DNA from: a virus
Direction: 5' to 3' (one strand)
Length of the DNA stretch: 54,333 nt
Virus record (IMG/VR): IMGVR_UViG_3300028597_000016
Location: 1 to 54,333 of that record
The stretch's first letter is position 1. Every line of letters starts with the position of its first letter. Of the stretch, positions 1 to 54,333 are shown piece after piece. A program made the translations under genes and the position numbers. Under the pieces are notes generated by a model. The model did no database searches and had not been told where the DNA came from. It worked only from the letters and a program-made list of their open reading frames with translations.

Positions 1-188
1 GCTCCGCCCCGGTCTCACGCTCACCCCCATCCCCCCGACCTACCACTGAGCCACCAACGACTGATCGCTGAACAGCCGTGCACTCCCGTCGTCGTGCTGC
101 CCCTCGACAGATGCGTACGACGACGGCGTGAGCATTACTGCGCAGTTGACCCCTACAACCATCGCCCTCAAATCCCCGAGGAGGAGCC
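1..188. other. Left-edge non-coding region
   Basis: I see no convincing gene in this stretch. The first 40 bases are very C-rich. A 10-bp inverted repeat (CCGTCGTCGT / ACGACGACGG) lies at 86-126. A TTGACC hexamer near 147 could be a -35 box, but no good -10 hexamer follows. The region ends in a strong ribosome-binding site (GAGGAGGAG) for the first gene. Confidence 0.5.
86..126. terminator. 10-bp perfect hairpin near left edge
   Basis: CCGTCGTCGT (86-95) pairs perfectly with ACGACGACGG (117-126) across a 21-nt loop. There is no T-run, so it may be a terminator, a leader structure, or a site used at the genome end. Seen directly; role inferred. Confidence 0.4.
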
Positions 189-458
189 ATGTACTACCGC
201 GCGCCCGTAACCCTCACCAAGGACGACTGGGAGCCCCTGTGGTACCTCACGCCCGCCGGAGAGGCCGTCAAGGTCATGGGCACCTTCGCGATCACCCGGG
301 TGGACGCAACTCACCCGTACCACACCTACTCGTGGTGCCGGGTGAGCCAGCGCTCCATCCCGACCAACGCCACCTGGCTGAAGCCCAATACCCGCGTCTT
401 CCTGTCCGACAAGCGGCTCTACTCCCGAGACCCCAAGGAGCGCACCTACCATGGCTGA
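189..458 (+). CDS. Hypothetical protein (89 aa)
   Basis: The start follows GAGGAGGAG at good spacing. The protein is small and mixed in composition, rich in aromatic residues (an early TYR-TYR, several Trp), with no membrane segment or motif I recognise. It overlaps the next gene by 8 bp, so the two are probably co-translated. First gene of the plus-strand early block; function unknown. Confidence 0.75.
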   Translation: MYYRAPVTLTKDDWEPLWYLTPAGEAVKVMGTFAITRVDATHPYHTYSWCRVSQRSIPTNATWLKPNTRVFLSDKRLYSRDPKERTYHG

Positions 459-957
459 CCCCACTCCGACCCTGACCACGCTCCGCACGCTGGTCAACGC
501 CTGGAACACCGACGACTTGGCCGTACTGGACTCGCCCCGGCTGATGGACGCCATGGTCGAGGCGTTCGAAGCCTTGGACGAGCACCTGGCCCGTGGTGGC
601 GAACTGCCCGACCAGTGGCAGGAAGCGCAAGAGGAAGCCACCCGGCGCGCCCAGCCCTCGGTCATCGGATCGGCGTACGTGCTGAACAGCCCACCGTCGG
701 ACACCAACCGCATCCCGGTCCGGACCTACCGCGACGCCGGGCTGTTCACCGAGGACTACACATACCACCGCATTCTTAGCTGTCGGAACCACCCCCACCT
801 GCGGTGGAGCACCAAGAACCCCTACACGCGCTCGGTCTTCCCCTTCCCGACGAACATGCAGACCCTGGCGGACGTCGACGAGTGCACGTGCCCCCTCGAC
901 GACGCCACGGTCATCAGGGATGCCCACTGGCCCGGACCACCGGCCACCACCCACTAG
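451..957 (+). CDS. Hypothetical protein with LDE-x-L-x-x-GG-x-x-P-x-x-W motif (168 aa)
   Basis: A helical N-terminal half (about residues 1-70) carries a motif ending LDEHLARGGELPDQW, which recurs in the next gene as LDEWLKKGGYPPRDW. The two therefore look like products of a local duplication of one domain. The C-terminal half has three Cys and several His (CRNHPH, CTCP) that could bind a metal. The start overlaps the previous gene and follows AAGGAG. Function unknown. Confidence 0.75.
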   Translation: MADPTPTLTTLRTLVNAWNTDDLAVLDSPRLMDAMVEAFEALDEHLARGGELPDQWQEAQEEATRRAQPSVIGSAYVLNSPPSDTNRIPVRTYRDAGLFTEDYTYHRILSCRNHPHLRWSTKNPYTRSVFPFPTNMQTLADVDECTCPLDDATVIRDAHWPGPPATTH

Positions 958-1003
958 CCCCTTCCCGGCCCTGAGTAGGCCACAGCAGAGAGAGAACCCA
1001 GCC

Positions 1004-1300
1004 ATGGACCCCAACGCCACACTCCAACGCATTCGCGAGCTACAGAACGACCTGAGCCACACGCGCAGCTACGAGAGCGCCGCCGGTCTCGCAGCCGAAC
1101 TCGCCGACGCCGTTCAGGATCTGGACGAATGGCTCAAAAAGGGCGGGTACCCGCCCCGCGACTGGGAGAAACCGGTGATCTCGGCCTACGAGACCGGAAC
1201 CAAGGCCGCGACCCAGCACGAGGCGTTCGACCGGGGCTACATCCTCGGGGCCAAGCACGAAGCCGAGCGCCGTGACCAGCAATTCAAGGACGTGCGATGA
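1004..1300 (+). CDS. Hypothetical helical protein, paralogous domain to upstream gene (98 aa)
   Basis: ATG 1004 is chosen over upstream in-frame starts because it follows the GAGAACCCA-type leader used at many starts here. The protein is predicted all-helical and charged, and contains the LDE...GG..P..W motif shared with the gene at 451-957. It ends by an ATGA overlap with the next small gene. Function unknown. Confidence 0.75.
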   Translation: MDPNATLQRIRELQNDLSHTRSYESAAGLAAELADAVQDLDEWLKKGGYPPRDWEKPVISAYETGTKAATQHEAFDRGYILGAKHEAERRDQQFKDVR

Positions 1301-1461
1301 GGCGCCCGGCCTACGTACCGACCGGTGGGTTCACCCAAGCCACCCAGTACACCCGGGACTACCGCACCTGGCGTGTGGGCCGGTGGGAGGGGTACACCAC
1401 CGCAGTCGTCACCAACCTGGGCATGCCCTACGGGTATAGAACCCCCAAGCCAACCCCCTGA
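1297..1461 (+). CDS. Small hypothetical protein (54 aa)
   Basis: The start overlaps the previous stop (ATGA), which suggests coupled translation. The product is basic and rich in Tyr, Arg and Thr (TRDYRTWRVGRWEGYTT), with no recognisable domain. Too short for strong support, but the overlap and reading-frame composition fit a real gene. Confidence 0.55.
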   Translation: MRRPAYVPTGGFTQATQYTRDYRTWRVGRWEGYTTAVVTNLGMPYGYRTPKPTP

Positions 1462-1473
1462 CCTGCCGAAACA

Positions 1474-1491
1474 CAAACGGTATACCGTTTG
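1474..1491. promoter_or_regulatory. 18-bp perfect palindrome, candidate operator
   Basis: CAAACGGTATACCGTTTG is its own reverse complement. It sits between two genes, 24 bp before the start at 1515, and is AT-richer than its surroundings. Its size and symmetry suit a dimeric DNA-binding protein; this genome encodes a ribbon-helix-helix protein (34000-34209) and an HTH protein (32811-33077). The binding role is inferred. Confidence 0.5.
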
Positions 1492-1514
1492 CCGCCCCTT
1501 CCTGAGGACACACC

Positions 1515-1712
1515 ATGGAATTCGTACTGCTTGCCACCGTGGCCGTCACCGCGATCACGGTCCTGATGTACCAGGCCATCCAGGTGTTCCGGGCCGACGC
1601 CGCCCGGCACCACCCGTGTAACTCGTTCACCGTTCGACGCACCGTGAGCTACGCCCCCTACGGCGGGCGTTCGTCCCACGGGTACCCGACCCGTGACCAG
1701 GGGGTGTGGTAG
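1515..1712 (+). CDS. Small single-pass membrane protein (65 aa)
   Basis: The N-terminus is a clear hydrophobic segment (about residues 3-24, MEFVLLATVAVTAITVLMYQ), followed by a basic, Arg/His-rich cytoplasmic-type tail. Such small membrane proteins are common in phage early regions and often target host envelope functions; no specific role can be read here. An 18-bp palindrome lies just upstream. Confidence 0.65.
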   Translation: MEFVLLATVAVTAITVLMYQAIQVFRADAARHHPCNSFTVRRTVSYAPYGGRSSHGYPTRDQGVW

Positions 1713-1713
1713 C

Positions 1714-1878
1714 GTGACCCGCGCCCAGTTGCCGCACCGTAACCCCACCCGATACGAACACACCTGCGCGAACCTCAAGGCGTTGGACGCCGCACACCAC
1801 ACGACCAGCAAATCCCCTCTCCACCACGACAACGCCTGCCCGCTGCACTCGCACATCTTGATCAGCCACCGGCACTGA
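1714..1878 (+). CDS. Small His/Cys-containing hypothetical protein (54 aa)
   Basis: The GTG start lies one base after the previous stop. The short product has a Cys and a run of His residues in a spacing (C...HH...HH..C..H.H) that could bind zinc. There is no strong ribosome-binding site, so coupling to the upstream gene would be needed. Tentative. Confidence 0.4.
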   Translation: MTRAQLPHRNPTRYEHTCANLKALDAAHHTTSKSPLHHDNACPLHSHILISHRH

Positions 1879-1895
1879 CCACCATCACCACCAAC

Positions 1896-2051
1896 GATCG
1901 GCCGCGCGCTCCTGTGCACACTCCCTCCTACCCACCCCCCGTGGCCCGGACGCCGGGTGTGGCGATGCACCAAGCCACGGGGTGGGGTGAAAACCCGCTC
2001 GCTGCCACAGGACGCGGCGAGGGAGTGTGCGCAGGCTGAGCCCTACCGCTC
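1896..2051 (+). repeat. Structured intergenic element, copy 1
   Basis: It starts with the 17-mer GATCGGCCGCGCGCTCC, identical to one at 4739. Next comes a long inverted repeat (1911-1925 with 2021-2035, 15 bp with one G-T pair) enclosing a second GC-rich stem (CCACCCC...GGGGTGG type). A short hairpin follows, GAGC-CCTACC-GCTC at 2038-2051, just before the ribosome-binding site of the gene at 2078. It spans the 199-bp gap 1879-2077. Probably a transcript-end or leader structure. Confidence 0.6.
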
Positions 2052-2077
2052 AATCCCCTTCCCAAAGGAGAACCCCC

Positions 2078-2500
2078 ATGACCACCACCGATCTGCTCAC
2101 CGCCGTGACCACCAACGGTGGGTTCACGTACTCCCCGACCAATGACCACCTCTACGAGGTGGGACGAGACAGTGGCTACGCCATCGCGATCCCCGGTACC
2201 GAGCACATCGTCGGGTCCGGAGACATCACGCGGGAGGAGTTCGCCACCGCTGTGGCCGACCTGCTGAGCGACCCCGTGGCCACCGTGCTGATCGCCAACG
2301 GCGTGGCGCTCGGCGGCTGGTACTCCCCGGAGCGCAACGTGTACATGGTGGAGCTGACCGAGATCGTCCACATCGATCGAACCAGGGCCGTCGAGATCGG
2401 CCGCTCCCGCAATCAGGAGGCCATCTTTGACATCGCCACCGGAGAAGAGATCCCCACCGGAGGCACGGGCGACGCCCGTCCCGCTGCCAGCGACTCCTGA
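2078..2500 (+). CDS. Hypothetical protein (140 aa)
   Basis: ATG 2078 follows AAAGGAGAACCCCC, the common leader. The protein is acidic and looks like a mixed alpha/beta domain with a hydrophobic core (residues about 25-105) and a low-complexity Gly/Thr/Ala C-terminus. No family recognised. It is the first gene after structured element copy 1, so probably the first gene of a transcription unit. Confidence 0.75.
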   Translation: MTTTDLLTAVTTNGGFTYSPTNDHLYEVGRDSGYAIAIPGTEHIVGSGDITREEFATAVADLLSDPVATVLIANGVALGGWYSPERNVYMVELTEIVHIDRTRAVEIGRSRNQEAIFDIATGEEIPTGGTGDARPAASDS

Positions 2501-2606
2501 CCACACCCCCACCCGAGACGAGTTGCTCGAAGCAGCCCGCACGTTGTACGACCGGATCATGTGCAGGCGGATCGAGAACGACGAAACGACCCCTTCCCAG
2601 GAGTAG
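2427..2606 (+). CDS. Overlapping small gene with TTG start (59 aa)
   Basis: AGGAGG (2415-2420) lies 6 bp before TTG 2427 in a different frame from the surrounding gene. The frame stays open to TAG 2606, 74 bp of it overlapping the end of the upstream gene. The second half beyond the overlap (TRDELLEAARTLYDRIM) reads as a normal amphipathic helix, and this frame fills a gap that is otherwise empty. The first half is Pro/Ala/Thr-rich and disordered. Function unknown. Confidence 0.45.
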   Translation: MTSPPEKRSPPEARATPVPLPATPDHTPTRDELLEAARTLYDRIMCRRIENDETTPSQE

Positions 2607-2608
2607 TC

Positions 2609-2917
2609 ATGTTGGATCACATGGTCCGTTCCACCACCCGTAACCAGGCCGTCGGCGTGCACTACACGGACGTTGACGTGCCGGTCGTGCACAAAGGCCG
2701 CCCGCGTAACCGCAAGTACGCCCACTACGTCGCGGCGCACCAGGAGCCCCTGAAGTACAAGTGCCCCCAGCGGGCGGACAAGCACGCGCACCCGGCACCG
2801 AAGCCGGTCGAGCAGCCCTGGCCCTGCGCGTGTGGTCACAGCTACGCCACGTTCCACGGCCTGATGTGGCACGTGACCGACCCGAGCCTGCCCCAGTCCG
2901 AGCACTACCCGCGCTGA
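2609..2917 (+). CDS. Zinc-finger-like small protein (102 aa)
   Basis: ATG 2609 follows CAGGAG. The C-terminus carries CACGHSYATFHGLMWHV, a C-x-C...H...H arrangement like a C2H2 or beta-beta-alpha finger, and an earlier KCPQ Cys may add a ligand. The middle is basic and rich in Lys, Arg and His. Nucleic-acid binding is plausible but inferred. Confidence 0.65.
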   Translation: MLDHMVRSTTRNQAVGVHYTDVDVPVVHKGRPRNRKYAHYVAAHQEPLKYKCPQRADKHAHPAPKPVEQPWPCACGHSYATFHGLMWHVTDPSLPQSEHYPR

Positions 2918-2927
2918 AGGAGCCGAC

Positions 2928-3269
2928 ATGCCCGAGCCCCGGAAGGGCTACCACCGCACGCTGGACGAGAACGGGCTGAGCGCACCGATGCACCTCGCGC
3001 TCGACGCCGTCCGCAAGGGGCACGTGTACGCCAGCATCAACTCCAAGGGTGTGGAGGTGTTCCCTCGCCGCTGGGTGAAGGTACTGGTGTTCGACACACA
3101 CGGGGACAAGATCCCGAACGTGCGCCGCCAATCCCTGGTCGCGCTGGAGAAGCGCGGGCTGGTCACGTTCGGCGCGGAATCCGGGCTGTACCCGGGGTTC
3201 CACGTGGTGCTGCCCGAGGACGGCTCGGACGACGAATGGATCAAGAACCTGCCCAAATCCGCCGACTGA
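2928..3269 (+). CDS. Small protein with winged-helix-like segment (113 aa)
   Basis: AAGGAGCCGAC precedes ATG 2928. Residues about 60-95 (VRRQSLVALEKRGLVTFGAE, then a beta-rich tail) resemble the recognition helix and wing of a winged-helix domain, as in many phage DNA-binding proteins. The match is from pattern only. Neighbours are other small unknown genes. Confidence 0.65.
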   Translation: MPEPRKGYHRTLDENGLSAPMHLALDAVRKGHVYASINSKGVEVFPRRWVKVLVFDTHGDKIPNVRRQSLVALEKRGLVTFGAESGLYPGFHVVLPEDGSDDEWIKNLPKSAD

Positions 3270-3282
3270 GAGAACCCCACCC

Positions 3283-3696
3283 ATGACCACAGCTACAGCA
3301 ACCTGCCCGGCGACGGCACCCGAGCAACGCCGACCCTGCCACAGCCACGAACCACAGCCCGGCCACACCCTGACCGTGACCGAGCACCGGGCGATGACTT
3401 ACGTCCGGCAGCGGCAGGTTCGTGCCGTGATCAGCAAGTGCGGACCGGACCGTGCGGTCGCCGCCACCGTCGACTACGTCGACATGCCGTACGTGCCGGG
3501 CTGCAACCTGCCCACCTGGGACACCTACAAGGCGCTGTACCAGGCGGGTGTGGTGATCCTGCGCCAGGACGATCCGCGATTCCCGTACGACTACATCGTG
3601 GAGCCACACCCCGGCCACCCGCTCAACCACTGCCACGACGAGGAGGGACCGTGCCCGAGAACAACAAACGAAGCTGGCTCGACATCAGCCCATTAG
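3283..3696 (+). CDS. Hypothetical protein (137 aa)
   Basis: GAGAACCCCACCC leads to ATG 3283. The N-terminal 35 residues are Thr/Pro/His-rich and probably disordered; the rest (MTYVRQRQVRAVIS..., DYVDMPYVPGCNLP) looks globular, with several His and Cys near the C-terminus. Its last 46 bp overlap the next gene in another frame. Function unknown. Confidence 0.7.
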   Translation: MTTATATCPATAPEQRRPCHSHEPQPGHTLTVTEHRAMTYVRQRQVRAVISKCGPDRAVAATVDYVDMPYVPGCNLPTWDTYKALYQAGVVILRQDDPRFPYDYIVEPHPGHPLNHCHDEEGPCPRTTNEAGSTSAH

Positions 3697-3857
3697 CCGT
3701 CGCGATCCTGGCGGCGCCGTTCATCTTCATCGTGGCGGGCGTGCTGGCGCTGATCGCCTTCAACATGAGCCACGATGCCGAGTTCGCCGCCGCGTTCCTC
3801 GGCGTGGGTTCGGTTGTGGCCGGTGCCGCCCTGCTCTTCGGCATGTGGTCCACGTGA
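3651..3857 (+). CDS. Two-pass small membrane protein (68 aa)
   Basis: GTG 3651 follows GAGGAGG at ideal distance. Two hydrophobic segments are evident (about residues 13-37 and 45-66) after a charged N-terminus. Size and topology resemble small phage membrane proteins, including class II holins. However, it lies in the early block far from the lysis genes on the other strand, so a host-takeover or membrane-modifying role is equally possible. Confidence 0.65.
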   Translation: MPENNKRSWLDISPLAVAILAAPFIFIVAGVLALIAFNMSHDAEFAAAFLGVGSVVAGAALLFGMWST

Positions 3858-4084
3858 CCGAGATGCCGTACGAGCCCTACCCGCGTGACCTGGCCAAGTC
3901 ACTCGCAGTGGTTGTGGCGGGGCAGATCAACCGCCTGATCCACCAGCGGGCCTGGGGACGCCTGACCGATGCCGAGTTCGAGACCGCGATGCAGTCCCTG
4001 ATCGAAGAGACGTTCGCCAACGGTTGGTTCATGCACATCAATTCCGTTCGAGAGAAAGAGAACCCAACAGATGTCACTGACTGA
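3854..4084 (+). CDS. Hypothetical helical protein (76 aa)
   Basis: GTG 3854 overlaps the previous stop (GTGA), the preferred start; ATG 3845 is an alternative. The product is mainly alpha-helical (RDLAKSLAVVVAGQINRLI; DAEFETAMQSLIEETF). Its end overlaps the next gene by 14 bp. No family recognised. Confidence 0.65.
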   Translation: MTEMPYEPYPRDLAKSLAVVVAGQINRLIHQRAWGRLTDAEFETAMQSLIEETFANGWFMHINSVREKENPTDVTD

Positions 4085-4448
4085 CCAGGACAAGGAAGCA
4101 CTACGGCTGCTCGAATCCGGCGACATGGCGGGGTTCGTGGCGCACGTGAAGGAGCGTGCCGACTACGACGCCAACGAGCAGGCCGAGTACAACGCCCGGC
4201 TGAACGCCGTGCTGGCGCAGAAGCGCGTCGAGGCACTCCGGCCGCTCGGTCCGATGCTCTACCCCGGCAACTACTTGGACGTCAACCTCCCGCTGATCGC
4301 CCAGGATCCGGTCCCGTACCTCACGGCGATCGTCGCCGCGCTGAAGACGGCGTTCGACGAGGGAGCCAAGGCGGTCGGGGCTGTGGTCGGCGGAGAGCTG
4401 AGCCGCATTCGTGCGGAGGCGCTGAAAGAGATGGACGGCAATGGCTGA
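4071..4448 (+). CDS. Hypothetical helical protein (125 aa)
   Basis: The start follows GAGAACCCAACAG. The protein is acidic and largely helical, with an AQKRVEALR segment and an Ala/Gly-rich amphipathic helix (residues about 90-115). It overlaps the next gene by 8 bp. Function unknown; it belongs to a run of similar-sized early genes. Confidence 0.7.
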   Translation: MSLTDQDKEALRLLESGDMAGFVAHVKERADYDANEQAEYNARLNAVLAQKRVEALRPLGPMLYPGNYLDVNLPLIAQDPVPYLTAIVAALKTAFDEGAKAVGAVVGGELSRIRAEALKEMDGNG

Positions 4449-4740
4449 GACCAAGGACGAGGCCATCAAGCGGCTGGCCAACCAAGCGATTGCTTCGTTC
4501 CTGTCCAACCGCCCGAAAGACATGGACGACGCCGCCGTGATCATCACGAACATCATCGGGGAGTCCATCGTCGGCGGGTACGACGCGGGCTACAGGGCCG
4601 GTCACTCCGACGGCTACGACGACGGTGTGGACTACGCATTCAGGCGCCTGAACGCCGAGAAGGAACGGGCAGCCAAGGCGTTCCCGAAGATGAACCCTGA
4701 GGACGCAGTCCGGAACGCCGGGCTCGGCAAGAACGACTGA
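4441..4740 (+). CDS. Hypothetical protein with GY-rich segment (99 aa)
   Basis: Starts 8 bp inside the upstream gene. After a helical N-terminus there is a short Gly/Tyr/Asp-rich repeat, GGYDAGYRAGHSDGYDDG (residues about 45-62), then a charged helix. Such G-Y-D-x-G spacing occurs in amphipathic glycine-zipper-like helices. No known family. The stop codon runs directly into structured element copy 2. Confidence 0.7.
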   Translation: MAETKDEAIKRLANQAIASFLSNRPKDMDDAAVIITNIIGESIVGGYDAGYRAGHSDGYDDGVDYAFRRLNAEKERAAKAFPKMNPEDAVRNAGLGKND

Positions 4741-4823
4741 TCGGCCGCGCGCTCCAACGCACACCGTAGGCACCCTGTTCGGCCTCTCCGGGGTGGGTGT
4801 GCGTTGGCTGAGCGTTACCGCTC
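4739..4823 (+). repeat. Structured intergenic element, copy 2
   Basis: GATCGGCCGCGCGCTCC begins at the stop codon and is identical to copy 1. A perfect 12-bp inverted repeat follows (CCAACGCACACC 4754-4765 with 4796-4807). Its loop contains GTAGGCACCCTG and an inner CACCC/GGGTG pairing. Next is GAGCG-TTAC-CGCTC (4810-4823), a perfect tetraloop hairpin. The common leader and a new gene start come 27 bp later. Likely terminator plus leader; a promoter is not obvious. Confidence 0.6.
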
Positions 4824-4849
4824 GAACAGCCCCTACCCAAGGAGAACCC

Positions 4850-5239
4850 ATGGACAAGTACCAGATCAACCAGGCCGTCCAGTCGGCCAAGCAGTTCGCG
4901 TACTTCCAGGTCCTCAAGCACGTGGTGGAGTCGACCGATGCCGAGTTCCAGGGCTACGTCACCGCGCACGAGCTGGACTACAGCGAGCTGGCACAACTGG
5001 TCGCGCCGATGCTCAGCGACGCGTTCCACCACGCGTGGGACCTGGGCATCGACCTGGCCAAGACCATGTCGCCGGAGGTGCTGGCCCAGGTCAACACCGA
5101 CGACGAGGAGCCCGCCGCCAGCGAGCCCAACCCGCTGGAGCAGCTGGTCGCCGAGCTGGACAGGGCGGGTGTGGACGCGGACGTCTCCGTGCTCAACCTG
5201 GACGAAGACCTGTGCAAGCAGCTGGGCGTCGGCTGCTGA
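4850..5239 (+). CDS. Hypothetical acidic protein (129 aa)
   Basis: ATG 4850 follows AAGGAGAACCC. The N-terminal 85 residues are helical, with alternating hydrophobics (AYFQVLKHVVEST; LVAPMLSDAFHHAW). An acidic linker and a short C-terminal helix follow. The end overlaps the next start as TGATG. No known domain. It heads the three-gene run 4850-5675 after structured element copy 2. Confidence 0.75.
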   Translation: MDKYQINQAVQSAKQFAYFQVLKHVVESTDAEFQGYVTAHELDYSELAQLVAPMLSDAFHHAWDLGIDLAKTMSPEVLAQVNTDDEEPAASEPNPLEQLVAELDRAGVDADVSVLNLDEDLCKQLGVGC

Positions 5240-5457
5240 TGGCCTCGCCCGAGGAGGAGCGCAAGTACGAGGCTCGGGTCAACCTGTCCCTGACCATCGC
5301 GGAGATCGTAAAGCTGCTGGTCGTCGATGGTGACGACGAGGCTGTGGACGCGAAGCTCAAGGCGATGAGCAAAGGTCAGTTCGACGCGTACGTCTTCGTC
5401 ACTGGGATGTTGGTCGGAGCCTGGCGCAAGGTCGAAGCGGAGAGGACGCCGGGATGA
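5239..5457 (+). CDS. Hypothetical helical protein (72 aa)
   Basis: The TGATG overlap sets the start at 5239. The product is a short helical protein with a hydrophobic middle (VNLSLTIAEIVKLLVV) and a second one near the end (AYVFVTGMLVGAW). It resembles its downstream neighbour in length and general plan. Function unknown. Confidence 0.65.
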   Translation: MASPEEERKYEARVNLSLTIAEIVKLLVVDGDDEAVDAKLKAMSKGQFDAYVFVTGMLVGAWRKVEAERTPG

Positions 5458-5675
5458 CCCCCGAAGAGAGGACGAGGTTCCGGGCGGACATCGCCGACAA
5501 GGCGGGTACCGTGCTGACTTCGGTCCTGGCCAATGACTCGGTAGAAGAGGCCCGCGTGCTGATCGCGGGTATGTATCCGGTCGAGCGGGGCGGCCTCGCG
5601 CTCGGCGTGGTGACCCTCACCAAACTGCTCGAAGAGCACTACGGCACCAGCCTCAGAGAAGCTATTCTGGGCTAG
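5454..5675 (+). CDS. Hypothetical helical protein (73 aa)
   Basis: ATGA overlap with the upstream stop. The sequence is amphipathic and helical (TVLTSVLANDSVEEARVLIA; GVVTLTKLLEEHYG). It is the last gene before a strong hairpin at 5706, so probably ends the transcription unit that begins at 4850. Confidence 0.65.
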   Translation: MTPEERTRFRADIADKAGTVLTSVLANDSVEEARVLIAGMYPVERGGLALGVVTLTKLLEEHYGTSLREAILG

Positions 5676-5705
5676 CACACCCCCGTTGTGCATACGAAGA
5701 ATCAC

Positions 5706-5738
5706 GGCCGGGGAGGTCACGCCCCGATCTCCCCGGCC
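5706..5738 (+). terminator. 10-bp perfect GC hairpin
   Basis: GGCCGGGGAG (5706-5715) pairs perfectly with CTCCCCGGCC (5729-5738) over a 13-nt loop, 30 bp after a stop codon and 5 bp before the tRNA-like gene. There is no U-run, as is common for actinobacterial terminators. It may end the upstream unit or mark the 5' side of the tRNA transcript. Confidence 0.55.
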
Positions 5739-5743
5739 ACTTC

Positions 5744-5842
5744 GCCCCCTCTAGCTCAACGGGCAGAGCACCCGGCATATCGAATAGATGTTCGGTGTGG
5801 GGTTCAACCGGGAGATTGCGCGTTCAAGTCGCGCGGGGGGCA
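5744..5842 (+). tRNA. tRNA-like gene with 32-nt anticodon loop
   Basis: Acceptor GCCCCCT (5744-5750) pairs with GGGGGGC (5835-5841), followed by A5842. The D arm GCTC/GAGC (5754-5757, 5766-5769) has a canonical loop AACGGGCA. The anticodon stem CCCGG (5771-5775) pairs with CCGGG (5808-5812), the variable loop is AGATT, and the T arm is GCGCG-TTCAAGT-CGCGC (5818-5834). One extra base lies between acceptor and D arm. The anticodon loop is 32 nt instead of 7 and holds a 9-bp hairpin (5776-5784 with 5791-5799, three G-T pairs). I cannot assign an anticodon. Either an interrupted tRNA, a tRNA mimic, or a decaying gene. Confidence 0.6.
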
Positions 5843-5875
5843 CTGTCAAGAACTGCCACTGACCAAGGAGAACCC

Positions 5876-6580
5876 ATGGCTACCTCCTATGAGGTGCAAG
5901 TAGACAATCCACACGAATTCCTACGACAGCGGACACAGCGGTTCCACGACACCCACGTGGTCGAGCCGACGGTGAGCCTGGGAGTGAATCCAGAAACACA
6001 GGAGGTCGAGCGCACTCCCGTACCGACCTCTCTCCAGGAGCTGATCACCTCGGCGAACGAACAGGTGGACGAGGACGAAGAGCCGGAAGCCGAGTTGGAG
6101 CGTCACCTCGACCAACCTGTCCGAGACGTCCTGCCCGAACTGATCACCAACAACCGGCATCTCGACCGCAGTGAGATAGTCGGACTGCTCAGCGGGCTGG
6201 AGAACGCGCTCGACGGTACCGAGGATCGGGCTGTCATTGTGGCGACCGCGCAACTACTCATCGACTCGCGCCAACTGCAAGAGCGCAACTGGCACTACTC
6301 CGTGGGCCGGGAGCTGGCCGCGCTCTCCTACGTCACGGACAAGACGCCGGAGTACGTTGACGCGTCCACGTTCGACAACGACTTCATCACGCTGGCCGAC
6401 AACTGGGACGACTGGGCCACGGAGCACGCCGACGAGCGGATCCGCAACGAGGTCAGCATCCCGGGTGACCTTAACTACCACTACGAGTTCGACTACGAGA
6501 GCTACGCCAGCGATCTGCGCCAGGAGTATGACGTGGTCGACATTCTGGACAACTCCGACGTCCTGATCTTCTCCGCATGA
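5876..6580 (+). CDS. Acidic protein, weak ArdA-like C-terminus (234 aa)
   Basis: AAGGAGAACCC precedes ATG 5876. The protein is strongly acidic. A disordered N-terminal third is followed by a helical core (residues about 85-150). The C-terminal part (LADNWDDWATEHADERI, then a tyrosine-rich FDYESYASDLR stretch) recalls the last domain of ArdA antirestriction proteins, which are DNA mimics with a Y-D-x-x-x-x-A-x-D-L pattern. The acidity fits a mimic, but the N-terminal ArdA signature is not visible, so this is only a hint. It lies directly after the first tRNA-like gene. Confidence 0.7.
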   Translation: MATSYEVQVDNPHEFLRQRTQRFHDTHVVEPTVSLGVNPETQEVERTPVPTSLQELITSANEQVDEDEEPEAELERHLDQPVRDVLPELITNNRHLDRSEIVGLLSGLENALDGTEDRAVIVATAQLLIDSRQLQERNWHYSVGRELAALSYVTDKTPEYVDASTFDNDFITLADNWDDWATEHADERIRNEVSIPGDLNYHYEFDYESYASDLRQEYDVVDILDNSDVLIFSA

Positions 6581-6583
6581 GGC

Positions 6584-6874
6584 GTGAGCATCGACCGGCG
6601 GGAGTTCCAACGGCTCTGTGAGCTGGCCAAGGCCAATGGCTGGCGGGTGGAACTCACGCAACACCAGAACGGGAAGCTGCGCAAGGTCGTCAAGGGTAGT
6701 CACGTGCACTCGGTGTTCTTCCCTCCCGACCCTGCGCAGCATCCGGTCCCTGTGGCCATCACCACCAGCCCGACCGCGCGCCGGAACGTCTACGCCGGAC
6801 TCCGTAGGGCAGGGTTGGAGCCCGATCCGTGCCGTCAACAACGACGCGCTGCCAAGCAGCGCAGACAGGAGTGA
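6584..6874 (+). CDS. Small basic protein (96 aa)
   Basis: GTG start 3 bp after the previous stop. The fold looks alpha-beta-beta-beta-alpha: FQRLCELAKANGWRVELTQ, then KVVKGSHVHSVFFP, then a helix NVYAGLRRAGL. The G-S-H step and basic tail recall HicA-type dsRNA-binding-fold proteins, but no HicB partner is adjacent, so the resemblance is weak. Ends with a basic Arg/Gln-rich tail. Confidence 0.65.
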   Translation: MSIDRREFQRLCELAKANGWRVELTQHQNGKLRKVVKGSHVHSVFFPPDPAQHPVPVAITTSPTARRNVYAGLRRAGLEPDPCRQQRRAAKQRRQE

Positions 6875-6875
6875 C

Positions 6876-7049
6876 ATGAAGTGGCCCTTTAGGCGCAGTG
6901 GCGAAGGACTCGAACGGCTCAAGGCAGTGGAGCAGGAGATCGAAGAGAAGCGACGGAAACTGAATGAGAACAAGGGAAAAGGTCCGGAACGCACCCGCCC
7001 GATCGAACAAGAGATTGCCGACCTGAAGAAACGTCTAAAGGGCGAGTAG
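6876..7049 (+). CDS. Small coiled-coil protein (57 aa)
   Basis: ATG 6876 starts one base after the upstream stop. A basic N-terminus (MKWPFRR) is followed by two charged heptad-like helices (LERLKAVEQEIEEKRRKL; PIEQEIADLKKRLKG) with a short linker, so a helical hairpin or dimeric coiled coil is expected. Function unknown. It precedes tRNA-like DNA. Confidence 0.6.
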   Translation: MKWPFRRSGEGLERLKAVEQEIEEKRRKLNENKGKGPERTRPIEQEIADLKKRLKGE

Positions 7050-7058
7050 CCCCCACTG

Positions 7059-7167
7059 GGAGATCCCGGGCACCAGGGAACGCTGTAGGGGGTCCCGCAG
7101 CGTGGTGAACGGCCGGGCGCGCTCTTGGGAAGGGGCACGCGGGGAGGTTCGACTCCTCCCATCTCCA
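7059..7167 (+). tRNA. tRNA-like element (109 nt), irregular middle
   Basis: GGAGAT (7059-7064) pairs with ATCTCC (7161-7166), with A7167 as discriminator. The T arm GGAGG-TTCGACT-CCTCC (7143-7159) is canonical. Between them CGCTG/CAGCG forms a 5-bp stem with a 12-nt loop, and TGGTGAAC (7103-7110) resembles the positions 8-15 segment of leucine-type tRNAs but lies in the wrong place. No standard cloverleaf can be drawn and no anticodon assigned. The rest of the 175-bp gap 7050-7224 holds one further small hairpin (GCACGG/CCGTGC, near 7172-7188). Confidence 0.35.
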
Positions 7168-7224
7168 CGCCGCACGGCCCACCCGTGCAGCAGAGAACCC
7201 ACACCACAGAAAGGCACTGCCACC

Positions 7225-8865
7225 ATGGCACGAATTAACTTCTTCGACGCCGACCAGGCCGCTGACCAGGTCGTCGACGAGCACTCCCACCGCTCCACCC
7301 AGGTCACCCAGGTCGACGCCGAGCGCGCCGCGTTGCTGGCCACACTGGACAAGCTGGGCGGGCTGTCGACCAACACCGACGACAAGCTCGTCTACCAGGG
7401 CGACCGGTTCGTCTTCCCGAGCCGGTACAAGGACAACATCCCGGGGATCTACAACTACCTCAAGGAGTACGAGCGGGCGCAGAACGCCCAGACCAGCTTC
7501 GTTCGCTACTTCCCGGCCCGCCCGAACGACGGTGCCGCCGCGATGGAGCGTGCGATGCGGCTGCTCTTCGGCTCGACCGGCGCGGGCGTCCCGACGTTCA
7601 CCATGTTCGGCGCCAACCCGCCGCAGCGTAAGGACGTCAAGGTCAGCCTGACCGAGACCATCTCCGTTCCGTGGGGCCAGATCTCGTTCGAGCCGCTGGA
7701 GGCCGTGTTCGAGACGCACGCCACCAACAACGAGGACGGGCAGTACGTCTTCGCGCTCTCGGTCACCGCACCGAAGCGGCAGGAGAAGCGCATCCGTGCG
7801 TTCTTCGACCTGATCGACCGCGAGATCGCGCTGAACTCGATCTACCGGGGCAAGGCCATCTCCGTCAACGGCGGAGGCACCTCCGAGCCCAAGTTCATCG
7901 ACCTGTCCGGTGTGGACCCGAACCGCGTGATCTACGCGGCCGACGTCTACCGCCTGCTCACCGCAGGGCTGTGGGCGCCGATCAAGTACGCCGAAAAGCT
8001 CAAGGCACAGGGCCAGTCCCTCTCGACCACGACCCTGCTCGAAGGACCGTTCGGCACCGGCAAGTCGCTGGCCGGTTACCTGACCGCCCAGATCGCGGTC
8101 GCGCACGGCTGGACCTACATCCACGTCGAGCCCGGCGAGCCGATCGAGAAGGCGCTGGAGCTGGCCCGCCAGTACGGCCCGGCTGTGGTCTGGATCGAGG
8201 ACGTCGACATCGTCGCCGGGGGTAACCAGGACCGCAAGCGTGTGGTCAAGGTGCTCGAAGCCCTCGACGGCGTGACCACCAAGGTGGACGGCGGGCTGAT
8301 CGTCGGGATGACGACCAACCACGTCAACTCCCTCGACGCCGCCGTGCTCCGGCCCGGCCGCATCGACACCATCGTGCACGTCGCGGAGCCGGACCGCCCG
8401 GCGTTCGAGGGGATCATCAAGGCCACCCTGCCGGGTGACCAGTCGGCGAAGCTCGACTTCGACGAGCTGTGGGAGTCCATGGGCTCGACCTACGTGGTCG
8501 AGGACGGGGTGTCCACGGTGGAGACCTCGGGCATGCTGCCCGCGTTCATCGTCGGCGCCGTCAAGGACAGCGTGCGATTCGCGCTCTCCCGCTCCGGTGG
8601 CGAGGACCCGACCGTGACCACGGTGGACATCCTCGACGCCGCCCGCTCCCTGCGCCGGACGTTCGACCTCCAGCAGGCCAGCCTCAACGCCCCGAAGCCG
8701 GTCGACCCGGTGGGTGTGGCTCTGGAGACCGCCGTCGAGCGCGTGATGGAGCGTGCCGTGCCGGTGGACGCCGTCGACGGCCAGCTCCGCTACGGGTCGG
8801 CCTTCTCCTTCAAGGCTGCGAACAACGACCACGTGATCCGCAAGCAGAAGCACGCCCAGCAGTAA
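7225..8865 (+). CDS. AAA+ ATPase (546 aa)
   Basis: ATG 7225 follows AGAAAGG with a 12-bp spacer; upstream in-frame starts lie in the tRNA-like element and are rejected. The N-terminal 240 residues are not recognised. The AAA+ module has Walker A GPFGTGKS (G274-S281), Walker B VVWIEDVD (E325, D326, an ED rather than DE order), sensor-1 MTTNHVN and the second-region-of-homology sequence LDAAVLRPGRID with its arginine finger. A helical lid follows. This is the FtsH/p97/BCS1-like clade of protein remodellers, but there is no protease domain. The next gene encodes an SPFH membrane protein, the usual partner of membrane AAA+ enzymes. Confidence 0.9.
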   Translation: MARINFFDADQAADQVVDEHSHRSTQVTQVDAERAALLATLDKLGGLSTNTDDKLVYQGDRFVFPSRYKDNIPGIYNYLKEYERAQNAQTSFVRYFPARPNDGAAAMERAMRLLFGSTGAGVPTFTMFGANPPQRKDVKVSLTETISVPWGQISFEPLEAVFETHATNNEDGQYVFALSVTAPKRQEKRIRAFFDLIDREIALNSIYRGKAISVNGGGTSEPKFIDLSGVDPNRVIYAADVYRLLTAGLWAPIKYAEKLKAQGQSLSTTTLLEGPFGTGKSLAGYLTAQIAVAHGWTYIHVEPGEPIEKALELARQYGPAVVWIEDVDIVAGGNQDRKRVVKVLEALDGVTTKVDGGLIVGMTTNHVNSLDAAVLRPGRIDTIVHVAEPDRPAFEGIIKATLPGDQSAKLDFDELWESMGSTYVVEDGVSTVETSGMLPAFIVGAVKDSVRFALSRSGGEDPTVTTVDILDAARSLRRTFDLQQASLNAPKPVDPVGVALETAVERVMERAVPVDAVDGQLRYGSAFSFKAANNDHVIRKQKHAQQ

Positions 8866-8873
8866 CCTGAACC

Positions 8874-8903
8874 GCCCCGCCGGGAGTAGGCACCCGGCGG
8901 GGC
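8874..8903 (+). terminator. 11-bp perfect GC hairpin after AAA+ gene
   Basis: GCCCCGCCGGG (8874-8884) and CCCGGCGGGGC (8893-8903) are perfectly complementary with an 8-nt loop AGTAGGCA. It lies 8 bp after the AAA+ stop codon and 4 bp before the next tRNA-like element. There is no U-run. The GTAGGCAC octamer here recurs in two other hairpins (4766, 16331). Confidence 0.6.
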
Positions 8904-8907
8904 ACCT

Positions 8908-9011
8908 GGGGGTGAATGCCGGAGAGCGCGAAAGCAGGTTCGACTCCTGCGTCCAGACGGTGCCTGGTGAACCGAGACGTCACGCGGCGGGTTCGACTCC
9001 CGCCACCCCCA
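8908..9011 (+). tRNA. Type II-like tRNA element, possible Ser(CGA)
   Basis: GGGGGTG (8908-8914) pairs perfectly with CACCCCC (9004-9010), with A9011 next. The T arm is GCGGG-TTCGACT-CCCGC (8987-9003). A second 5-bp stem with 7-nt loop, GCAGG-TTCGACT-CCTGC (8934-8950), sits where the anticodon arm belongs and would give anticodon CGA, but its loop is identical to the T loop and lacks a purine at 37. The TGCCGGAG D region suits a serine tRNA. The variable region is about 36 nt, roughly twice the normal type II length. Possibly two fused tRNA remnants. Confidence 0.4.
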
Positions 9012-9039
9012 CGCTCTGCCACACCCAGAAGGAGAACCC

Positions 9040-9969
9040 ATGGTTGCACTTTTCATTCTCACGCTCCTGATCCTTGGAGCCGTGATCGCCTTCGCCTGTA
9101 TGAAGGCGGCGCGAGACCCTGATGCCCGCTCCGTTGCCCGGTTGACGGGAGTGATCCTCTCGGTCCTTTCGGTCGTCACGCTGGCGCTGGCCAGCTTCAC
9201 GCACACGAAGTCCAACGAGATCAGCATCAACCACAACTTCGGCACATACCAGGGGACGACCGGGCCGGGCATCACGTTCGTCGGCCCGTTCACCCAGTCG
9301 GAGAAGTTCACCACCCGGATTCAGACCCACAAGGTCAAGAAGCACAAGGTCACGCTGAAGGCCGAGAAGGAAGGTGCGTCCGGCGCGCCCGCCACGGTCT
9401 GGTACACGATCCGGTACCACATCGACGGGACCAAGCACGCCGAGAAGATGTGGCGGCAGTACCGCAACTTCGAGAAGGTCACGGACGATCTGGTCGTGCC
9501 CGAGTCGAAGACGACCGCCAACGAGGTGTTCGGCGCGTACACCCCCGCCGAGTCCCAGGCGGGCGGCAACCGGCGGGCGCAGGGCAACAAGCTGCGCGAC
9601 GGGCTGAACAAGGCTCTGGATGACGACGGCATCGTGATCGACTCCGTCAGCGTCACGACGGTGGACCTCCCGCAGGACGTCGAGGCTCGCCTCTCCGCCG
9701 TGCAGAAGGCCGCTGCCGACGCGCAGAAGAAGGAGATCGACGCGAAGTCCCGCCAGGCGCAGGCCGCGATCGACGCCCAGACCCGCTTGGACACCGCCAA
9801 GAAGGACAAGGCGACGGCTGCTGAGCAGGCCGCTGCCGACCGGTTCCGCAAGAGCACGGTCACCCGCGAGACCCTGGTCCAGGAGTGCTTGCGCCTGGCC
9901 GAGAAGTTGAACCAGCCGCTGAACTGCAACTACTACATGACCAACCAGTACGCGCCTGTTCCGCGATGA
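9040..9969 (+). CDS. SPFH/band-7 (prohibitin-like) membrane protein (309 aa)
   Basis: AAGGAGAACCC precedes ATG 9040. Two hydrophobic segments (about residues 2-21 and 32-50) anchor the protein. A band-7/SPFH domain follows (about 55-200), with the typical FGTYQGTTGPGITFVGPF entry and the VDLPQDVEARL turn. An alanine-rich coiled coil comes next (about 205-280, AAADAQKKEIDAKSRQAQ type), then a short tail. Family members form large membrane rings and often regulate AAA+ proteases, as HflKC does FtsH. Here the neighbour is an AAA+ ATPase without protease, so the pair may remodel host membrane proteins or organise a membrane site. Confidence 0.88.
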   Translation: MVALFILTLLILGAVIAFACMKAARDPDARSVARLTGVILSVLSVVTLALASFTHTKSNEISINHNFGTYQGTTGPGITFVGPFTQSEKFTTRIQTHKVKKHKVTLKAEKEGASGAPATVWYTIRYHIDGTKHAEKMWRQYRNFEKVTDDLVVPESKTTANEVFGAYTPAESQAGGNRRAQGNKLRDGLNKALDDDGIVIDSVSVTTVDLPQDVEARLSAVQKAAADAQKKEIDAKSRQAQAAIDAQTRLDTAKKDKATAAEQAAADRFRKSTVTRETLVQECLRLAEKLNQPLNCNYYMTNQYAPVPR

Positions 9970-10039
9970 TGGACCGGTCGTCCCTGCCTCTTCCCCGTTG
10001 TGGTGACGGGCGAGCATCAGGGGGCAGGGGCGACCCCAA

Positions 10040-10111
10040 GGAGGTGTCCGGGCATAGCAGACCGATCGGTTGCTGGCCGGATCTGATGGAGTTCGAGTCT
10101 CCTCACCTCCA
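10040..10111 (+). tRNA. 72-nt tRNA-like gene, possible GCU anticodon
   Basis: GGAGGTG (10040-10046) pairs perfectly with CACCTCC (10104-10110), with A10111 and CC next. GGAG-TTCGAGT-CTCC (T arm) has a T-T mismatch at its base. The length is near canonical. A central stem GATCGG/CC(G)GATC with a one-base bulge encloses loop TTGCTGG, which would present GCU (Ser, AGC), although a serine tRNA should have a long variable arm. The D arm is only three pairs and lacks the GG of normal D loops. Confidence 0.4.
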
Positions 10112-10265
10112 CCGGCTCCCGCCGAGTGAGTAGATAGTGACTCGGTAGTGCCCCCTTGACTAAGGGGCGCGGCCAGGCCGACGGGTCTGGTGTCCGTCCA
10201 CACTGACCAGGGCAACTCGGACTGGAGCGGCAAGTGGACGTCCGGAGGGCAGCCGTACTCCGGGT
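10112..10265. other. Non-coding segment with several hairpins
   Basis: No gene is supported here. Visible stems are CCGAGT/ACTCGG (10122-10145), CCCCTT-GACT-AAGGGG (about 10152-10167), GTCCAC/GTGGAC (about 10195-10239) and CCGGAG/CTCCGG (about 10241-10262). Together with the tRNA-like genes on each side this makes a 429-bp RNA-rich gap (9970-10398). A promoter for the next gene run could lie here, but none is clear. Confidence 0.4.
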
Positions 10266-10365
10266 GCGCATGGTGGAACGGCACTATCCCCAGGCATCGC
10301 CCCCGTGGACCAGGGATCCGATGTCGAGTAGAGGGATCCTCGTTCGAGGCGAGGCATGCGTACCA
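10266..10365 (+). tRNA. Leucine-type tRNA-like gene with encoded CCA
   Basis: GCGCATG (10266-10272) pairs with CATGCGT (10355-10361); pairing can extend outward to 10 bp (GGTGCGCATG/CATGCGTACC). ACCA follows, so the CCA end is encoded. The T arm CCTCG-TTCGAGG-CGAGG (10338-10354) is perfect. TGGTGGAACGGCA (10271-10283) matches the positions 8-21 segment of many leucine tRNAs. The expected anticodon stem ATCCC/GGGAT (10286-10290, 10313-10317) encloses a 22-nt loop rather than 7, and partly competes with the D stem. No anticodon assigned. Confidence 0.45.
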
Positions 10366-10398
10366 CCCCTTCCCGTACCACACCGAAGAGGAGAAACG

Positions 10399-10710
10399 AT
10401 GAAGTTCCTGACCATTCAGCAGGGCCGGTACACCGACGGCCAGCTCCCCTACCCGCTCCACGCCAACGAAGACGGCTTCATCGGCCAGCAGGGCTTGTGG
10501 GACGGCAAGCTGTACAAGATCGTCGGCGCCCAGGACGCGGTCGACATCCAGCGGATCGACACGTACTGGCGTGAGATCTGGAAGAACCCCGAGCAGGCCG
10601 TCGGCAAGTTCCTGGTGACGGCCGACGTGGACGGCAACCTGTCGAGCTGGGAGTCCCCGGTCGAGTCGGTTCGTCCGCAGGAACTCGACGAATCCTTCAT
10701 GGAGGCGTGA
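10399..10710 (+). CDS. Hypothetical protein (103 aa)
   Basis: GAAGAGGAGAAACG precedes ATG 10399. The sequence looks globular, with aromatic-rich beta segments (KFLTIQQGRYTDGQLPYPLH) and an acidic C-terminus. It starts a tightly overlapped run of four small genes leading to the ParB-like gene. Function unknown. Confidence 0.75.
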   Translation: MKFLTIQQGRYTDGQLPYPLHANEDGFIGQQGLWDGKLYKIVGAQDAVDIQRIDTYWREIWKNPEQAVGKFLVTADVDGNLSSWESPVESVRPQELDESFMEA

Positions 10711-11120
10711 TGACCGAAATTTACGCAGATCTCGGAGGCGAGGTGAATGCGGCGCTCAAGGAGCGCATCTTGAGCTTGGAAGTAGGCCACAACACGGCGG
10801 TGTGGGTGCGCCTAGGTCCGCCGGTCGGCACCATCACGATGCCCGACGGCCAGGAAGGCGAGCTGATCGGCGCGTACGGCGAGCACATCGGCTGGGTCGT
10901 CCCCGGGACCGTGGTGGAACGCCAGGGCAGCGGCTTCGGCAACGCGACCACACGCCGCTACTACTTCCGCGCCGTGGTGGAGGACGGGGAGCGCAAGGTA
11001 CTGGTCAGCGGCCAGGTCCACAGCGTGATCGGCCTGGCCTACGTGAAACGCCTGGTAGACCGGGCGGACCCGAAGGCCAAGGACGCCCCGCGCGACAATT
11101 ACAGCGGGAGGTACCGATGA
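10710..11120 (+). CDS. Hypothetical beta-rich protein (136 aa)
   Basis: TGATG overlap gives ATG 10710. After a short helix, residues about 25-110 are predicted mostly beta strand with many Gly and Val (AVWVRLGPPVGTITMPDGQE; HIGWVVPGTVVERQG), like a small barrel. The C-terminus is basic. No known family. Confidence 0.7.
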   Translation: MTEIYADLGGEVNAALKERILSLEVGHNTAVWVRLGPPVGTITMPDGQEGELIGAYGEHIGWVVPGTVVERQGSGFGNATTRRYYFRAVVEDGERKVLVSGQVHSVIGLAYVKRLVDRADPKAKDAPRDNYSGRYR

Positions 11121-11293
11121 CCTGGTACGTCTACCGTGAGGTCGAGCACGTCCCGGACGAATACGAGGCGTCCGACTGCGGCCACGATCACGAACATCGT
11201 GCCTTCGCACGTATCTGTGCCAGGAGGTGGGCGAGGGATCAGCTTCGTCACCGTCTGCCCCACAGCCTGCGGTTCGATGTCAGGAACCGCTGA
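11117..11293 (+). CDS. Small His/Cys-containing protein (58 aa)
   Basis: ATGA overlap with the upstream stop. The middle segment DCGHDHEHRAFARICARRW puts Cys and several His close together, so metal binding is possible. The C-terminus is basic. It ends in a TGATG overlap with the next gene. Function unknown. Confidence 0.6.
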   Translation: MTWYVYREVEHVPDEYEASDCGHDHEHRAFARICARRWARDQLRHRLPHSLRFDVRNR

Positions 11294-11625
11294 TGCCCTA
11301 CGTCGGCTTCCACCCCGATATCGATCCCGGCTACGAACGTGCCCGAAAGGGCGGCAAGAAGATGCGTGGCCGGGCCATCGAGGTCATTCCGAATCAGTCG
11401 ATGTTGCAGCGTATTAGCAACGTCTACGGTGAGTACCTGGCACACGGCCGGTACTTGATCGGATCGTGGGAAGACACTCCGGCCGACATGCTCAATCCGC
11501 CCCCGCCCGACAAGGTGACTGCCTACGGGTGGTCAACGCACAAACCACTGGTAGTGTACTACCTGACTGCCTGGCCGACTCAGCCACAGCCGTGGCCGGA
11601 TACCGGCCCACCCCCGAGAATGTGA
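11293..11625 (+). CDS. Hypothetical protein (110 aa)
   Basis: TGATG overlap sets the start. A basic N-terminal stretch (RARKGGKKMRGRAI) is followed by an aromatic, proline-rich C-terminal half (PPPPDKVTAYGW; PTQPQPWPD). No motif recognised. It lies 6 bp before the ParB-like gene. Confidence 0.65.
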   Translation: MPYVGFHPDIDPGYERARKGGKKMRGRAIEVIPNQSMLQRISNVYGEYLAHGRYLIGSWEDTPADMLNPPPPDKVTAYGWSTHKPLVVYYLTAWPTQPQPWPDTGPPPRM

Positions 11626-11631
11626 GAACCC

Positions 11632-12552
11632 ATGACCAGTCCACGCATCAAATACGAGACGCGATGGATCACCCCTGACAGCGCCAAGGAGTACTTGGAG
11701 CTTCAGGTTGCCAACCGCTCGCTCGTCTGGGGCGTCGTCCGCAACTACGCCCGGGACATGCTGTCTGGAGACTGGCTCCAGAACGGCGAGAACATCAAGA
11801 TCAACCCCGACGGGTTCATGCTCGACGGGCAGCACCGCATGCAGGCCGTCATCCTGGCCGGGAAGATGTACGCCGACAACCCGGATGAATACGACGAGCC
11901 TTTCGAAGGCATGTTCTTCGAGTTCGCGCTCAACATCCCGGACGACGCCCGACAGTCCATGGACATCGGCAAGAAGCGCACTCTCGCCGACGAGATGGCC
12001 TTCGAAGGTGCCGAGAACTCGGGGCGTGTGGCTCCGATCGTGAGCTGGCACATGGCCTACCTGAATGGCAACTACACCAACGCTGGCGGCAGCTCCTACC
12101 GGCCGACTCAGGCCAAGGCGCTGGAGTTCTGGCGGGGGAACAAGAGCCAGTACTACACGACCATGCTGCGTGGTTATGACGCGACGCGGCAGGGTCTGGG
12201 CTCGACGGCGTCGATGGGTACGGCCTACCACATCCTGCGCAACAAGTTCGGCGACGAGATCGCCGACCGGTTCTGGGATCTACTGGTGACCGGCGCCAAC
12301 ATGCAGGTCGGACACCCGATCCTGCTGCTGCGCAACGTGTTGCTCCGGAAGAAGTTCAACCGGAAGACGACGTTCGCCCTGATCTTCAAGACTTGGAACT
12401 CCTGGATCGACGGCCGGACGCTGAAGGACGCGCCGTACTTCAAGACCGAGGTCACCAACAAGAACTTCCCGTTCCCCCGTGACCCTGCCGACAAGAAGGT
12501 GCCCAACCCCGACTTCGCCGACCAGGGCATCGAGCAGGAGGACGAGGAATGA
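11632..12552 (+). CDS. ParB-like/DGQHR domain protein (306 aa)
   Basis: GAGAACCC leads to ATG 11632. Residues about 12-80 form a ParB/Srx-type domain: WITPDSAKEYLELQ, YARDMLSGDW, NGENIKINPDGFMLDGQHRM. The DGQHR box is the family signature, seen in ParB nuclease-like and DndB-like phage proteins. A mainly helical C-terminal region follows (residues about 120-260). Such phage proteins are usually annotated as ParB-like nucleases; neither DNA cleavage nor partition can be shown from sequence. Overlaps the next gene by 4 bp. Confidence 0.8.
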   Translation: MTSPRIKYETRWITPDSAKEYLELQVANRSLVWGVVRNYARDMLSGDWLQNGENIKINPDGFMLDGQHRMQAVILAGKMYADNPDEYDEPFEGMFFEFALNIPDDARQSMDIGKKRTLADEMAFEGAENSGRVAPIVSWHMAYLNGNYTNAGGSSYRPTQAKALEFWRGNKSQYYTTMLRGYDATRQGLGSTASMGTAYHILRNKFGDEIADRFWDLLVTGANMQVGHPILLLRNVLLRKKFNRKTTFALIFKTWNSWIDGRTLKDAPYFKTEVTNKNFPFPRDPADKKVPNPDFADQGIEQEDEE

Positions 12553-12755
12553 GGTTCATCGGCTTCGGCGTGATGGAGCAGAACACGGTCACGGTCAACC
12601 TGACCCAGGAGGAGTGCGACCTGTTGGCCGATGGCATGCGAGATGGCTCCGCTGACTATCCGATCGAGTCGGAAGATGTCAGCATCTCCGGCCAGTTGAG
12701 CCAGGGCTTCCGGGCGCTCCACACGATCCTGGAGCTGAACAAGCAGGGGCACTGA
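12549..12755 (+). CDS. Hypothetical small protein, paralogue of 25982-26194 (68 aa)
   Basis: ATGA-type overlap with the ParB-like gene. The plan VTVNLTQEECDLLADGM, linker, LSQGFRALHTILELN matches the product at 25982-26194 (VTIDLNKREMDVLEAGL, linker, VTQFKALRVLLKAH) in order and spacing. A beta strand is followed by two helices. The stop codon leads directly into structured element copy 3. Confidence 0.7.
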   Translation: MRFIGFGVMEQNTVTVNLTQEECDLLADGMRDGSADYPIESEDVSISGQLSQGFRALHTILELNKQGH

Positions 12756-12814
12756 CCGGCCGGGCGCTCACGCCATAACGCACCCTGTGGTATCTCTGTG
12801 CGTGAGCGCCTGGC
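12754..12814 (+). repeat. Structured intergenic element, copy 3
   Basis: GACCGGCCGGGCGCTCA at the stop codon is a diverged version of the 17-mer in copies 1 and 2. GGCGCTCACGC (12763-12773) pairs perfectly with GCGTGAGCGCC (12800-12810), the loop carries GCACCCTGT as in copy 2, and GAGCG-CCTGG-CGCTC (12804-12818 region) echoes the short hairpin of the other copies. It overlaps the doubtful start of the next ORF. Confidence 0.55.
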
Positions 12815-12998
12815 GCTCTCCCTGCTCGACCACGACACGATCGGCTTTGCTGTGCCTACCCCACCCGACTGGGTGCGGGAGGTCTTCCGCGACATCTACG
12901 ACGCGGTCGCTCCCGCCCCGATGCTGGCCCTTCCCTGGATCGGTTCAGTACTGCTCCTGATCCCTGCCATCGCGGAGCCCATCTACGTATTCACCTAG
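12798..12998 (+). CDS. Possible small membrane protein (66 aa)
   Basis: The frame has one strong hydrophobic segment near the C-terminus (APMLALPWIGSVLLLIPAIAE) and an amphipathic helix before it (PDWVREVFRDIYDAV). The GTG start at 12798 lies inside the inverted repeat of the structured element and has no clear ribosome-binding site, so the true start may be further in. Gene likely, start uncertain. Confidence 0.45.
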   Translation: MRERLALSLLDHDTIGFAVPTPPDWVREVFRDIYDAVAPAPMLALPWIGSVLLLIPAIAEPIYVFT

Positions 12999-13006
12999 GA
13001 GAACCC

Positions 13007-13225
13007 ATGCCACAACGGACCTGGTTCGACATCGACGGCGAACAGCCGGTCACGTTGCAGGATCTGATCCGAGCGCTGAAGGCGCTTGCGGACGACCAGA
13101 GCGACCTGAACCGTCCGGTCGAGATCCGCGTGCTCGACCAAAAGTTCACCAAGGGCTACGTCATTAAAGCCGTCTACCAGCAGTGGGGCACCAACGTGAT
13201 CGTGGTGGAGGAGCCCGATGAGTGA
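13007..13225 (+). CDS. Hypothetical protein (72 aa)
   Basis: AGGAGAACCC precedes ATG 13007. The sequence suggests a small alpha/beta domain: a helix LQDLIRALKALADDQ, then strands VEIRVLD and TNVIVVEE. It overlaps the next gene by 8 bp. Function unknown. Confidence 0.7.
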   Translation: MPQRTWFDIDGEQPVTLQDLIRALKALADDQSDLNRPVEIRVLDQKFTKGYVIKAVYQQWGTNVIVVEEPDE

Positions 13226-13406
13226 GTGCGAACAGCCGGTCACCAAGTGGCGCATGTGCAACGGCCCGGCCGGACACGAAGGCGAGCACGCCAACCCTTG
13301 GTACGACGAGGACGCGGAGTACCGCGAAGAGGTCGCACGCGAGATGGCCGAGTACCTCGGCGAAGACCCGTTCGCCGACACGATCGAGGAGCGTCTACTG
13401 CCATGA
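13218..13406 (+). CDS. Small Cys-containing protein (62 aa)
   Basis: Starts inside the upstream gene. The N-terminus has C4, C13 and two His (MSECEQPVTKWRMC, HEGEH), a possible zinc knuckle of the type CEQP...C...GH...H common in short actinophage proteins. The C-terminal half is a very acidic helix. Ends in an ATGA overlap. Confidence 0.65.
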   Translation: MSECEQPVTKWRMCNGPAGHEGEHANPWYDEDAEYREEVAREMAEYLGEDPFADTIEERLLP

Positions 13407-13687
13407 ACCCCCAGGAAGAGGGCCAACGCTGGCCGGAGCATTTCAAGTTCCGCCATCCGCAACGAGTCGGCCGTCGAGATGCGATCGAAGAGTTCCTGGA
13501 GTGGCTGGACGAGCACGGCTACGTGCTCGCCAAGAAGGACCAGTACGACGCCGACTACGTCCCGATTCCCACCCACGAGGAGATCTACCTCGTCGTCGAG
13601 TCGCTCGGTCTGGATCCCGTCAAGTACCGCGAAGAGGAAGCGGACATGATCCGGTACGCCACCGACTACTTCAAGAACCGAACCTAA
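13403..13687 (+). CDS. Hypothetical protein (94 aa)
   Basis: ATGA overlap sets ATG 13403. The protein is helical and charged, with IEEFLEWLDEHGYVLAKKD followed by EEIYLVVESLGLDPVKY, and an acidic C-terminus. No catalytic motif is visible. Part of the coupled run 13007-13687. Confidence 0.7.
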   Translation: MNPQEEGQRWPEHFKFRHPQRVGRRDAIEEFLEWLDEHGYVLAKKDQYDADYVPIPTHEEIYLVVESLGLDPVKYREEEADMIRYATDYFKNRT

Positions 13688-13701
13688 CCAAGGAGGACCG
13701 C

Positions 13702-14439
13702 GTGAACACGACACTGACCCGCAACGAGGACAGCGGAGCGCACGCGGTCCTCCCCGACCCGGACGCAACGATGGCCGTCTGGGATCCGGCAGACGACGAC
13801 CTGAGCTACGGGCGCCACGTGATCGGAAGCCGATCCGTGTTCCCCCAGGACGAACTGACCGTGTCCGCCATCCTCAACCGGCGAACGCCGGACGAGATCC
13901 TAACGACCTACCGCCACACCCGCTCGATGCGCGAGGAAACGCCCGATCGCGTGCCCGCCAGCGAGCTGGTGGCACGGTTGGCCAACGAGCGCATGGGCGC
14001 CAAGGAAGAAGTGCTTACCAAGGTGCTCGGCCCGCGCCGACCGCCCGCGTACACCCAGACCTGGTGGGAGCGCGACTCGACGCCGGTACCTGGTGTCCAC
14101 ATCGGACCGTACCGGCCGGACCGCAAGCAGCACCACGACCCGGACGCCACGGTCGGCTTCGTGCCTCTGCCCGACTTCGAGCCCCAGGTGACCGAGGAAG
14201 GCAACGGACCGGACGAGCGTGCCTACTGGGACGACGGAGATCCGGAGCCCGTGTCCTACGACGAGTACGGCAAGCCGGGCTTCCGGTACGGCGCCCGAGG
14301 CAGTGGGTGGGAGCGCGAGATCCCTGCGCAGACCGCCATCGGAGCCTTCGCCCCGATCGACACGCGGGTCAAGAAGATCCCCTGGTACAAGCAGATCTAC
14401 CACGGGCTGTTCACGAAGAAGGGGCCACAGGATCTATGA
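13702..14439 (+). CDS. Hypothetical protein (245 aa)
   Basis: GTG 13702 follows AAGGAGGACC. The product is hydrophilic with many Pro, Asp and Glu. A possible helical region (EILTTYRHTRSMREE; SELVARLANERMG) is followed by a low-complexity, Tyr- and Gly-containing tail ending in a basic, aromatic stretch (KKIPWYKQIYHGLFTKK). Probably partly disordered. I recognise no family. Confidence 0.7.
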   Translation: MNTTLTRNEDSGAHAVLPDPDATMAVWDPADDDLSYGRHVIGSRSVFPQDELTVSAILNRRTPDEILTTYRHTRSMREETPDRVPASELVARLANERMGAKEEVLTKVLGPRRPPAYTQTWWERDSTPVPGVHIGPYRPDRKQHHDPDATVGFVPLPDFEPQVTEEGNGPDERAYWDDGDPEPVSYDEYGKPGFRYGARGSGWEREIPAQTAIGAFAPIDTRVKKIPWYKQIYHGLFTKKGPQDL

Positions 14440-14624
14440 AAGCGACCAAGGTCCACTTCACCCGCGACCACAGGACGCCGGTCTGCGGCGCCGCCGGACG
14501 CAACCGGAATGCCGCCTTCATCCTGACCAGCAACAAGAACGAGGTGACCTGCGGACGCCGTGAGTGCCAGCAGGAGGCGGGCGCGATCGAGCGCCACGAT
14601 CCCTGGCGGGACGACTACCAGTAG
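14436..14624 (+). CDS. Small zinc-binding-like protein (62 aa)
   Basis: ATGA overlap at 14436. Three Cys (PVCGAAG, VTCGRREC) with nearby His make a plausible Zn site. The plan H-x-T-x-C-G...T-C-x-x-C resembles small phage proteins that bind zinc through a treble-clef or knuckle. Function unknown. Confidence 0.6.
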   Translation: MKATKVHFTRDHRTPVCGAAGRNRNAAFILTSNKNEVTCGRRECQQEAGAIERHDPWRDDYQ

Positions 14625-14651
14625 ATACTGGCACCGACGAAGGAGGTCGGT

Positions 14652-15722
14652 GTGGCCATCGACGACATGAGCACGGCGACGCACTGGGCGCGGCTGTGGG
14701 CGGCGAAGTCCGACTGGACCTGGGGCGCGGCCGACGGCATGCAGTCCCGGCTGGGGCCGAACGGCTACACCTACTGGTGCTTCGGCGACACGATCCAAGG
14801 GCTGCCCAATCCGGCGGACACCTCATTCGACTCCCAGCGGATCATGGTCAGCAACTCGATCGTGATGCAGAAGGGCGCCGAGCTGGGTCCGGCCACGTAC
14901 TCCAACGGGACGGCCAGCGTGCCGGACCAGACGATGGAGTCGATCCTTCGCCGGTTCTGGGTCACCGACATCATCTTCCCGAGCGTGTACCCGAACAAGG
15001 CGTACGCGCTCTGCCAGCGGATCCACGACGACTCCGGCTGGGTGGTCGACGGCGCGATGATCGCGGAGTTCGACATCGTGCACGAAGGCAAGCTCCGGTA
15101 CGTCCGAGTGCACGAGACGCCGACGACCCTGACGGACGAGCTGGACGAGCTGGAGATCCAGTGGTGCCAGAGCTGGGACGAGAAGGGCGGCTACATCTAC
15201 ATCTACGGCGTCAACTCGCCGGGCATCTCCAGCCCTTACCTGACGCCCAACCGGACGTACGTCGCCCGCGTGACCACACCCCACCTCACGAACAAGAACG
15301 CCTGGCAGATCTGGACCGGCACGGGCTGGGTCGGCGGACGCACGGACACCGCGCTGGCCAACGCCAAGCTGCGCGCTGCACCTGTGGTCGATGGCCAGGT
15401 GACGTCCGTTCGGTACCACGCCGGGACCACACGCTGGCTCCTGGCGCACAAGCCCTTCAGCGCGTACGGCGCGACGGTGGAGATGCACTCCGCACCGGCA
15501 CCCCAGGGAACGTGGACGCTCCGCAGCACGTTCGCCTCGGCGGGCGGGACGAGCCCCGGCGGCAACCCGTACGTCAGCTACAACCCCACCCTGCACCCGC
15601 ACGTCGAGCTGCTGAGTGGCCAATACCTGCTGTCCGTCAGCCACAACGGCGACTTCGGGGACATTTTCGACGAGCGCAACCTCTACAAGCCCGAGTGGAC
15701 GGAGGTTGCCATTCCGCTATAG
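14652..15722 (+). CDS. Beta-propeller protein, DUF4185-like (356 aa)
   Basis: GTG 14652 follows GAAGGAGGTCGG, one of the strongest ribosome-binding sites here. The entry pattern WGAADGMQSRL...YWCFGDTIQG matches DUF4185/DUF5005-type five-bladed propellers related to glycosidases, whose first blade ends in FGDT. Later blades show repeated W-rich and Asn/Pro turns (SYNPTLHPH near the end). In phages such proteins bind or cleave surface glycans and are often tail-associated. It lies in the plus-strand block, away from the tail operon. The family call is from pattern only. Confidence 0.7.
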   Translation: MAIDDMSTATHWARLWAAKSDWTWGAADGMQSRLGPNGYTYWCFGDTIQGLPNPADTSFDSQRIMVSNSIVMQKGAELGPATYSNGTASVPDQTMESILRRFWVTDIIFPSVYPNKAYALCQRIHDDSGWVVDGAMIAEFDIVHEGKLRYVRVHETPTTLTDELDELEIQWCQSWDEKGGYIYIYGVNSPGISSPYLTPNRTYVARVTTPHLTNKNAWQIWTGTGWVGGRTDTALANAKLRAAPVVDGQVTSVRYHAGTTRWLLAHKPFSAYGATVEMHSAPAPQGTWTLRSTFASAGGTSPGGNPYVSYNPTLHPHVELLSGQYLLSVSHNGDFGDIFDERNLYKPEWTEVAIPL

Positions 15723-15737
15723 GGAGGAACCTTTGTA

Positions 15738-16259
15738 ATGGCCAACGAGAAGGCCATGTGGCAGGCGCTGCTACAGATGGCCGAGCGGAAGGGCTTGGAG
15801 TTCACCCGGATGGCAGCCGGTCTGGGCGCACAGATCCGTGACGGTCGGGTGCGCTTCGACGTCAGCCGCACGGCCACCGAGATGCGATCTGAACTTCCGA
15901 CGACCCGGGACATGGATGTGCTCAGGGGCCAGGTCGGCTCCCAAGGATCGATCCGCAAGAAGCTGGTAGACCTGGTTACGCCAGTGGTCGCCGCTGCCCC
16001 CCAATCGCACGTCACGACAGATGTGGTCGGTATGAGCGTCCAGGCAGGCAAAGATCTGGACCGGGCGGCGAACTTGATCGGCCAAGCAGAGGGGAAGAAG
16101 CGCACCGCTCTCGCCATGGTTGCGCAGATCGAGGACGAGACCGAGCAGGCCGCACAACTGATGATCAGAGCTGAGAAGGCGCTCGCGTCTGCCAACGCGA
16201 TGACCGTGCAGATCGAGGTACGGATACGGCGGGCGGTCTCGGACATTGATGGGGTCTGA
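15738..16259 (+). CDS. Helical coiled-coil protein (173 aa)
   Basis: AGGGAGGAAC lies upstream of ATG 15738. Nearly the whole chain is predicted helix, with long hydrophobic-repeat stretches at residues about 90-165 (TALAMVAQIEDETEQAAQLM; AEKALASANAMTVQIEV). It follows the beta-propeller gene by 15 bp and may form a stalk or trimerising partner for it; that link is inferred from position only. Confidence 0.7.
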   Translation: MANEKAMWQALLQMAERKGLEFTRMAAGLGAQIRDGRVRFDVSRTATEMRSELPTTRDMDVLRGQVGSQGSIRKKLVDLVTPVVAAAPQSHVTTDVVGMSVQAGKDLDRAANLIGQAEGKKRTALAMVAQIEDETEQAAQLMIRAEKALASANAMTVQIEVRIRRAVSDIDGV

Positions 16260-16294
16260 GGGTAGACTGGACGTAGTACGCCCGTTAGTCTGAA

Positions 16295-16353
16295 CTCTTC
16301 CCCGCCGTCGGGGAGGGGGCGCGGCGGGGCGTAGGCACACTGCGCCCCGTCGC
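16295..16353 (+). terminator. Tandem GC hairpins
   Basis: CTCTTCCCC/GGGGAGGGG (16295-16303, 16310-16318, two G-T pairs) is followed by GCGGCGGGGCG/CGCCCCGTCGC (16321-16331, 16343-16353, one G-T pair) with loop TAGGCACACTG. They occupy the 126-bp gap 16260-16385. Probably a terminator pair ending the 14652-16259 unit. TAGACT near 16263 could be a -10 box but lacks a partner. Confidence 0.55.
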
Positions 16354-16385
16354 TGCCATAAGAGTTACACGTACCTGGAGCAACC

Positions 16386-16907
16386 GTGACCCCTCCCCCG
16401 ATTTACGTCCATGCCTGCAATCTCTACGCAGCCTTCGAGGGTGCCGCACACGAGGTGACGGACGAGAAGGTGGCGCACGACTACGGCGTCCCTGTGGGCG
16501 CGAAGTTGTTCGTCGGCCACTGGTCCACCACGTTCACGAACAAGACCGACTACCCCGACCTGCCCGGCGAGTCCACGCAGCAGAAGGCATATGCCTTCCT
16601 CCAGAACACCGGCTGCCTGGAAGTACTTCGTCCGGGCGGGCGTGACTACCCCGGCGTGATCATCCTGCACCGGCCGCCGACCCTGAAGGACGCCACCGAC
16701 GCGCCCAGTGACACCCGGGCCACACGCGCCGGGAAGCTGGGTGTGGTCGAGACCGCCGTCGAGGGGCACACCGTCAGGATCGGCAACCTGGAAGAGGCCG
16801 TAGAAGTCCTCAGCCAGCGGCAGGACGCGATCGTGCGGTCCGTCGAGGTGGAGCTGATGAAGCTCTCGGCCCGGATGGACGCCGCACTCGACACCAAGAC
16901 GACCTAA
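16386..16907 (+). CDS. Hypothetical protein with C-terminal coiled coil (173 aa)
   Basis: GTG 16386 follows CTGGAGCAACC. The first 110 residues look globular and include GVPVGAKLFVGHWSTTF and a Pro-rich loop. Residues about 120-173 form a heptad-like helix (LEEAVEVLSQRQDAIVRSVE). It sits between two hairpins, so may be transcribed alone. Function unknown. Confidence 0.7.
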   Translation: MTPPPIYVHACNLYAAFEGAAHEVTDEKVAHDYGVPVGAKLFVGHWSTTFTNKTDYPDLPGESTQQKAYAFLQNTGCLEVLRPGGRDYPGVIILHRPPTLKDATDAPSDTRATRAGKLGVVETAVEGHTVRIGNLEEAVEVLSQRQDAIVRSVEVELMKLSARMDAALDTKTT

Positions 16908-16912
16908 ATGAA

Positions 16913-16957
16913 GAAGGCGACCTCCCCGGAGAACCCATCAACAGGGAGGTCGCCTTC
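16913..16957 (+). terminator. 14-bp perfect hairpin
   Basis: GAAGGCGACCTCCC (16913-16926) is perfectly complementary to GGGAGGTCGCCTTC (16944-16957), 6 bp after a stop codon. The 17-nt loop contains GGAGAACCCAT, the same string used as translation leader elsewhere, which is curious. The remaining gap to 17071 shows no gene. Confidence 0.65.
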
Positions 16958-17071
16958 ACCCACCGCGCCCGAGCCCCTGCCACGAAAGCTCTCGCGCAAC
17001 CACAGAAAGACGCCTGACCAAAGCCGCCTCAAAGCGGAACGATACATCGAACTCGATACAAGGGAGAACCC

Positions 17072-17356
17072 ATGCCCGACACGACCCCCCATACCAACGT
17101 GCATACGTTCCTGGTCGCACAGCCGGGGGTGTGGATGCCGGTGACGATGAAATCCCCGATCCCGGAGCCGAGCACCTGGGAGCAGTACGACGAGTTGATC
17201 GCGCGTGCGTCCGAAGACCTGGGTGTTCCCTCGCAGTACGTCAAGCTCATCGGGACGATCGAGCTGGTCGACGAGCCGTGGGTCGAGCCTCGCAAGGAGA
17301 GCCCGATCGTGGTTCCGAACAAGAACCTGATCGTTCCGCCGGGGGTGAAGCGATGA
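17072..17356 (+). CDS. Hypothetical protein (94 aa)
   Basis: GGGAGAACCC precedes ATG 17072. The protein has a short beta-rich N-terminus, a helix (WEQYDELIARASEDLG) and a Pro/Val-rich C-terminus. No known family. It starts a run of four coupled genes ending at 18117. Confidence 0.7.
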   Translation: MPDTTPHTNVHTFLVAQPGVWMPVTMKSPIPEPSTWEQYDELIARASEDLGVPSQYVKLIGTIELVDEPWVEPRKESPIVVPNKNLIVPPGVKR

Positions 17357-17475
17357 ACGAGAAGGGCTTCGACGTCTTCTTCACGCTGGTGTTTCTGATC
17401 GCTGGCCTGCTCTCGGTAGCGTTCGTCGGAACGCTGATCTGGGGGATCGTCAAGCTGATCAACCACTACACATGA
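17353..17475 (+). CDS. Single-pass membrane peptide (40 aa)
   Basis: ATGA overlap at 17353. A 26-residue hydrophobic segment (FFTLVFLIAGLLSVAFVGTL and beyond) makes up most of the protein, with a short charged N-terminus. It is too short for family assignment, but the composition and coupling support a real membrane peptide. Confidence 0.6.
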   Translation: MNEKGFDVFFTLVFLIAGLLSVAFVGTLIWGIVKLINHYT

Positions 17476-17687
17476 TCACCTACGACGACGCGATCAAGTG
17501 CCCTCGGTGTGATGAGGTCGGCTCGGCCAAGGTCACCTCCGGAACCCCTCGGGACCGTCTGATGACGTGCTCCTGTGCGGACAAGACCTGTTCGTTCTAC
17601 GGTCGGACCTGGTTCGTCATCCTCGATCCGAACAACCGCGTCCTGTACCACTCGATCTACCACGAAGAGGAACTGCCACATGATTGA
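17472..17687 (+). CDS. Zinc-ribbon small protein (71 aa)
   Basis: Starts in an ATGA overlap. CPRC near residue 10 and CSC...TC near residues 33-40 give a four-Cys ribbon, followed by an aromatic strand GRTWFVILD. Zinc ribbons of this kind bind nucleic acid or proteins. It overlaps the next gene by 8 bp. Confidence 0.65.
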   Translation: MITYDDAIKCPRCDEVGSAKVTSGTPRDRLMTCSCADKTCSFYGRTWFVILDPNNRVLYHSIYHEEELPHD

Positions 17688-18117
17688 CCCCTGGGAAGCC
17701 ATCCAACGCCAGATCAAGAAGAAAAAGGACGAACAGTTCGTCAAGGACGCTGAGCTGGCGAAGGAGAGCATGCCTCCGGAGATTCGTGAGCTGATCGAAT
17801 CCCCCGGTGCCCGACTCCTCATGCCGTCCGAGGTCGAAGCCAATCCGCAACTGCGAGTCATGGATGCGCTGATGCGCGCCAAGATGCAGTTGGAAGACCT
17901 GGACGAGCACTACCGGAGTGCGTTGATCATGATCCGCGCGCTGGTCATCACGTACGGCGTGAAGACCGACGGAGGTCACCAGGCGTTCGTCTCCAACGAT
18001 CTGTTGCGTGACGCGCCGGACTGTTTGCAGGTCGAAGCGGTAGAGAACGACGAGCTGGACGGGCACAACATCGTCGTCTCCCCACACGCCTGCGAGCACA
18101 AGGCGCACCCCAACTAA
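17680..18117 (+). CDS. Hypothetical helical protein (145 aa)
   Basis: ATG 17680 lies inside the previous gene. A Lys/Glu-rich N-terminal helix (IQRQIKKKKDEQFVKDAELA) is followed by a longer helical core (VMDALMRAKMQLEDLDEHYR). Two Cys and a His lie near the C-terminus. No motif recognised. The hairpin 18122-18169 follows at once. Confidence 0.7.
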   Translation: MIDPWEAIQRQIKKKKDEQFVKDAELAKESMPPEIRELIESPGARLLMPSEVEANPQLRVMDALMRAKMQLEDLDEHYRSALIMIRALVITYGVKTDGGHQAFVSNDLLRDAPDCLQVEAVENDELDGHNIVVSPHACEHKAHPN

Positions 18118-18121
18118 GCCG

Positions 18122-18169
18122 CCGGTCCCTGCCTCGTGCTCTAACGCCCTCCAGCGAGGCAGGGGCCGG
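18122..18169 (+). terminator. 15-bp hairpin, likely terminator
   Basis: CCGGTCCCTGCCTCG (18122-18136) pairs with CGAGGCAGGGGCCGG (18155-18169), one G-T pair, 18-nt loop, then TCTTCCC. It starts 5 bp after a stop codon and ends 19 bp before the next start. Likely ends the 17072-18117 unit. Confidence 0.65.
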
Positions 18170-18187
18170 TCTTCCCAAGGAGAACCC

Positions 18188-18322
18188 ATGGCGCGCATGC
18201 TCGGCCTGCTCAACTGCTACGACCACTACTGCTACCGGTGCGGGCACAAGTTGAAGAGCAAGACCCGCCGAGCGCAACGCCAGAAAGAACGTCGCGCCTG
18301 GTCGCGCGACCAGGAGATCTGA
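18188..18322 (+). CDS. Very small Cys-containing basic protein (44 aa)
   Basis: AAGGAGAACCC precedes ATG 18188, the full common leader. The N-terminus holds CYDHYCYRCGHK, a tight cluster of three Cys and two His that could bind zinc. The rest is strongly basic (TRRAQRQKERRAW). It ends in a TGATG overlap with the next gene. Nucleic-acid binding is plausible. Confidence 0.65.
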   Translation: MARMLGLLNCYDHYCYRCGHKLKSKTRRAQRQKERRAWSRDQEI

Positions 18323-18636
18323 TGTCTGAAACGAACATGCGCAAGGTGCACGAGAACATCAAGGGCGACCTACTCGCTCTGGCACACGTGATCACAGACC
18401 TGCGCGACGTGGAGGAGCAGTTCAAGGAAGAGACGCTCTTTCCCCACATGTATGACGACGTGCGACAGGTGAGGAGTGGTCTCCAGCTCGCCGCGCGCCG
18501 TCTGAGAGAGATCAACCAGGAGTACGGCCTGCACGCCGATGCTCGTGAGCCCGCCGGTCCGGATGCGCTCGGCGGAACGAAGGTGATCGATCAACCCGTA
18601 AGCCCTGCCACCTCACCCCAGGAGAACCCACGATGA
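18322..18636 (+). CDS. Hypothetical helical protein (104 aa)
   Basis: TGATG overlap at 18322. The first 75 residues form charged helices (LLALAHVITDLRDVEEQF; LQLAARRLREINQEYG), followed by a Pro/Gly/Ala-rich tail. Function unknown. Confidence 0.7.
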   Translation: MSETNMRKVHENIKGDLLALAHVITDLRDVEEQFKEETLFPHMYDDVRQVRSGLQLAARRLREINQEYGLHADAREPAGPDALGGTKVIDQPVSPATSPQENPR

Positions 18637-19391
18637 CCGACGTCCCGCGCTACACCCCTGTGGTCGAAGCCAACCACCACCTGTCCGAGAAGGTCCACGA
18701 GCTGGAAGACGAGCTTGAGTCAGTCCGGGCCGAGAAGACCAGCCTGTACCGGCGCTACCGCGACCTGGACAATCGCGTCTCCAACATGTCCGTCCGGAAC
18801 GAACAGCTCCGCCGCGAGAACTATCAGTTGGCCGCCTCGAACGCGGATCTCCGCCGCGAGAACGATCAGCTGTCCGCCTCGAACGAGGATCTCCAGGCCG
18901 AGAACATAGCCAACCTGGAGAAGGAGGCTCAGGCGCTCCGGGAACAGGTAGACGATCTGGACGCACAGAGGCGGTCCAGCATTGGCTGGAAAAACGTCGC
19001 CCAGAGCTACAAGGAAGAGGGCGAGAAGAACACCGACTATTGGACAAATCGTGCCCGCGACGCCGAGGCGGTCGCTGCGAGGCGACTGGATCGGCTAAAC
19101 GAGGCGCTCGGCGAGAGTGCCCACTACCAACGCGAGAACGCCAAGCTCCAGACCAAGATCGAAGAGCTAACTTCGCAGCTCCGCGATTACGACAACCACT
19201 ACAACGTCACGATTCAGGCACCCCCGACGGAGTCCGTATCTCGTGACCTGGTCGTGAAGTGGCGGGACTCTCTGAACCGCCAGACCAGTGGGGCCAAGAA
19301 GGTAGGACAGTGGCACGTGGTCGCGGTCAACGGACCGATGGTCTCGGTGCTCAACCGAATCCTGCGAAACGAGAGCCCGAACGTTGACTGA
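18633..19391 (+). CDS. Long coiled-coil protein (252 aa)
   Basis: AGGAGAACCCACG precedes ATG 18633. Residues about 15-190 are continuous coiled coil. Inside it a 14-residue unit repeats at the DNA and protein level: RRENYQLAASNADL, then RRENDQLSASNEDL (residues about 66-93). The last 60 residues look like a small globular domain (VVKWRDSL, KVGQWHVVAVNGPMVSVL). Resembles structural or scaffold-like proteins and SbcC-type arms, but has no ATPase motif. The SNF2 gene overlaps its end by 8 bp, so the two may act together. Confidence 0.75.
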   Translation: MTDVPRYTPVVEANHHLSEKVHELEDELESVRAEKTSLYRRYRDLDNRVSNMSVRNEQLRRENYQLAASNADLRRENDQLSASNEDLQAENIANLEKEAQALREQVDDLDAQRRSSIGWKNVAQSYKEEGEKNTDYWTNRARDAEAVAARRLDRLNEALGESAHYQRENAKLQTKIEELTSQLRDYDNHYNVTIQAPPTESVSRDLVVKWRDSLNRQTSGAKKVGQWHVVAVNGPMVSVLNRILRNESPNVD

Positions 19392-20991
19392 CAGCCCCAT
19401 CGATCTACGCCCGTTCCAGCGAGCGGCTGTGGATCACCTCTGCCTGGTCGAGGGTCGTCTGCTCGCGGACGACCCCGGCCTGGGCAAGACGTTCATGGCC
19501 GGTGAGATGGACCGGTTACTGCGCGTGTCCGACCAAGGCGTGAAGGCGGGGGAGTGGAAGCCGACACTCGTCGTCGTGCCCAAGAATCTGCGTTACACGT
19601 GGGGCGAGTGGTACGCGAGGTATCGGCCACACACCCGCACGATCGTCATCGACACGCGAAGTCCCAAGCATCGCGAGGTGTTCGCCAACGCGGTGAAGAG
19701 CCGTAGCCATGACGTCTACATCTGCCACTACGAGGGGCTGAAGCTGCTACTCGGCATCCTCAAGGACGTCGAGTGGCTGCACTTCATCCTCGACGAGGCG
19801 CATCGCATCTCCAACCGCAAGACACAGACCAGCAAGGCCGTCCGTGTGGTCAAGGCGGCCTGGCGCACGGCCCTGACCGGTACCGCCGCGAGCAAGTCGC
19901 CGGACCAGCTCTGGGCCATCCTCAACTTCCTCGAACCCAAGGTCTGGACGTCCTACTGGGCCTATCGCAAGCGCTATGTCGAGGAGCGCGTCGATCCGAT
20001 CCACGGCTACCGGAAGGCCGTCGGCCCGAACATCTCGATGCTCCCGGAGCTACAGCACCGGTTGAAGCCGATGATGGTCCGCCGACGGAAGGCCGACGTG
20101 CTCCCCGAGCTACCGCCCAAGCAGTACAAGAACATCTGGGTCGACCTCTCCCCCAAGCAGCGCAAGATCTACGACGAGATGCGCACGAAGATGCTCACCT
20201 GGGTTGGCGAGCACGAGGACGAGCCGCTCGTCGCTACGGTCGCCATCGCTCAGCTCATCCGGCTTCAGCAGATCGCGCTGGCCACACCCGCATTCGTCGA
20301 GCGCACCCGGATGGTCGCCCAGTACTGGGTGGAGCTGGACGACTTCGGCAACGAAGCGCCGGATGAAGAAGGCAACCCAATCTACCTGCGTGACCGGCAG
20401 GGACGTCGGATCTCCGAGGGTCTGCCCAAGCTCGAAGAGCAGGTCGTCGAGATCCACCTGGAAGAGCCGTCGTCCAAATTGGACGCTGTGATGGAGGTGG
20501 TCACTGACCTGGTCCAGCAGGGCCAGCAGGTGGTCATCTTCTCGCAGTTCACCCGCATGATCGACCTGCTCTGCACGCGTCTGGAAAGCGCGGGCATCGC
20601 GTACGGCAAGTACACCGGCCAGACCCGGGACACCACACGCACGCGGATCGAACAGGAGTTCGCCGAACGGAAGATCTCCGTGTTCGCCGGACAGTTCCAG
20701 GCCGGGGGTGTGGGCCTGAACCTCCAGACCGCCAGCACGGTGTGCTTCCTCGACCGTGCCTGGACGGCGCGTGACAACTTGCAGGCTGAAGACCGTATCC
20801 ACCGCATGGGACAGCTCGCCGAGACCATCACGGTGATCGACTTCCTGGGCAGGGATACGGTCGACCGGGGCCGGTTCCAGCAGATGCTGGACGGATGGCA
20901 CGGTGTCCAGCTCCTGCTGGGCGACAAGAACTTCGACTGGACACACATGGAGTCCCTCGAAGAACCCGAAGAAGAGGAGATCTTGGCATGA
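19384..20991 (+). CDS. SNF2/DEAD-box family helicase (535 aa)
   Basis: TTG 19384 overlaps the upstream gene by 8 bp; no better start exists without losing motif Q-like LRPFQRAAV. Motifs are complete: I DDPGLGKT (D29-T36), II LDEAH (D137-H140), III TGTAASK, V FQAGGVGLNLQTA and VI ARDNLQAEDRIHRMGQ. This is the SNF2/RapA-like superfamily 2 layout, a dsDNA translocase. In phages such proteins occur near replication and recombination genes and may clear bound proteins or remodel forks. Confidence 0.92.
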   Translation: MTDSPIDLRPFQRAAVDHLCLVEGRLLADDPGLGKTFMAGEMDRLLRVSDQGVKAGEWKPTLVVVPKNLRYTWGEWYARYRPHTRTIVIDTRSPKHREVFANAVKSRSHDVYICHYEGLKLLLGILKDVEWLHFILDEAHRISNRKTQTSKAVRVVKAAWRTALTGTAASKSPDQLWAILNFLEPKVWTSYWAYRKRYVEERVDPIHGYRKAVGPNISMLPELQHRLKPMMVRRRKADVLPELPPKQYKNIWVDLSPKQRKIYDEMRTKMLTWVGEHEDEPLVATVAIAQLIRLQQIALATPAFVERTRMVAQYWVELDDFGNEAPDEEGNPIYLRDRQGRRISEGLPKLEEQVVEIHLEEPSSKLDAVMEVVTDLVQQGQQVVIFSQFTRMIDLLCTRLESAGIAYGKYTGQTRDTTRTRIEQEFAERKISVFAGQFQAGGVGLNLQTASTVCFLDRAWTARDNLQAEDRIHRMGQLAETITVIDFLGRDTVDRGRFQQMLDGWHGVQLLLGDKNFDWTHMESLEEPEEEEILA

Positions 20992-21128
20992 GCAGTTACG
21001 ACCCGGCAGCGGCCGAGGAGTACATCCGTTCCCGCGACACGCTCCGCGAGTTGCAGCGGGTGGGCAAGGAGACGAACGCCGACCTGGAGCGAGTCAAGGA
21101 AGCGGATAAGAATCTGAAGCGGAAGTGA
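20988..21128 (+). CDS. Small helical protein (46 aa)
   Basis: ATGA overlap with the helicase gene. One long charged helix (AAAEEYIRSRDTLRELQRVG and a Lys/Glu-rich end). Too short to classify; coupling to the helicase suggests co-expression. Confidence 0.6.
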   Translation: MSSYDPAAAEEYIRSRDTLRELQRVGKETNADLERVKEADKNLKRK

Positions 21129-21131
21129 CCC

Positions 21132-21398
21132 ATGCCCCTCTACCGCGTCACCGCCTACCCGGCGAACGCATGCCATCCGACGCCTGACAGTGGGAATCGG
21201 GTCGACGAGGTCATGGTGCACGCCAAGGATGCTGAGCGTGCACGGACCTTGGCCGTCGAACTGCTGGTCAAGGAGGAGCGATACTCCGAAATCGCTACGT
21301 TCGCCGACCCACAGATGTCCGAAGTAGTACGTATCCCCAGCCGGAAGGCCGAAGGCATCTACGCCATCTACCTGCACCACTGCTCAGATCACATGTAA
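21132..21398 (+). CDS. Small protein, paralogue of 21671-21886 (88 aa)
   Basis: ATG 21132 follows GCGGAAGTGACCC, a weak site. The segment VMVHAKDAERARTLAVELL and the later EVVRIPSRKAEG match AMIRADNEERARQLASEFR and SVVHVPSKGPAE of the gene at 21671-21886. A beta strand, a helix and a second strand are shared. Function unknown. Confidence 0.7.
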   Translation: MPLYRVTAYPANACHPTPDSGNRVDEVMVHAKDAERARTLAVELLVKEERYSEIATFADPQMSEVVRIPSRKAEGIYAIYLHHCSDHM

Positions 21399-21410
21399 CG
21401 GAGAACCCGC

Positions 21411-21674
21411 ATGACCACGCGTAACCCACCGCCGTACGACCCGTTCTGCAAGCGCTACGCGACCGACATGCCCGAGCTGGACAGGCTGTGGTCGGACGGA
21501 CCCGAACACCTGGCCACCTACGACGAAGAGCACCGCAAGATCGAGCGGGCTGAATACGCCCGAGCTGACGGGACATATGACCCGAGGACCGGGCACTTCG
21601 CCTGCGACACCTGCTACATCCAATTCGGTACCAGCCGCCGAGTTCTGATGAGGAAAAGCGCGGCCAAGCGATGA
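21411..21674 (+). CDS. Hypothetical protein with CxxC (87 aa)
   Basis: CGGAGAACCCGC precedes ATG 21411. The first half is hydrophilic, with PELDRLWSDGPEHLATYDEE. The second half has HFACDTCYIQFG, a single CxxC that might pair with another ligand. The C-terminus is basic. Ends in an ATGA overlap. Confidence 0.7.
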   Translation: MTTRNPPPYDPFCKRYATDMPELDRLWSDGPEHLATYDEEHRKIERAEYARADGTYDPRTGHFACDTCYIQFGTSRRVLMRKSAAKR

Positions 21675-21886
21675 TCTACAAGGCGGTGTGGGAGGACGGC
21701 CGGGAAGCGATGATTCGAGCCGACAACGAAGAGCGCGCCCGCCAGCTCGCATCGGAGTTTCGAGCCAAGGATCCTCTCTTCGACTTCGACGTCTCGCAGA
21801 ATCCGACCTCGGTCGTGCACGTTCCATCCAAGGGTCCGGCCGAAACTGTCCTGGCCGGGTGGTCGGCCTGGGTAGACGCGGCATGA
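21671..21886 (+). CDS. Small protein, paralogue of 21132-21398 (71 aa)
   Basis: ATGA overlap at 21671. The ADNEERARQLA helix and SVVHVPSK strand mirror the gene 500 bp upstream, so the pair probably arose by duplication. The fold suggests a compact beta-alpha-beta unit. Function unknown. Confidence 0.7.
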   Translation: MIYKAVWEDGREAMIRADNEERARQLASEFRAKDPLFDFDVSQNPTSVVHVPSKGPAETVLAGWSAWVDAA

Positions 21887-22047
21887 GTGAGGCCGAGTTC
21901 TACGCACACCATTGGGAGATGCGTGCCAAGTTCCGAGCTTGGAAGGCGCTCCGGTGTAAGAAGTGCAAGTGCTACGTCGTCACCAAGACGATGGCCAGCA
22001 AGTACCTCTCAGAGCAGAGCTGCACCGTCCCAGGTGTCATGATGTAG
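21883..22047 (+). CDS. Small Cys-rich basic protein (54 aa)
   Basis: ATGA overlap at 21883. A helical basic N-terminus (EMRAKFRAWKAL) leads to RCKKCKCYVV, a CxxCxC cluster, with a further Cys near the end (EQSC). Probably binds zinc. It lies 22 bp before the tail-fibre gene. Confidence 0.6.
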   Translation: MSEAEFYAHHWEMRAKFRAWKALRCKKCKCYVVTKTMASKYLSEQSCTVPGVMM

Positions 22048-22069
22048 CTCAGCGAAGAGGGAGGTCACC

Positions 22070-24598
22070 GTGCCAGTACCTGTGAACTGGGAGCCCGTTC
22101 CGGTAGCCGGTAAGTACGTGTACTCGGACGGCACCCCAGCTTCTGGCACGGTGACCTTCACTATTCCGAGCTACCTGCGCGACCCTGACGCCGACACGGT
22201 CATCCTGCCGACGCCGAAGCAATTCATCTTGGACGTCAATGGCGAGTTCAGCGGCACGCTGCTGGCCACAGACGACCCGGATATCGACCCGAATTTCTAC
22301 TACACCGTCACCGAAGTAATGGGCGGTGTCACCACCACCTTCCTGATGCTGGTCCCGAAGGACCAGGTCGGCACGCTCCAGATGGCGGACGTGGATCGCA
22401 ACGCCACGATCCCGCCGGAGCCGGAGGTCTACACCCGAACGATCAACGGGATGTGGGGGGACGTCTACCTCCCCGACGACCTGGGCATGACGCCCAGCTC
22501 GCGAATCATCGCCACAGGTACCGGCCTGACCGGCGGGGGCAACCTCACGGCCGACCGCACGCTCTCTGTGGTCACGGACTCCACCGTGCAGAAGAGCGAG
22601 TACGCCGACGCGGGAACGCTCATCGCGACGCGCAAGCGACTCAACTTCATCGACGGTGGCGGCATCACGGCGACCGTGACCGACAACTCCGGGCAGAACC
22701 GCGCGGACGTCACGTTCGGCTCGTCCGGCCTGATGACCACCAACGGCACCGTCAACTCCATCTCGGCGGGCCTGCGGAGCGCACGTCCGGCCGCCGGTAC
22801 GGGCAACCGGCTGTACCTGTCCACCGACCTCAAGCAGGTCGAGTACGACAACGGCACCGACTGGATCCCGAACGACCAGATGCCGCCGGTCCCGAAGTCC
22901 TGGACCGCAATCGGCCACAGCTACCTCCAGTTCACCGCCGGTAGCTTCAACCAGCGCTCGCGCCTGGACTCGATCATCAAGAACCGCTGGGGCGCAGAGT
23001 CCAGCAACTGGGTGAACATGGCTGTGGCCGGTTCCCGAGCAGCGTTCCAAGGCGCCAGCTTCGGCGGTTGGGCCACGATGTGGCGCGAGATCAACAAGCT
23101 CCCGGGCAAGACCGCGCCGTATACCAACTCCGACGGCGGACTGCTGATCGTCACCGGCATCAACGACCTGGGTAACGGCGCCGGAGCGAACGCTCAGGGG
23201 CAGACGGCCTGGGGCCACGCGATGCGTTCGATGATCTCCCGCTGGCGGGCCAGCACGATCAAGGAAGACACGGACGCCAGCGTCGGGTACACCGGCTCGT
23301 GGTCCAACGGCACGGACATCGACCACGCCTCCAACGGCACGTTCAAGTTCCGCGCGGGCGCTGTTACCGGTGACGTCGTCACGATCACGCTTCCGGCGGA
23401 CTACGACGGTTCCCCTGTGGCTGTGTGTTGGATGGGACGGCCGGGCACGAACGGCGGCACGATCACGCTGGGCGGCACCGCGCTGGCTAGCAAGCCTGAG
23501 AACGGTCAGACGATCCTGACCAACGACATCATGCCCGCGCTGTCGTTCTCCCACGTACCTGTAACCAAGCGCATCACCTCACTGACCAGCGCAAACGCCG
23601 GTCAGACGATCACGATGACGGTTACCGTCAACGCCAACGAGGTCCAGTTCGACTGCTGGTGGATCGAGGCGAAGGAAGCCCCGCCGGTCATCGTCGCCAA
23701 CGTTGCCAAGCTGACCGCCTCCGGCTACTCGACGAAGTACCCGAGCTGGAACGCCGCCCCGGCCAACGGCTCCTGCGACGCGGACGTCAACGCGTACAAC
23801 ACGGTGCTGACGAACGTCGTCGCCGAGTTCGACGGCATGGTTCAGATCGCGGACATCGATTCCGCGCTGAACAAGGACGCGACCCTCTTCTTCGACGGGC
23901 TGCACCCGAACGAGCTTGGCGCGGCCAAGTGCGCCGACGCGATCGACGACGCCCGTCGCAAGCTGATGCTGACCGGTCGCAAGTCGGCATCCCTGAACTT
24001 CAACATGGCGCCTCGTTACGGCGGAGGTATCCGTCGTCGGCGGACCAGCGGCATCTACCACACCGCCGACTTCACGACCCAGACGACGTACAACCTGGTC
24101 GCGGGCGACATGTTCGCTCTGCCGTTCGAGATCACCGAGGGCGACGAGCAGTACACCCGGTGGGCGCTGGAGAAGACGGCGGTCGGCACCGGATCGCCGA
24201 CCATCCGTTGGTGCGTCTTCAGCGACTACATGAACAAGGGCTACCCGGACCTGAACCTCCAGGAGCTGACGTTCGCGGGCGCGCTGACGCTCACGGCAGC
24301 AACCGGAGTTCAGCTCAACCCAGCCGCCCAGTTCACCTGGTGGCCGGACATCGGGATGTACTACTACGTGATCAAGATCGAGACGATCGGCACGGGTACG
24401 TGGACGCTGGCCGCACTCAACGGTCCGAGCCCGATGATGCCTGCTGCGACGACGGCGGGTGCGATCACGACGGCCAACACGACCAAGGGTGTGGCTTGGA
24501 AGCTCACCGGCCAGGCGGCCGGAGCGTTCCCCAGCACCTTCCCCTCGGGCGCCACGCCTGCCACGATCGCTCCGTACGTCGGCTCCCTGAAGACGTAG
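22070..24598 (+). CDS. Tail fibre with SGNH/GDSL hydrolase domain (842 aa)
   Basis: GTG 22070 follows AGAGGGAGGTCACC. The N-terminal 120 residues (AGKYVYSDGTPASGTVTFTI) match the attachment domain of actinophage tail fibres. A Gly/Thr-rich beta region follows (GLTGGGNLTADRTLSV). Residues about 275-640 are an SGNH hydrolase: block I AIGHSY (His where GDSL enzymes have Asp), block II VAGSRAA, block III GINDLGN and block V DGLHPN with the catalytic Asp-x-x-His. A beta-rich insert (SGSW-type jelly roll, about 400-520) interrupts it, and a beta-rich C-terminal domain follows. It probably deacylates host surface polymers during adsorption. Notable for lying apart from the tail operon and on the other strand. 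Confidence 0.88.
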   Translation: MPVPVNWEPVPVAGKYVYSDGTPASGTVTFTIPSYLRDPDADTVILPTPKQFILDVNGEFSGTLLATDDPDIDPNFYYTVTEVMGGVTTTFLMLVPKDQVGTLQMADVDRNATIPPEPEVYTRTINGMWGDVYLPDDLGMTPSSRIIATGTGLTGGGNLTADRTLSVVTDSTVQKSEYADAGTLIATRKRLNFIDGGGITATVTDNSGQNRADVTFGSSGLMTTNGTVNSISAGLRSARPAAGTGNRLYLSTDLKQVEYDNGTDWIPNDQMPPVPKSWTAIGHSYLQFTAGSFNQRSRLDSIIKNRWGAESSNWVNMAVAGSRAAFQGASFGGWATMWREINKLPGKTAPYTNSDGGLLIVTGINDLGNGAGANAQGQTAWGHAMRSMISRWRASTIKEDTDASVGYTGSWSNGTDIDHASNGTFKFRAGAVTGDVVTITLPADYDGSPVAVCWMGRPGTNGGTITLGGTALASKPENGQTILTNDIMPALSFSHVPVTKRITSLTSANAGQTITMTVTVNANEVQFDCWWIEAKEAPPVIVANVAKLTASGYSTKYPSWNAAPANGSCDADVNAYNTVLTNVVAEFDGMVQIADIDSALNKDATLFFDGLHPNELGAAKCADAIDDARRKLMLTGRKSASLNFNMAPRYGGGIRRRRTSGIYHTADFTTQTTYNLVAGDMFALPFEITEGDEQYTRWALEKTAVGTGSPTIRWCVFSDYMNKGYPDLNLQELTFAGALTLTAATGVQLNPAAQFTWWPDIGMYYYVIKIETIGTGTWTLAALNGPSPMMPAATTAGAITTANTTKGVAWKLTGQAAGAFPSTFPSGATPATIAPYVGSLKT

Positions 24599-24612
24599 CC
24601 ACACCCGCAGGG

Positions 24613-24639
24613 CCGGGGTGTTAGAGTGAAGCACCCCGG
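24613..24639 (+). terminator. 8-bp perfect hairpin after tail fibre
   Basis: CCGGGGTG (24613-24620) pairs with CACCCCGG (24632-24639), extendable by one G-T pair. A second overlapping inverted repeat, GGTCAGT/ACTGACC, begins at its right arm and ends near 24666, so two alternative folds are possible. Lies 14 bp after the stop. Probable terminator of the tail-fibre transcript. Confidence 0.55.
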
Positions 24640-24686
24640 TCAGTGAGACTGCCACCTCGTACTGACCTGCGGAAACAGGAGAACCC

Positions 24687-25985
24687 ATGCACCAGCTTTC
24701 TGAGCTTTCGTTCGACGCCTACCCCGGCGATCACCGGCTCCTGACCAAGGAACTGTCGTGGGGATCGGAGACCCAGGCCGTCGAGGACTACGTCCACGAC
24801 TGCATCGACGCCGGACTCGTCCACACCATCCACACCTCCGAGCGCAAGGCGTTCCGGAGCTGTCGCCAGCGCTGGCAGTGGGCCTACCAGGACGACCTCC
24901 ACACCTCCGAGAGCGTTCGCGCGTTGGAGTTCGGCCAGGCGTACCACCGCGCGATGGAGGTCTTCTACGACCCCAAGACGTGGCACCTGGACAAGGAAGT
25001 ACTAGCTGTCCACGCCATAGCGGAGTTCGATCGGTTCACTACCGAGACTTTCAACCGGTACGCGAAGCTGGGCCTGGCCGACGAGCGGCTGGTCGAGGAC
25101 TTCGCCGACCGCATGACGTCCGGCGTGGCGATGCTCCAGCACTACTTCCGGGATATCGCTCCGCTCACCGACACGTTCGAGCCGGTCGAGGTCGAGATCG
25201 CCTTCGAGGTTCCGCTCCTTGATCCCGATGGGAACTACCTGCTTTGCAAATGCGAACGGTGCTACGTCAAGCGCTTCGGATACGGGAAGGCGGAGTACGA
25301 CCTTTCAGCAGCGTGGCGAGGAATGCCAGTCACGATCGGTGGGCGGCTTGACCTGTTGGCCCGCGATCTGGAGACCGGCGAGCTGGGGATCCTGGACTGG
25401 AAGACCGCCGGGACTCTGATGAAGGACGAGGAGATCGACTTCCTCGAACTGGATGATCAGATCTCCACCTACCTGCTGGCCATGCACAAGCTAGGGCTGC
25501 CCGCGCGGGTGTTCTGGTACCACGAGCAGTGGAAGGCCGCGCCACAGGCACCGGAGCCGTACGCCGGGGGTAGGCGGATCAAGGGGCGGATGTACCAGGC
25601 CAACAAGAGCCTCTCGACGACGTACGCCCTGTACTACGCCACGGTCTCCGAGGGCGACCCCGCTGGGATGGCGGCCGGTGCCTACGACGAGTACCTCGAC
25701 TGGCTGAAGACCGAAGGCCCGCGTTACTACCAGCGTGTGCCCGTGCGTCGGACCGACGAGCAGCTCCGGGCGACTGAGCGTGCGATCTACCTGGAGTACC
25801 TGGACATGGTCTCCGACCGGATCTACATCAGCCCCGAGCGCCGGAAGTGCAACTGGTGCAACTTCTTCGACCCTTGCCTCGGCAAGCAGCGCGGAGAGCC
25901 GTACCAGCATGCGCTGAACACTATGTACGTCAAGGGAGGACCGCTGACCACCAACGACTCCAACGCCCCCAAGAAGGCTCCATGA
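24687..25985 (+). CDS. Cas4/RecB-like PD-(D/E)XK nuclease (432 aa)
   Basis: CAGGAGAACCC precedes ATG 24687. The N-terminal SCRQRWQWAY, core GGRLDLLARDLETGELGILDWKT (metal Asp and D-x-K) and C-terminal CNWCNFFDPC give the one-plus-three Cys arrangement of iron-sulfur Cas4/AddB-type nucleases. An additional CKCERC lies in the middle (about residues 187-192), not typical for the family. Known role: end resection for annealing recombination. The Sak4-like ATPase and ssDNA-binding-like protein follow within one operon. Confidence 0.88.
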   Translation: MHQLSELSFDAYPGDHRLLTKELSWGSETQAVEDYVHDCIDAGLVHTIHTSERKAFRSCRQRWQWAYQDDLHTSESVRALEFGQAYHRAMEVFYDPKTWHLDKEVLAVHAIAEFDRFTTETFNRYAKLGLADERLVEDFADRMTSGVAMLQHYFRDIAPLTDTFEPVEVEIAFEVPLLDPDGNYLLCKCERCYVKRFGYGKAEYDLSAAWRGMPVTIGGRLDLLARDLETGELGILDWKTAGTLMKDEEIDFLELDDQISTYLLAMHKLGLPARVFWYHEQWKAAPQAPEPYAGGRRIKGRMYQANKSLSTTYALYYATVSEGDPAGMAAGAYDEYLDWLKTEGPRYYQRVPVRRTDEQLRATERAIYLEYLDMVSDRIYISPERRKCNWCNFFDPCLGKQRGEPYQHALNTMYVKGGPLTTNDSNAPKKAP

Positions 25986-26194
25986 AGATCAGCTTCATCT
26001 CCAAGGACGAGGTCACGATAGACCTCAATAAGCGTGAGATGGACGTGTTGGAGGCGGGCCTGTCCGTCCTCGAAGACGACCCCGGTGCCTTCTACAAGAA
26101 CAGCGATGTGCCTAGTGAGGTGGCCGAGATGGTCACGCAGTTCAAGGCGCTGCGAGTTCTCCTGAAGGCTCACAGCACGGGCTGGCCTGCATGA
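25982..26194 (+). CDS. Small protein, paralogue of 12549-12755 (70 aa)
   Basis: ATGA-type overlap with the nuclease gene. It shows the same strand-helix-linker-helix plan as the gene at 12549. The linker is acidic. Its place between nuclease and Sak4-like genes hints at an accessory role, but nothing in the sequence proves it. Confidence 0.7.
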   Translation: MKISFISKDEVTIDLNKREMDVLEAGLSVLEDDPGAFYKNSDVPSEVAEMVTQFKALRVLLKAHSTGWPA

Positions 26195-27003
26195 GCAACG
26201 TGATGACCGTGAAGTCCGTGCGGGCGGGTGGGCTGAACGCTCAGAAGGTCTCTGAGATCCCCGAGACCGCCGACTTCATGGTCTACGGACCGCCCAAGCT
26301 CGGGAAGACGACGTTCTGCCTGACCAGCCAGGACGTCCCCGAGATGGGCAAGTACCTGCACGTTGGCGTTGAGCGCGGCGAGGAGACGATCCGGGACACC
26401 TACCCGGACACCGACGCCGTCTTCCTCGACAACGACGGAGACCACTGGTTGGAGCGCCCCACCGACCAGTGGGACCGCTTCGACTACATCTACCAGGAAC
26501 TTCGTGCGGGCGGACACGGCTACGGCACGGTCTGCGTCGACACGATGGACGCTCTCCAGACGATCAACATGGCCGCGATCATGGAGAACACCGACTCGGT
26601 GATCGGAGGTACTCAAGACCCCGACATCCCCAGCAAGCGTGAGTACGGCAAGTCGCGTACCCAGATGAAGCGCTACATCCGGATGTTCCAGAACCTCCCG
26701 ATGAACGTGATCTGGGTCTGCCACAGCACGGTGGAGCAGAACGAGCGCACCAAGCGCTACGAACGGAAGCCGATGCTGGTCGGCAAGCTTCAGGACGAGG
26801 TCGGCGGGATGGTCAACAACCTGCTGTACCTGACCATGGCCCCGGCGACGAAGACCGAGCCTGCGCAGCGGATCCTGGTGACCGCTGCCGACGGCGAGAT
26901 TCAGGCGGGCACGCGTTCTCGGGTGCTCAACGACATGGGGGAGATCGTCGACCCCACGATGTCGAAGGTCTGGTACCCGCTCACGGGTACGAAGACCGCC
27001 TGA
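26191..27003 (+). CDS. Sak4-like RecA-family ATPase (270 aa)
   Basis: ATGA overlap at 26191. Walker A GPPKLGKTT (G33-T41), Walker B GTVCVDTMDAL, and NVIWVCHSTVEQ as the sensor strand match the short RecA-core annealing ATPases of the Sak4 family. No N- or C-terminal RecA extensions are present, as expected for Sak4 length. Sak4 proteins promote single-strand annealing with an SSB partner, here probably the next gene. Confidence 0.88.
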   Translation: MSNVMTVKSVRAGGLNAQKVSEIPETADFMVYGPPKLGKTTFCLTSQDVPEMGKYLHVGVERGEETIRDTYPDTDAVFLDNDGDHWLERPTDQWDRFDYIYQELRAGGHGYGTVCVDTMDALQTINMAAIMENTDSVIGGTQDPDIPSKREYGKSRTQMKRYIRMFQNLPMNVIWVCHSTVEQNERTKRYERKPMLVGKLQDEVGGMVNNLLYLTMAPATKTEPAQRILVTAADGEIQAGTRSRVLNDMGEIVDPTMSKVWYPLTGTKTA

Positions 27004-27041
27004 GAAGACCGAGAGCCAACGAACGAGAGACAAGGAAGCAC

Positions 27042-27587
27042 ATGGGCATTCGCATTAACGTCTCCGACAAGGCAGTTCCGCGCAAGAAGCCGAATCTGGA
27101 TCTGGGCTGGTACACGCTCCGGATCAACGACGTCGAGCTGCGTGCGAGCAACTCGGAGAAGAACCCCGACAAGCCGATGTACAACTTCGAGGTCGAGGTC
27201 ACCGAGGACTCGGAGCCGTTCGACGAGAACGGCGCCTCGAAGTACGCCGGGTACATCGACTGGGTCAATGCCTGCCTCTGGGAAGGTGCCGAGTTCACGA
27301 TCGTCGGCATCCTCAACGCGCTGGGCAAGACCGTGGAGCCGGGCGAGCTGGATGTCCCGGACATCACCGACGAGAACGACCCGGACGGCGGCATCGAGTT
27401 CTTCCGGGGCCGGACGCTTCAGGCCCGCTGGGGCATCCGCAAGAAGGAGCGGATCGCCGCGACCAAGGAAGGCCGCACGCCCGAGCCCGAGTGGACGACC
27501 TTCCGCGCGGTCGAGAACGATGACGAAGTAACCCCCTCGACTGCCACGGCGGTACCGGCGACCGGTCGTCGCCGCGCCCTGGCCTGA
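27042..27587 (+). CDS. ssDNA-binding-like protein, DUF669-type (181 aa)
   Basis: CAAGGAAGCAC precedes ATG 27042. The early sequence DLGWYTLRINDVELRAS...PMYNFEVEV is the pattern of DUF669-type proteins found beside Sak4 and RecT-like genes and believed to bind ssDNA by an OB-like fold. The C-terminal 40 residues are acidic, then Thr/Ala/Arg-rich. Likely partner of the Sak4-like ATPase. Confidence 0.75.
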   Translation: MGIRINVSDKAVPRKKPNLDLGWYTLRINDVELRASNSEKNPDKPMYNFEVEVTEDSEPFDENGASKYAGYIDWVNACLWEGAEFTIVGILNALGKTVEPGELDVPDITDENDPDGGIEFFRGRTLQARWGIRKKERIAATKEGRTPEPEWTTFRAVENDDEVTPSTATAVPATGRRRALA

Positions 27588-27600
27588 TCTAGCGTCAAGG

Positions 27601-27633
27601 AGGTCGGTCCCCGCTCGTCCCGGGGACCGGCCT
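27601..27633 (+). terminator. 13-bp hairpin between SSB-like and primase genes
   Basis: AGGTCGGTCCCCG (27601-27613) pairs with CGGGGACCGGCCT (27621-27633), one G-T pair and a 7-nt loop, then TCGCATCT. It lies 14 bp after a stop codon and separates the recombination genes from the primase-helicase. Likely terminator or attenuator. Confidence 0.65.
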
Positions 27634-27658
27634 TCGCATCTGTAGAGGGGAGGGACCG

Positions 27659-29989
27659 TTGTCGAGCGTTGATCTGCTCCCGTTCTTCACGGGGATCTAT
27701 GGGCAGCCTGTACCCGGCGAAGAGCGATACATGTGCATCGCCTTCCTCCGGCCCGGCGGCAAGATGGTCGAACGGTTCTTCCGATGGGACAGCGAGATCG
27801 GCGCGGCCATCAAGCTGATCACCGACATCACCGAGGACCGGCTGAGCGGAGGTCGCGGGGCAGACATCTACTACTGCGTCTCCCTCACCACAGGCCAGAA
27901 GCGCAACCGCGACTTCATCGACCAGACGCACTGCATCTGGGCCGACCTGGACGGCACCGCCCCCGCCAAGCTGAACCTGCCACCCACGTTCCTGATCGAG
28001 ACCTCCCCGGGCCGGTACCAGGGGATCTGGACGTTGCTGGAGCCGGTGCCGTTCAGTACCGCCGAAGACTTCGCCCGCCGGATCTACCACGCGCACCGTC
28101 AAGACGGAGCCGACGCGACCTGGGACGCCACACGCCTGCTCCGCGTTCCCAGCACGGTCAATATGAAGTACACGGTTGCCGGTGAAGGCAATCCGGTGGT
28201 GAGCATCGTGTCCACCGGCCCGGTCTACGACCTGGACGAGCTGGACGCCGCCTATCCGATCTCGATCACCACAGGCCCCGGGAGCAGCCAGTCCGTAGTC
28301 CTGGACTACCAGCAAGTCGAGAACGTCGGAACCATGGAGGAGATCCTCCGCCGGTACGACCGGGAGATCACCCAAGAGGTGCACGACCTCGTCTTCGGGG
28401 TGTTCGACCCGAACGACGAGCGATGGTCCCACCGGTTGTGGGCGCTGGAGATGGGCTGCTTCGAGGCCGGGATGGACATCTACGAGGTGTTCGTCGTCGT
28501 CCGTGGCTCCGGGTGTAACAAGTACGCCCGGGACGGGCGGCCGGAAGCGGACCTGTGGAAGGACGTGGTCCGCGCTCGTGAGGAGACCGAGCGCAAGGCC
28601 GGGATGGTCCTGACCACGACCGAGATCGAAGAGATCGACCTGATGACACCCGAAGAGGTCGAGGCTGTGGTCGAGCAGCCCCATGGGTTCATCGACCGGT
28701 TCCAGCAGTGGGCGACCACACGCACGGACGCGCCCCGCGAGTTCCACATCGGCGGGGCGTTGATGTCCCTGAGCGCGGCGCTCTCGGACAAGATCGTGAT
28801 CGGGACGGCGTTCGGAGACGTGAAGCCGAACGTATGGGTGATGCTCATCTCCGACTCGACGATCAGCCGTAAGACGACCTCGATGCGCCTGTCGATGGAG
28901 ATCACCGAGGGCGCGGGTGTGGACATCCTGATCGCGACCGACGGCTCGATCGAGGGAATCGTGACGGAGCTGGCCGCGCGCGAGGGCATCCCGTCGATGT
29001 TCATGCGAGACGAGTTCACGTCTCTTGTAGCCGGTGCGAAGAAGAAGGACTACATGTCCGGCTTCCTCACCGACCTTTGTGGACTGTACGACGGCGGCCG
29101 GGTCAAGCGGCGCCTTCGCAAAGAGGTCATCGAGACCAAGAATCCGAACTTCCTCCTGTTCGCGGGTGGTGTGGAGACCAAGCTGCTGGAGCTGCTCGGG
29201 CACGAGGACATCACGTCCGGCTTCATCCCCCGCTTCATCCCGATCTTCGGTCGCACGTCGGTCTCCGAGCTGGACTTGATCGGCCCCCGCCGACAGCGCT
29301 CGTACGAGGCCAAAGACAAGCTGATCGCCGAGCTGAGCCAGATCATGGCCGCCTACACCACACCGCCCCCGGTGCTTCGGGTGCCCAAGGCTGGACAGGT
29401 CGCGCTTCAGCCACCCACCATCGAGGCGAACATGTCCGACGCGGCGTGGAACCGCCTGCGGACATGCCAGCGCTATCTGCTCGACATGGCCGACACGCAC
29501 GACTCACGTGACCTGTTGCTGCCCTGCACCGAGCGCCTGGTGATCAGCGTGGTGAAGGTGGCGACGCTGATCGCGGCCAGCCGCCTGCGGCCTGTGGTCG
29601 ACGGCACGATGATCGTCGAGCTGGACGACCTGTTGATGGCGCTGTACTACGCGCGGAGCTGGCTGGACAACCTGCTGCGTGTGGTGACGCGCATCGGCCG
29701 CGACCCGTTCGACGGCCGGACGCACCAGATCCTGGAGTACATCACCTACGCCGGAGAGCGCGGCGCCAACAAGTCCGAGATCATGCGCAACTTCCGCTCG
29801 AACAAGCGGGAGATGGACGAGATCCTCGAAACTTTGCTCGACCGCGAGGAGATCGTGTCCGAGCAGGGCTCCGGTCCGACCGGCCGGGGAGCCATCTATC
29901 ACGCCACCCAGTACGCCCGCACCGCTAGGCAGATCCGAGTGGTCGCACCTGTCCGAGTCCGCCGCACCAACCCCATGCCACGGAGATGA
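27659..29989 (+). CDS. Primase-helicase (prim-pol plus DUF3987-like ATPase) (776 aa)
   Basis: TTG 27659 follows GGGGAGGGACCG. The N-terminal 200 residues read as an archaeo-eukaryotic-type primase: CIWADLDGT, TSPGRYQGIWTL and RLLRVPSTVNMKY. The middle (about 380-640) resembles DUF3987/D5-type helicases, with VWVMLISDSTISRKTTSM at the P-loop position (KT kept, glycines replaced by Ser/Thr/Arg) and MFMRDEF as a Walker B-like strand. The last 100 residues look like a winged helix (GANKSEIMRNFRSNKREMDE). It would unwind and prime the phage DNA for the polymerase downstream. Confidence 0.85.
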   Translation: MSSVDLLPFFTGIYGQPVPGEERYMCIAFLRPGGKMVERFFRWDSEIGAAIKLITDITEDRLSGGRGADIYYCVSLTTGQKRNRDFIDQTHCIWADLDGTAPAKLNLPPTFLIETSPGRYQGIWTLLEPVPFSTAEDFARRIYHAHRQDGADATWDATRLLRVPSTVNMKYTVAGEGNPVVSIVSTGPVYDLDELDAAYPISITTGPGSSQSVVLDYQQVENVGTMEEILRRYDREITQEVHDLVFGVFDPNDERWSHRLWALEMGCFEAGMDIYEVFVVVRGSGCNKYARDGRPEADLWKDVVRAREETERKAGMVLTTTEIEEIDLMTPEEVEAVVEQPHGFIDRFQQWATTRTDAPREFHIGGALMSLSAALSDKIVIGTAFGDVKPNVWVMLISDSTISRKTTSMRLSMEITEGAGVDILIATDGSIEGIVTELAAREGIPSMFMRDEFTSLVAGAKKKDYMSGFLTDLCGLYDGGRVKRRLRKEVIETKNPNFLLFAGGVETKLLELLGHEDITSGFIPRFIPIFGRTSVSELDLIGPRRQRSYEAKDKLIAELSQIMAAYTTPPPVLRVPKAGQVALQPPTIEANMSDAAWNRLRTCQRYLLDMADTHDSRDLLLPCTERLVISVVKVATLIAASRLRPVVDGTMIVELDDLLMALYYARSWLDNLLRVVTRIGRDPFDGRTHQILEYITYAGERGANKSEIMRNFRSNKREMDEILETLLDREEIVSEQGSGPTGRGAIYHATQYARTARQIRVVAPVRVRRTNPMPRR

Positions 29990-30234
29990 ATATGGAACCG
30001 CCTCGCCTAGACCAGATGAACCAGACCATCCGCATCCAGACCAGCCCGGTCGGTGATTCCATCGGCGTCTCGACGTACATCGAGCCCGGATTCGAGGACA
30101 ACGAGACCGAAGCCCACTACCTGGCCAAAACGCTGATCGCGATTCTCCACCAGATCCTCCCCAGCGCTGTGGCCCAGCAGTACGCACCTCGGGTGGAACT
30201 CATCCAGGGACGTTGGGGGTACGGCAGTGAGTGA
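29986..30234 (+). CDS. Hypothetical protein (82 aa)
   Basis: ATGA overlap with the primase-helicase gene; a second ATG two codons on is an alternative start. The protein has a short beta-rich N-terminus and a helix ETEAHYLAKTLIAILHQIL. It overlaps the next gene by 8 bp. Function unknown. Confidence 0.7.
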   Translation: MNMEPPRLDQMNQTIRIQTSPVGDSIGVSTYIEPGFEDNETEAHYLAKTLIAILHQILPSAVAQQYAPRVELIQGRWGYGSE

Positions 30235-30409
30235 AGTTCCGCCGTACTACCGCATCCGCGTCGATTACGTCGTCGACAACATGATCGCCTCTGTCGAAGA
30301 CATCCAGCCGCGTTCATCGCTAGTTCGATGCCAGGATCCGGGCGAGATCATCGGTGCTGCTGCAAAGCTGGCCTACCTCAAGCTCCAGCGGGAGCTGGGC
30401 CTTGAGTAA
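30227..30409 (+). CDS. Hypothetical protein (60 aa)
   Basis: GTG 30227 lies inside the upstream gene. The first half is beta-like (YYRIRVDYVVDNM), the second a helix (IGAAAKLAYLKLQRELG). It ends 8 bp inside the polymerase gene, so it is part of the replication operon. No family known. Confidence 0.65.
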   Translation: MSEVPPYYRIRVDYVVDNMIASVEDIQPRSSLVRCQDPGEIIGAAAKLAYLKLQRELGLE

Positions 30410-32801
30410 CGAGCACCGCAAGCACCCGCTCGCGAACTGCGAGGAGTGCCCCCTGTACTTGGAGCCCGGTCCCGTGCTGGGGATCGGCCCGGAGGGCGCC
30501 GTCAAGGTGGCGGTCGTCGGTGAGGCTCCGGGGTTCCAAGAGGCCACGGTCGGACGGCCCTTCGTCGGGCCGTCCGGCCAGGTCATGAACGAGGTGCTCC
30601 GGAACAACGACATCGATCGCAAGTCGGTGTTCGTCACCAACGCCGTGGCCTGCCGCCCGCCCAAGAACGCCACACCCACGCAGGAGGCCATAGACGCCTG
30701 CAATCCACGTCTGATGCAGGAGTTGTACGAGCACGATCCTGAGTACACGATCGCGGCCGGTGCTGTCGGCGCCAAGGCACTCGGGCTGAAGGGCGCGATG
30801 AAGAACCTGCGTGTCGGACCGCCACGCAGGCTGCTGAATCCACCGTTGGGCATCGACACCCTGGTCGTGCCGACCTGGCACCCGGCGTACGCGCTGCGCC
30901 AGCACGACCTGCTGACGACCATCGACTTCGACGTCTCCAAGATCAACAAGGGCACCCAGGCTTCCACCTGGCAGGAGCCCAAGCGGTTCGTCGCGGACAC
31001 GCGCGAGCGCGCGATGGACGCCATCGCCGATCTCTGGGAGATGCCCGGACCGTTCTCTGTGGACATCGAGACCGGCGTCGACAAGGACGAGGTCGACGTG
31101 CACGCCGATCAGCGCCCGCTGCTCTGCATCGGTGTGGGGTACAAGCCTGGCCACGTCTGTGTCTTCGCCGAGGAGATGATGCACGACGAGCAGGTGATGT
31201 ACCTGTTGGGCAAGCTGTTCCGCGAGAAGCCGCTGATCATGCACAACGGCAAGTCCGATGTCGCAGGCATGTTCCCGAAGATGGGACCGGTCAACCTGGT
31301 CTACGACACGATGCTGGAGCACTACGTCCTGGACGAGCGGACCGGCGGCCACGGGCTGGAGATCCTCGGGATCGAGCTGCTCGGCGTGCCGCCGTGGAAG
31401 GACATGGTCAAGCCCTACCTGGCCAAAGGCGCCGCGAAGAACTTCGCGGACATCCCCCGGCACCTGCTCTATCGCTACAACGCGATCGACTGCGACGTCA
31501 CGCTCCGACTCCACTACATGCTGTGGGACCAGCTCCAATGGCAGGACCGGACGAAGGCCCATGACCACATGGTCCGTGCGGCCAACCAGCTCGTGTACCC
31601 GGAGATGGACGGCATCGCGTTCGACATGCCGTACTCGATGGAGCTGACTGAAGATCTTCAGTCGCAGATAGCTGAAGTCGAAGCTGAAATCAACAAGCTG
31701 GTCGGCCAGGAGGTGAATCCACGCTCCACTCAGCAGCTCCTCAAGCTCTTCACTGCGCGTGGGTGGCACATCCCGTCGAGCACCAAGTCGAAGTCGGGGC
31801 TGACCACAGGAGCGAAGGAACTGCTCGCTGCGCGGATCGAAGGTCGGTACGACGACCATCCAGATGCTCTGGCGTTCCTAGATCTGCTGATGAAGGCGCG
31901 CGACCTGTCGAAGGATGACGGCACGTACGTCCGGGGGATGCAGTTGCGGGCTGTGGACCACGGCGACCACCACCGGATCCATACGACGTATACCTTGCAC
32001 GTCGCCACGACCGGTCGACTGTCCTCAAAGGATCCCAACCTCCAGAACATCAAGAACAAGCCCTACCTGCGTCGACAGTTCGTCGCGCGACCGGGCAACA
32101 TCTTCCTGTCCGGCGACTACAGCCAGGTCGAGGGACGCGTGATCGCAGTCCTGTCCGGCGATCAGTACCTGGGTGACCTGTTCCGAAACACCGAGCGGGA
32201 CATCTTCGACGAGATCTCGAACTCGATGTACGGGAAGCTGATCAAGGAGAAGCGCACGCTGCTCAAGTCGTTCTTCTACGGCCTGAGCTACGGGCGCACC
32301 GCGCACGGCATCGCTGGTGATCCGAAGTTCAACTTGAGTTTCACAGAAGCCGATGTCCAGCTCGAAGCGTTCAAGGATCTGATCCCGGGTGTGCTGGACT
32401 GGCAGGAGCAGACCTGGCAGACCGTGCAGGACCAGGGCTACCTGGAGACGACGTTCGGCCGCCGTCGCCACTTCCCGCTGATCACCAATCGGAACAAGGA
32501 CGAGGTACGTAAGGAAGCGTTGGCCTTCCTGCCACAGAGCACGGCTAGCGACATCTGCCTGCGCTCGTTCACACACATGAGTCCAGAACTTCGGGTCAAC
32601 TACGGACACGAAGGACAGATCCGGCTGACCATTCACGACGCCATCGTGACCGAAGTATTACAGGCACGTGAAGCAGAAATGCAGGCGGACATGCGCTACT
32701 ACATGGAGCTGTCCGGAAACGACTGGTCGTACGAGCAAGGTTCGAACGTGCCATTCCAAGTTGCATTCAAGCGCGGAACTAGCTGGGATCAGCTCGACTA
32801 G
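30402..32801 (+). CDS. Uracil-DNA glycosylase / family A DNA polymerase fusion (799 aa)
   Basis: TTG 30402, overlapping the upstream gene by 8 bp, keeps the whole glycosylase domain; GTG 30354 is less likely. Residues 1-170 are a family 4 uracil-DNA glycosylase: all four iron-sulfur Cys (C13, C16, C84, C100), motif GEAPGFQEATVGRPFVGPSG (from G40) and WHPAY (H160). A 3'-5' exonuclease follows, with SVDIETG, IMHNGKSDV and YNAIDCD. The polymerase has motif A SGDYSQVEGR (D572), motif B R618-x3-K622-x3-Y626-x3-Y630-G and motif C HDA (H745-A747). SPO1-type phages have a related fusion. It probably replicates the genome while sensing or removing uracil. Confidence 0.93.
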   Translation: MSNEHRKHPLANCEECPLYLEPGPVLGIGPEGAVKVAVVGEAPGFQEATVGRPFVGPSGQVMNEVLRNNDIDRKSVFVTNAVACRPPKNATPTQEAIDACNPRLMQELYEHDPEYTIAAGAVGAKALGLKGAMKNLRVGPPRRLLNPPLGIDTLVVPTWHPAYALRQHDLLTTIDFDVSKINKGTQASTWQEPKRFVADTRERAMDAIADLWEMPGPFSVDIETGVDKDEVDVHADQRPLLCIGVGYKPGHVCVFAEEMMHDEQVMYLLGKLFREKPLIMHNGKSDVAGMFPKMGPVNLVYDTMLEHYVLDERTGGHGLEILGIELLGVPPWKDMVKPYLAKGAAKNFADIPRHLLYRYNAIDCDVTLRLHYMLWDQLQWQDRTKAHDHMVRAANQLVYPEMDGIAFDMPYSMELTEDLQSQIAEVEAEINKLVGQEVNPRSTQQLLKLFTARGWHIPSSTKSKSGLTTGAKELLAARIEGRYDDHPDALAFLDLLMKARDLSKDDGTYVRGMQLRAVDHGDHHRIHTTYTLHVATTGRLSSKDPNLQNIKNKPYLRRQFVARPGNIFLSGDYSQVEGRVIAVLSGDQYLGDLFRNTERDIFDEISNSMYGKLIKEKRTLLKSFFYGLSYGRTAHGIAGDPKFNLSFTEADVQLEAFKDLIPGVLDWQEQTWQTVQDQGYLETTFGRRRHFPLITNRNKDEVRKEALAFLPQSTASDICLRSFTHMSPELRVNYGHEGQIRLTIHDAIVTEVLQAREAEMQADMRYYMELSGNDWSYEQGSNVPFQVAFKRGTSWDQLD

Positions 32802-32810
32802 GGAGGAAGT

Positions 32811-33077
32811 ATGCCGTTCGACACCCCAGCGGGAAAAGCCATCTTGATAGAGAACATCGTTAATGTTCCAGAATTGGCTGAACGCTTGGGAGTTCACGTC
32901 AATACCGTACATAACTGGATTCGGAACAAGAACACCACTTGGTTCCCGGATCCTCTTCCTTGCGGGGACTACCACTTCGACTACGACGAAGTGTATGAAT
33001 GGTTCCACAATTGGGTGATGGACCATCCCAAGTTTTATCCAATTGCCTACGCCGCCATGAAAGGGGGGTCTCAGTGA
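32811..33077 (+). CDS. Helix-turn-helix DNA-binding protein (88 aa)
   Basis: CTAGGGAGGAAGT precedes ATG 32811. Residues about 19-38 (VPELAERLGVHVNTVHNWIR) are a clear helix-turn-helix of the MerR/excisionase-like kind. The C-terminal half is Tyr/Asp/His-rich. The DNA is visibly AT-richer than its neighbours (for example 32838-32925). It could be a regulator; no integrase is present, so an excisionase role is unlikely. Confidence 0.75.
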   Translation: MPFDTPAGKAILIENIVNVPELAERLGVHVNTVHNWIRNKNTTWFPDPLPCGDYHFDYDEVYEWFHNWVMDHPKFYPIAYAAMKGGSQ

Positions 33078-33634
33078 GCATGCATGCCAAGAAGTATGAG
33101 TACGGGGAGGAGGCTCCGATTGAACAGCCCCGTCCGTTGGTACCTGGGGACATGGTCGAAGAGATCACGCTGCTGGCGTTCGATCCTGGCGGCACCACCG
33201 GCTTCATGCTGGGCACCTTCAACCCACAGACCGGCCTGATCATCCCCGGTTCGGTGGCGTTCGGCGAGATCGGACCGAACCCTCACCACACGCCCCTGGG
33301 CAGGTTCATCGAGGAGACGGCATTCAACCATCCGCACTTCATGGTCGTCACCGAGGACTACATCCCCGAGTTCGGTAGAGCGCAGAACTACGTCGCTCTG
33401 GAGTACATCGGCGTCATGGAGTACGTGTCTCGTAAGAACCTGATCAGCTTCGAGCGGCAGTCGCGGAACATCAAGCCGTACTGGACCAAGGAGAAGATGA
33501 TGGCCGTGGGGGTGTGGCCACGTGGAAAGAAGCACGCTCAGGATGCGGCCAGGCATTGGCTCACGTATGCGTCCAAGACCAGCCGACCGATGAATCTGAA
33601 CCTGGCAAGGGCGATTCACTATGCCGGAGAATAG
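33074..33634 (+). CDS. RuvC-like Holliday junction resolvase (186 aa)
   Basis: GTG 33074 overlaps the previous stop (GTGA) after AAGGGGGG; ATG 33080 is the alternative. The RNase H-fold acidic residues are visible: LAFDPGGTTGF (first Asp), VTEDYIPEFG (Glu) and KHAQDAARHWL (last Asp). This matches small RuvC-like resolvases of actinophages. It would resolve branched DNA before packaging. Confidence 0.82.
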   Translation: MSMHAKKYEYGEEAPIEQPRPLVPGDMVEEITLLAFDPGGTTGFMLGTFNPQTGLIIPGSVAFGEIGPNPHHTPLGRFIEETAFNHPHFMVVTEDYIPEFGRAQNYVALEYIGVMEYVSRKNLISFERQSRNIKPYWTKEKMMAVGVWPRGKKHAQDAARHWLTYASKTSRPMNLNLARAIHYAGE

Positions 33635-33806
33635 GGTCGTCGTCGAGCTGGCCTGCCATCCGAACGACGAGGTACAGGCTGCCCGTGTGGTCGAGGTGCT
33701 CTCCCGTACTGCCACAGGACTGGCGATGGACGGCGTCAACTGTCGAATCGACCTGATGCCGATCGAGGTCATCACGGAGGAAATCGAAGACAATGACACC
33801 GCGTGA
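33621..33806 (+). CDS. Hypothetical protein (61 aa)
   Basis: Overlaps the resolvase gene by 14 bp. A strand-helix-strand plan is visible (RVVVELACHP; AARVVEVLSRTATGLAM; CRIDLMPIEVI) with an acidic end. Function unknown. The next gene begins 14 bp before its end. Confidence 0.65.
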   Translation: MPENRVVVELACHPNDEVQAARVVEVLSRTATGLAMDGVNCRIDLMPIEVITEEIEDNDTA

Positions 33807-33984
33807 AGCCGCAATCGTGACGGCGTACACCGGGATCTTCTTGGGTGACTTCGGAGCATTTCAGGAGTACGTCGAAGAGATCCTCGGCCGCCCCGTCTGG
33901 TCACACGAGTTCGCCAGCGAGAAGTTGGAGATCGAGATCCGTGAGCGATCTCGTGCAGACTTCATGGCCATCAAGGTCGAATGA
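33793..33984 (+). CDS. Widespread small phage protein (63 aa)
   Basis: Overlaps the previous gene by 14 bp. The opening MTPREAAIVTAYTGIFLGDF and GRPVWSHEF are shared by a short family of unknown function found in phages of many hosts (I recall it as a DUF, without being able to confirm the number). Predicted helical and acidic. No enzymatic motif. Confidence 0.7.
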   Translation: MTPREAAIVTAYTGIFLGDFGAFQEYVEEILGRPVWSHEFASEKLEIEIRERSRADFMAIKVE

Positions 33985-33999
33985 AGGTATGGTCTTCGT

Positions 34000-34209
34000 A
34001 TGCCTGACTACCACAAGTTGACCCTCAACTTCACTGCCAAAGCATGGGCATCCGTCGAGTGGGTGTCTGCACACGAAGACCTGAACAAGACCGACGTCGT
34101 CAACCGCGCCGTACAGCTTTACGAGTTCATCGCCCGAGAGCGCAAGCTTGGCGGCGAACTGCTGATCGAGAAGAAGGACGGCAGCATCCACCGCATCCTC
34201 ATGGTGTGA
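34000..34209 (+). CDS. Ribbon-helix-helix-like DNA-binding protein (69 aa)
   Basis: The ribosome-binding site (GAAGG) is 12 bp upstream of ATG 34000. The plan LTLNFTAKAWASVEWVSAHE, then LNKTDVVNRAVQLYEFIARE is that of a MetJ/Arc/CopG ribbon-helix-helix, with the strand first and a T-D-V-V-N-R-A second-helix start. Such small dimers often autoregulate. The 18-bp palindrome at 1474 is one candidate site. Last gene of the plus-strand block. Confidence 0.72.
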   Translation: MPDYHKLTLNFTAKAWASVEWVSAHEDLNKTDVVNRAVQLYEFIARERKLGGELLIEKKDGSIHRILMV

Positions 34210-34214
34210 CGAGC

Positions 34215-34251
34215 CCGGGGTGTGGTCGGGGGAGGTCCGACCACACCCCGG
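34215..34251. terminator. Bidirectional terminator between convergent blocks
   Basis: CCGGGGTGTGGTCGG (34215-34229) is perfectly complementary to CCGACCACACCCCGG (34237-34251) with a 7-nt loop. It sits 5 bp after the last plus-strand stop and 3 bp beyond the last minus-strand stop, so it can end both transcripts. Confidence 0.8.
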
Positions 34252-34254
34252 AGA

Positions 34255-34980
34255 TCAGACTTCGTCCGACCCGCGTACCGCGAGTACCTGGACGACGAAC
34301 GTGCCAACGCCGGAGAACCGGTACGCCTCCACGACGAGCTGGATCGGCGCCCCCACGTTGAACACGTTGGCGGGCAGCTCCAGCGGAGGCGTGACGTTAC
34401 GCAGCAGTACGGCGGGCGCCGGGTTGTGGGCGATCTCGTAGTTGGAAACCTCGTAGCGCGGGCGCAACTGAGTGCCGGTGGCCAGCTCCTTGAAGCGCAA
34501 CGAGACGCCGGTCGCACCGTCGGAGCTGAAGACGTTGTAGACGACCTCGACCGAGGGGTTGGACTTGAGGAAGTTCACCTCGGCCTGCGCTGCATACACC
34601 GTCGTCGTCTGCGCCGGAAGCGCCAGCGTGACGTGCGTGATGTTGTGCGAGATCGAGGGGCGGCTGAGTCCACTCTGATAGGTCTCAGAGTCTCTTACGA
34701 TCACCTGCCCCTGGTGGTCATAGATCTTGACCGACTGGGGCGCACCAGACCCCGGAGAACTGACCTGCAACGCCGTGCCGCCGTCTTCGCGGCCGATCGT
34801 GAACCCGCGCTCGTCGGTCTCCGGATCCGTACCCGCTCGCATGAGGACGTCGCCCTGGGAGTTGAAGAACACCACCTGGTTCTTCGGCGAGCCTCGTTCC
34901 AGCTTCTCGATGCGGCTCTCCAACGCCGAGAGTCGCTGGGCCATGTCCGGCTGGGTGGTGTACTTCTCGCTAGTCGCCAC
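34255..34980 (-). CDS. Minor tail protein (241 aa)
   Basis: GTG 34980 follows GGAGG by 6 bp and overlaps the upstream gene by 11 bp. A short coiled coil (DMAQRLSALESRIEKLER) is followed by beta-rich sequence with repeated QV/FF/N-x-x-G turns. This is the usual plan of a small, trimeric, tail-tip or receptor-proximal protein. It is the last gene of the late operon. Receptor binding is inferred from position. Confidence 0.75.
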   Translation of the reverse strand: MATSEKYTTQPDMAQRLSALESRIEKLERGSPKNQVVFFNSQGDVLMRAGTDPETDERGFTIGREDGGTALQVSSPGSGAPQSVKIYDHQGQVIVRDSETYQSGLSRPSISHNITHVTLALPAQTTTVYAAQAEVNFLKSNPSVEVVYNVFSSDGATGVSLRFKELATGTQLRPRYEVSNYEIAHNPAPAVLLRNVTPPLELPANVFNVGAPIQLVVEAYRFSGVGTFVVQVLAVRGSDEV

Positions 34981-36115
34981 TGCCACCCTCCAAGCTCTGG
35001 AACGTCGGCTTGATCTTCTCCGCTTCGTTGTCACTTGGCGGGTTGATCTCGATCTGGGTGATGCGGGCAGGCGTCTCGAATCCGTCCGGGAACCGCTCGT
35101 TGCCGGTCGGCCAGGACAACACTCCCCAGTCGCCGACCCACCACTCACCGAAGTCGTCGATCTCGTCCAGCTCGATGGACGGGACGGCGATCGGCATGGC
35201 CCGCGCCTGCCCCTCCATGTTCGCTCGGGGCTGAACCAGCGGCGCCGGAAGCTGGTTGTCGTTGATGATGTAGTCCTTGCGCCGGTAGTTCTTCCCGAGG
35301 TTGACCCCGTTCTGGTAGGTACCGACCGGCGCTTCCTGACCCGAACCCTCGCCAGTGACGTAGAAGACGTTCCCCGCGCCGCCCAGGTTGCGCGTGTAGT
35401 AGTAGCCGGACATGTTCCGGCCGTACTCGAAGAAGAACGCATCCGAGGTCTTGCCGATCGTCGGGTAGCCCAGCTCCAGGTACTTGGTCGGCTGGTCGCC
35501 GAGCATCCGCGTGACCACACGCCAGTCGAAGCCGTCGTCCTGCTTGGCCAGGTCGTCCATCACCGCGCGGTAGGTCTTGCGGTCCCATGCGTTGATCTCC
35601 AACGAGACCAGCTTCGAGCTGCCCAACGGATATTCGGGCGGAACGATCACCCGGACGTTCGAGCTGATCTGGAACTGCATCAGCAGCCACAGCTCGCGGG
35701 CGATGTTGAGCTGGTCGTAGTTGGTCCAGATACGCGGGCAGACGAACTCGTCGAGCGTCACCATCTCCAGCGACGACTCCCAGGTCCGCCAGTAGACGCC
35801 CATCGCCTTGCCCTGCGAACCGTAGGACTGCGAGATGATCTCGCCGCCACCGCCGAGCAGCGGCACGTCGTTGCGGTAGATCGTGATCTCGGTGCGGCCG
35901 GGCTCGGTCATCTCCAGCATCTCGGCGTTGGCACGCCGGATGTCCGCCTTGGTGTAGCTGGGCGGCAGGTTGGATCCGTCCAGCTTGAAGTACCCCTGGC
36001 CGTTGCCGCCGTCCGACAGCTTCACGGAGAAGTTCACGCCGTAGAGCGGGATCTCTCCCAGCGGTCGGCCGGTCAGCAGCTCCCGGAACTCGTAGCGATA
36101 CTCCGGGCTGGTCAT
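34970..36115 (-). CDS. Minor tail protein, ReqiPepy6 Gp37-like (381 aa)
   Basis: The start at 36115 shares its A with the upstream TAA (TAATG). The opening YRYEFRELLTGRPLGEIPLY and the repeated aromatic, Gly-rich pattern (YYYTRNLGGAGNVFYVTGEG) recall the Gp37-like minor tail proteins of actinophages, which act as tail-hub or Tal-like components. It follows the distal tail and minor tail genes in the expected order. Name by pattern recognition only. Confidence 0.8.
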   Translation of the reverse strand: MTSPEYRYEFRELLTGRPLGEIPLYGVNFSVKLSDGGNGQGYFKLDGSNLPPSYTKADIRRANAEMLEMTEPGRTEITIYRNDVPLLGGGGEIISQSYGSQGKAMGVYWRTWESSLEMVTLDEFVCPRIWTNYDQLNIARELWLLMQFQISSNVRVIVPPEYPLGSSKLVSLEINAWDRKTYRAVMDDLAKQDDGFDWRVVTRMLGDQPTKYLELGYPTIGKTSDAFFFEYGRNMSGYYYTRNLGGAGNVFYVTGEGSGQEAPVGTYQNGVNLGKNYRRKDYIINDNQLPAPLVQPRANMEGQARAMPIAVPSIELDEIDDFGEWWVGDWGVLSWPTGNERFPDGFETPARITQIEINPPSDNEAEKIKPTFQSLEGGSGD

Positions 36116-37161
36116 TAGTAGGGGTACCAGCCATTCACGGCCATGTGGCTCAGGCCCGGCGTGAATCCGTTGGTGAGCACGCCGTTGTCCGACGTACGGA
36201 CCTGGACCTGCGCGCCGGAGGGCACACCACGGCCCCACAGCCCCCGCAGACCCCAGTCGTAGTAGCCGTCACAGGAGAAGAAGTCCGCCGCCGGGAATCC
36301 GGGCGGCAAGTCGATCAGCATGGTCGGCCCGGCAGGCACGGTCGAGCCCGCACCGTTGAACAGGAACACCGCGCGGAAGTAGATCAGCCGGATCGCCGGG
36401 ATGGCCTTGTAGAAGCCCGTCCGCGAACCGGTGGCGCCCATGTTGAAGCCGGACGGGAGCGACGGCGTGTACGTGCCCTCGCGGACCACGGGAACGGTCT
36501 CCCACACCCCGGCGGTGCCGTTCCAGATCTTGCTGACGTCGTCGTTGAGCTGGTGCGCTCGCTGGCCCGGCCGGATCGTTCCGCCCGGCGGCAGGTAGAA
36601 GAGGTTGGGTACCTCCATGTAGCCGCCGACGGCGTTCACGTACGGCGCCAACCACGTGATGTTGCCGGTGTTGATGCTGGTCACGCTGGAGTTCACGGCG
36701 ATCTGCGCGATGGCTACCGAGTTGGCGTCTGCCGCCGGGAGCACAGGCGAGCCTGCCGGAGTACCGGTCTTCACCTCCAGTACCCAGTCGTTGATCGCGC
36801 CGGAGTACTGCGCGTCGCGCACGCGCGCCTGCACCAGGTCCAGCCGGTTGAGCCCGGGTCCGGGAGCTGTGGCCACAGAGATGGTCTTGTCCGCGTCGTT
36901 GTGGCAGACGTATACGCCCTGGGTACCGCTCTCCGTTCCCTGAATGAAAACGGTTCCCTGCCGCACGACCACAGCCATGGTGGGCGAGCCGGTCTGCGTG
37001 ACCGCCATCCGGTTGCCGTGCTCCGGGTGCACGCCCGCGCGCGAGGTGAACCCACCGCCCAGGAAGTGCGTACCGAGCAAAGCCCCGACCGCCCGGCGGA
37101 ACACGCTGGCACTGTGGTCCGTGCGCGCCTGCATGTACGCGGGCGGATTGATTTCTGCCAT
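36115..37161 (-). CDS. Minor tail/baseplate protein (348 aa)
   Basis: GGGGAGGAACGTA precedes ATG 37161. The N-terminal 170 residues (MQARTDHSASVFRRAVGAL; VRQGTVFIQGTESGTQGVYV) match the beta-rich baseplate-like proteins often found after Dit genes. The C-terminal half (TYTPSLPSGFNMG; RLIYFRAVFLFNGAG) looks like a jelly-roll carbohydrate-binding fold. Probable tail-tip protein. Confidence 0.8.
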   Translation of the reverse strand: MAEINPPAYMQARTDHSASVFRRAVGALLGTHFLGGGFTSRAGVHPEHGNRMAVTQTGSPTMAVVVRQGTVFIQGTESGTQGVYVCHNDADKTISVATAPGPGLNRLDLVQARVRDAQYSGAINDWVLEVKTGTPAGSPVLPAADANSVAIAQIAVNSSVTSINTGNITWLAPYVNAVGGYMEVPNLFYLPPGGTIRPGQRAHQLNDDVSKIWNGTAGVWETVPVVREGTYTPSLPSGFNMGATGSRTGFYKAIPAIRLIYFRAVFLFNGAGSTVPAGPTMLIDLPPGFPAADFFSCDGYYDWGLRGLWGRGVPSGAQVQVRTSDNGVLTNGFTPGLSHMAVNGWYPY

Positions 37162-37174
37162 TACGTTCCTCCCC

Positions 37175-38059
37175 TTACCGCCACGCCGACCGGTAGATGA
37201 TGTCCATGTGCGTGGCTCCTGCGCTGCCGCCTTCTACGTTGAACTGGATCGAGTTGGTACCCGGTGCCAGATCGAACCAGGACGGTCGTCGCAGTTTGTC
37301 ACGTACGTTGGAAACGCCCCAGGCTGTGCTGTAGAAACGCACGGTCCGCGCCTCGGAGTCGATCTCCAGGTAGTCAGTCGTCGTGTCCACCAGGATGTCG
37401 AACGCCATCTCGTCGCCCGTGGTGGTGTTCACCACGTGCGGATTGATGTATGGGCCGTACATTCGGAACTTGACCGGAGTCGAGCGGTTGCCCGCATTCA
37501 CGATCGCGGCCGGGAAGCTGCCGACGGTGATACCGCCGAAGCCGACATCGAAGCTACGGTCGAATCCCACCCCGGTCTGAATCAGGTTCGAGACCGTCAT
37601 CGTCTTGATCGACTCGTTCTCCGAGTAGATCCGTGGGTCGCCCGCGATCGCGTTGAACTGGATCTCGCACATTCCCAGCCGCCGGAGCTGGGTGATCGAA
37701 TAGCGGACACCCTGGGGCTTCACCCAGAGCATCCGCCCACCGACCTTCGGAGCCCGCATGTACAAGGGGAGCGGGACTTCGCTCGGTGCCCACTCTCCCT
37801 TCAGCCGGTCGAGGGTGGTCTCCGTGTTGCTCTCTTCGTCGTACAGCACCCCGCTCAACACGATCGTTCGTGCCTGCTCGTAGACGCTGTCGACGTACCC
37901 GCCGTCGCGTCCGTCCCGGTCCCGGATCGACGTCCGGAACGGCGCGGAGTCCAGCCCCTGGATCTCGCTCAGGTCGACGGCCGGATAGGTGATCTTGTTG
38001 TCGTTGATGATGAAGCCGGACGTGCCGAGCTGAAACGAGAAGTCGGTGGTCAGCGCCAT
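37175..38059 (-). CDS. Distal tail protein (Dit-like) (294 aa)
   Basis: The start shares a base with the tape-measure stop (TAATG). The sequence FIINDNKITYPAVDLSEIQGLD at the N-terminus, RDRDGRDGGYVDSV, and the later beta-rich C-terminal domain (SIQFNVEGGSAG) fit the siphovirus distal tail family. Dit proteins form the hexameric ring joining tube and tail tip. The place right after the tape measure supports this. Confidence 0.85.
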   Translation of the reverse strand: MALTTDFSFQLGTSGFIINDNKITYPAVDLSEIQGLDSAPFRTSIRDRDGRDGGYVDSVYEQARTIVLSGVLYDEESNTETTLDRLKGEWAPSEVPLPLYMRAPKVGGRMLWVKPQGVRYSITQLRRLGMCEIQFNAIAGDPRIYSENESIKTMTVSNLIQTGVGFDRSFDVGFGGITVGSFPAAIVNAGNRSTPVKFRMYGPYINPHVVNTTTGDEMAFDILVDTTTDYLEIDSEARTVRFYSTAWGVSNVRDKLRRPSWFDLAPGTNSIQFNVEGGSAGATHMDIIYRSAWR

Positions 38060-41000
38060 TACCCGATCACCTTCTCCAGCTCCATACCGAGCATCATCGC
38101 GTGTCGGCGCGGATCAATCTCCTGCGTGTAGACATTCAGCGTGATGTTGGACGACCGGCCGCCGCCGTAGCCGCCGACCGGCGCCAGTCCGGTAGCGCCC
38201 ATGTCCTGGTTCGCACGCTCGGCGTCCAGGTGCTGGACCAGCCGCTCGAACGCCTGGGTCTGGGCGACCGAGAGCACGCGCTCCGCTGAACCGGTCGCGT
38301 TCATCACGCTGGTCATGCCGGGCTGCAACAGCCCGCCGGAGTCCATCACCTGCTGGGCCACAGCCCCGCCCCGCTTGTAGAACGACAGGTGAACGTGGTC
38401 GGAGTGGTCACCCTGGCCGGGCACCGAGTACGGCCCCCAGCCGTCACCCATCGTGATTCGCTTGTTCCAGATGACGTACTTGGTGCCGTACGCGCCAGGG
38501 TGCTCGATGAACCACTTCGCGATGCCGTTACCCCGGGCGAGCTGGCTCGGGATCGCGGCGTTGTTCATGTTGTCGATGGCCTTGGGGAAGTGGTCCGACC
38601 AGCCGTACCCACTGACGTACGAGCCCATCGACATGCCCGGGTTCATGGCACGGATGAAGTTCGCAGCAGCCTGCACGTTCGGTGACCACGGTGGCTGGTT
38701 GCCCAGGTGTGGAGGCCATCCGTTCGGCTGTGGCGTGAAGCGTCCGGTACCGGCGTCGCCCGACCCGAAGCCGACCTTCTCCCCGATCCACTTGATGACG
38801 CCCTGGACCATCCTCTTACCGGCTTCCTTGGCCACGTTCGCCATTGCGCCGGAACCGGCCTTGCCCAGCTCACCGATGAACTTGTTGAGCACGCTGGCCG
38901 GGTTGATGTCGTTGACCACAGCCCCGGCCAACGGGTTCAGGCCACCAACCAGACCCGTGATCCAGTCCCAGGGGCCGTCCCCCATCCAGCTCTGCTTGGA
39001 CGCGGAGACCGCACCACCGTCAGCGAATGCCGCCCGCCCCCGTAGGACCGCCTTTCGCATGTTGTACATGGCCTGCTGGCCACCAGCCTTCTCGACTTCC
39101 TTCGCCGTCCACACGTGCTCGCCGCTGGAGAGCATGGCCGGAACCAGGTCATCCCTCGGACCGCCAGGCCCGTTGATCGCACCACCCGTAGCCATACGGG
39201 GCACGTGCACGTTCTGCGGCTGAACGTTGAAGACACTGGCTACCGCGTTGTACGCCTTCAGCAGGCCGTCGTCGATGACCGTGTTGACGACGAACTTCAC
39301 CGGCTCACGGACGACGTTCTGAATACGAGTCCACGCCGCCTGGATGGCGTTGACCCCGCTATTGAATGCGGTGACCACGGCCGAGAAGAAGCCCTGGATA
39401 GACGTACGAGCGTTGTTCAGCGTGCTGGACCAACCACCAGTGAACCAGGCCCAGAAAGACGAAAGCGCGTTACGAACGTCCGTGATGATCCGGCTCCACC
39501 CGTCGGTGAACCAGTTGAAGAACGAGGTCAGGGCGCTCCGTGCATCGGTGAGCACCTTCTGCCACCCACTGAGGAACCAGTTGAAGAAGGCGGTAAGTGC
39601 GCTCTGGGCGTCGTTCCAGGTGTTCTTCCACCCGGTGATGAACCACGTGAAGAAGGTCTGGGCGGCGTTCTTCGCGTCGGTGAGCGTGGCCGCCCATCCC
39701 TGGGTGAACCACACATCGAACGCGTTGTACTCGGCCTTCGCGTCGGTGAGGGTGTTCCGCCAGCCCTGCGTGAACCACACGTCGAAGTCGTTGTAGACGA
39801 CCTTGGCGTCCTCGAACGTCTTCTTCCATCCGCTGACGAACCAGGTGAAGAAGTCCTGCGCCGGACCCTTGGCGTCCGAGAACGTGTTGGTCCAGCCGTT
39901 CTTGAACCACGTCAGGAAGTCGTTCGCCGGAGGCTTGGCATCGTCGAACGCCTTCTTCCATCCAGCGGCGAACCAGTCCAGGAACGGCTGAAGGACACCC
40001 TTGGCGTCCGCGAATGCCCGCCCCCAGCCGTCGACGAACCACCGCATCTGTGGTTCGGCGTCCTGGAAAATCTTCTTCCAGCCATCGGCGAACCAGGAGA
40101 AGAAGTTCGTCGCCGGAGGCTTCGCCTCGCTGAAGGCCCGGTTCCAGCCTTCCTTGAACCAGTCAAGAAAACCGGTGAGGGTCTCCTTGGCGTCCTTGAA
40201 TACCTTCGTCCAGCCGTCGCCGAACCACTTAAGCACCGGCATGGCGTCGTTGAGGACGTTCTTCCAGCCGTCGAAGAACCACTTGATGATTCCCCACAGG
40301 TGGCCGAACCACCAGTTCACGGCGTCGTGGAACCACTCCACCTTGTTGTAGGCGAGCACCCACACCGCGATGAAGCTGCCGACGGCGAGGACGATCGCGC
40401 CCATCGCCCCCACACCGACGCCGATGATTCCGGCGAGCACCATCAACCCGCCGCCGAGAATGCCTACCGCACCAGCGGCGACCAGCAGCAATCCGGTGAT
40501 CACCGTGGCCCAGGCCAGGAAGTTCTTCGTCCCCTCGTCCTGGCGCTCGAACCAGGCGGCCAGCTCGGAGAGCTTGTTGATGATCTTCTCCAGAGCCGGG
40601 AACAGCGCCTCGCCCGCTTCGACGGCGAGGGCCTTCCACTGGTTCTTCATCTTCTCGTTGCGGACCGCGAGCGTGTCCGCCATCTGGCTGTACTTGTCCT
40701 CCAGGTCGCCGCCGGACTTGTTCATCCGGTCGACCATGTCCTTGAAGCTGTTCGCACCCGCGTCCGAGGCGAGTACCAAGTCCCAGAACCGGCGGGCCTG
40801 GATGTTGTTGCCGCTGCCCTTGAACAGCGCGTTGATCTCTTCGGCACGCCGGGCCGGGTCGAGCTTGGCCAGCTTCTGCTGGAGTTCGACCACGACATCG
40901 GCGAGCGGACGGAAGTTGCCCGAGGCGTCCCGGGCGTTGATGCCCATCTCCTTGAGCCGACCCACCACGGTCGGGTTGGAGAACAGGTCGAGAGCACGAC

Positions 41001-42375
41001 CGGCCGCCGCGACGGCGTTCTGCGCGGTCGAACCGTTACGCGTGAGGTAGGCGAGGATTCCGGACAGTGTCTCGAAGCTCTGACCGGCGCGGATCGCCGA
41101 CGGAGTCGCACGTCCCAGCGAGCGGGACAGCTCCTCGTAGGTGATACGGCCTTCCTTGACCGCTCGGAACTGGGTGTCCAGAACCTTGGTGACGTCCTCG
41201 ATCGGGATCTTCCAGGCGTTCAGAACACCGATCGTCGTGGCGCCCGCCGTCTTGATGTCGGTGCCACCCGCGACCGCCGCCTTCGCCAGGTTGCGCAGCA
41301 GCTCAGTCGCCTGTGGAAGGTTCGCGTCGGTCGAGGAGAAGATGTCGAACAGGCCCTCTTGGATCGAGTCGAACGAGACACCGAAGTCCCGCGCCACGTC
41401 CAGACCGACCTTGCCGAGATCCTTCAGCGAGACGCTGGTGTCGTCCACCTGCGTCTTGGTCATCGCTGTGGCCTTCTCGTAGTCCACAGCGGCCTGGGTG
41501 AGCTGGAAGGCGCCTGCGAGCACAGCCCCGCCAGCGATGACGCTGGCAGCACCGACATCAGTCAGCGTTCGACCGGTCTCCCGTAGGCGCGCGTTGTGCG
41601 CTTCACGTTCCGCGCTCGACCGCTTGATGCCGTCGATCTCGCGATTGACCGCCGCGATGCTGTCCTGACGCGTGGCGATGTCCAACCGCATCGCAGAGAT
41701 TGAGTCCCGCTGGGATCGGATCTGTTCGTCGTAAGAATGCGTCTGCTGCTGTGCGGTGAGCAGCAGTGCCTTGTTGTTCTGCGCGAGCTGGTTCGCCGTG
41801 TTGATCTGCTGCTGCGTGGTGTTGATCTGCACACGCTGCGCGTTGATGTCGTTGTTGCGCGCGATGATGGTGTCGCGCGTGTTGGCGATCTGATCCTTCA
41901 ATTCGAGGTTCTGCTTACGCAGAGCAGTGATCGCCGCGCCCGAACCCTCCACTGAGCGGGCCTGTGCGATCTGAACTTCGTTGTGAGCCCTGGCGTTCTG
42001 GAGCGCCGCGACGGCGTTCTGGTCCAACGCCTGCCGCTGCTGAAGCACAGCCATCTGGTGTTGCTGTGTGGCCTTCTGCGCTTCGAGCATCGAGGCGGCG
42101 TAGGCGATGGTTCGCTGCCTTGCCTGCTCGGTGGTCACGCTCTGCTGGGCCATGGCCCGCTGAGATTCGAGCTGCCGCTGCGCGAACTCCGCCTCTGCCT
42201 TGGCGTGTCGAGCAGCGGCCTGCTCGGCTTGGAGGTGGGCCTTCTGCGCTTCCGCACCCATGAGAGCCGCCGACGACCGGGCCTTGTCGAGGTCTCGGCC
42301 CATCTTGTTCAGAGCTGAGGTCGTCTCGTTCTTGGCACGGAGGATCAGGTACAGCTCACGTGTGGAAAGCGCCAC
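38059..42375 (-). CDS. Tape measure protein with C-terminal hydrolase-like domain (1438 aa)
   Basis: GTG 42375 follows AGAGGAAGTAGG just after the chaperone stop. Residues about 10-270 are coiled coil rich in Gln and Ala. A TP901-like tape-measure domain follows (about 290-620, AATTIGVLNAW region), then a hydrophobic segment (about 635-690). About fourteen tandem 18-22-residue repeats of the form GW...F.DAK......F..WF come next (about 700-995). The C-terminus (about 1270-1390) contains GYGWSDHFPKAID, YVIWNKRI and DHSDHVHLSF, a metal-peptidase-like pattern of mycobacterial wall-hydrolase C-terminal domains. It sets tail length and probably opens the host wall on entry. Confidence 0.93.
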   Translation of the reverse strand: MALSTRELYLILRAKNETTSALNKMGRDLDKARSSAALMGAEAQKAHLQAEQAAARHAKAEAEFAQRQLESQRAMAQQSVTTEQARQRTIAYAASMLEAQKATQQHQMAVLQQRQALDQNAVAALQNARAHNEVQIAQARSVEGSGAAITALRKQNLELKDQIANTRDTIIARNNDINAQRVQINTTQQQINTANQLAQNNKALLLTAQQQTHSYDEQIRSQRDSISAMRLDIATRQDSIAAVNREIDGIKRSSAEREAHNARLRETGRTLTDVGAASVIAGGAVLAGAFQLTQAAVDYEKATAMTKTQVDDTSVSLKDLGKVGLDVARDFGVSFDSIQEGLFDIFSSTDANLPQATELLRNLAKAAVAGGTDIKTAGATTIGVLNAWKIPIEDVTKVLDTQFRAVKEGRITYEELSRSLGRATPSAIRAGQSFETLSGILAYLTRNGSTAQNAVAAAGRALDLFSNPTVVGRLKEMGINARDASGNFRPLADVVVELQQKLAKLDPARRAEEINALFKGSGNNIQARRFWDLVLASDAGANSFKDMVDRMNKSGGDLEDKYSQMADTLAVRNEKMKNQWKALAVEAGEALFPALEKIINKLSELAAWFERQDEGTKNFLAWATVITGLLLVAAGAVGILGGGLMVLAGIIGVGVGAMGAIVLAVGSFIAVWVLAYNKVEWFHDAVNWWFGHLWGIIKWFFDGWKNVLNDAMPVLKWFGDGWTKVFKDAKETLTGFLDWFKEGWNRAFSEAKPPATNFFSWFADGWKKIFQDAEPQMRWFVDGWGRAFADAKGVLQPFLDWFAAGWKKAFDDAKPPANDFLTWFKNGWTNTFSDAKGPAQDFFTWFVSGWKKTFEDAKVVYNDFDVWFTQGWRNTLTDAKAEYNAFDVWFTQGWAATLTDAKNAAQTFFTWFITGWKNTWNDAQSALTAFFNWFLSGWQKVLTDARSALTSFFNWFTDGWSRIITDVRNALSSFWAWFTGGWSSTLNNARTSIQGFFSAVVTAFNSGVNAIQAAWTRIQNVVREPVKFVVNTVIDDGLLKAYNAVASVFNVQPQNVHVPRMATGGAINGPGGPRDDLVPAMLSSGEHVWTAKEVEKAGGQQAMYNMRKAVLRGRAAFADGGAVSASKQSWMGDGPWDWITGLVGGLNPLAGAVVNDINPASVLNKFIGELGKAGSGAMANVAKEAGKRMVQGVIKWIGEKVGFGSGDAGTGRFTPQPNGWPPHLGNQPPWSPNVQAAANFIRAMNPGMSMGSYVSGYGWSDHFPKAIDNMNNAAIPSQLARGNGIAKWFIEHPGAYGTKYVIWNKRITMGDGWGPYSVPGQGDHSDHVHLSFYKRGGAVAQQVMDSGGLLQPGMTSVMNATGSAERVLSVAQTQAFERLVQHLDAERANQDMGATGLAPVGGYGGGRSSNITLNVYTQEIDPRRHAMMLGMELEKVIG
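39390..40280 (-). repeat. Tandem GW/WF repeats inside tape measure gene
   Basis: About fourteen imperfect units of 66 bp (22 residues; two units are 54 bp) encode GW...F.DAK.......F..WF. Trp and Phe recur at fixed spacing while the other positions vary, so the unit was duplicated and then diverged. Such phased aromatic repeats are known in tape measure proteins and could let tail length change by unequal recombination. Confidence 0.85.
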
Positions 42376-42376
42376 C

Positions 42377-42984
42377 CTACTTCCTCTTTTCTCTGTCCCG
42401 CTTTTCCTTCTCGGTCTGCGCGTTGATGACCATCTTCATCATCTCTACGACGATCCAAGGCTGTTCATACAGGCCGCCCGAGTAGGGCAAGACGTTCAGT
42501 ACGCGACAAAGTTCAGTCATCTCAATCGCGGCGATGATTTCTCTGTCGTCCGTGTTGGCATTGAGGATGACCTTCGCCTCTATCGCTCGCTGGAGTTTCC
42601 CACCTCTTCCTCGCTGGCGAAGTTGTTCATCTCGTCGATGAGGGAGGAGATCTCCTCGCCGATACGAGGGTCGAGTGAGTCGATGTCGGAGAAGCTCCGG
42701 AAGTCGAGCTTGCGCTCGTTCTCGTCTTCCAGGTTGTGGTCCACGATGCAGTGCTGGAAGTCGATCTGCGTCGCGGCCTTCTGGAGCATCGAGATCTCAG
42801 TCTCGCTCGATGCGGCCTGTCCCCGACGGCGCGGGCCGGACTCCGACTTGAGAGTCATCTTCATAGCCTGGTCAGATCGACCCAGCTTAGTGCCGTAAGA
42901 CATCGGACGAAGAACCACGTACGCGCCGGGGCAGGACTTCAATTCATGACGAACGGTTTCGGTTACTACGGTAGCGCGAGGCAT
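42377..42984 (-). CDS. Tail assembly chaperone, -1 frameshift product (202 aa)
   Basis: Slippage on GGGAAAC (42595-42601) moves the ribosome from the frame of the gene at 42580 into the -1 frame. The frame is join of 42984-42595 and 42595-42377. The extension of 72 residues (LQRAIEAKVILNANT, ..., PYSGGLYEQPWIVVEMM, ..., EKEKRDREKRK) reads as a normal protein and ends two bases before the tape-measure start. The gpG/gpGT arrangement is conserved in long-tailed phages; the longer form binds the tape measure and recruits tube protein. Confidence 0.88.
42580..42984 (-). CDS. Tail assembly chaperone, short form (134 aa)
   Basis: ATG 42984 follows GAGGAAAGGGAGGAAAGTA. The product is acidic and helical, with ELKSCPGAYVVLRPMSYG and QIDFQHCIVDHNLED, and ends shortly after the slippery site. 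It corresponds to lambda gpG. Position between tube and tape measure genes is diagnostic. Confidence 0.85.
   Translation of the reverse strand: MPRATVVTETVRHELKSCPGAYVVLRPMSYGTKLGRSDQAMKMTLKSESGPRRRGQAASSETEISMLQKAATQIDFQHCIVDHNLEDENERKLDFRSFSDIDSLDPRIGEEISSLIDEMNNFASEEEVGNSSER
42595..42601 (-). promoter_or_regulatory. Programmed -1 frameshift site GGGAAAC
   Basis: On the minus strand the heptamer G-GGA-AAC sits in the correct X-XXY-YYZ phase of the zero frame (GTG GGA AAC). The zero-frame stop follows 6 codons later, and the -1 frame is open for 72 codons. This is the lambda-type heptamer class used by many actinophages. Confidence 0.9.
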
Positions 42985-43020
42985 TACTTTCCTCCCTTTC
43001 CTCGCTAATGCGGATAAGAA

Positions 43021-43058
43021 CCCGGCGGGTGTGGGAAGACCGGACCACACCCGCCGGG
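43021..43058 (-). terminator. 14-bp perfect hairpin after major tail protein
   Basis: CCCGGCGGGTGTGG (43021-43034) is complementary to CCACACCCGCCGGG (43045-43058), 10-nt loop. On the minus strand it begins 5 bp after the tail-tube stop and is followed by TTCTTAT. It probably reduces read-through, giving more tube protein than chaperone and tape measure. Confidence 0.75.
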
Positions 43059-43062
43059 GGTC

Positions 43063-44016
43063 TTAGGTGATGCTCTCAGCCGTCTTGATGATCATCGAGT
43101 ACGCGTTGCCGGAGGCCGCGCGGATCGCCTGGTACGACACGGAGGCCCGAACGAGGTCACCCTGGCCGGACAGACCGACCTCGTAGGTGTCCTTGATCGA
43201 AGCCGCCATGAGCATCGTCATGTCCTCGGTGGCCGACTTGGTCGCCTTCCACGTGATCGACTGTGCGGTGTACGCCTTGAACGCGTCGTAGTCCGCACGG
43301 GTGTCGAAGTCCCGGTCCACCGACATGGTGACCTCGCGCTCGCCGAACTTCACGAACCGAGCACCACGCGCGCCAGCACCGGTAACCATCCGATACATCG
43401 GTTCCGCGTTGTCGTTGATGGTGACGTCGAAGCCCTCGGTGTCGAAGATCTGCGACCCCGTCGGCACCTCCAGTGCGATCTCGCCTGCGCCGAACGGGAT
43501 GGCCGTGCCCCAGGTCGGCGTCGGTGTGGCAGCGGTCGCCTCGTCGGTCCCGATGATCGAGTAGGTGCCGACCAGTGCACCGTTGTCGACGGTGTAGCTG
43601 ACCTGTCCGACCAGGCAACCGACGTAGCCGAAGACCTGTCCGGTGTTCCGCACGATCGTGATCGAGGCGGTCTTGCCGGACGCGGTGTTCGCTCCGGTCG
43701 CGCCACACACGCCCGTGTAGGTGTAGGTGTACGGACCGGCGCCGGTCTTGACCAGCGCGCCTCGCATGATGTGGTGGAAGTACACCGCGACGTCCGGCGT
43801 GACCTCCATCTCGATGTCACCCTCGACGTGCACGTTGCCGGGGATGGCTGCCGTGATGTCCACAGTCTGCGCGATCGGCCGACGCCATACGGTCTCCTGC
43901 TGGTACGCCAGCGACTCCGACCGAATGGGAACGAACTTGGTGGGCGCCATGTAGGTGCCCGAGGTGGTTTCCAGGGCAATGCCCACGAAGCCACACCCAG
44001 CGAGTCCGACAGTCAT
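43063..44016 (-). CDS. Major tail (tube) protein (317 aa)
   Basis: The start shares a base with the upstream stop (TAATG). The sequence is beta-rich with features of tube proteins: ALETTSGTYMAPTKFVPIRSE, an IEMEVTPDVAVYFHHIMRG strand-helix unit and an Ig-like C-terminal part (TWKATKSATEDMTMLM). Length and position before the chaperone pair and a strong terminator support the major tail protein. Confidence 0.88.
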   Translation of the reverse strand: MTVGLAGCGFVGIALETTSGTYMAPTKFVPIRSESLAYQQETVWRRPIAQTVDITAAIPGNVHVEGDIEMEVTPDVAVYFHHIMRGALVKTGAGPYTYTYTGVCGATGANTASGKTASITIVRNTGQVFGYVGCLVGQVSYTVDNGALVGTYSIIGTDEATAATPTPTWGTAIPFGAGEIALEVPTGSQIFDTEGFDVTINDNAEPMYRMVTGAGARGARFVKFGEREVTMSVDRDFDTRADYDAFKAYTAQSITWKATKSATEDMTMLMAASIKDTYEVGLSGQGDLVRASVSYQAIRAASGNAYSMIIKTAESIT

Positions 44017-44339
44017 TACTTGTCACCGTCCTTGGCGTTCTTCGCGGTCTCGCCGTCGACGTTCTGCACTGGGGTGGGAGTGCCTTCGACGTGTGCCGGT
44101 TCGGGAGTCTCGTGGTCCTCGATCGCCTCGGACTTCGACCCCTTGCCACGCAGTGCCTTGACCGAGACGCCCTCCTGGAACGCAGCCCGTCCGAGCGTCG
44201 TACCGGTCAGGTTCTTGAATTGCGCGGCACGCTCGGAGTCGACCGTGACGGTCGAGCCATTGCGGATCTCTCCCAGACCGAGGATGAACACGGAAGTGTC
44301 ACCGGCGGTCGGGATGTCCACCGTGAGTTCGTAGTCCAC
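44016..44339 (-). CDS. Small acidic tail-region protein (107 aa)
   Basis: GTG 44339 follows AAAGGAAGGACACC. The first 65 residues are beta-like (YELTVDIPTAG; STVTVDSERAAQFK), the rest is acidic, Pro/Glu-rich and disordered. It lies between the tail terminator and tube genes. Possibly a minor virion or tail-completion protein; no family recognised. Confidence 0.7.
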   Translation of the reverse strand: MDYELTVDIPTAGDTSVFILGLGEIRNGSTVTVDSERAAQFKNLTGTTLGRAAFQEGVSVKALRGKGSKSEAIEDHETPEPAHVEGTPTPVQNVDGETAKNAKDGDK

Positions 44340-44361
44340 CGGTGTCCTTCCTTTCTCCTGG

Positions 44362-44835
44362 TCAGCAGGGTAGTCCCTCGCGTGACAAACCACGCACGGT
44401 CAGAATTACGGCCTTGTACTTGCTGTCCTGCTTGTACGCGTAGCCACTCTCCAGGTCAGTGACAATCAGATCGATTGTCAGCCCACCCAGCGTGTGGTCA
44501 CGATGCAAGATCTCTTCGACCTTGTCGCCGAGACGATCTACTTGCTCCCGGACGACTTCTTCGCCCTGCCGGATCTTGCTCAAGTAGCAGATCACCTGGG
44601 CGTAGAAGTAGATGTTGTAGACACGCTGCATGTTGGGCGGTTCGATGCGGGACTTACGCACCGGCTCCACCGCATAGCTGGGTGTGGTCGGGTACTTGTC
44701 CTGCTCACCGAACCACACGCGCGCAGGGAAACCGTCGTAGGCAAGTTCCACGATCGCCGCGTTGAGTGCGGCTTCGATGCCCTTGCAGAAGTCGGTGAGG
44801 TTGTCAGCCAGTGGTGCGAAGCTGGGTGCGGTCAT
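44362..44835 (-). CDS. Tail terminator-like protein (157 aa)
   Basis: ATGA overlap places the start at 44835. A helix LTDFCKGIEAALNAAI, a strand PARVWFGE and a hydrophobic strand YNIYFYAQVICYL, then KYKAVILTVRGL, match the alpha/beta plan of siphovirus tail terminators (lambda gpU type) by position and length. Assignment relies mainly on gene order. Confidence 0.72.
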   Translation of the reverse strand: MTAPSFAPLADNLTDFCKGIEAALNAAIVELAYDGFPARVWFGEQDKYPTTPSYAVEPVRKSRIEPPNMQRVYNIYFYAQVICYLSKIRQGEEVVREQVDRLGDKVEEILHRDHTLGGLTIDLIVTDLESGYAYKQDSKYKAVILTVRGLSREGLPC

Positions 44836-45362
44836 CGGCGGGTCCAAGTCCCGCGCGCCCGCCGCTCCATCCAGTCGAGGAAGATCTCATCGATCTGCTC
44901 AGCGTCTGTGTCCTGAATGAGGAGGAACGGCCGAGCAGGAATCTCCGACGTTCGGAACTTGCCCGCGCGACTGGCGCCGCCCTCGGCCACAGCCGCTCGG
45001 GTCTTGACGTTGGCGGGCCAGTTGCCGATGTGCGCCTCGTCCGTACCGATGTCCCACCGGCTGAACTGAGTGGCCGTCTCACGGAGCTTGCCGGTCTCCT
45101 GAAGGATCTTCAGACCGGTGCCCTGCCGGATCCGGCGCTCGGTGGTGCTGTCCGCCAGCGGAGTCCACGGTGGACGTCCCCCGAGTTGGAAGTTCGCGTC
45201 GATCGACGGGATCACCACACGCTGCACGGACTCGCGGAGCGGAGTCCGCATGTTCGACAGATCGCGACCGATCTCGTCGAGGTCATCTTGAATCCGCTCC
45301 AGCGGCGGGTCGAACTCTAACGTCACCCACCCGGCATCGATCTTGCGGTTCGGCGCGGGCAT
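44832..45362 (-). CDS. Mu gpG-like virion morphogenesis protein (176 aa)
   Basis: The start overlaps the upstream stop at 45362. FQLGGRPPWTPLADSTTERR and GLKILQETGKLRETATQ are typical of the phage virion morphogenesis family (tail completion protein, Mu gpG / Phage_tail_S-like). The C-terminal helix carries ARPFLLIQDTDAEQIDEIF, also a family feature. It probably joins head and tail. Confidence 0.85.
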   Translation of the reverse strand: MPAPNRKIDAGWVTLEFDPPLERIQDDLDEIGRDLSNMRTPLRESVQRVVIPSIDANFQLGGRPPWTPLADSTTERRIRQGTGLKILQETGKLRETATQFSRWDIGTDEAHIGNWPANVKTRAAVAEGGASRAGKFRTSEIPARPFLLIQDTDAEQIDEIFLDWMERRARGTWTRR

Positions 45363-45829
45363 TAGAACGTCATCCCCATCGAGAACTGCGGCGGACCGGC
45401 GCTCGGGTCTTCAGCAGTCGGCCCGGCCTCGTCCGAGCTGGCGTCGGTCGGGTAGAAGCGCGGCGAGCGGGCAACACCCGTGACCCCCGCGACCTCGGGG
45501 ATGTCCACGTCACCACGTACGACCGACTCCAGGAAGTCGTCGGCGATGTTGTCCAGACGGCGAGCCCAGGGGTTACGGCCCTCGTCCTCGGAGTACTGCC
45601 GGTCGTAGAAGAACGACACGTACTTCATCGCGATCAGCGTCCGCACCACCTGCGGTGTGGTCGCCTCATTCACCCACAGGAGCTGCACGGTCAGCGGGTC
45701 GTACGCCCGCCCGAGCTGCGCCAGGACCATCGTCTCGACCTGCGCCAGCAGTGCCGTGTCGAGCGTGATGATGTCCAGCTTCGATGCCTCGGCCCACGCC
45801 TGAGCCTCTTGCACGGTGATCCGAGCCAT
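45362..45829 (-). CDS. Head-tail connector/adaptor (155 aa)
   Basis: CTAGGGAGGCTCG precedes ATG 45829. The first 100 residues are helical (QVETMVLAQLGRAYD; VVRTLIAMKYVSFFYDRQYS), matching gp6-like head-tail adaptors, and the last 50 are Pro/Ser/Asp-rich. It follows a strong hairpin that separates it from the capsid genes. Confidence 0.78.
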   Translation of the reverse strand: MARITVQEAQAWAEASKLDIITLDTALLAQVETMVLAQLGRAYDPLTVQLLWVNEATTPQVVRTLIAMKYVSFFYDRQYSEDEGRNPWARRLDNIADDFLESVVRGDVDIPEVAGVTGVARSPRFYPTDASSDEAGPTAEDPSAGPPQFSMGMTF

Positions 45830-45846
45830 CGAGCCTCCCTAGGTAC

Positions 45847-45883
45847 GACGGCCCGGCTCCCGGGGAAGGGGAGCCGGGCCGTC
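45847..45883 (-). terminator. 15-bp perfect hairpin between capsid and connector genes
   Basis: GACGGCCCGGCTCCC (45847-45861) is perfectly complementary to GGGAGCCGGGCCGTC (45869-45883). On the minus strand it begins 8 bp after the stop of the small gene downstream of the capsid gene. Probably partial, allowing capsid genes to be made in excess over connectors. Confidence 0.72.
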
Positions 45884-45891
45884 AGACGTGC

Positions 45892-46290
45892 TTACTTCTT
45901 CTCAGCGTCCTTGCGCTCGTCCTTGGTCTCCAGCCGGACGGCCCCGGACTGGATCAGCGGACGGAGCTGCTCCTCAGACAGACCCTCGACGACCTCGCCC
46001 TCCGGGATGACGACCCGCTTGGGGCTGTCGTCCTCGGTCGGCTTGTCGGTCGTCTCGATGTTGCTCACCGCTACGTAACGACCGGTGTGCTCGTCGCTCT
46101 TCACCTGCTCGACCACAGGCACCTGGGTCAGACCGTCGTAGACCAGGTCTGCGTCGGCCTTGCCCTCGCGGATAGCCGCCAGGCGGTTGCCCTCGCCGTC
46201 CCACTCGTCCTTGCGCCGATCCTCGCCCTGCACCTCGACGCCCTGGGTACGGGGCTGCTCGAACGGAGCCTTGCCCTTTGCCTCTGCCAC
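45892..46290 (-). CDS. Small charged head-region protein (132 aa)
   Basis: GTG 46290 follows AAAGGAGGCGAAG; the longer frame upstream runs across the capsid gene and is rejected. The product is highly charged (Lys/Glu/Asp) with a few strands (GRYVAVSNIETT; RVVIPEGEVVEG) and a Lys-rich end. It lies just after the capsid gene; possible Rho-N/head-fibre-like accessory, but unassigned. Confidence 0.7.
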   Translation of the reverse strand: MAEAKGKAPFEQPRTQGVEVQGEDRRKDEWDGEGNRLAAIREGKADADLVYDGLTQVPVVEQVKSDEHTGRYVAVSNIETTDKPTEDDSPKRVVIPEGEVVEGLSEEQLRPLIQSGAVRLETKDERKDAEKK

Positions 46291-46301
46291 CTTCGCCTCC
46301 T

Positions 46302-47315
46302 TTACAGCGCGGCCTGGTCGGTCGCGTGGATGGTGTTGGTGATCAGGTACCCAGTCACGATCTTGCCGAGCGAGTCGGTGCCGATCGCCTTGAGGTCGTA
46401 CTCCCACTGCACGCGGACCAGGTCGGACTTCCGCTTGTCCTCGCGCCACCGGTCCACGGTCAACGGGTTGCGCGTGAACTGGTAGCCGTAGGCCGGAGTC
46501 TTCAGACCCGCCGCCGGAGGCACGTAGGCCAGCACGACCGAGTCGCCCCACAGGTAGTCCAGCGCACCCGGCTGGCCGATGGCCGCCGTGTTGTTCTGGA
46601 CCTCCGGGATGATGACGTTCCAACCCTCCATCCCGAGCAGCGAGATGACGTCGGAGTTCTCCAGGTTGTCACCACGCACGTACTGGCCCTTGGCCAGCAG
46701 CTTCGGGTGCCAACGCAGGAACGACATCGTCGCGTAGGGGATGATCGCGGTGTTCAGCGCCGGGCTACCCGCCCGGTGTGCACGCCGCTTGGCCCGCTCG
46801 ATCACAGCCGCCGGGTCGGAACCCGCCTGCGCGTAGTCCGTGGTGGACCACGTGCTGGTGCCGTCGACCAGGGCCACGGAGTGGTTGGTCGCGTAGTTCG
46901 CAGCGGTCGTCGCGAACGCCTTGATGGCCAGCTCGCGACCGATGGTCAGCTTGCTGGTCAGGAGTTCGACGGCGTCGGCCTCGGGGTTGATGCCCGAACC
47001 CGCCGGGATGTTCTCCCGCTCCTCGTCCGTGACCGCCATCTGGAGCGCGTGCTCCTGAGTGAAGTACTGGTCACTGGAGAGCGCGAGACCGGGGATCTCG
47101 TTCGCCTCGGTGCCCGGTGCCCGGTAGTCCACCTCGGCGGTGACTGCGGTGCTCCGGTCGTTGAAGACGTAGTACTTGGCCGACCGCTCGGTGACGTTGA
47201 CCGAGGGGAACAGAGCCTCGCCGACGAACCCGAATGCGGGCCAGCCAACCGAGATCTGCGAGAGGACCGGGTCGGTGATCCGAGTCCCCGCCTGGAAGGA
47301 GTTCCACACTGGCAT
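46302..47315 (-). CDS. Major capsid protein (337 aa)
   Basis: AAGGAGGGATGACC precedes ATG 47315. The N-terminus RITDPVLSQISVGWPAFGFVGEALFP is typical of the gpE/HK97-fold coat group found with Mu-like proteases. The P-domain region has NTAIIPYATMSFLRWHPKLL and a C-terminal strand RVQWEYDLKAIGTDSLGKIV. No long N-terminal delta domain, consistent with a separate scaffold in the upstream protease gene. Confidence 0.88.
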   Translation of the reverse strand: MPVWNSFQAGTRITDPVLSQISVGWPAFGFVGEALFPSVNVTERSAKYYVFNDRSTAVTAEVDYRAPGTEANEIPGLALSSDQYFTQEHALQMAVTDEERENIPAGSGINPEADAVELLTSKLTIGRELAIKAFATTAANYATNHSVALVDGTSTWSTTDYAQAGSDPAAVIERAKRRAHRAGSPALNTAIIPYATMSFLRWHPKLLAKGQYVRGDNLENSDVISLLGMEGWNVIIPEVQNNTAAIGQPGALDYLWGDSVVLAYVPPAAGLKTPAYGYQFTRNPLTVDRWREDKRKSDLVRVQWEYDLKAIGTDSLGKIVTGYLITNTIHATDQAAL

Positions 47316-47329
47316 TGGTCATCCCTCCT

Positions 47330-47722
47330 TTACGGGGTCACGACGGCGCCTGCGAAGAGCAGGACGTCGATCTCGTCGCCGGAGGCAGCAGCAGCGGACT
47401 GCGCGATGCCTACGGCGAACTGGGTGGTCACTGCGGTCTGGGCCTTGCCGTTGGCGGCCGGAGCCACACGAGCGCCCTTTGCGATCGCGGCGTTGGCGAC
47501 CACGCGCGCGATGGACCCGGGGATCCAGATCGGCGCCACGAACTTGCCGGTCGCCGCCATGGCGTCGGTGAACGTCTCCTGGTTCACGCCGATCGCCACG
47601 TCGGTGATCGCGGTGATCGCCGTCGCCGACTGCGCGACGGTGCCCTGCTTCACGAACAGGCCACGCGCCAGGCCGGTCACGGGCTGCCACAGGTAGCCCT
47701 TGCCGAGGATGTAGTTAGCCAT
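47330..47722 (-). CDS. Capsid decoration protein, DUF2190-like (130 aa)
   Basis: ATG 47722 starts 4 bp after the protease gene and is preceded by CAGGTGATGTAGCCG. The chain is small, Ala/Val/Thr-rich and beta-like (GKFVAPIWIPGS; QFAVGIAQSAAAASGDEIDVLLF), matching DUF2190-type proteins that cement capsids. Its place just before the capsid gene is standard. Confidence 0.82.
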   Translation of the reverse strand: MANYILGKGYLWQPVTGLARGLFVKQGTVAQSATAITAITDVAIGVNQETFTDAMAATGKFVAPIWIPGSIARVVANAAIAKGARVAPAANGKAQTAVTTQFAVGIAQSAAAASGDEIDVLLFAGAVVTP

Positions 47723-47725
47723 CGG

Positions 47726-48871
47726 CTACATCACCTGCTTCTGGAACGCCTCGGTGGCGTCGCGGTACTTCTCGAAGAGCTGCGGGTTGCGCTGCATCGC
47801 CCGGCTGACGGCGTCCCGGTAGGACAGCTTGTCCTTGTCCTGGACCTCCGAGATCAGCTCCTGGAACTCCTTGACCGGGTCTCCCGCCTCGACCGCCGTG
47901 TGGCGGACGGTGCTGGTACCGATCTGCTCGCCCAGCTTGACGGTGCCCTTGCCCTCGGCGAACTGGCGCAGGATCTCCACCAGGTCCGAACGGACCGCCT
48001 TGGGCAGCTTCGCCATCAGCGGCTCGGCCAGGTTCTTCACAGCGGGGGTGATGGCCAGGTCGGTGTCCGTGTCCACGTCGTGCAGCGTGGTCCGGATCTC
48101 CGACAGGCTCATCGCCGCTTCCATCTCGGCGAGGCGCTTCTTGCTCTCCTGCTGCTCAGCCAGCAGACGTGCCACGACCGGGTTGTCCTCGGCCAGCTTG
48201 GTCACGTCATCGGCCGGGGGCGCAACCGGCGTGGGAGCCGGTTCGGCGAGCTTCGCGAGAACGGCCTCGATGACCGTCTCGTCACTCGTGCCCTCGGAGA
48301 GCTTGAGCGCCTTCCGGATTGCAGTGAGATCCACTGCGCCTCCTTCGGTAGCTCCCCCGTCGCCGGTCGGCGCGGGGTCTTCCTCGGCGAGCCGTGCCGC
48401 TACGGCTTCGCTCTCCGAGAGATTCACGGGGACCATGCCCTTGATGAACGGACGGTTGGTCAGACCGCCGCCGAAGAGCACGTCCTCATAGGTGACGCTC
48501 GTTTCCGGATGGGTCCACTCGTCGGCGAACTCAGCGGAGAAGTACTTGTACTGCTTCTTGCGGATCTTCTCTGCTGCCTCGTCGGTCCACTCGACCAGGT
48601 ACCACACGCCGTCAGGGCGAGCTTCGGTCTGCACGACCCAGCCCGCCGCGTCCATCCGCTGGGCCTTGTGGTCGTAATCGATGTCCATGGCGATGCCACG
48701 AACACCCCGGTTCGCATGATCGGCGAAGCGCATCATCCGCATGGCGTTGATGTCGATCTCGCCGAAGATTGGGTGCTTGAAATTGCCCGGCTTCAGAGCC
48801 TGCACCCAGCCCTTGTTGGATCCCTCGTCCAGGGTGATGGCGGTCAGGTCGGACCGGTAACTAGCCCGCAC
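47726..48871 (-). CDS. Capsid maturation protease/scaffold, Mu gpI-like (381 aa)
   Basis: GTG 48871 follows GGGGAGGTAGGAAC. Residues about 30-150 match the Mu I protease group: GIAMDIDYDHKAQRMDAAGW, EWTDEAAEKIRKKQYKYFSAEF and VLFGGGLTNRPFIKGM. Residues about 200-380 are charged and helical, typical of a fused internal scaffold (LLAEQQESKKRLAEMEAAM). It cleaves itself and clears the prohead interior. Confidence 0.88.
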   Translation of the reverse strand: MRASYRSDLTAITLDEGSNKGWVQALKPGNFKHPIFGEIDINAMRMMRFADHANRGVRGIAMDIDYDHKAQRMDAAGWVVQTEARPDGVWYLVEWTDEAAEKIRKKQYKYFSAEFADEWTHPETSVTYEDVLFGGGLTNRPFIKGMVPVNLSESEAVAARLAEEDPAPTGDGGATEGGAVDLTAIRKALKLSEGTSDETVIEAVLAKLAEPAPTPVAPPADDVTKLAEDNPVVARLLAEQQESKKRLAEMEAAMSLSEIRTTLHDVDTDTDLAITPAVKNLAEPLMAKLPKAVRSDLVEILRQFAEGKGTVKLGEQIGTSTVRHTAVEAGDPVKEFQELISEVQDKDKLSYRDAVSRAMQRNPQLFEKYRDATEAFQKQVM

Positions 48872-48888
48872 GTTCCTACCTCCCCTGT

Positions 48889-48915
48889 CTATTCACGCCC
48901 ATGATGCATGAATAG
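48889..48915. repeat. AT-rich 7-bp inverted repeat between holin and protease genes
   Basis: CTATTCA (48889-48895) and TGAATAG (48909-48915) are perfectly complementary around a 13-nt spacer. The 59-bp gap 48872-48930 is clearly AT-richer than its neighbours. It could be a regulatory site or a promoter region for the head genes; no convincing -35/-10 pair was found. Confidence 0.4.
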
Positions 48916-48930
48916 TCGCATGCAGCGCTA

Positions 48931-49296
48931 CTAGGGGTTGACCTTTGCCCCCGACGCGTCTACGGGAGCGACCACCCGATCCCGGGTCCACAGGGCCACA
49001 CCCGCCGCGACCATGGCGGTGATCATCGAGACCTGGGTATCTCCCAGGTGCAGGCCGAATCCGACCGCGACGGCGATGATGGCCTGGACCACACCCACGA
49101 CGGCGGGCAGTGCCTTGTCGAAGGAGACACCGGCAGCGGCGGCGAATCCGAGCAGCGCGGCGACGGCGGCGTTCAACAGCGACTGCTGGTTGTCACTCCA
49201 GTGCAGGACCAGGGAGCTGAGCACCTGGATAACTGCTGCCAGGAATGCGGCGACGAGTACCGGCTCCCGGCCGAAGATGCGCCCGTTAGCGAACAT
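48931..49296 (-). CDS. Holin (121 aa)
   Basis: AGGAGGTCGTC precedes ATG 49296. Three hydrophobic segments (about residues 12-32, 40-60 and 62-85), a further weak one (about 90-105), and a charged C-terminus match phage holins. Predicted to make membrane lesions that release the endolysin encoded three genes upstream. Confidence 0.78.
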   Translation of the reverse strand: MFANGRIFGREPVLVAAFLAAVIQVLSSLVLHWSDNQQSLLNAAVAALLGFAAAAGVSFDKALPAVVGVVQAIIAVAVGFGLHLGDTQVSMITAMVAAGVALWTRDRVVAPVDASGAKVNP

Positions 49297-49305
49297 GACG
49301 ACCTC

Positions 49306-49770
49306 CTAAGCCCCGCCGGGCCATCCGGTGGAGCCCTTGATGTGCGCACGGAGTTCGATGATCTCCGCGTTCTTCACTGCCAGTGTGCGTTCTCTGGCGG
49401 CGATGTCATCTTCCAACTGACGAATTCGCGTCTCGGATGTGGCACGTTCCCGATTGAGTGTGGTCTCCAGAACGTCGACCTTCGCCGAGAGTGAGTCGGC
49501 CTTGGCGTTCACCCGAACCAGTTCGTCGCGGAGTGGTGCCAGCATTGCTACCGCAGAGTCGGCCAGCAGGTCGGCCGCCTCCATTCGGATCTTGTCAGTG
49601 CCCGCCATCAGTTGGCGCTTGTTGTTGCGGACGGTCAGCAGTTGGTAGATGCCGCCGCCGCCGAAGATCGCGACGAGCGATCCCACCAACAGGGAAACCC
49701 AGCTCGATACCCCACCAGACGATCCTTCTGCCGCAAGGACTGCTGGAGCGGCTACCAGAGCTGCGATCAC
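49306..49770 (-). CDS. Membrane-anchored coiled-coil protein, lysis-associated (154 aa)
   Basis: GTG 49770 overlaps the upstream stop (GTGA) after GAGGAATCGAAGG; the longer frame upstream is a shadow. It has two hydrophobic stretches (about residues 2-16, with a signal-like AAPAVLAAEG end, and 22-43), then a long coiled coil (about 70-145). Topology resembles spanin-like or holin-partner proteins of actinophages. Exact role unknown. Confidence 0.72.
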   Translation of the reverse strand: MIAALVAAPAVLAAEGSSGGVSSWVSLLVGSLVAIFGGGGIYQLLTVRNNKRQLMAGTDKIRMEAADLLADSAVAMLAPLRDELVRVNAKADSLSAKVDVLETTLNRERATSETRIRQLEDDIAARERTLAVKNAEIIELRAHIKGSTGWPGGA

Positions 49771-50237
49771 TCCTTCGATTCCTCCCCCTCGTCGAGCACC
49801 GCGCCTGTTGCCACGGCTACCGCTCGAATTCGCACCAAGATACGGCCGATATCGATGGCACGTATCGATGAAGCCGCTGCGAACGCCACCACGAAGGAGG
49901 CTGCCGCCGCACCACGGAACCCGGCCGCGTACAACAGCGCGAAGCTGTAGATGACCGTGGCGGCGATCAGGAAGAGCAACCCCGCCCGCTCGATGAGCAG
50001 ACCGGCCAGCGGCTCCCGCCAGAACACGCCGGAGAGGGCGACGAAGCTGCCGATGGCCAGCATCGCGTACCAGGCCACGATCAGACCCGGCGGCAACGTG
50101 CGCTCGATGGTCCCGGAGTTCTGCGCGATCAACCGGGACACGCTGATGAACAAGGCGGCGAACAGCATTGCCACCTCGAACGGGTGCCTGCGCCCTAGAT
50201 CGTGGGCGTACGTTCCGTGGGCCACTCGTCCTGGCAC
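49767..50237 (-). CDS. Four-pass membrane protein in lysis cassette (156 aa)
   Basis: GTG 50237 lies very close to GAGGAGAA, so a slightly later start (GTG four codons on) is possible. Four hydrophobic segments (about residues 20-38, 50-72, 82-105 and 108-125) and a short acidic tail. Probably a holin or antiholin; it lies between endolysin and the membrane coiled-coil gene. Confidence 0.7.
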   Translation of the reverse strand: MPGRVAHGTYAHDLGRRHPFEVAMLFAALFISVSRLIAQNSGTIERTLPPGLIVAWYAMLAIGSFVALSGVFWREPLAGLLIERAGLLFLIAATVIYSFALLYAAGFRGAAAASFVVAFAAASSIRAIDIGRILVRIRAVAVATGAVLDEGEESKE

Positions 50238-50253
50238 TTCTCCTCATCTCTAG

Positions 50254-50967
50254 CTACTTGGCCGGGGGAGTGAGCCCGTCGACCTTGGTGGTCTGCGGGA
50301 CTACCACGGTCCCGAAGGCCGCGAGCTGCTCCTCGGTGTCCATGACGAACACGTCAGAGCGCGCACCGTTGGACTTCAACTCCTTCTGGAGCACGTCCCG
50401 CTGAGCCCTGCTGACGTGCTGCAAGGTTCCGTTCTCGGCCTTGAACACGGCATCGTGTCCACGTACCTGGACCAACGTGTATCCCGGCATGACCCCTCCC
50501 TTGGGCGTCGTCGGCTGGGGCGGTGTGGTGGTGAACTTCTCCGGCCACACCTTCTGGATCAGTATCGTGCTGCCACCGGTCTTCTTGGGCAGGGTCTCCA
50601 GATGCCAATGCCCGTCCCCGGAGTCGGCCTGCCAGTCTCCGTCGTAGTCGTACTGCTCGTAGTTGGTGTTGACGAAGTCGATCCAGGTGGTGTCGAAGTT
50701 CGACTTGAGCACGTCCAGGACGCGCTTCTCCACGTCGTCGTACGGAGACTTCATGATGTCGATCGCGGTCACCGTGCCGTAGGGGGCACCCGGCTTCCAG
50801 GGGGTGTGGCCGCCCTGACCCTGCAAGTGCGACGAGTTCCCGATCGAGTACCAAGTGATCCCGATCTTGTCCAAGTCCTTGCCACACGCCGCCAGCACAG
50901 AGGCCAGCGTCCACTTCACGTTCTGTCCGTTGTGCGGGTTGTAGGCGGTACCGCTGTACGCACCCAT
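50254..50967 (-). CDS. Putative endolysin, M15-like peptidase (238 aa)
   Basis: The TGATG overlap with the portal stop gives ATG 50967. Residues about 40-125 carry SSHLQGQGGH, YGTVTAIDIM and DGHWHLE, a spaced His/Asp/His set like the zinc site of M15 (D-Ala-D-Ala carboxypeptidase-type) endolysins, though the S-x-H...A-x-D spacing is longer than usual. A C-terminal part (MPGYTLVQVRGHDAVFKAEN) may bind the wall. Context: three membrane proteins follow, so a lysis cassette. Confidence 0.7.
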   Translation of the reverse strand: MGAYSGTAYNPHNGQNVKWTLASVLAACGKDLDKIGITWYSIGNSSHLQGQGGHTPWKPGAPYGTVTAIDIMKSPYDDVEKRVLDVLKSNFDTTWIDFVNTNYEQYDYDGDWQADSGDGHWHLETLPKKTGGSTILIQKVWPEKFTTTPPQPTTPKGGVMPGYTLVQVRGHDAVFKAENGTLQHVSRAQRDVLQKELKSNGARSDVFVMDTEEQLAAFGTVVVPQTTKVDGLTPPAK

Positions 50968-52697
50968 CACTTACCTCCAGATCGATCGGTCCCTGCATTG
51001 GCCTGCTGGCGGCCGGTGGGTGGGTTGGCCTGGCGCGGCTTGCCCGCCTGCTGCCCGGACTGCTTGCCTGCTGCCCGGCCGGTTACGTTGGTACCGGCGG
51101 GGGCTTTGTCGCCCGGTACGGCAGAGTCCCCGCCTTCACTCTCCGGGTCGTTCGGGTTCTGCGGAGCCTCGACCACACGCCGGGTGGTCAGGTCCGCGAT
51201 CGGCAGGTCCAGCTCCTTACGGAGCTGCGCTTCGAGCACCTCGTCCGGCGTGATGAGGTCGGCACCGACCAGGTTGCGGATCGCGAAGCTCCGGGTGCGC
51301 ATGTCCTCGAACTCACCGATCCAGCGCGGCGTGAGCTTCGGGTACTTCTTCACGTTCGCCCAGTTGTAGTCGACCAGCTCCTTGACCACCCACCGGTTGA
51401 GCGTGTCGGCGATGCGGTCGGCGATGTACCGGGTCGACTTCATGAACAGGTCGTAGCCGTTGTCGGTGTCCTCCCAGAGCACGTTCAGCTCGATCTGCTT
51501 GGCGTGCCACTCGGCCGACTCCAGGGGGTTGACCACAGACCCCTCGATCTTGGCCCACTCCAGCTTCCACTGCGGGTCGGGCAGCACGACGTGCGCCCGC
51601 TCGTTGGCGCGGAGGTTACGGCCTATCTCCTCGGCCAGTTCCAGTTCCTTGTCGGTCGCACCGGGCGGCAGCGTGATCACCGGGACACCGACCGCGTGGC
51701 GCTCCTTCTGGACCGCGTCGATCTTCATCAACGCGTTCATCATGATCCAGTGGCCGTAGGCCGAGCGGAGCACGCTGGTGCCCTGGAGGTCGCCCGCCTC
51801 TCCGTCGAGCGTAAAGACCACCAGGTTCGCGATCTTGATCTCGACGTTGGCGTTGCCCGCGTTGCCGATCGGGTACGCCTGGCCGTCCGAGCGCGTCTCG
51901 TAGGCAGCGGCCGGGTAGAACCACACCGACTCGGGCGAGCCGAACTTGTCGTACTGCACGTGCTCGACGTCCAGCGGGTGACGCGGCGCGAGCTTGGCCA
52001 ACCGGATCATCGCCCCGCCGCCCGGCCGGGTGTCGCGGATGTAGACCTTGTTCACCATCGAGTAGCCGTACCGGAGCATCAGCAGGATGTCCGAGAGGGT
52101 CTGCGCCCAGGTCACGTCCAGGTTCTCGAACAGGTTCTCCGCGACGAACTCGGCCTGCTTCTTGGCACCCGTGCTGTCTTCACCCGGGACCACGGTCCAG
52201 CGCGCGGACTCGATCGGCGTCTGGATCCGCCGGATGGCACGGCGGACTGCCCCGTTCTCCCGCCACATCTGGCGGTAGGTGGCGATCCCCGCCACACCCC
52301 GCAGGGCGGTGTTCGGGTCACGCCGCAGCGCGGAGGTGAACGGGGAGGGGCTGGCTGCGCCGATCTCCCGGAAGCTCGCGGCGTCCGGGCTGACCTTGGC
52401 GGCGGTACGCGGCTTGGAGCCCGGCCCGGTCGGTGTGGCCAGCAGCGTGTTCCCGTACGCGCTCTGGATCAGGTAGGGCACACCGTCAGCGGTTTCGCCC
52501 CCGCCTACAACTCGATCCGCAGACGGCAATCCGCGTGAGGAGGCGGGGGCGTTACCCTGCTCGGAGGCGGCCACGACACCGTCTTCCGAAGCTCGGACGC
52601 TACTACGCCCTTCGGATGTGATGTCAACAACTCCCGGACTGGGCTTGGTCGGGGGCTGAGGAACGTTGGTGTTCCGGTTCCGGTTTCGCTGCACCAT
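50967..52697 (-). CDS. Portal protein, DUF935/Mu gp29-like (576 aa)
   Basis: TGATG overlap with terminase gives ATG 52697. A disordered Pro/Ser-rich N-terminus (about 1-100) is followed by a portal core: YRQMWRENGAVRRAIRRIQTPIESARWTV, a MMNALMKIDAVQKERHAVGVP helix and LADTLNRWVVKELVDYNW near the end of the stem. The last 80 residues are Gly/Gln/Ala-rich and disordered. Typical partner of a Mu-like protease. Confidence 0.9.
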   Translation of the reverse strand: MVQRNRNRNTNVPQPPTKPSPGVVDITSEGRSSVRASEDGVVAASEQGNAPASSRGLPSADRVVGGGETADGVPYLIQSAYGNTLLATPTGPGSKPRTAAKVSPDAASFREIGAASPSPFTSALRRDPNTALRGVAGIATYRQMWRENGAVRRAIRRIQTPIESARWTVVPGEDSTGAKKQAEFVAENLFENLDVTWAQTLSDILLMLRYGYSMVNKVYIRDTRPGGGAMIRLAKLAPRHPLDVEHVQYDKFGSPESVWFYPAAAYETRSDGQAYPIGNAGNANVEIKIANLVVFTLDGEAGDLQGTSVLRSAYGHWIMMNALMKIDAVQKERHAVGVPVITLPPGATDKELELAEEIGRNLRANERAHVVLPDPQWKLEWAKIEGSVVNPLESAEWHAKQIELNVLWEDTDNGYDLFMKSTRYIADRIADTLNRWVVKELVDYNWANVKKYPKLTPRWIGEFEDMRTRSFAIRNLVGADLITPDEVLEAQLRKELDLPIADLTTRRVVEAPQNPNDPESEGGDSAVPGDKAPAGTNVTGRAAGKQSGQQAGKPRQANPPTGRQQANAGTDRSGGK

Positions 52698-54160
52698 CAG
52701 AACCGCATTCCTTCCACGCTGACCAGGTCGTTGGTGATGTAACCCTCCAGCAGTCCCGGGCTGGATTCGGCTTCCCTGCGGGTCGGGCGATCCTCACGCA
52801 TGTTGAGCAGCATCGAGGACGCCACACCGTTCGCGCGGTAGCCCAGCTTGAACACGTGCATCAGCCCGTACCGCAGAGCATCGCAGGTGTGGTCGCTGGA
52901 GCGCTTGGCCTGCTCGCGCGGGTCCAAGTCCTTGGTCGGCGAGACGGCCCGGTAGTTGATGTGCTCCTTGACCGTGTTCACGCAGGAGTTGTCGATGAAC
53001 AGGCTGGGCTGCGCCCCCGGGCTGCCTTCGGGCGCGTTGGCGTCCCGGGGCAGCAGGAAGCGCTTGACCATGCCGATCCCGTCTCGCCAGTTGTTCTTGG
53101 CCAGCGGGTCGCCCACCGTCGGCGCCCAGATCCGGTTGAGCACGGCGATCGCCTCCGGGTCGGCCCCGTCGCCGAACATCAGGTCCACCCGGTAACCCAG
53201 CGGCTGTGGCCGGGACTTCATCACCTCGACGTGCTGCTCGATCGTCATCGCCGGGGCGTAGTGCTCCCGCCACACCCACACCCGGTCCATCGGGTCGACC
53301 TGGAACTCGACCGCCGCCAGCGGGTTGGTGAAGCCGAAGTCCCAGGTGATGTAGTTCGGCCACTCCGGGTTGAACTGGACCGGCCGCACGTGGATCTTCT
53401 CGTCGAACTCCGGGTAGATCTGCCCGGCGAACGCCGCGAAGGATGCGCCGTACTCCTGCAAGAAGATCGGTGTGGCCGTCTCCCGCTTGATGCTCAGGAT
53501 CTCCGGGTCGTCCTCACCCCGGGGGTACACGTACGGGTTGGTCCAGCTCGGGAACTGCCAGCTCTCGTACTCCGGCTCCTCCGGGTTCTGCCCCAGCCGC
53601 CACAGGTCGTAGATCCAGTTGGCCGTGCCCTCGGGCGTGGTGGGGAACGTCGCCCACCCGTGGTAGTCCGTGAGCGCCGGTCGGATGTACTGGTGCCAGG
53701 TGTTCTCCGACTGCTTGGCCGCCTCCGACATGATCACGCCGTGCAGGGAGTCACCGACTAGGGACTCTGGGTGATCCGCCGAGCGCACTTCGAGGCGCGT
53801 GCCCCAGGGGAACTGGATCCACATCTTGCCGTTGGCGCGGTTGTACGTGCCCTTGATGTCGGTGTGCGGGCCGATCAGGTGGTGCTGCTTCAGCGTGTCC
53901 CAGATGACCCGGAACTCCCGCTCGCCCAGGTCGTACGTGGGTCCAACGATCCAATATCTACGGTTGGGCACGAATAGTTCTGGGAGCAGGTCCATCGCCG
54001 ACATGCGGGACTTCCCGAAGCGGCGACCGCACACCGGTAGACGGAAACGAGCCTGACTTCGATGGAACAGCCACTGGCGGGGGTGGGGGTAGTATCCGAC
54101 ATTTCGGAACATCCGCTCCTTGTCGATGGCCTTGTCGGTCGGCACCAGGGGGCTAGCCAC
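52697..54160 (-). CDS. terL: Terminase large subunit (487 aa)
   Basis: GTG 54160 overlaps the upstream gene by 8 bp. The ATPase has the P-loop CGRRFGKS (K50) and a Walker B-like LHGVIMSEAA in which the usual D-E is replaced by S-E. The nuclease part shows NYITWDFGFTNPLAAV and SSDHTCDALRYGL, giving the RNase H-fold acidic residues. It pumps and cuts phage DNA at the portal. Confidence 0.93.
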   Translation of the reverse strand: MASPLVPTDKAIDKERMFRNVGYYPHPRQWLFHRSQARFRLPVCGRRFGKSRMSAMDLLPELFVPNRRYWIVGPTYDLGEREFRVIWDTLKQHHLIGPHTDIKGTYNRANGKMWIQFPWGTRLEVRSADHPESLVGDSLHGVIMSEAAKQSENTWHQYIRPALTDYHGWATFPTTPEGTANWIYDLWRLGQNPEEPEYESWQFPSWTNPYVYPRGEDDPEILSIKRETATPIFLQEYGASFAAFAGQIYPEFDEKIHVRPVQFNPEWPNYITWDFGFTNPLAAVEFQVDPMDRVWVWREHYAPAMTIEQHVEVMKSRPQPLGYRVDLMFGDGADPEAIAVLNRIWAPTVGDPLAKNNWRDGIGMVKRFLLPRDANAPEGSPGAQPSLFIDNSCVNTVKEHINYRAVSPTKDLDPREQAKRSSDHTCDALRYGLMHVFKLGYRANGVASSMLLNMREDRPTRREAESSPGLLEGYITNDLVSVEGMRF

Positions 54161-54333
54161 AGCGATCGTCCCCCGGCTCGTCCTTGCGGAACATCGAGTC
54201 CGGGTGGGCGGCGTTCCACCGCTCCCGCTCGACTTCCTTGGTCTTCCGGAAGATCAGCGGGTTGCCCGTCGGCGTGATGTCCTCCACGTACGGGATCCGC
54301 CGATGGAACTCCCGGGGCGGGGGAGTGGGGGTC
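54153..54333 (-). CDS. C-terminal part of, or small, gene upstream of terminase
   Basis: An open frame enters from the right edge and ends at TAG 54155-54153, 8 bp inside the terminase gene. Visible residues (PPPREFHRRIPYVED..., FRKTKEVERERWNAAHPDSM) read as a real hydrophilic protein. If the window edge is a genome end, GTG 54287 could start a 44-residue gene; otherwise it is partial. The position would suit a small terminase subunit, but no motif supports that. Confidence 0.55.
   Translation of the reverse strand, partial: TPTPPPREFHRRIPYVEDITPTGNPLIFRKTKEVERERWNAAHPDSMFRKDEPGDDRCG

What the first reader, a model, noticed from the sequence alone, without database searches (positions are those of the whole stretch)
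5744..5842. tRNA with a hairpin inserted in the anticodon loop
Every part of the cloverleaf is canonical except the anticodon loop, which has 32 nt and contains CATATCGAA-TAGATG-TTCGGTGTG, a 9-bp hairpin, then GGGTTCAA. Removing 25 nt would restore a 7-nt loop, but no such removal places U at position 33. Small introns in bacterial or phage tRNAs are not known in this form. It could be a spliced or edited tRNA, a decoy for host anticodon nucleases, or another tRNA mimic.
Basis: partly seen in the sequence, partly recalled or inferred. Interest (0 to 1): 0.75.

Follow-up and report, generated by a model that had tools for sequence, protein, structure and literature searches.

The report
Anticodon-less tRNA mimics between phage genes
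The odd tRNA is one of at least three (probably five) tRNA-shaped RNA elements without an anticodon that sit between early genes of this phage; an unannotated class with the same geometry recurs between genes of many cultured bacterial viruses, probably as tRNA-shaped cutting signals that divide long messenger RNAs into pieces.

Summary
In detail: window 5744-5842 is a good cloverleaf (Rfam tRNA, 42 bits) whose anticodon loop is replaced by 32 nt holding a 9-bp hairpin. It is not a tRNA with an intron. It is one of at least three, probably five, elements on the + strand of this phage, all in gaps between early genes, with an acceptor/T-arm stack 12 nt long, a T-loop, then A-C. Among 22 records (window plus 21 relatives) 29 of 552 co-directional gaps hold such an element (1 antisense, 0.1 shuffled); the anticodon arm is freely replaced.

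A compact 41-43-nt form (acceptor, GG linker, T-arm, discriminator A-C-G/T) sits, unannotated, in 49 of 87 gaps of seven cultured actinophages (0 antisense, 0.05 shuffled), with strong covariation and a helix almost always 11-12 bp, the distance bacterial RNase P measures. It matches no Rfam family at threshold. Best reading: tRNA-like punctuation, processing sites for host RNase P/RNase Z between cistrons. Existence of the class is well supported; cleavage is inferred and directly testable in Predator, Konstantine, Cuke (M. smegmatis) or Lika (S. lividans). That the window's long form and the compact form are one class is inferred from shared geometry, not homology.

The parts
5744..5842 (+). 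E1: full-cloverleaf tRNA-like element with the anticodon loop replaced (the finding)
   Evidence: acceptor 7 + T-stem 5 = 12; discriminator A then C
5776..5800 (+). inserted hairpin CATATCGAA-TAGATG-TTCGGTGTG inside the 32-nt anticodon loop (coordinates approximate to 1-2 nt)
5818..5834 (+). E1 T-arm GCGCG-TTCAAGT-CGCGC
5706..5738 (+). 13-bp GC-rich hairpin ending 5 nt before E1
7059..7167 (+). E2: tRNA-like element, acceptor GGAGAT/ATCTCC (6) + T-stem GGGAGG/CCTCCC (6) = 12, A-CG; upstream of the AAA ATPase gene (found by eye, relaxed criteria)
8908..9011 (+). E3: tRNA-like element GGGGGTG/CACCCCC + GCGGG T-arm, A-CG; contains a second T-arm at 8934-8950; sub-threshold tmRNA match
8874..8903 (+). 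11-bp hairpin ending 4 nt before E3
10040..10111 (+). E4: tRNA-like element GGAGGTG/CACCTCC, 4-bp T-stem, one T.T mismatch at the junction, still 12 nt from T-loop to discriminator (found by eye, relaxed criteria)
9976..10035 (+). long hairpin ending 4 nt before E4
10266..10362 (+). E5: tRNA-like element GCGCATG/CATGCGT + CCTCG T-arm; the only one with an encoded CCA
5876..6580 (+). gene downstream of E1; weak ArdA/antirestriction match
7225..8865 (+). AAA ATPase gene between E2 and E3
9040..9969 (+). SPFH/Band 7 protein gene between E3 and E4

Best explanation
The element is a tRNA-elbow mimic used as punctuation. Shown by sequence: the phage early region carries several sense-strand, intergenic elements that rebuild the acceptor/T-arm coaxial stack of tRNA (12 nt from T-loop to discriminator), T-loop and A73-C74, while the anticodon arm is dispensable; a compact version of the same geometry is placed systematically between early genes of cultured actinophages. 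Inferred: when the polycistronic early RNA is made, host RNase P recognises the elbow and 12-bp stack and cuts before G1, and RNase Z (or another 3' nuclease) cuts after the discriminator, so each gene or gene pair becomes its own mRNA; flanking hairpins protect the new ends. In this view the hairpin in the E1 anticodon loop is neutral filler or an additional stabiliser, not an intron.
For: All 28 strongest elements of the window group (T-arm + 7-bp acceptor scan; 27 hits scoring at least 22 against 0 in shuffles) lie between genes, overlap none and have the strand of both flanking genes. Group total 29/552 gaps sense, 1 antisense, 0.1 shuffled. Gene family 34 (15 genomes) has an element just upstream in at least six records (G015, G017, G020, G022, G023, G032) with unrelated sequences, usually ending 15-35 nt before the ATG. 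Seven isolates: 49/87 gaps sense, 0 antisense, 0.05 shuffled. Helix length with no limit set: 42 of 49 are 11-12 bp, then mostly A-C. Seventeen compact elements: 9 of 11 pairs changed on both sides, covariation score 0.721 vs 0.156 shuffled and at most 0.122 slid. G1 in 45/49, N-1 = A in 39/49, discriminator A-C in 42/49, GG linker like the D-loop in 46/49, 32 expected. RNase P measures the acceptor/T stack and cleaves any RNA that presents it (PMC4919913); its known non-tRNA substrates include tmRNA, plant-virus tRNA-like ends, phage C4 RNA and T4 gene 32 mRNA (PMC11143913). No promoter-like site and no sense-strand terminator-like site at 5400-10700.
Against: No RNA data: transcription and cleavage are not shown. 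The usual 3' sequence is ACG/ACT, not the RCCA that bacterial RNase P prefers. In some relatives several elements stand in long gaps far from the next gene (G003, G032), where a released RNA is as likely as punctuation. Hairpins just upstream are striking in the window but not enriched across the group (16/27 vs 14.2 shuffled). E2 and E4 needed relaxed criteria; E3 and E5 fold no better than shuffles overall (z -0.45, -0.78). The window carries the long form, and the compact-form model finds nothing in it; unity of the two forms rests on shared geometry and position. The two closest relatives do not cover this region.
Confidence: 0.6

Rival explanations
1. The elements are released as small tRNA-like RNAs that act in trans, for example as decoys or sponges for host enzymes or defence toxins that recognise the tRNA acceptor/elbow.
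For: Acceptor, elbow and discriminator are kept and the anticodon is not; several elements per genome; tandem elements in long gaps of G003 and G032.
Against: Fixed place just upstream of ribosome-binding sites, at orthologous gene boundaries and in most gaps of some phages points to action in cis; anticodon-nuclease decoys would need an anticodon loop.
Confidence: 0.17
2. The elements act in the transcript itself without cleavage: as structures that modulate translation start, mRNA stability or transcription elongation.
For: Short distance to SD/ATG; extra hairpins downstream in isolates (38/39 vs 19 shuffled).
Against: A plain hairpin would do; it would not need the T-loop, GG linker, A73-C74 and an 11-12 bp length.
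Confidence: 0.13
3. E1 is a decayed phage tRNA gene with an accidental insertion, unrelated to the compact elements.
For: E1 has nearly all of a cloverleaf; related large phages carry many normal tRNAs; the window has no compact element.
Against: Perfect acceptor, D, anticodon and T stems; at least two other elements in the same operon with an intact 12-bp stack but no tRNA body; relatives keep the stack while the middle differs.
Confidence: 0.08
4. A functional tRNA whose hairpin is a small intron removed by an unknown ligase/endonuclease.
For: Hairpin in the anticodon loop.
Against: No removal gives U33; no relative with an uninterrupted version was found; other elements have no anticodon loop to restore.
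Confidence: 0.02

Closest known systems
tRNA-like domain of tmRNA (Rfam RF00023)
   Same: acceptor + GG D-loop without D stem + T-arm, no anticodon arm; known RNase P substrate; sub-threshold Rfam match
   Different: no tag-peptide domain; G3.U70 alanine identity absent in the compact elements (pair 3 is G-C or C-G); 40-120 nt; many copies per genome between genes
tRNA punctuation of mitochondrial transcripts
   Same: tRNA structures between genes mark RNase P/RNase Z cuts
   Different: there the punctuation marks are functional tRNAs; here they lack anticodons and lie in bacterial-virus operons
mascRNA/MALAT1 and gammaherpesvirus tRNA-like RNAs
   Same: tRNA-like elements without decoding role, cut by RNase P/RNase Z (from my own knowledge)
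   Different: single loci in eukaryotic systems
RNase P processing of phage C4 antisense RNA (P1/P7) and T4 gene 32 mRNA
   Same: bacterial RNase P acting on phage non-tRNA transcripts (PMC11143913)
   Different: isolated cases, not a repeated intergenic tRNA-like module
RNase III sites between T7 early genes
   Same: repeated structured processing signals between early phage genes (from my own knowledge)
   Different: long hairpins for a different enzyme
Start-associated sequences SAS/ESAS of cluster K mycobacteriophages (PMC3203893)
   Same: repeated intergenic sequence near starts of non-structural genes, in one orientation
   Different: 13-bp sequence GGGATAGGAGCCC plus inverted repeat; not found above chance in the window or Predator
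Bacterial Y RNA (YrlA) tRNA-like module
   Same: tRNA elbow mimicry (from my own knowledge)
   Different: permuted module bound by Ro; the 5'/3' ends here lie at the acceptor

Membership tests
decoding tRNA | acceptor, D and T arms of a cloverleaf | tested here: met
   E1: RF00005 42 bits
decoding tRNA | 7-nt anticodon loop with U33 | tested here: not met
   32-nt loop; no 25-nt removal yields U33
intron-containing tRNA | uninterrupted homologue or plausible exon junction | tested here: not met
tmRNA | tag-peptide reading frame and tmRNA gene call | tested here: not met
   ARAGORN finds no tmRNA; only sub-threshold acceptor/T-arm matches
tmRNA | G3.U70 alanine identity | tested here: not met
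   compact elements: pair 3 is G-C or C-G in 17/17; E1 has C-G
RNase P-type tRNA-like substrate | acceptor/T-arm stack of about 12 bp with T-loop | tested here: met
RNase P-type tRNA-like substrate | cleavage 5' of G1 by RNase P | not testable with these tools
   needs RNA ends or in vitro cleavage
SAS/ESAS of cluster K | 13-bp GGGATAGGAGCCC near start codons | tested here: not met
   chance level
Y RNA | Ro-binding stem and Ro protein | not tested
   a Ro-like gene was seen only in Gordonia phage VanLee
compact phage tRNA-like elements described here | intergenic, sense strand, 11-12 nt from T-loop to discriminator, A-C | tested here: met
   window E1, E3, E5 strictly; E2, E4 with relaxed rules
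compact phage tRNA-like elements described here | short GG linker without D or anticodon arm (model R1) | tested here: not met
   no R1 match in the window; the window has the long form

The most novel reading that the evidence does not exclude
A widespread class of anticodon-less mini-tRNA elements lets many actinophages divide whole early operons by host tRNA-processing enzymes, a tRNA punctuation system of bacterial viruses, with the window's cloverleaf form as a long variant.
Probability: 0.5. Interest if true: 0.92.

Novelty: new variant of a known kind. Interest (0 to 1): 0.83.

Why it matters
It would show that phages repeatedly use the tRNA elbow, stripped of its decoding part, as a processing mark between genes, as mitochondria use whole tRNAs. 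Such elements fill many gaps in well-studied cultured phages yet are unannotated, so they affect annotation, expression models and phage engineering, and they offer natural minimal substrates for RNase P and RNase Z. The claim is testable at once in laboratory strains of M. smegmatis and S. lividans.

Tried and rejected
Intron or splicing: rejected. tmRNA: rejected as membership. E. coli-type terminator: no sense-strand site found. SAS/ESAS: rejected. DNA similarity of the region to known phages: none. Relatives through the gene downstream of E1 or the AAA gene: none; the terminase worked. Closest relatives G001 and G013 do not cover the region. Family-34 alignment scan returned only 9 loci. 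Upstream hairpins as a group-wide feature: not supported statistically. Microbacterium phage GardenB: no strict element in 12 gaps, though one T-arm structure was seen by eye. Ten literature searches found no description; the library is partial, and key mycobacteriophage comparison papers may be missing, so novelty is not proven.

Full report
OBSERVATION. Window 5744-5842 (+) folds as a cloverleaf with intact acceptor, D, anticodon and T stems. The Rfam tRNA model scores 42 bits once its filters are relaxed; the default scan misses it and ARAGORN names a Phe anticodon inside the inserted hairpin. The anticodon loop is 32 nt; removing any 25 contiguous nt never leaves U33. The acceptor has one extra nucleotide before the D stem.

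WHERE IT SITS. The window is an IMG/VR virus record of 54.3 kb with + strand early and replication genes and - strand structural genes. E1 lies between genes 5454-5675 and 5876-6580. No promoter-like site, and no terminator-like site on the + strand, was found in 5400-10700.

SISTER ELEMENTS IN THE WINDOW. A scan for a T-arm stacked on a 7-bp acceptor finds two more, 8908-9011 and 10266-10362. Reading the other gaps shows 7059-7167 (6+6 pairs) and 10040-10111 (7+4 with one T.T mismatch). All five are on the + strand, in gaps between genes, with 12 nt from T-loop to a discriminator A followed by C. E2 and E4 were found by eye and are less certain; E3 and E5 have no unusual overall fold energy.

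RELATIVES OF THE WINDOW. The terminase gave relatives. In 50 whole records the tRNA model matches many over-long or malformed tRNAs that keep acceptor and T arm, often the D arm, but have unrelated middles. Over 22 records, 1.09 Mb, the scanner finds 32 hits against 1.7 in shuffles, and 27 against 0 at a score of at least 22. The strong ones overlap no predicted gene and share the strand of both neighbours. By gaps: 29 of 552 sense, 1 antisense, 0.1 shuffled. One gene family present in 15 genomes has an element just upstream in at least six records, with unrelated sequences but the same stack. The two records closest to the window do not cover this region. Two of the whole records, G003 and G032, also carry several elements in long gaps away from genes.

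THE COMPACT FORM. A pattern scan of IMG/VR for T-arm, A-C-G, Shine-Dalgarno and ATG found 37 contigs; one site is an ARAGORN tRNA. Most are 41-43-nt elements: acceptor of 5-6 bp, linker with GG, T-stem of 5-6 bp, T-loop, discriminator A, then CG. BLAST then found them, unannotated, in cultured Mycobacterium, Streptomyces, Gordonia and Corynebacterium phages. Using deposited gene coordinates, 49 of 87 co-directional gaps of at least 50 nt hold an element on the sense strand, none on the antisense, 0.05 expected: VanLee 15/17, Cuke 11/15, Lika 8/10, Predator 7/11, Konstantine 7/13, PSonyx 1/9, GardenB 0/12. The phages were chosen because BLAST had found an element in them, so the fraction is not a survey. 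In IMG/VR loci selected by the pattern, 75 of 270 gaps hold one, 0 antisense (selection-biased).

SIGNS OF RNA-LEVEL SELECTION. Seventeen compact elements align without gaps: 9 of 11 pairs change on both sides, covariation score 0.721 against 0.156 shuffled and at most 0.122 slid; the detector required pairing, so the strand and shuffle controls and the features it did not use carry the weight. Not used by the detector: discriminator A-C in 42/49, G1 in 45/49 and N-1 = A in 39/49, GG in the linker in 46/49 against 32 expected, mostly at offset 3. With no limit on length, 42 of 49 helices are 11-12 bp, four are 13. A hairpin follows the element in 38 of 39 isolate cases against 19 shuffled.

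MECHANISM. RNase P measures the T-arm/acceptor stack from the elbow, and RNAs that present it are cut (PMC4919913); known non-tRNA substrates include tmRNA, plant-virus tRNA-like ends, phage C4 RNA and mRNAs (PMC11143913). The elements keep exactly what that enzyme reads, lack what the ribosome reads, and sit where a polycistronic message would be divided. The inferred steps are transcription through the gaps, RNase P cleavage before G1, 3' cleavage after the discriminator, and protection of the ends by hairpins. None is shown. ACG instead of CCA fits RNase Z-type 3' maturation but is not ideal for RNase P.

LIMITS. The window has the long form; the compact-form model does not match it. I infer one functional class from geometry, strand, position and 3' sequence. 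The literature library is partial; no description was found in ten searches. No Rfam family reaches threshold for the compact form.

Noticed in passing
G007 (L021) 237-310 and 396-468: A relative carries two near-normal tRNAs that both have anticodon CTA (amber suppressors, called Pyl by ARAGORN); possible UAG readthrough was not examined.
   Followed up: no
G003 5487-8414 and G032 5407-8560: Long non-coding stretches with several different tRNA-like elements and no gene directly downstream.
   Followed up: partly
window 8934-8950: A second complete T-arm (GCAGG-TTCGACT-CCTGC) nested inside element E3, without a matching acceptor.
   Followed up: partly
L235 15752-17368 (Gordonia phage VanLee): A Ro-like RNA-binding protein gene in the phage with the densest set of compact elements (15 of 17 gaps).
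   Followed up: no
L236 9603-10781 and 11348-12172 (Corynebacterium phage PSonyx): An RtcB-like RNA ligase and a band-7 protein; the window also has a band-7 gene next to its elements.
   Followed up: no
G030, G031 and G041 (80-92 kb relatives): Large phages with related terminases carry 11 to 34 tRNA matches, mostly of normal length.
   Followed up: no
L229 39207-39249 and L231 7437-7479, 7720-7762: R1 model matches at places annotated as coding in Predator and Cuke; the gene starts there may be misannotated.
   Followed up: no
window 5795-5875: The ORF list extends the gene downstream of E1 into the element through a GTG at 5795; the ATG at 5876 with AAGGAG upstream is the likely start.
   Followed up: yes
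L232 36664-39765 (Microbacterium phage GardenB): Repeated long hairpins between small genes that are not tRNA-like, perhaps a different punctuation device.
   Followed up: no
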